From NCBI GenBank assembly GCA_004525155.1, contig SPDA01000006.1, forward strand, positions 1 to 16,357: DNA of 16,357 nucleotides, read 5' to 3'. Positions 1 through 16,357 of this stretch are shown here, in pieces; position 1 is the stretch's first letter, and each line of letters begins with the position of its first letter. A program made the translations under genes and the position numbers. The notes under the pieces were generated by a model, which searched no databases, was not told the DNA's origin, and worked only from the letters and a program-made list of their open reading frames with translations. Source of the stretch: Spirochaetales bacterium (GTDB lineage Bacteria; Spirochaetota; Spirochaetia; SPDA01).

Positions 1-1
1 A

Positions 2-943
2 TCCTACCAGATAATCTGTGAACATATGCAGAAAGCCGGCGAGGGTGACATTCTTGCCCTGCTGGAAGAGCGGAAACGAAAGCTTGCCGCTGAGGGCTTG
101 TTCGCGGCTGAACGGAAAAAAAAACTGCCGCCATTTCCGGAACGTGTCGCGGTAATCACCTCCCCGACAGGAGCTGCAATCAGGGATATACTCAGGGTCT
201 TGAAAAGGCGGAATGCCGGCATGCATGTAGTCGTACTTCCTGCGGCAGTGCAGGGGGACGAGGCGGCCCCTGCGCTTGTCCGTCAGTTAATAACCGCTAA
301 CCGGTATCATCTGGCGGATGTAATCATCCTGGGCCGCGGCGGCGGTTCACTCGAGGATCTTCTGCCCTTTTCCGAGGAAGAAGTGGTTCGTGCGGTAGCC
401 GAATCTGCGATACCCGTCATTTCTGCCGTGGGTCATGAAATTGATTGGGCCCTGACAGATTTTGCTGCGGACGTGCGGGCTCCCACGCCCTCGGCTGCGG
501 CCGAAATGGTGTCCGCGGACATGGAAGAAGTTGCAGGACGCGTCGGGTACTACAAAAAACAGCTCATCGGTGTTCTACTGCAGCGGGTGGACAGGGTGCG
601 GCTTCTTCTTTCACGTTTTACCGCGGATCAGCTGGAACGGAGCTTCAGGATCCTGGAGCAGCCTCTGCTCCAGAGGCTGGACGATGCCAAGGAAGGTATA
701 CTGTACGGCCTTAAAGGGTTGGCGAAGGATGCCGGCCATCAAGTTTCGCTGCTTGCGCAGAAAATAACATCTGGTTCCCCGAGGGAGATATTGAGAAAGG
801 GATACGCTCTTGTCACCAGGGACGACACAGGCGCGCTGGTGGCTGCCGCGCGGCAGGTAACACCGCCGGACCTCATCAGGGTCAGGTTTTTGGACGGAGC
901 CGTGAAGGCTTCCGTGGAGGAGACGTCGCATGAAGAACTTTGA
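2..943 (+). CDS. xseA: Exodeoxyribonuclease VII large subunit, 3' part (5' end outside window)
   Basis: Large subunit of exonuclease VII, which degrades single-stranded DNA in both directions to oligonucleotides and acts with many copies of the small XseB subunit. The open frame runs in from the window edge: the codons before the first ATG at 26 continue the family sequence (SYQIICEH, then MQKAGEGD), so 26 is not the real start. 313 residues are visible. The N-terminal OB-fold domain, roughly the first 130 residues of an approximately 450-residue protein, is missing. Visible landmarks are VAVITSPTGAAIRDIL, the GRGGGSLEDL motif, GHEIDWALTDFAADVRAPTP with the conserved His and Asp, a long helical stretch, and the C-terminal SPREILRKGYALV segment. 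The stop overlaps xseB by 14 bases, the usual xseA-xseB coupling. Identification is secure from family sequence; the gene is partial only because of the window. Confidence 0.97.
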   Translation, partial: SYQIICEHMQKAGEGDILALLEERKRKLAAEGLFAAERKKKLPPFPERVAVITSPTGAAIRDILRVLKRRNAGMHVVVLPAAVQGDEAAPALVRQLITANRYHLADVIILGRGGGSLEDLLPFSEEEVVRAVAESAIPVISAVGHEIDWALTDFAADVRAPTPSAAAEMVSADMEEVAGRVGYYKKQLIGVLLQRVDRVRLLLSRFTADQLERSFRILEQPLLQRLDDAKEGILYGLKGLAKDAGHQVSLLAQKITSGSPREILRKGYALVTRDDTGALVAAARQVTPPDLIRVRFLDGAVKASVEETSHEEL

Positions 944-1169
944 AGAAAGACTTGAAAGGCTCGAGACAATCTCGGATGAAATCAACTCCGGAGGCGCAAC
1001 CCTGGACAAGGCCCTGGCCCTTTTCGAAGAGGGTATCAAACTTGCCAGGGGGCTTGAGAAGGACATCGGAAAAATCGAGAGGAAAATCGAAATACTCATT
1101 AATCAGCCGGTAGAGCCGGATGATAAGCCGAACTTTGAACTGTTCGACGACCTGGAAGTACAGGAGTAG
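930..1169 (+). CDS. xseB: Exodeoxyribonuclease VII small subunit
   Basis: Small helical subunit of exonuclease VII, needed to assemble and stabilise the XseA nuclease. The 79-residue length is typical. The family signature is seen in FEERLERLETISDEINSGG, followed by LDKALALFEEGIKLARGLE, which forms the usual two-helix hairpin. The tail is acidic. The ATG at 930 lies inside the end of xseA in another frame, and a GGAGGAG sequence about 7 bases upstream supports this start. The stop at 1167-1169 is only 2 bases before the next gene, so all three genes are probably read from one message. Confidence 0.96.
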   Translation: MKNFEERLERLETISDEINSGGATLDKALALFEEGIKLARGLEKDIGKIERKIEILINQPVEPDDKPNFELFDDLEVQE

Positions 1170-1171
1170 GA

Positions 1172-2131
1172 ATGAAGATGGATCGTAATGGACTCGACCT
1201 TGAGGCGCGGGCATACCTGGAAGAAGCGGATGCCCGGAATCAGGCGCCGCTCATTTCCTTCGGCAGGGAGGAAGCCGGCAGACTCCGGAACGAGATTAAT
1301 GCAGAGATTCTGAAGCTTCTGGGACCGCCGGTGAATTCAGTATCCGTGCGGGAAGTCCGGGTTCCGGGTTTTCAGGAAGATATTACCCTGAGGATATACT
1401 CTCCCCCCGCCGATGGACCTTTCGGAATATTTTTTTACATTCATGGAGGGGGATTTGTAATCGGAAATCTCGAAACCCACGACAGGACCTGCGCCAATAT
1501 CTGTAAAAACGCCGGTTCCGTCGTTGTATCAGTAGATTATCATCTGGCGCCGGAACATCCTTTCCCCGTGCCTCTTGAGGATTGTTATAGCGCTTTTCGC
1601 TGGATAACGGAGCACACCGGGGAGTTAAAAGGCAAAGACGGTTTGATTGCCGTGGGCGGGGACAGCGCGGGCGGAAACCTTACCGCAGCCCTGACCCTCC
1701 TTGCAAGGGATCGGGGAGTCAGAAAAATCGGCTACCAGATTCTCATTTACCCGGCCGTGGATTTTTTTAACCAGGATACTGAATCAATCCGGCTTTTCAC
1801 GGAAGGATTCGGCCTTACCCTGGATGATGCGATCTGGTTCAGCGACTGTTATCTGCCGGATAAAGGGGACCAAAGGAACCCTCTGGCATCCCCTCTTCTG
1901 GCCGAAGACCTGAGCGGCCTGCCGCCTGCCCATGTGATAACGGCGGGGTACGACATTTTGAGGGACGGAGGGCGATCCTATGCGGAGAAACTGCGGCTCG
2001 CAGGCGTACCGGTCACCGAGACCTGTTACGAAAATCAGATCCACGGTTTTCTGAATTACGACGGGATCATCCGGGCAGCGTACGGGGCTTTCGAGGATAT
2101 CGCGGTGAAGCTGAAAGAGTTTTTCGGCTGA
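1172..2131 (+). CDS. Alpha/beta hydrolase, HSL (hormone-sensitive lipase) family esterase
   Basis: Probable cytoplasmic carboxylesterase or lipase of 319 residues, with no signal peptide. The HSL-family fingerprint is complete. It has the oxyanion-hole motif HGGGF at residues 91-95, the nucleophile elbow GDSAGGN at 163-169 with Ser165, the acid motif GYDILRDGG with Asp261, and the catalytic His291 in QIHGF. The motif VDYHLAPEHPFP at 121-132 is also typical. The start at 1172 has AGGAG five bases upstream; a second ATG at 1178 is possible but less well spaced. It begins 2 bases after xseB, so it is probably co-transcribed with xseAB although no functional link is known. The substrate cannot be told from sequence; family members often take short-chain esters. 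A short inverted repeat follows the stop. Confidence 0.93.
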   Translation: MKMDRNGLDLEARAYLEEADARNQAPLISFGREEAGRLRNEINAEILKLLGPPVNSVSVREVRVPGFQEDITLRIYSPPADGPFGIFFYIHGGGFVIGNLETHDRTCANICKNAGSVVVSVDYHLAPEHPFPVPLEDCYSAFRWITEHTGELKGKDGLIAVGGDSAGGNLTAALTLLARDRGVRKIGYQILIYPAVDFFNQDTESIRLFTEGFGLTLDDAIWFSDCYLPDKGDQRNPLASPLLAEDLSGLPPAHVITAGYDILRDGGRSYAEKLRLAGVPVTETCYENQIHGFLNYDGIIRAAYGAFEDIAVKLKEFFG

Positions 2132-2146
2132 ACCGGTTTTCCGGTT
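2131..2146. terminator. Short hairpin between convergent genes, possible weak bidirectional terminator
   Basis: A perfect 6-base inverted repeat (AACCGG, TTTT loop, CCGGTT) lies in the 22-base gap between the converging hydrolase and PQQ-lipoprotein genes. It starts at the last base of the hydrolase stop codon. The position suits a shared terminator, but the stem is short and neither strand has a clear T-run after it, so this is a weak call. Confidence 0.35.
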
Positions 2147-2153
2147 AAACAGT

Positions 2154-3419
2154 CTAGAACAGTTCCTCCAGCACGTAAAAGTAATGCTCGTCGGTACCGA
2201 AAATAATCCAGTTCTGCGCTATGACAGGCGCGCTTAAAATTTTTCCTTCCAGATCCATCTCCCACATCTTTTTCCCTTTGGCAAGGGAAAGACAAACGAG
2301 CCGGGGATGCTCGTGTTCATAACTCGCGTCGATGCCGAAGTAAATATATTTTCCCGCAGCCGTCGGGGCGCTGGTTGTCTGGGCGTCGAGCTTTTTCTGC
2401 CAGGCTATGTTCCCTGTCCCGGCATTGAAGGCCCTAACGACGCTGTCTCCGCTGGTATAGATGACGAGATTTTTCGCGATGGATGGCGCCAGATAATCGA
2501 GGAGTTTCAGGTTGTCGTTAAATAGTTGCGTTGTGTCAAGATTCCTGGTGAAGGCCCAGTCCGTATAATCCGAATACTTCCAGACAAGGGTGCCCGTCTT
2601 GCGCTCATAGCAGTAATATTCCAGGTTCCATACGTCCAGGTAGGGATCGGCAGTTGAAAAATACACGTACCTGTCATTGAGGGCGGGGAAGGAATACCAG
2701 ACCGCGTCCAGCAGCTCCGTATCGAGAACCCAGAGATAATTTCGGATACCTATGTCCCAGACCCCCATGCTGTGGGGCTGACTGACAGGACCGGGAGCGA
2801 AATAAATGCCGTTGTCATAGACCTGGAAGGTGAAATAATGCCAGACGGGATTGGGGATGGTATACAGTTCACGGCCTGTGGCGGGATCCAGAGAATAGAC
2901 GAATCCTCCGTCGCTCACGAAAATAACGGAGTTTTCATGTTTGATGATGGTGGATTGGATGGTGTTGTCCGCCTGGAAGTCCCAGGCAAGGTCTCCGGTT
3001 TCGCGGTTTATGGCGTAGAGTTTTCCGTCGTTGCTGCCGATGTAGAGGCGCTCGTTGTCCGCCACGGGTACCGGATTGATGGCTCCGCCGGTTTTGAAAA
3101 CCCAGCGCATGTATCCGCTTTCAATGTCCAGAGCATACACATTGCCGTCCGTGGAACCGAAATAAATGGTGTTGCCGATAACCACCGGATTGTTGAAAGC
3201 GTAGGCTGCTTCGGATGATTCCTGCAGTTTGAGCTTCCATTTGACCGCGAGGGGCGGCTTGATGCTTGTTTGGGTGTACCCCCGTCCCTGGTCGCCGCGG
3301 AAGGTAACCCAGTCCCTGCTGGCGCCGCAGGAGAAGAGAACGGTAAGAAACAACAGGATCACAACCCACCTGAAAAAGCCGCCTGTCCTGGTCATGCCGC
3401 GATGTGCCTGAATTTTCAA
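2154..3419 (-). CDS. PQQ-repeat beta-propeller lipoprotein (BamB-like fold)
   Basis: Predicted exported lipoprotein of 421 residues built from PQQ-type beta-propeller repeats. The N-terminus has a hydrophobic segment ending in a lipobox, LFSC, with Cys31 followed by Gly-Ala. The repeats show the usual pattern, for example VYALDIESGYMRWVF, LYAINRETGDLAWDF and VYSLDPATGRELY, and continue to the C-terminus. The fold resembles BamB of the outer-membrane protein assembly machine, but the gene is not in a bam context, so I do not assign that role. It is last in the moxR-DUF58-transglutaminase run and probably acts on the outer side of the membrane with them. The start is ambiguous. A TTG at 3419 overlaps the upstream TGA (TTGA) and has a GGGGGA about 8 bases ahead. 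An ATG at 3395 gives a more classical 23-residue lipoprotein signal but has no good ribosome site. No enzyme activity should be assumed from the PQQ name. Confidence 0.87.
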   Translation of the reverse strand: MKIQAHRGMTRTGGFFRWVVILLFLTVLFSCGASRDWVTFRGDQGRGYTQTSIKPPLAVKWKLKLQESSEAAYAFNNPVVIGNTIYFGSTDGNVYALDIESGYMRWVFKTGGAINPVPVADNERLYIGSNDGKLYAINRETGDLAWDFQADNTIQSTIIKHENSVIFVSDGGFVYSLDPATGRELYTIPNPVWHYFTFQVYDNGIYFAPGPVSQPHSMGVWDIGIRNYLWVLDTELLDAVWYSFPALNDRYVYFSTADPYLDVWNLEYYCYERKTGTLVWKYSDYTDWAFTRNLDTTQLFNDNLKLLDYLAPSIAKNLVIYTSGDSVVRAFNAGTGNIAWQKKLDAQTTSAPTAAGKYIYFGIDASYEHEHPRLVCLSLAKGKKMWEMDLEGKILSAPVIAQNWIIFGTDEHYFYVLEELF

Positions 3420-5617
3420 AGATATATCCCCCGGAGGGAGAAGGGTTTACGCAGAATGTTGAAAAAACCGGGCGCCCTCAAGCCGCGCAGTTTTCCGTAG
3501 GCCCTTCGGAGGTCTTTCCAGAGCTCCGCATCTTCCCCCTCGGCAAAACGGGTGCGGTACCGCAGTCCGGTGTAGAGACCCGCAAACTCGCCGAACTCGG
3601 GCAGAACCTCCGCGTATTCCAGGGCTGTCAGGGAGTCCTTTTTAACGGGCAGTCCGCCTGCGGCAAGCTTCATGAGCAGCAGCCGGTACAGGGCCTTGAG
3701 ACCTGAAACAGTGTCACGCCTGCCGGCGAGAAAAAGCAGGAACTGCTTGCCGAACCGGAAGGCATAAAGAGAAAAAACCACAAGGCCTGTGATACCCGCG
3801 AAAATTCTCACTACCAGGCCCCAGGGGAACACGAAAAGGTCTTCAGGCGCCCGGTAGTCCTCGATGAGGGGGATTACCACGTCTCTCGAATTAGGATCAA
3901 AACCCGGCGGCGGGGGTATTGCGAAGGAGGTGGTTTCAAAATCGACCCAGCCGTAGGGAGGCAGGTAAAACTGTGTCCAGGAATGACGGTGGGAGGTGGT
4001 GACAAGATACAGCTGGTCCGGAGGAAACTCCAGAAGCTTGGGGATGTGCTTCTCCAGTTCCGCAAGTCCCCTCCTGTGCGCAGCGGTCTGCAGCTCCTTT
4101 GCCGCCAGGTATCCGGTAACGACCCGCGAAGGTACGCCGGCGAGCCTGCCCAGCAGGGCGGAAGTATTGGAAAACTCGGAACAGTCACCGGTACGGACCG
4201 AGGTAAGAAATTTCTCAAGTTTTTCAATTTCCACGGAATCGTCGAAACCAAGTTCATACTGGAAGGTGGAAAAGCTCTTTAATATTCCCATTATCGCCTC
4301 GATGGCGGAACCGCTTTTACCCACCATTTCATCCATGTACCCGGTGAAGACCGAAAGATTTTCCGGGGAAAGAGAAACGGAGAGATAATCGGCGAACGCA
4401 AGTTTTTCCTGCTCCGTCAGCGGACGGGCTTTCCTCCATTGCTCCATGCCCGTTATGCTCATGAGGCTTACCGCCTGATAGGAATAATCGAAGGGATGAA
4501 ACTGCGGGTTCAGTATGGTCGGCTCTATGGAGTTCGGCCTGTAGGGCACTACCCGCTCAGAAATAGTGGATAAATAGAATATATTCTGCGGAATACGCCC
4601 CTGGTCAGCCGGAATGTCCGGGTCAACCCAGGTTTCAAGGAAACGCTGATAAGGCATGGTGTAAAAATCCTCATCCTTCTTTATACGGATGAAGCCCAGG
4701 ACAGGATCGAGGCTGCTGTAGTAATTCTCCGCCGCGTATACGGGATTGACGGGGCTGGCGATTACCATGACCGCGTACTGCCTTCCGCCCTCGCCGGAGC
4801 CGGTCCGGCCCTCCCTCGAATCGGATCTGCCTGTCTGCGCGCTTCCCCACTGGTCCGAAGGGATCCCCTGCAGCTCTCCTTCCTGGTTTCCGGTTTCCCC
4901 CTCGTCCCCGTCCTCACCGGCTCCCTGTTTGTCCATGGGCCACCGCTTGCCGCCTTCGTAATTGTTATGGATGGTCTGGGGAAGATCTTCATCAATTGGA
5001 TTGAAGACAATGGAATGCTTTACGAAATTCGGCGGCAGAAACAGGGCCAGTACAAGCAGTACCGGCGCCGCTGCCGCGAAAATAATGAATTCCCTGCGCC
5101 CGCGCCTGTCCTCCCTGCTGTGAAAAGCTGAAAAATATAGCACCAGCCCGTGCGCAAGAAACGAGAGAATGCATACAAAAAGCAGAATCTGGGTTATGCC
5201 GGAAGATTCCCTGGCGGCGGTTTCCGAACTTCTCGCGAAATTGAGAAGCCGGTAATAGATAAAGGCGAGAAAAAACTGCTCTATTACCGCAGCCCACTGC
5301 CCAGGCGGGCCTGCGCGGAAAATGATAAAGGTCAGGACAAAAGAGACACAGGCGCCGGCGAGAAGCAGGAGGGACCCGGTTCCGAACCCATTAATAATCA
5401 GGGCCGTAAAGATGAGGCTTCCCCCGAGGATTAAAAAAAGCCTCGGCCGGAACCGCGGCGGCGAGAAAAAAAAGGCAATGAGCATTTCTCCCGGCACTAC
5501 CACAAACCAGAGCATGATACCCGTCCAGTCGTAGGGAACGACTATGGCTGGGTGAAGGATGGGAATGAGCAGTGCGAGAATATACAGGAAAAGCCGCGTA
5601 AAAAACTGAAATTTAAT
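3416..5617 (-). CDS. TgpA-like transglutaminase-domain membrane protein, probable ATT start
   Basis: Membrane protein of 733 residues if it begins at the ATT codon at 5617. Order of parts (numbered from ATT): several N-terminal membrane helices to about residue 195; a hydrophilic Gly/Glu/Asp-rich linker around 215-280; a transglutaminase-like domain with the full Cys-His-Asp triad, Cys479 in GDCSEFS, His545 in RHSW and Asp559 in GWVDFE; another membrane helix near 595-620; and a cytoplasmic tail resembling the C-terminal domain of TgpA proteins (LTALEYAEVLPEFGEFAG). Family members are thought to modify or cleave envelope proteins or peptides; the substrate is unknown. The frame opens as far as an ATG at 5782, also with a purine-rich stretch before it, but that start would overlap the DUF58 gene by 170 bases and add an unlikely N-terminus. 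The next in-frame ATG, at 5515, would cut the first membrane helix. A perfect AGGAGG at 5626-5631 points to the ATT. Confidence 0.88.
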   Translation of the reverse strand: MKFQFFTRLFLYILALLIPILHPAIVVPYDWTGIMLWFVVVPGEMLIAFFFSPPRFRPRLFLILGGSLIFTALIINGFGTGSLLLLAGACVSFVLTFIIFRAGPPGQWAAVIEQFFLAFIYYRLLNFARSSETAARESSGITQILLFVCILSFLAHGLVLYFSAFHSREDRRGRREFIIFAAAAPVLLVLALFLPPNFVKHSIVFNPIDEDLPQTIHNNYEGGKRWPMDKQGAGEDGDEGETGNQEGELQGIPSDQWGSAQTGRSDSREGRTGSGEGGRQYAVMVIASPVNPVYAAENYYSSLDPVLGFIRIKKDEDFYTMPYQRFLETWVDPDIPADQGRIPQNIFYLSTISERVVPYRPNSIEPTILNPQFHPFDYSYQAVSLMSITGMEQWRKARPLTEQEKLAFADYLSVSLSPENLSVFTGYMDEMVGKSGSAIEAIMGILKSFSTFQYELGFDDSVEIEKLEKFLTSVRTGDCSEFSNTSALLGRLAGVPSRVVTGYLAAKELQTAAHRRGLAELEKHIPKLLEFPPDQLYLVTTSHRHSWTQFYLPPYGWVDFETTSFAIPPPPGFDPNSRDVVIPLIEDYRAPEDLFVFPWGLVVRIFAGITGLVVFSLYAFRFGKQFLLFLAGRRDTVSGLKALYRLLLMKLAAGGLPVKKDSLTALEYAEVLPEFGEFAGLYTGLRYRTRFAEGEDAELWKDLRRAYGKLRGLRAPGFFNILRKPFSLRGIYL

Positions 5618-6953
5618 GGGAATTTCCTCCTGAAACCGGTGCCTTGCCGAAAAGTGATATGGAAAGTTTATGGGTATCCAGGGAATCCTTTCCAAACCGG
5701 CGTATTGTGCCGGCAGGCAGAATTTCCCTTCTCGCCATCCATGTCTGGGGAAGGTATAAGCCGGGCCTTCCGAATAGAACATGGTCCTTCCTGCTGCTGT
5801 CCCCGGCCGTGTCGTTTTCCCTTTCAGCCTGCTTCCTTAAGGAAACCGCGGTCATTGTGTGAATGGTGAAATCCGCATAGTGGGAGGCAGCCAGGGAAAG
5901 ACCCGAATCAAAAGGGGTGGTAAAGATGAAAATCTGGTTCGATGCGGGCTCTTCCGGAAAATTGAGACGGTCTCCGGAGTACCAGAGGGAACTCAGGACC
6001 GTGGCAAGCTTCACGATATCCTTGACGGTATCTATTTTATAATCCTCCGTCCCCGTTCTGACAATAAAACTGTAATCTTCGTGTTCTTTTTTGATGTTCC
6101 AAAGAAAAGTGATGAGCCTGCTCTTCATGTAATCGAGATGCATGACTGCGTCCAGACTTCTTACCCGTGACTGTTTATAGGTCCGTACATCGACGTACAG
6201 CACCTTGGTCTGCTCCTGGGTGACAGGGGATATCCTCGTTATGAACTTGTTCACCCGGGAGGAGGCTTTCCAGTTGATGTCGCGTATCCTGTCGCCGGGT
6301 ATATACTCGCGCATGTAATATTTTTCCTCGTCGGCGTTCTTCTGCCGGTTCTTGCTGTCGAATCCGCCCATGGTGTCGAGGTTGAGTCTGGATGATTCCG
6401 TCAGCAGCCTGGGCTGGACCGGCAGATGCCGGTGCATGGTTTCCCCGAACCTGGTGCGGGTAAGACCGAAGATGTCCCTTATGAGGAGAATGCCTCTCAC
6501 GAGGGCCAGACCTGAAACAGGAAGGCTGAAAGGTACCCTCAGGCTCCCGTCCCCGGTGAAATTAGATTCAACGAAAAACGGCAGGAAGACGGAAGAATCG
6601 AGTTTAAGCCTCCCGGAGATCCTGAAATGTACGCGGAAAAAGAAAAAACTGCGGGCTTGGGGGATGGTCAGCACCTGGAACGCGCCCTCCCTGCCCGCGT
6701 AGAGGGCCTGGGTGGAATCCCAGTTAATGGAGGCTGCGCCGAACCTGCGGGCCTGAATCCTCCCGAGGATGATGAAAAGGCAGAGAAGAAACAGCGCGAT
6801 TAGTGAAATGTAGAGGCCATAGGCGTTTTTCTGTGCATAGGATTTTCCAAGTATGTAGAACAGCGCGGCGCAGAGCAGAGTCCCGGCAGGAGTAAAAGGA
6901 AAATAAAAAGCCGCCGTCCGAAACAACTTTTGAATGCCGCGCATGAATTTCAT
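5613..6953 (-). CDS. DUF58 domain protein
   Basis: DUF58 family protein of 446 residues, found next to MoxR ATPases in many bacteria. Two membrane helices lie at about residues 15-35 and 45-65. They are followed by a beta-rich domain and the diagnostic DUF58 motif REYIPGDRIRDINWKASSR at 215-233. The following segment VLYVDVRTYK occupies the position of the VWA-like domain but lacks a clear DxSxS metal site, as in many members. The ATG at 6953 has AGAGG four bases upstream; an ATG at 6944 is possible. It starts 19 bases after moxR ends, and its TAA overlaps the probable ATT start of the transglutaminase gene. It probably acts as a membrane partner of the MoxR ATPase; the biochemical role in this family is not established. 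Confidence 0.92.
   Translation of the reverse strand: MKFMRGIQKLFRTAAFYFPFTPAGTLLCAALFYILGKSYAQKNAYGLYISLIALFLLCLFIILGRIQARRFGAASINWDSTQALYAGREGAFQVLTIPQARSFFFFRVHFRISGRLKLDSSVFLPFFVESNFTGDGSLRVPFSLPVSGLALVRGILLIRDIFGLTRTRFGETMHRHLPVQPRLLTESSRLNLDTMGGFDSKNRQKNADEEKYYMREYIPGDRIRDINWKASSRVNKFITRISPVTQEQTKVLYVDVRTYKQSRVRSLDAVMHLDYMKSRLITFLWNIKKEHEDYSFIVRTGTEDYKIDTVKDIVKLATVLSSLWYSGDRLNFPEEPASNQIFIFTTPFDSGLSLAASHYADFTIHTMTAVSLRKQAERENDTAGDSSRKDHVLFGRPGLYLPQTWMARREILPAGTIRRFGKDSLDTHKLSISLFGKAPVSGGNSH
5626..5631 (-). promoter_or_regulatory. Perfect Shine-Dalgarno AGGAGG selecting an ATT start codon
   Basis: On the minus strand AGGAGG is followed by 8 bases and then ATT AAA TTT, in frame with the transglutaminase gene. 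No ATG, GTG or TTG lies at a usable distance. The ATT at 5617-5615 shares one base with the TAA stop of the DUF58 gene (ATTAA), a start/stop overlap of the kind used for translational coupling. Confidence 0.7.
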
Positions 6954-6972
6954 TCAGCCTCTGCCGTTATTA

Positions 6973-7935
6973 TCAGGACCTCTTCTCCACGGGCGTGGAG
7001 TCGAGGATGGTACGAAGCAGTTCCGGAACATCTCTTGTAGCATCATGCATTATTATCCTGTGGGCTACGGTCGGTATGAAGATTTCCTTGATGAGGTCTA
7101 TCGATACATAATCATCGCCCCTCACAAGTGCAAGGGCCCGTGCAAGCCTGGAAACTTTTATACCGGCCCTGGGGCTTCCGCCCATGTGTACATCCGGATG
7201 GCTTCTTGTCTTTCTTACGAGGGCAACGATGTACTCAATGACATCAGGATGTATGCTTACCTCATCCACCAGGGCCTGCCAGGCAAGGAGATCCCCGGAG
7301 GTGATCACGGGACGGAAATTTGCCCAGGAATTTTCCTTTCCGTGCATCGTTACAATTTCCGCTTCCACGGACGCTTCCGGGAAGCCCATGGATACCCTCA
7401 GCATGAAACGGTCCAGCTGCGGAGCCGGCAGGGGAAACAGGTGAACCCCTTCCAGGTTCATGGTGGCAATAATAAAAAACGGGTCCGGAAGAACGTAGGT
7501 TTTACCCTCGATACTGACGGTCTGTTCTTCCATGACCTGGAAAAAGCTGCCCTGGGTTTTCGGGGTTAGCAGGTTGATTTCGTCACAGAGGATGAAGTGC
7601 GCGAAAATGGGGCCTTCGGTAAAGATCATGCTGTCGGAGGAACTTAAAAACCGCGTGTAACCCAGGATGTCCTGGGGAAGAAGATCAACCGTGCACTGTA
7701 TCCTGGAGAAGCTATCGATTTTCGTTCCGTTGTCGGGAACCTCGTCTTCCCACTGTATCGAGCCTGCCAGGGCCCTGGCCAGGGAGGTCTTGCCGACACC
7801 GTGACTGTCGGCCAGCATGACATGGCCGCCCGCTATTTTGGCTGCGATTATGTACTCAAGTTTTTTTCCGTCGATGTAGACGATTGAACGAATGTTGCTG
7901 ATAAGCTTTTCTATTTCCAAATGGACTTGTTTCAT
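6973..7935 (-). CDS. MoxR-family AAA+ ATPase
   Basis: Cytoplasmic AAA+ ATPase of the MoxR family, 320 residues, likely to act as a chaperone or remodelling factor for the neighbouring membrane proteins. Walker A is ADSHGVGKT at 42-50, Walker B is FILCDEIN at 114-121, sensor 1 is ATMN with Asn160, the Arg-containing LDRF is at 174-177, and the sensor 2 region is GGSPRAG at 252-258. Two family-typical residues differ: Leu follows DEIN where Arg is usual, and ATMNLE replaces the usual AT-NP. The frame opens to 8010, but that would overlap the 51-residue gene and add 25 residues unlike the family. The ATG at 7935 gives the normal MoxR N-terminus. No ribosome site precedes it; a promoter-like element lies immediately upstream instead. 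Confidence 0.93.
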   Translation of the reverse strand: MKQVHLEIEKLISNIRSIVYIDGKKLEYIIAAKIAGGHVMLADSHGVGKTSLARALAGSIQWEDEVPDNGTKIDSFSRIQCTVDLLPQDILGYTRFLSSSDSMIFTEGPIFAHFILCDEINLLTPKTQGSFFQVMEEQTVSIEGKTYVLPDPFFIIATMNLEGVHLFPLPAPQLDRFMLRVSMGFPEASVEAEIVTMHGKENSWANFRPVITSGDLLAWQALVDEVSIHPDVIEYIVALVRKTRSHPDVHMGGSPRAGIKVSRLARALALVRGDDYVSIDLIKEIFIPTVAHRIIMHDATRDVPELLRTILDSTPVEKRS

Positions 7936-7943
7936 ATTCGTGT

Positions 7944-7973
7944 AGTGTACCGCAATTAATGCAACTAATTCAA
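7944..7973 (-). promoter_or_regulatory. Predicted promoter for moxR, leaderless type
   Basis: On the minus strand TTGAAT (7973-7968) is followed by 18 bases and TACACT (7949-7944). The -10 element ends 8 bases before the moxR ATG, so transcription would begin within a base or two of the start codon. No Shine-Dalgarno sequence is present. It overlaps the end of the 51-residue gene, so moxR may have both this promoter and read-through from upstream. Confidence 0.5.
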
Positions 7974-8125
7974 GGACGGCTGATTGTGATGGATATTTCC
8001 TCATCGACATTCACATCCCGCAGGGATTTGAGCAGTCCCATGATGACATTGACACCCGCTCTTTTAACAAAAGGATTCAGATTCACCTTTTTTCCTCCCA
8101 CGATGATGGTAATTGTCCTTTCCAA
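7970..8125 (-). CDS. Small conserved-looking protein of unknown function, 51 residues, TTG start
   Basis: I do not recognise this protein. The open frame reaches an ATG at 8167, but that lies inside the predicted -10 region. The TTG at 8125 has GGAGG seven bases upstream and makes a compact protein starting MERTITIIVGGKKVNLN. The sequence suggests two short beta strands, a helix around FVKRAGVNVIMGLLKSLR, and a final strand EISITIS. It has no signal peptide, membrane helix or cysteine. It has its own promoter (8156-8184) and ends 34 bases before the moxR ATG, so it may be the first gene of the moxR-DUF58-transglutaminase operon. The good ribosome site, promoter and alternating hydrophobic pattern support it being real, but homology would decide. 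Confidence 0.7.
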   Translation of the reverse strand: MERTITIIVGGKKVNLNPFVKRAGVNVIMGLLKSLRDVNVDEEISITISRP

Positions 8126-8155
8126 AACAAAGCCTCCTTCCTTAAATATTACTAA

Positions 8156-8184
8156 ATTGTACAACATTGGACTGTCTTGGGCAA
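8156..8184 (-). promoter_or_regulatory. Predicted promoter for the 51-residue gene and downstream operon
   Basis: On the minus strand TTGCCC (8184-8179), a 17-base spacer and TACAAT (8161-8156) form a good vegetative-type promoter. Transcription would start near 8149, giving a leader of about 24 bases that contains the GGAGG ribosome site. Its -35 element overlaps the -35 of the divergent promoter. Confidence 0.6.
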
Positions 8185-8205
8185 TCGCCGCGAATCATAT
8201 ACAAT
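8177..8205 (+). promoter_or_regulatory. Predicted divergent promoter for the THEP1-type NTPase gene
   Basis: TTGGGC (8177-8182), a 17-base spacer and TACAAT (8200-8205) match a vegetative-type promoter. The -10 ends 7 bases before the ATG at 8213, so the message would be leaderless or nearly so. TTGGGCAA serves as -35 in both directions, four of its bases shared by the two hexamers. Confidence 0.55.
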
Positions 8206-8212
8206 ACCGGAA

Positions 8213-8713
8213 ATGCCGGAAAAAGTGATTATCGTTACCGGGGAACGCAATGGCGGAAAGACTTCGAAAATGAGGGAAATCGCTGCCGGTTACCGAAGCC
8301 TTGGTCTAGAACCAGCCGGAATACTTTCCGTAAATTCGGAAGCGGGAACGCCGGATTTACCGGAGCCGGACAAATCCCGGTATTTCGCCCTGGACCTTGC
8401 AAGCGGAACGACCAGGCTCCTCGCGTCGGAAGTCCCCATCGCCGGTGAGGATACTTTCCGCTTAGGCAGGTTTTATTTTTCCGCCGGCGCCTTTTCCTGG
8501 TCCTCCTCGGTTATCGAGGCGGGTTTCTCCGCGCCTGTACTGATGATTGACGAACTCGGTCCCGTGGAGCTCGCAGAAAGGGGCTTCTGGAAAACGGCAG
8601 CAAGGGCAGCGGCCGGGTTTCGTGGAATACTGGTTTTATCGATACGGGATCGGTTTCTGGAGCTTTTTACCGAAAAACTGGGCATCCGTCCCGGGATAAT
8701 CAAGGTAACTTGA
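8213..8713 (+). CDS. THEP1-type nucleoside-triphosphatase (NTPase_1 family)
   Basis: Small P-loop NTPase of 166 residues resembling the THEP1 family, whose characterised members hydrolyse NTPs in vitro with unclear cell function. Walker A is GERNGGKTS at 10-18. Walker B and the family motif are in VLMIDELGPVEL at 109-120, very like the DEIGPMEL signature. RFYFSAGAF at 86-94 matches the region that is usually F/Y-rich in the family. The C-terminal part is short compared with THEP1 and ends at GIIKVT. The frame opens to 8177, but that start overlaps the predicted promoter. The ATG at 8213 gives the normal beta-strand before Walker A, and no Shine-Dalgarno precedes it. It is divergent from the 51-residue gene and followed after 43 bases by the DUF2156 gene with its own promoter. 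Confidence 0.82.
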   Translation: MPEKVIIVTGERNGGKTSKMREIAAGYRSLGLEPAGILSVNSEAGTPDLPEPDKSRYFALDLASGTTRLLASEVPIAGEDTFRLGRFYFSAGAFSWSSSVIEAGFSAPVLMIDELGPVELAERGFWKTAARAAAGFRGILVLSIRDRFLELFTEKLGIRPGIIKVT

Positions 8714-8721
8714 TTTCACCA

Positions 8722-8750
8722 TTGATTTTACTCAGGTTCATTATTACATT
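8722..8750 (+). promoter_or_regulatory. Predicted promoter for the DUF2156 gene, leaderless type
   Basis: TTGATT (8722-8727), a 17-base spacer and TACATT (8745-8750), with only 6 bases before the ATG at 8757. The first transcribed base should be at or next to the start codon. No Shine-Dalgarno sequence is present. Confidence 0.55.
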
Positions 8751-8756
8751 ACAACC

Positions 8757-9668
8757 ATGATTATTCCTGCTTATCCCGAGTTCGCGGACATCAGTATGGA
8801 CATGAGGCCTATCCTTCATCCAAGAATGGTTATGCTGAAAGACGGCGTATCCGAGTTTTCTTTCGCCGGGCTGTACCTGTTCCGCAAGACGTATCAGTAC
8901 AGGCTTTCCTGGCTGCCTGACGAAACCATCATCATCTCCGGAATGAAGGCGGGGAAGCGCGTTTTTATGCTGCCCTGCGGATTCCCTCAGGATGTTGAAC
9001 TCATTAAAGATTTTTTTGCCCGGCATGATTACTGCCGTTGTCTTTCCGCAACCGACACGCATGCGGCCAGGATATCTCTGGAATCCCTCGGTTTTGTGGT
9101 TGAGGAGGACAGGGACCACTTCGATTACCTCTACCTCCGGAAAGAACTCGCGTCCCTGGAAGGGAGGGAGTACCATAAAAAGCGCAATCTTATCAATGCT
9201 TTTATCAACAATTACACTTATGCGGAAAAACCCCTGACAGAGGAAAACATGGGTGATGCACAGGCGGTTTTAGAAGAGTGGACGGCGATAAAAGGAGTTT
9301 CCGGCGATTACACTGCCGCAAATGAGGCCCTGCAGCTGGCACAGATCCTGGAATTAAGCGGCAGCGTATACTATGTGGACGGAACTCCGGCAGGATACAC
9401 TCTCGGCGAACCTGTCAAGCACGGCCGCAGTTTTGCGGTCCATTTTGAAAAGGCGAATTCAAAATACAAAGGCATTTACCAGTTCATGAACCAGTCCTTC
9501 GCCGCCTCTCTTCCCAGGTATATCACCTGGATTAACAGGGAACAGGACCTGGGCGACCCCGGGCTCCGCCAGGCGAAGATGACCTACAGGCCGGCGGATT
9601 TCGTAAAAAAATACAGGATATTAAAACCGGAGGAAGAGCCGGCTCCGCCACCGGCGTCTATTTCATGA
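8757..9668 (+). CDS. DUF2156 domain protein (LPG synthase C-terminal-like, GNAT-type fold)
   Basis: Cytoplasmic protein of 303 residues matching the stand-alone DUF2156 family. This family is related to the catalytic C-terminal domain of phosphatidylglycerol lysyltransferase and to tandem-GNAT aminoacyl transferases. Diagnostic stretches are FDYLYLRKELASLEGREYHK at 122-141, followed by KRNLINAF, and INREQDLGDPGLRQAKM at 259-275 followed by TYRPADFVKKY. PAGYTLGE at 211-218 looks like the acceptor-side strand of a GNAT fold. There is no membrane domain, so it is not a full lysyl-PG synthase, and the acceptor substrate is unknown. The last residues are Pro/Glu-rich. The stop overlaps the next start as ATGA, so the cupin is translationally coupled. 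Confidence 0.9.
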   Translation: MIIPAYPEFADISMDMRPILHPRMVMLKDGVSEFSFAGLYLFRKTYQYRLSWLPDETIIISGMKAGKRVFMLPCGFPQDVELIKDFFARHDYCRCLSATDTHAARISLESLGFVVEEDRDHFDYLYLRKELASLEGREYHKKRNLINAFINNYTYAEKPLTEENMGDAQAVLEEWTAIKGVSGDYTAANEALQLAQILELSGSVYYVDGTPAGYTLGEPVKHGRSFAVHFEKANSKYKGIYQFMNQSFAASLPRYITWINREQDLGDPGLRQAKMTYRPADFVKKYRILKPEEEPAPPPASIS

Positions 9669-10198
9669 ATAAAACCGCCGGAATGATAATTGACCGGTTG
9701 AACCTCGAGCCCTTGAGTTTTGAAGGCGGATATTTCCGGCAAACCTGGTCATCCGGCGGCATGGTCGCCGGCGGCACGATCGCCGGCGGCACGATCGACG
9801 GCGGCACGATCGCCGGCGGCACAGCCATTTATTACCTGCTGACGGACGAACCCGAATCATTTTCACGCATGCACAAGCTTCCCTCAGACGAACTGTGGCA
9901 TTTTTACTGCGGTGATCCTGTTGAACTGCTTCTGCTGCATCCTGACGGAAGCGGTGAGGTTCTCATACTGGGTTCCGATATTGGGGACGGACAGAGGCCC
10001 CAGATTGCCGTTCAGGCGGAAACATGGCAGGGTGCGAGAATTGTACCCGGTATCGACAACCCTGCCGGTTATGCGCTTCTGGGAACCACCATGTTCCCGG
10101 GGTTCCAGAAAGATGATTTTGTTCCCGGGGATCGGGAAGAGCTTTGTGTGCGCTATCCTGCGTTTGCGGATTTCGTCGGGAAGCTCGTGACTCGGTGA
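9665..10198 (+). CDS. DUF985 cupin-superfamily protein with an internal AGGTI repeat
   Basis: Cupin protein of 177 residues of the DUF985 type, function unknown. Family landmarks are LEPLSFEGGYFRQTW at 15-29, TAIYYLLTDEPESFSRMHKL at 53-72, SDELWHFYCGD at 74-84 and GTTMFPGFQKDDF at 140-152. The last of these precedes the usual RYPAFADFVGKL ending. His70 and His79 are the likely metal-ligand positions. Residues 31-53 are a low-complexity run of GGTIA-like units, encoded by a 15-bp tandem repeat, in the loop just before TAIYYLL. The start overlaps the DUF2156 stop by 4 bases (ATGA) and has no separate ribosome site. Convergent with the threonine aldolase gene 31 bases downstream; I see no clear terminator between them. 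Confidence 0.88.
   Translation: MNKTAGMIIDRLNLEPLSFEGGYFRQTWSSGGMVAGGTIAGGTIDGGTIAGGTAIYYLLTDEPESFSRMHKLPSDELWHFYCGDPVELLLLHPDGSGEVLILGSDIGDGQRPQIAVQAETWQGARIVPGIDNPAGYALLGTTMFPGFQKDDFVPGDREELCVRYPAFADFVGKLVTR
9755..9823 (+). repeat. 15-bp tandem repeat, about 4.6 copies, inside the cupin gene
   Basis: Units of GGCGGCACGATCGCC repeat head to tail. The first copy differs at two bases (ATGGTC), the third has GAC instead of GCC, and the last is partial (GGCGGCACA). The unit length keeps the reading frame and encodes Gly-Gly-Thr-Ile-Ala. Near-identity of the central copies suggests recent expansion by slippage. Confidence 0.93.
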
Positions 10199-10229
10199 TT
10201 TTCAAATAACCGCCGAAGGAAGGGAGACA

Positions 10230-11288
10230 TCATTTCCCGGTGCCGGCAAGAGCCCGCCCGGTACCGGACAGCACATAATCGATATCCCCGGCACTTATAC
10301 CGGCATGGATGACGAAACGGATTTCGCCGTCCCCGGGAGGTTCACCGAAAGGCGGATAGGTCAATATGCCCAGTTCAGCGAGGTTCCGGACAAATTGAAG
10401 CCCGTTCACGGAACCTGCCACGACACGGATAAAAACCATGTTTATCTTCACCCTGTCCCTTGCCACCGACAGTTCCTTAAAAGCTGACAACCCCTCTGAC
10501 AGTCTCAGGGCCAGGGCATGGTCCTCCGGCAGACGTTCCGTCATCTCCGTAAGGGCAATAAGGCCGGCCGCTGCAAGTATCCCAGCCTGCCGCATGCCGC
10601 CGCCCATGAGTTTCCGGCTGTACCGGGCCTTTTCCACGAAATTCTCCGTGCCCGCGAGCAGGGAACCGACGGGCGCGCAGAGGCCCTTGGACAGGCAGAA
10701 CATGAGGGAATCCGTATACCTTCCGAGACGGGAGGCCTTGACGCCCAGGGCCCAGGCGGCATTGAAAATCCGCGCTCCGTCGCAATGAACGGGTATGCCT
10801 TGTTCCCGGGCACCGCGGTAGATCCTCTCCATCTCCGCCTCCGGCATTACGGCCCCGGTGCCCAGGGCATTTTCAATGGCTATAAGCCCCGTTGCCGGCT
10901 GATGAATATCTTTTCCTGTCCGGACACGCTTCAGGATTTCTTCCCAGGTAAGGTGAAGGCCCGCAGGCGCGACGGGCCGCAGGTTCACGCCGCTCAAGAC
11001 ACCCGGCGCCCCTGCCTCGTGTTCCACGATATGACTGTCTTCCGCACAGATTACCTCGCTGCCCCTGGCACAGTGGGTCATGATCGCGCACTGGTTGCCG
11101 AAGGTGCCTGAGGGAACGAAAAGGGAGGCTTCCTTGCCCGTCATTTCCGCCCCCAGCCTCTGGAGTTTATTGATGGTCGGATCCTCCCCCAGAACATCGT
11201 CACCGACTTCCGCCTCATACATGGCTTTGCGCATACGTTCCGTCGGTTTTGTGACTGTGTCCGACCGCAGATCGATTATTTTTTCCAT
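10230..11288 (-). CDS. ltaE: L-threonine aldolase (low-specificity type), PLP-dependent
   Basis: Pyridoxal-phosphate enzyme of 352 residues that splits L-threonine or L-allo-threonine to glycine and acetaldehyde, giving a route to glycine. The family sequence is clear throughout: IDLRSDTVTKPTERMR at 5-20, VGDDVLGEDPT at 28-38, SGTFGNQ at 60-66, SHIVEHEAG at 85-93 with the ring-stacking His86, HCDGARIFNAA at 168-178 with Asp170 and Arg173, and FCLSKGLCAPVGS at 197-209 with the PLP lysine Lys201. The ATG at 11288 gives the normal family N-terminus and has AAGGA about 11 bases upstream. An earlier ATG at 11309 adds seven residues and has no ribosome site. It overlaps the end of the glycosyltransferase gene by 13 bases, so the two are coupled though functionally unrelated. 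Confidence 0.94.
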   Translation of the reverse strand: MEKIIDLRSDTVTKPTERMRKAMYEAEVGDDVLGEDPTINKLQRLGAEMTGKEASLFVPSGTFGNQCAIMTHCARGSEVICAEDSHIVEHEAGAPGVLSGVNLRPVAPAGLHLTWEEILKRVRTGKDIHQPATGLIAIENALGTGAVMPEAEMERIYRGAREQGIPVHCDGARIFNAAWALGVKASRLGRYTDSLMFCLSKGLCAPVGSLLAGTENFVEKARYSRKLMGGGMRQAGILAAAGLIALTEMTERLPEDHALALRLSEGLSAFKELSVARDRVKINMVFIRVVAGSVNGLQFVRNLAELGILTYPPFGEPPGDGEIRFVIHAGISAGDIDYVLSGTGRALAGTGK

Positions 11289-12421
11289 TCCAGTTTTTTT
11301 CCTTTCCATTCTATCGGAACTTTAAAAAGACAAAGTATGTTGACAAAGGTATAGAGAAGGGAGGCAAACAGTATATTCGGAACCAAAAGCAGCCAGTAGG
11401 AAAAAAACGGCATGCGCGAGCTGATGGCGCCGGTCAGGGCAATGGAAAGCATACTCGCGAAAGTGGCTGCCGATACAAGAAGAAGGGGAGGCCAGAGCGG
11501 AATGAAGGGCAGGACAAACAAACCGCCCGCAAGAAAAATCATCACTGCAGCGTAACCCCAGCGGGCGCCGGGGTCCTTTGAAAAAAACGCGCCGCTGGAC
11601 CAGCGCAATTCCTGCCTGGCCATGTTCCTCATTGTATCGAGGGGTTCCGGACGCACCGTTATGCCCGGCTCCGTCAATGCCAGAATACGGCAGCCTGTCC
11701 GCTTCCGCACGGCCGCGATAAGCGCCGCGTCTTCCGTTGCCGTTTCTTCGATGGAATCGTACCCTCCTATCGCCTCCAAAACAGTTTTTCGTATGGCAAG
11801 GTTGTTGCCGAAACCGCCGCTGGGCAGATTAAGACCGGCGACGCCGGCGGTATAATAATAACGGAAGCAGTGATCGAAAGTCTGGAAACGGCTTAAATAT
11901 TTCCCCGTTTTTTTTGTAATTACGGCGCCGAAGACCATGCCTGTATCTTTCTCCGCGAAGGGCTTTACCATATTTCTCGCCCAGTCCGGCGGCAGGGTGC
12001 AGTCCGCATCGGTGAACAGGAGAATGCTGCCCCGCGCAGCCTCGATTCCCCTGCTCAAGGCGTACTGTTTGGGATTGAAGGTTCCGCTGTTTTCCGTAAG
12101 CCGCAGGATGGTGACCCGGTCCGGAATTCTCCGGCGGTAGTCTTCCATTATGACGTCTGTCGCGTCCGCGGAACGGTCATTCACGAACACCACGCTGAAA
12201 TCCTGAAAAGACTGGTTTTCAAGGTGTTTTATCAGTTCCGGCAGGGTGTTTTCCTCGTCCTTGGCGGGAATAACAATGGTTACGGTTTCATTTTCCGGCA
12301 GTTCCCGGTTATTGAGTCTTCTCTCCTTCCGCCTCGCCAGAGCAATGCCTGTGCACACGAGTACATGGGTCATGATGGTGGCCCCGGCAAAAAGGCAGAT
12401 TATGATTAAAGGGAGTATCAT
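11276..12421 (-). CDS. Family 2 glycosyltransferase, membrane-bound, processive type
   Basis: Inner-membrane GT2 glycosyltransferase of 381 residues. An N-terminal membrane helix lies at about 3-28. The GT-A catalytic domain follows, with TIVIPAKDEENTL at 48-60, VVFVNDRSAD at 77-86, the DAD metal-binding motif at 138-140, the TED motif ending at Asp231, and QELRW at 270-274, which fits the QxxRW signature of processive synthases. Three or so membrane helices occupy about 290-365, and the tail is Lys-rich. Such enzymes extend a polysaccharide or modify a lipid from a nucleotide sugar; the sugar cannot be read from the sequence. The ATG at 12421 has no ribosome site but a TATACT seven bases upstream. 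It lies 55 bases after the U32 gene and overlaps the threonine aldolase gene. Confidence 0.92.
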   Translation of the reverse strand: MILPLIIICLFAGATIMTHVLVCTGIALARRKERRLNNRELPENETVTIVIPAKDEENTLPELIKHLENQSFQDFSVVFVNDRSADATDVIMEDYRRRIPDRVTILRLTENSGTFNPKQYALSRGIEAARGSILLFTDADCTLPPDWARNMVKPFAEKDTGMVFGAVITKKTGKYLSRFQTFDHCFRYYYTAGVAGLNLPSGGFGNNLAIRKTVLEAIGGYDSIEETATEDAALIAAVRKRTGCRILALTEPGITVRPEPLDTMRNMARQELRWSSGAFFSKDPGARWGYAAVMIFLAGGLFVLPFIPLWPPLLLVSAATFASMLSIALTGAISSRMPFFSYWLLLVPNILFASLLYTFVNILCLFKVPIEWKGKKLEWKK

Positions 12422-12428
12422 ACGTGGC

Positions 12429-12434
12429 AGTATA
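12429..12434 (-). promoter_or_regulatory. -10-like element TATACT before the GT2 gene, leaderless type
   Basis: TATACT on the minus strand ends 7 bases before the ATG at 12421, and there is no Shine-Dalgarno sequence. I found no good -35 hexamer 16-18 bases upstream, so this may be a weak or -10-only promoter. Confidence 0.4.
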
Positions 12435-12476
12435 CTAAATGAAATAAGTGTTCCTGAAAAGGCCGGCCTGATATTT

Positions 12477-14846
12477 TTATTGCAGGCCTCTCTTGTAATT
12501 TCCCGAAGTCACGCCCGGCAGAAGGGAGATTATTTCCTTTTTATCCGGCTTTTTGCCTGCAAGAAGGTCTGCAAAGTGGCTGATAACGGCGGTTTTGAGG
12601 GACGGAGGAAGGGAAAAGAAGGGAAAATCCCTCAGATCAAGCACCATATAGTCGACCCTGTTCCTGAATTGGGCTGCGGCTTCGGGAAGGAAGAGAATCT
12701 GTTTGTTGTACAGTTCCGTGAACCACCCCTCTCTGTTCAGGATGTGAAAGTCGTATCCGGCCTTGTCACGGATGGTCGCGGAGCTGCCTTCCGGGGTCAA
12801 GGGCTGCCTGGTCGTCATGAGGAGGATGGGACCGAAAACAGAAAGATAACTGCCCATACCCTCCGGAACCGTAAGGGAGAGGAGCTGTTCCCGGTTCAGC
12901 TCCAGTGAAAAAAAGGCCCCGGAGCAGAAGGCCCTGCTTCTCAGGGCTTCGAAGGCCCAGGAATTGGCGCAGTTTGCAGGCGGTCCCGCTATCCAGGGGA
13001 TCCCCGCCGCGCCGGTTTTCATGCCCAGCCCCGTGTTGCCGGTAATAAGAGTTTTTACGGAGGAGTCCCTGATGGCCTCCATCCAGGGGTCAAGATCTTT
13101 CTCCAGGATGATGGTCGGCAGCCAGGGCAGGGCGCTTTCTTTCGTCCCGGCGCCCTCCGTCCCCGCCAGGGCCCGCAGTTCACCGGGTGCGGAAACCTCA
13201 AAAGCCTGCCTTATTGCCGTGCCCCGTTCCGGAATAGCTGCTTCGGCGCCCGGGGAAAGAAGCACAAGAAGGCCTGTATCAAAATCTTTTCGTGTTGTCA
13301 GTGCCGGAAGCCCGGAACCGGCGGTTCGGGGCACGGGGTTTTCAATTTTTCCTGCCGCTTCCTGCCGCATACGGTTCAATTCGCTAACGGGCAGGAAAAG
13401 ATTTTCGTCGAAAGGGGCAAGAGAAAAGGATACCGACTTGTCCGTGAATCCGCTCCCCCCGGCCAGGTGGTTTTCGATGCTTTTCCGGTCCAGCGCCTGG
13501 TTGCGGGCTTTCTCGAGGTTCATCCTGCTCGAAACCGCGGCAGTTCGGCCATCCTGTTCGTATACGGCTTTGAGCGGGTTTCCCGCTTCCGCCGTTACCC
13601 TGAGGAGGACAGTTTCCGGTTCGGGTTTAAGATCTTCAATCTTTTTTAAAAGGTTCGAGAGGACATCGGTTTGAACAGCCCTCACGACGAGGTATCCGGG
13701 AAGAATCCTGCCGTACAGCTTGCCGGTTATCTTCAGGCGGTACCCACCGGCGGCATGCATACCGGCCTGTTTAGTCAGGTCCCCCGCGCAGATAAACACA
13801 TTCCGGGGGCTGAAAATCTGGATCTGGCAGGAAGAAGGGATCTCGGCGTTTTCCGCCAAGGAAAGGCTGCCTGCCGAGGCGTCGAAAGATTTGACCTTTC
13901 CTATAACGGGGAGGGACTGGTCCAGGGGGGAATCCACGAACATGCCGGCAGCAAGATCGCCTTTAAGGTATCCTTCAGTGAAACCCCTGTTGAATACTTT
14001 TTCAAGTTCTCCCTGATGATAACGCAGCGCCTGTTCATAGGCTGCGGGGTCCCCTGCGGCGTCAAGCGTCTCCCGCCAGGCCCTGGTTACGGTATAGACA
14101 TAATGAAAATTCTTGATCCGACCTTCAATTTTCAGGGCGTCGGCGCCCAGATCCGACAGCTCGGCGGCCGAGGCCAGGACGTTATTGTCCCGCAGGCTTA
14201 ATACATAGCGGAAATCGCCGCTGTCAGTCGGGGCATACTGCTTTCTGCAGGGCTGCATGCAGGCGCCCCGGTTGCCTGAATTTCCTCCTATAAAGGAGCT
14301 CATATAACACTGGCCGGAAAAGGACAGGCAGAAGGCTCCGTGAACAAACAGTTCCGCCTCGAGGCCCAGGTCATGGACGGCGGGGACGAGGACCGAAAGC
14401 TCATTAAGGGACAGTTCTCTTGCAAGATTGACCCGGCCGCAGCCGCAGGCGCCGGCAAGGGCCGCCTGGGCGCTGTTGTGAATGGTCATCTGTGTGGACG
14501 CGTGAATGCTCACCCCCGGGTAAAGATGCCTTAAAAGAACGCACAATCCCAAATCCTGCACTATTATGCTGTCTATACCCGCTTTTAGAGCTTCTCCGGC
14601 TGTTTCGAGGGCTTCCGCCAACTCCATATCGGTAAGCAGAACATTGAGCGTCAGAAAAAGAACGGCATTCTTCTGCCGGGCCAGCCTGCTTAAGTAGTGC
14701 AGATTGCCCATGGTTACATTTCTGGCCCTGATTCTGGCATTGAATTTCGGCAGCCCCACATATATTGCATCGGCACCTGCGAGCAGGGCGGCCTTGACGG
14801 CGTCCTCATCCCCTCCGGGGGCAAGAATTTCCGGCTTTTTACTCAT
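12477..14846 (-). CDS. U32-family protein with DUF3656, RlhA/YdcP type (annotated as peptidase U32)
   Basis: Large cytoplasmic protein of 789 residues. The N-terminal U32 domain begins EILAPGGDEDAVKAALLAGADA. It contains HGAFCLSFSGQCYMSSF at 169-185 and GNRGACMQPCRKQY at 191-204, giving four cysteines (173, 180, 196, 200) that bind an iron-sulfur cluster in studied U32 RNA-modifying enzymes. KIEGRIK at 238-244 and FNRGFTEGY at 284-292 are conserved. The middle, about 400-500, resembles DUF3656 and ends LPVSELNRMRQEA. The C-terminus ends TSGNYKRGL. This is the layout of E. coli YdcP/RlhA, which hydroxylates 23S rRNA C2501, rather than a proven protease. At 789 residues it is longer than RlhA (about 650), the extra length lying after DUF3656. 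No ribosome site precedes the ATG at 14846. The exact rRNA or other target is inference. Confidence 0.9.
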   Translation of the reverse strand: MSKKPEILAPGGDEDAVKAALLAGADAIYVGLPKFNARIRARNVTMGNLHYLSRLARQKNAVLFLTLNVLLTDMELAEALETAGEALKAGIDSIIVQDLGLCVLLRHLYPGVSIHASTQMTIHNSAQAALAGACGCGRVNLARELSLNELSVLVPAVHDLGLEAELFVHGAFCLSFSGQCYMSSFIGGNSGNRGACMQPCRKQYAPTDSGDFRYVLSLRDNNVLASAAELSDLGADALKIEGRIKNFHYVYTVTRAWRETLDAAGDPAAYEQALRYHQGELEKVFNRGFTEGYLKGDLAAGMFVDSPLDQSLPVIGKVKSFDASAGSLSLAENAEIPSSCQIQIFSPRNVFICAGDLTKQAGMHAAGGYRLKITGKLYGRILPGYLVVRAVQTDVLSNLLKKIEDLKPEPETVLLRVTAEAGNPLKAVYEQDGRTAAVSSRMNLEKARNQALDRKSIENHLAGGSGFTDKSVSFSLAPFDENLFLPVSELNRMRQEAAGKIENPVPRTAGSGLPALTTRKDFDTGLLVLLSPGAEAAIPERGTAIRQAFEVSAPGELRALAGTEGAGTKESALPWLPTIILEKDLDPWMEAIRDSSVKTLITGNTGLGMKTGAAGIPWIAGPPANCANSWAFEALRSRAFCSGAFFSLELNREQLLSLTVPEGMGSYLSVFGPILLMTTRQPLTPEGSSATIRDKAGYDFHILNREGWFTELYNKQILFLPEAAAQFRNRVDYMVLDLRDFPFFSLPPSLKTAVISHFADLLAGKKPDKKEIISLLPGVTSGNYKRGLQ

Positions 14847-14852
14847 GTTTAT

Positions 14853-14858
14853 AATTTA
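14853..14858 (-). promoter_or_regulatory. -10-like element TAAATT before the U32 gene, leaderless type
   Basis: TAAATT on the minus strand ends 6 bases before the ATG at 14846 in an AT-rich stretch with no Shine-Dalgarno sequence. The -35 region is poor (AAGACT at the 17-base distance). Supported mainly by agreement with the same arrangement at four other genes here. Confidence 0.35.
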
Positions 14859-14895
14859 CAGATATTTAGGGAAAAAGTCTTTACCATTTAATTGC

Positions 14896-14925
14896 TTGAC
14901 GATTGAAGAGGGGCGTTAGTATTTT
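14896..14925 (+). promoter_or_regulatory. Predicted promoter of the grpE-dnaK operon
   Basis: TTGACG (14896-14901), an 18-base spacer and TATTTT (14920-14925) resemble a vegetative promoter; TTTAAT at 14923-14928 is an alternative -10. The leader of roughly 25 bases carries AGGGG about 6 bases before the grpE ATG. I see no CIRCE-type inverted repeat, so HrcA control is not indicated here. Confidence 0.5.
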
Positions 14926-14956
14926 AATGGTAGCATAATCACTACAGGGGTAAACG

Positions 14957-15619
14957 ATGTCAAAAGAAGAAGAGGAAGTTGCTGCTCCTCAGTCCGTCTC
15001 AGTGCCCGAAGACCAGAAAGAGGGCACCGCAGATGAAAGTAACGAAATTCCCGTCGTGGAAAGCGAAAACGGAGACACAGTATTAATGAAGCTGGAAAAA
15101 AAGGTAAAAGATCTCGAGGAAGAAAACATCTCTCTCAAGGACCAATACCTTCGAAAAACAGCGGATTTTGAAAATTTCAGAAAAAGAATGTTCAGGGAGA
15201 AAGATGAAGCGATAAAATACGCGAATTCCAATCTCCTGACGGATATTATCACGGTCATAGACGATTTTGAACGTGCCATACGATCAGGTCAGGACCAGAA
15301 AGATTTCGATTCCTTTTTCAGCGGCATAGAACTCATCGAAAGGCAGTTTGTAAGCCTTCTCGAAAGAAACTGGGGCCTCAAACGTTTCGACTCTCTCGGA
15401 GAAATTTTTGATCCTGAAAAGCATGAGGCGATTGCCACAGGCGAAGCGGATGTGCAGGAAACTGTTGTTCTGGAGGATTATCAGAAAGGATACATGCTTC
15501 AGGACAGGGTAATCAGACACTCAAAGGTAAAAGTATCCGTACCTACCCAGAAACAGGAGAATGCGGAACAGACAGATAGCGTAGCGGAAGATGATAAAGT
15601 GGAGGAACATAATGGCTAG
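14957..15619 (+). CDS. grpE: Nucleotide exchange factor GrpE
   Basis: Co-chaperone of 220 residues that forms a dimer and releases ADP from DnaK. The N-terminus is acidic and disordered (about 1-40). A long coiled-coil helix runs from about 43 to 92 and includes [14 protein letters not shown]. The C-terminal beta domain carries the GrpE signature FDPEKHEAI at 151-159 and [16 protein letters not shown] at 178-193. An acidic tail of about 25 residues follows the beta domain; its coding region contains the dnaK ribosome site and start. The ATG at 14957 has AGGGG six bases upstream. The last 8 bases overlap dnaK, so GrpE and DnaK synthesis is coupled. Confidence 0.97.
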
Positions 15620-16357
15620 TAAAAGAATTATCGGTATTGACCTTGGGACGACAAACTCCTGTGTTGCGGTTATGGAAGGAGGGGAGCCTGTAGTCATACA
15701 GAACTCGGAAGGACAGCGCACCACTCCGTCCATTGTCGGTTTTACAGCAAAGGGTGAGCGTCTCGTCGGTCAGCCGGCCAAAAATCAGATAGTAACCAAT
15801 CCGGAAAATACCGTATATTCAATAAAAAGGTTCATGGGAAGAAAATACCAGGAAGTGCCTTCGGAAATAAAAATGGTGCCGTATACCATCAGGGAAACGA
15901 CCTCCGGCGATGTAATGGTGGACGTGCAGGGAAAACAGTATTCTCCCCCCGAGATTTCGGCTGCCGTTCTTCAGAAAATGAAGAAAACGGCTGAAGATTA
16001 CCTGGGCGAGACAGTTACAAGGGCAGTCATCACGGTACCGGCGTATTTCAACGACGCCCAGCGCCAGGCAACCAAGGACGCGGGCCGCGTTGCGGGACTC
16101 GAGGTGGAGAGAATCGTGAACGAACCCACTGCCGCGTCCCTGGCCTATGGATTCGGTAAGGAACAGAAGGACGAAAAGATTGCCGTATACGATTTCGGCG
16201 GCGGCACCTTCGATATTTCCATTCTGGAACTCGGGGACGGCGTATTCGAGGTGAAATCCACCAACGGCGATACGCATTTGGGCGGAGACAATATCGACCA
16301 GCGCGTCATTGACTGGCTTATCACGAATTTCAAAAAGGACTACGGCATAGACTTGTC
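15612..16357 (+). CDS. dnaK: Molecular chaperone DnaK (Hsp70), 5' part, runs off the window
   Basis: ATP-driven Hsp70 chaperone; 248 codons of the N-terminal nucleotide-binding domain are present and the frame is open at the window end. The sequence starts [20 protein letters not shown]. The three Hsp70 signatures expected so far are present: phosphate-1 loop GIDLGTTNS at 8-16, [17 protein letters not shown] at 142-158, and phosphate-2 loop DFGGGTFD at 194-201. SIKRFMGRK at 70-78 is also conserved and places a lysine at 72. The ATG lies inside the end of grpE with GGAGG six bases upstream. The substrate-binding domain lies outside the window, and dnaJ may follow there. Confidence 0.98.

Follow-up and report, generated by a model that had tools for sequence, protein, structure and literature searches.

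The window analysed here is a stretch of 16,357 nucleotides from an uncultured spirochaete MAG. Five of its genes carry a TANNNT hexamer 6–8 bases before an ATG. In the features below, the -10-like boxes were read from the sequence, and the positions of the -35-like boxes were counted from it.

6973..7935, minus strand: moxR-type AAA ATPase gene, ATG at 7935 (Pfam AAA_3, E 7.8e-36), no Shine-Dalgarno (SD) sequence
7944..7949, minus strand: TACACT, -10-like, 8 bases before the moxR ATG
7968..7973, minus strand: TTGAAT, -35-like, 18 bp before the moxR -10 and overlapping the stop codon of the 51-codon ORF
7970..8125, minus strand: 51-codon ORF upstream of moxR, with a TTG start and an AAGGAGG SD (tblastn)
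8177..8182, plus strand: TTGGGC, -35-like box of the THEP1-type gene
8200..8205, plus strand: TACAAT, -10-like, 7 bases before the ATG at 8213
8213..8713, plus strand: THEP1-type NTPase gene, divergent from the 51-codon ORF and moxR (Pfam NTPase_1, E 2e-6), no SD
8722..8727, plus strand: TTGATT, -35-like box of DUF2156
8745..8750, plus strand: TACATT, -10-like, 6 bases before the ATG at 8757, recurring across the class
8757..9668, plus strand: DUF2156 / LPG_synthase_C gene (Pfam PF09924, E 6e-46)
11276..12421, minus strand: GT2 glycosyltransferase gene, 55 bases downstream of U32 (Pfam PF00535, E 2.5e-27)
12429..12434, minus strand: TATACT, -10-like, 7 bases before the ATG at 12421, absent from most relatives
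12477..14846, minus strand: U32 peptidase-family gene (Pfam PF01136, E 2.3e-63)
14853..14858, minus strand: TAAATT, -10-like, 6 bases before the ATG at 14846

A sequence-only reading of this DNA had proposed that these five genes are leaderless. All five hexamers were present exactly as it described, at the spacers it gave; in each case, with spacers of 6–8 bases, the first T of the box lay about 12 bp before the start codon, as in TA-led genes. The three -35 boxes that it named were also found, TTGAAT at a spacer of 18 bp and TTGGGC and TTGATT each at 17 bp. In the case of GT2 and U32, no TTG-type -35 was present at 15–19 bp from the -10 box. Of the five genes, THEP1 and U32 alone are oriented divergently from the gene upstream. 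Same-strand gaps of 34, 43 and 55 bases precede moxR, DUF2156 and GT2, respectively, and because these genes lie so close behind others they are not clearly transcript-opening.

None of the five boxed genes had GGAG, GAGG or AGGA at -20..-4, the rule used to call an SD in the window, in agreement with the earlier reading. This absence is weak and partly trivial evidence because the box sits at the SD position, and it was dropped as an independent argument, since Clostridia show the same anticorrelation. The further statement that most other genes have an SD held for xseB, the hydrolase, DUF58, dnaK and the 51-residue gene but not for grpE, which has only a weaker AGGGG; by the same rule, an SD was found in five of the eight other window genes tested (transglutaminase and PQQ-type genes were left out). 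The cupin gene at 9665 and the aldolase-type gene at 11309 had no SD by this rule, each having a start that overlaps the preceding gene. A search for 16S rRNA gave no match from which the anti-SD could have been read. An Rfam search of the window gave no match, and a search of GrpE against plasmids was uninformative.

AT-rich intergenic DNA yields TANNNT near ATGs, and the boxes could be five such chance occurrences collected together. Gene-level tests of the source genome were performed on a 14% sample from which the window was excluded unless stated, with gene starts set by a home-made caller and dinucleotide shuffles of upstream regions (n = 400) as the control. TANNNT at 6–8 preceded 9.0% of called ATG genes in this sample, so that one or two would be expected in the window by chance. 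Boxes were denser in the window than in the remaining sample; five among about 15 genes corresponds to P = 0.008, where 15 is our own count of starts and the five were picked post hoc.

The genome scan proposed with the earlier reading, for an excess over shuffled upstream regions, revealed such an excess at SD-less unit-opening genes. TANNNT at 6–8 was present in 17 of 70 such ATG genes as compared to 6.8 ± 2.2 in the shuffles, none of which reached 17. For all unit-opening genes the count was 19 of 154 (shuffle mean 13.2; 24 of 400 shuffles reached 19), and for SD-less inner genes it was 4 of 43, which was not significant (shuffle mean 1.7; 30 of 400 reached it). Nine definitions of unit-opening gene and SD gave 14–19 genes at spacers 6–8, with means of 4.3–11.3 at other spacers. 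Under the SD rule that called the fewest SDs, spacers 16–18 equalled 6–8 at two of three gap limits (19 against 19 and 16 against 16) and gave one fewer at the third, and spacers 9–11 were likewise elevated in several sets. A weight matrix for the -35/-10 pair, built solely from the DUF2156 genes of other genomes and applied with a cut-off score of at least 8, identified 9 of the 154 unit-opening genes outside the window at spacers 6–8, 0–4 at eight other spacer sets, and none of 130 inner genes, those of the window included. About one third of the boxes at 6–8 may be attributed to chance (7.5 expected of 21, window included). Two other counts were set aside. TANNNT-N6-8-ATG at all ATGs of the genome (2704 vs 2337 for the reversed pattern) was dropped because the reversed pattern is a poor control, and a profile over all sample ATGs without gene calls gave little signal.

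These results support the claim of use at transcript starts as far as enrichment at unit-opening genes is concerned. The word "routinely" was too strong, as the excess amounts to about 6% of unit-opening ATG genes, and the arrangement would serve a minority of them. Chance accounts poorly for an excess that is absent from dinucleotide shuffles, from most other spacers and from 13 control genomes, and that is weak at inner genes.

The pattern extends beyond the source genome. In 116 of the 118 class genomes, the -35/-10/ATG arrangement was more frequent at spacers 6–8 than at 12–14; z was at least 3 in 86 and -2 or lower in none, and the source genome alone reached only z = 2.6 (268 vs 212). 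W01 was left out as too small (3 vs 3 matches). Control genomes were drawn from 80 named records of the U32 search, Firmicutes-type bacteria and archaea of which none was titled spirochaete; 45 were pooled as Clostridia, 10 as Methanolobus, and 13 were used for the spacer comparison. Among these 13 (Clostridia and archaea), whose base composition is unmatched to that of the class, four were higher and nine lower at 6–8, none beyond z 0.6. At SD-less unit-opening genes, boxes were counted in 12 of 50 for G001 and G002 together (shuffle mean 4.0), 16 of 44 for G007 (3.5) and 10 of 30 for G009 (1.3), and in the small samples of G088 and G014 in 3 of 12 (0.2) and 2 of 9 (0.3). The positive control, D. 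radiodurans MP1, gave 10 of 40 (1.2). The pooled Clostridia showed no peak at such genes (17 of 114; shuffle mean 16.9), and the Methanolobus pool of 10 had no peak at 6–8. This distribution suggests that most of the spirochaete class makes use of a leaderless mode.

Homologues of the boxed genes were compared individually. In the best 30 of 67 genomes with a DUF2156 match, the arrangement was kept in 24 of 30 homologues (own included) and in 14 of 15 families, which also counts against chance. TTG lay mostly 17–18 bp upstream of the -10, and none of the 28 relatives called with an ATG had an SD. The two same-order relatives had no DUF2156 match. The nearest-start rule misset one DUF2156 start (L308) and one U32 start (L155), and both were scored as misses. 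If the proposed starts were wrong, the boxes could belong to ordinary promoters, with the true, SD-preceded start further in and a leader present. Several moxR homologues do have ambiguous starts, and U32 starts shift by a few residues among homologues. Most DUF2156 homologues, however, align from residue 1, and their conserved N terminus (mostly xIPxYPxF) begins at the post-box ATG, which makes this explanation very unlikely. Of the five genes, DUF2156 is the one for which relatives argue best, and strongly, for a leaderless start.

U32 was assessed in 29 usable loci of 30, from 32 of 41 genomes (L150 was dropped as having no usable start). A box at spacers 6–8 was present in 11 of the 29 homologues, own included, and relatives give good support to a leaderless U32.

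For moxR, the set was 20 of the 25 homologues with at least 60% identity; one, cut at a contig end (L341), was counted as a miss. A box 6–8 bases before an in-frame ATG was found in 8 of 20 when any of the three nearest ATGs was allowed, and in 5 of 20 under the strict rule that admits only the start nearest the query's, both counts being made without a spacer control. The box at 6–8 was not kept in the same-order relatives L330 and L331. Relatives thus lend a leaderless moxR moderate support, less firm than for DUF2156 and U32. The boxes may instead be genuine -10 elements whose promoters play a minor or secondary part, with moxR, GT2 and perhaps DUF2156 transcribed chiefly by read-through from same-strand genes upstream. 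The short gaps described above are compatible with this: moxR follows an ORF that has an SD, and a homologue of that ORF also lies upstream of moxR in the same-order genome G001 (L331; tblastn E 1.5e-8, 34% identity), GT2 follows U32, and DUF2156 follows THEP1. Against it stand the eight boxed moxR homologues, seven of which have a TTGAC-type -35 as judged by eye. In addition, the DUF2156 loci of relatives yielded no THEP1 homologue, so the DUF2156 box is independent of that neighbour. We consider read-through a tentative possibility. A leaderless THEP1 is plausible, the evidence being that of this genome only.

GT2 matches occurred in 95 genomes; 30 loci were taken, of which 29 were usable (L299 was dropped, having no usable start). 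The box was present in 3 of 29 homologues, own included, and the arrangement was therefore not kept; in both same-order relatives (L271 and L272) a GGAGAA-type SD precedes GT2, as read-through would have it. A leaderless GT2 is unsupported by relatives and doubtful. The absence of the box from most relatives fits chance, and chance, very improbable overall and considered refuted as a general account, may hold for GT2 and THEP1.

The general leaderless idea is upheld by the genome-wide test on the 14% sample and reinforced by the class-wide counts and the homologue comparison. The TANNNT hexamers would be sigma-70-type -10 elements that make RNA polymerase start at the A of the ATG or 0–2 bases ahead of it. 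The resulting mRNA would be leaderless, and the ribosome would presumably recognise its terminal AUG directly, with no SD involved. We infer promoter function, transcription start position and leaderless translation from the observed sequence and spacing of the boxes, their enrichment and concentration at unit-opening genes, and their recurrence at homologues in other families. We put this explanation at roughly 80%, and consider it most probable for DUF2156, U32 and moxR; for THEP1 it is plausible and for GT2 doubtful. A broader proposal, for which the odds seem evenly balanced, is that leaderless initiation is old and class-wide in Spirochaetia, and that core genes (foremost a DUF2156 transferase, followed by U32 and the MoxR ATPase) keep a -35/-10/AUG start over family-level divergence. 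If true, the existence of such a conserved leaderless core implies that leaderless translation of these genes is under selection. SD-based start annotation would misplace such genes, and they would also escape promoter prediction. Leaderless starts kept across families offer a good natural case in which to ask why such messages persist in bacteria.

Other bacteria are already known to make leaderless messages, among them Leptospira, which belongs to the same phylum as the source organism. In the part of Zheng et al. (2011; PMC3160421) drawn on here, TA-led (leaderless) genes have a TANNNT whose first T lies about 12 bp ahead of the start, read as a -10 without an SD, and the table lists 6 of 18 Spirochaetes genomes as positive, with a mean of 3.9% (1.8–6.9) of genes. 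The same TANNNT distance and SD absence were found here; unlike in that survey, 116 of 118 genomes of one class lie in the predicted direction and genes keep the arrangement across families. For Leptospira interrogans, another lineage, the evidence is experimental: dRNA-seq places transcription starts within 10 bases of the start codon for 430–450 genes, and exactly at it for 184 and 170, while the sections of that report used here describe neither a -10 box next to the ATG nor conservation of particular genes (PMC5243855). In Deinococcus-Thermus, according to the portion of the study cited here, TANNNT adjoining the ORF acts by experiment as the -10 region of leaderless genes, about 30% of ORFs; species were scanned domain-wide (Figure S7), and spirochaetes may be included, although the word is absent from the main text (PMC12340547). 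By comparison, about 6% of unit-opening genes would use the arrangement here, and a TTGAT -35 box is an additional feature of DUF2156 promoters in the class.

The window corresponds to contig 538 in a metagenome-assembled genome (MAG) of 3.18 Mb in 687 contigs (88% complete, 7% contaminated). FlaA (PF04620), a flagellar family linked to spirochaetes, is present in this genome and, counting it, in 15 of the 21 genomes of the related set, compared to 0/14 control genomes. Because of this distribution the organism was taken as a spirochaete and its class as Spirochaetia. The TANNNT boxes, the spacers (bases between box and ATG) and the ATG codons of moxR, the THEP1-type NTPase, DUF2156, GT2 and U32 matched the sequence-only reading exactly, and its gene names were backed by Pfam. 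By a simple rule, none of the five has a Shine-Dalgarno (SD) site; the same rule found none at grpE, which had been listed as SD-bearing.

The proposed excess of TANNNT over shuffled upstream regions was assessed in 80 contigs of the genome (441,279 bases, ~14%), of which 40 were chosen via a match or a high coordinate, mostly ABC-transporter matches, and 40 by contig number. Codon usage alone guided the gene calling, with upstream signals unused; a gene was considered unit-opening if divergent, at a contig edge or preceded by a gap of at least 40. The excess was present in this sample with the window left out of the counts: 17 of 70 SD-less unit-opening ATG genes carried the box at spacers 6–8, compared to 6.8 ± 2.2 in dinucleotide shuffles, and 0/400 shuffles reached 17. 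Without the SD filter the excess was weaker (19/154 compared to 13.2 ± 3.4; 24/400 shuffles reached the count), as expected if SD genes dilute the signal. Among inner SD-less genes it was not significant (4/43 compared to 1.7; 30/400). Non-ATG starts gave 3/30 for GTG and 0/13 for TTG.

Crossing three limits for the gap with three rules for the SD gave nine settings, in each of which 13 spacer sets were compared. Spacers 6–8 ranked highest in seven settings and equalled 16–18 in two, both under the SD rule calling fewest sites, whose third setting gave 19 versus 18. Under the default rule, the excess at 6–8 is 9.6 genes (95% CI 2.2–17.8), or 6.2% of the 154. Leaderless initiation at a minority of unit-opening genes is the best explanation for this genome, probable at roughly four chances in five, a confidence slightly lowered by the two ties.

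A -35/-10 matrix (consensus TTGAT/TATATT) was derived solely from the upstream sequences of 23 DUF2156 genes in other genomes. Scores of at least 8 were found at spacers 6–8 in 9 of the 154 unit-opening genes outside the window, compared to counts of 0, 1, 3, 3, 4, 2, 3 and 4 when eight alternative spacer sets were used, and in 0/130 inner genes, the window's included. Only DUF2156 exceeds this threshold in the window, scoring 12.1; moxR and GT2 score 5.2, THEP1 4.7 and U32 2.8.

Across 118 class genomes, own included, TTG-N18-22-TANNNT-N6-8-ATG was compared to a frame-matched N12-14 version. The N6-8 version was commoner in 116 genomes, at z≥2 in 104 of them and at z≥3 in 86 (none had z≤-2), with ratios of up to 5.5 (G088, 210 versus 38); the MAG itself gave 268 versus 212. 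Since the z values presuppose Poisson-distributed counts and these genomes share ancestry, the family count matters more: the ratio exceeded 1 in 39/39 sampled families, barely so in f21 (1.04) and f16 (1.02). Ratios were ~1 (4 higher, 9 lower) in 13 control genomes (Clostridia and other Firmicutes, Methanolobus and Methanocorpusculum). The genomes with the six largest class ratios (2.5–5.5), G088, G095, G053, G014, G039 and G082, would be suitable subjects for 5'-end mapping.

Among 30 DUF2156 homologues, own included and the best from 67 matching genomes, 24 have the box at 6–8, spanning 14/15 families. The six misses are four at spacer 9 (all genus g30), one with a misset start and one at 12 (locus L327). 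Spacers 9–11 are raised too (10/30), partly in the same genes. None of the 28 relatives called with ATG has an SD, and 23 of them carry the box at 6–8 (mononucleotide shuffles: mean 4.0, maximum 11 of 2000).

U32 has the box at 6–8 in 11/29 homologues (1–6 homologues at the other spacer sets) and an SD in 7/23 ATG-called relatives; its homologue set seems to mix subfamilies. For moxR, raw counts put the box at 6–8 in 8/20 relatives (5/20 under a strict start rule); neither same-order relative has it at this distance. Seven of the eight boxed relatives show a TTGAC-type -35 by eye, and additional relatives have the box at 9–11. GT2 has it in 3/29 homologues, and GGAGAA precedes the start in both same-order ones. 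THEP1 is a divergent gene with a fair -35 and -10.

Upstream of moxR lies a 51-codon ORF with an SD (7970–8125, minus strand), probably a real small gene because a 34%-identical homologue precedes moxR in the same-order genome G001 (L331). Transglutaminase, PQQ-type and aldolase-type homologues adjoin one another in G001 (L228 42–3840), whereas the window's aldolase-type gene sits several kb from the other two. The cupin (DUF985) gene contains a 15-base tandem repeat (9753–9822, 4.7 copies) encoding a repeated AGGTI-type pentapeptide close to the N terminus.

No class-wide account for Spirochaetia was present among the literature matches listed, most subscription journals and domain-wide scans such as Figure S7 of PMC12340547 lying outside their reach. 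Leaderless genes of the kind proposed here are already known: TA-led genes provide a bacterial precedent (PMC3160421), Deinococcus-Thermus has a -10 motif beside ORFs (PMC12340547), several hundred near-leaderless messages have been mapped in Leptospira, within the spirochaete phylum (PMC5243855), and leaderless transcripts are called frequent in Borrelia burgdorferi in a passing remark (PMC10618245). To these systems the present analysis would add breadth and a conserved case, both as read from sequence.
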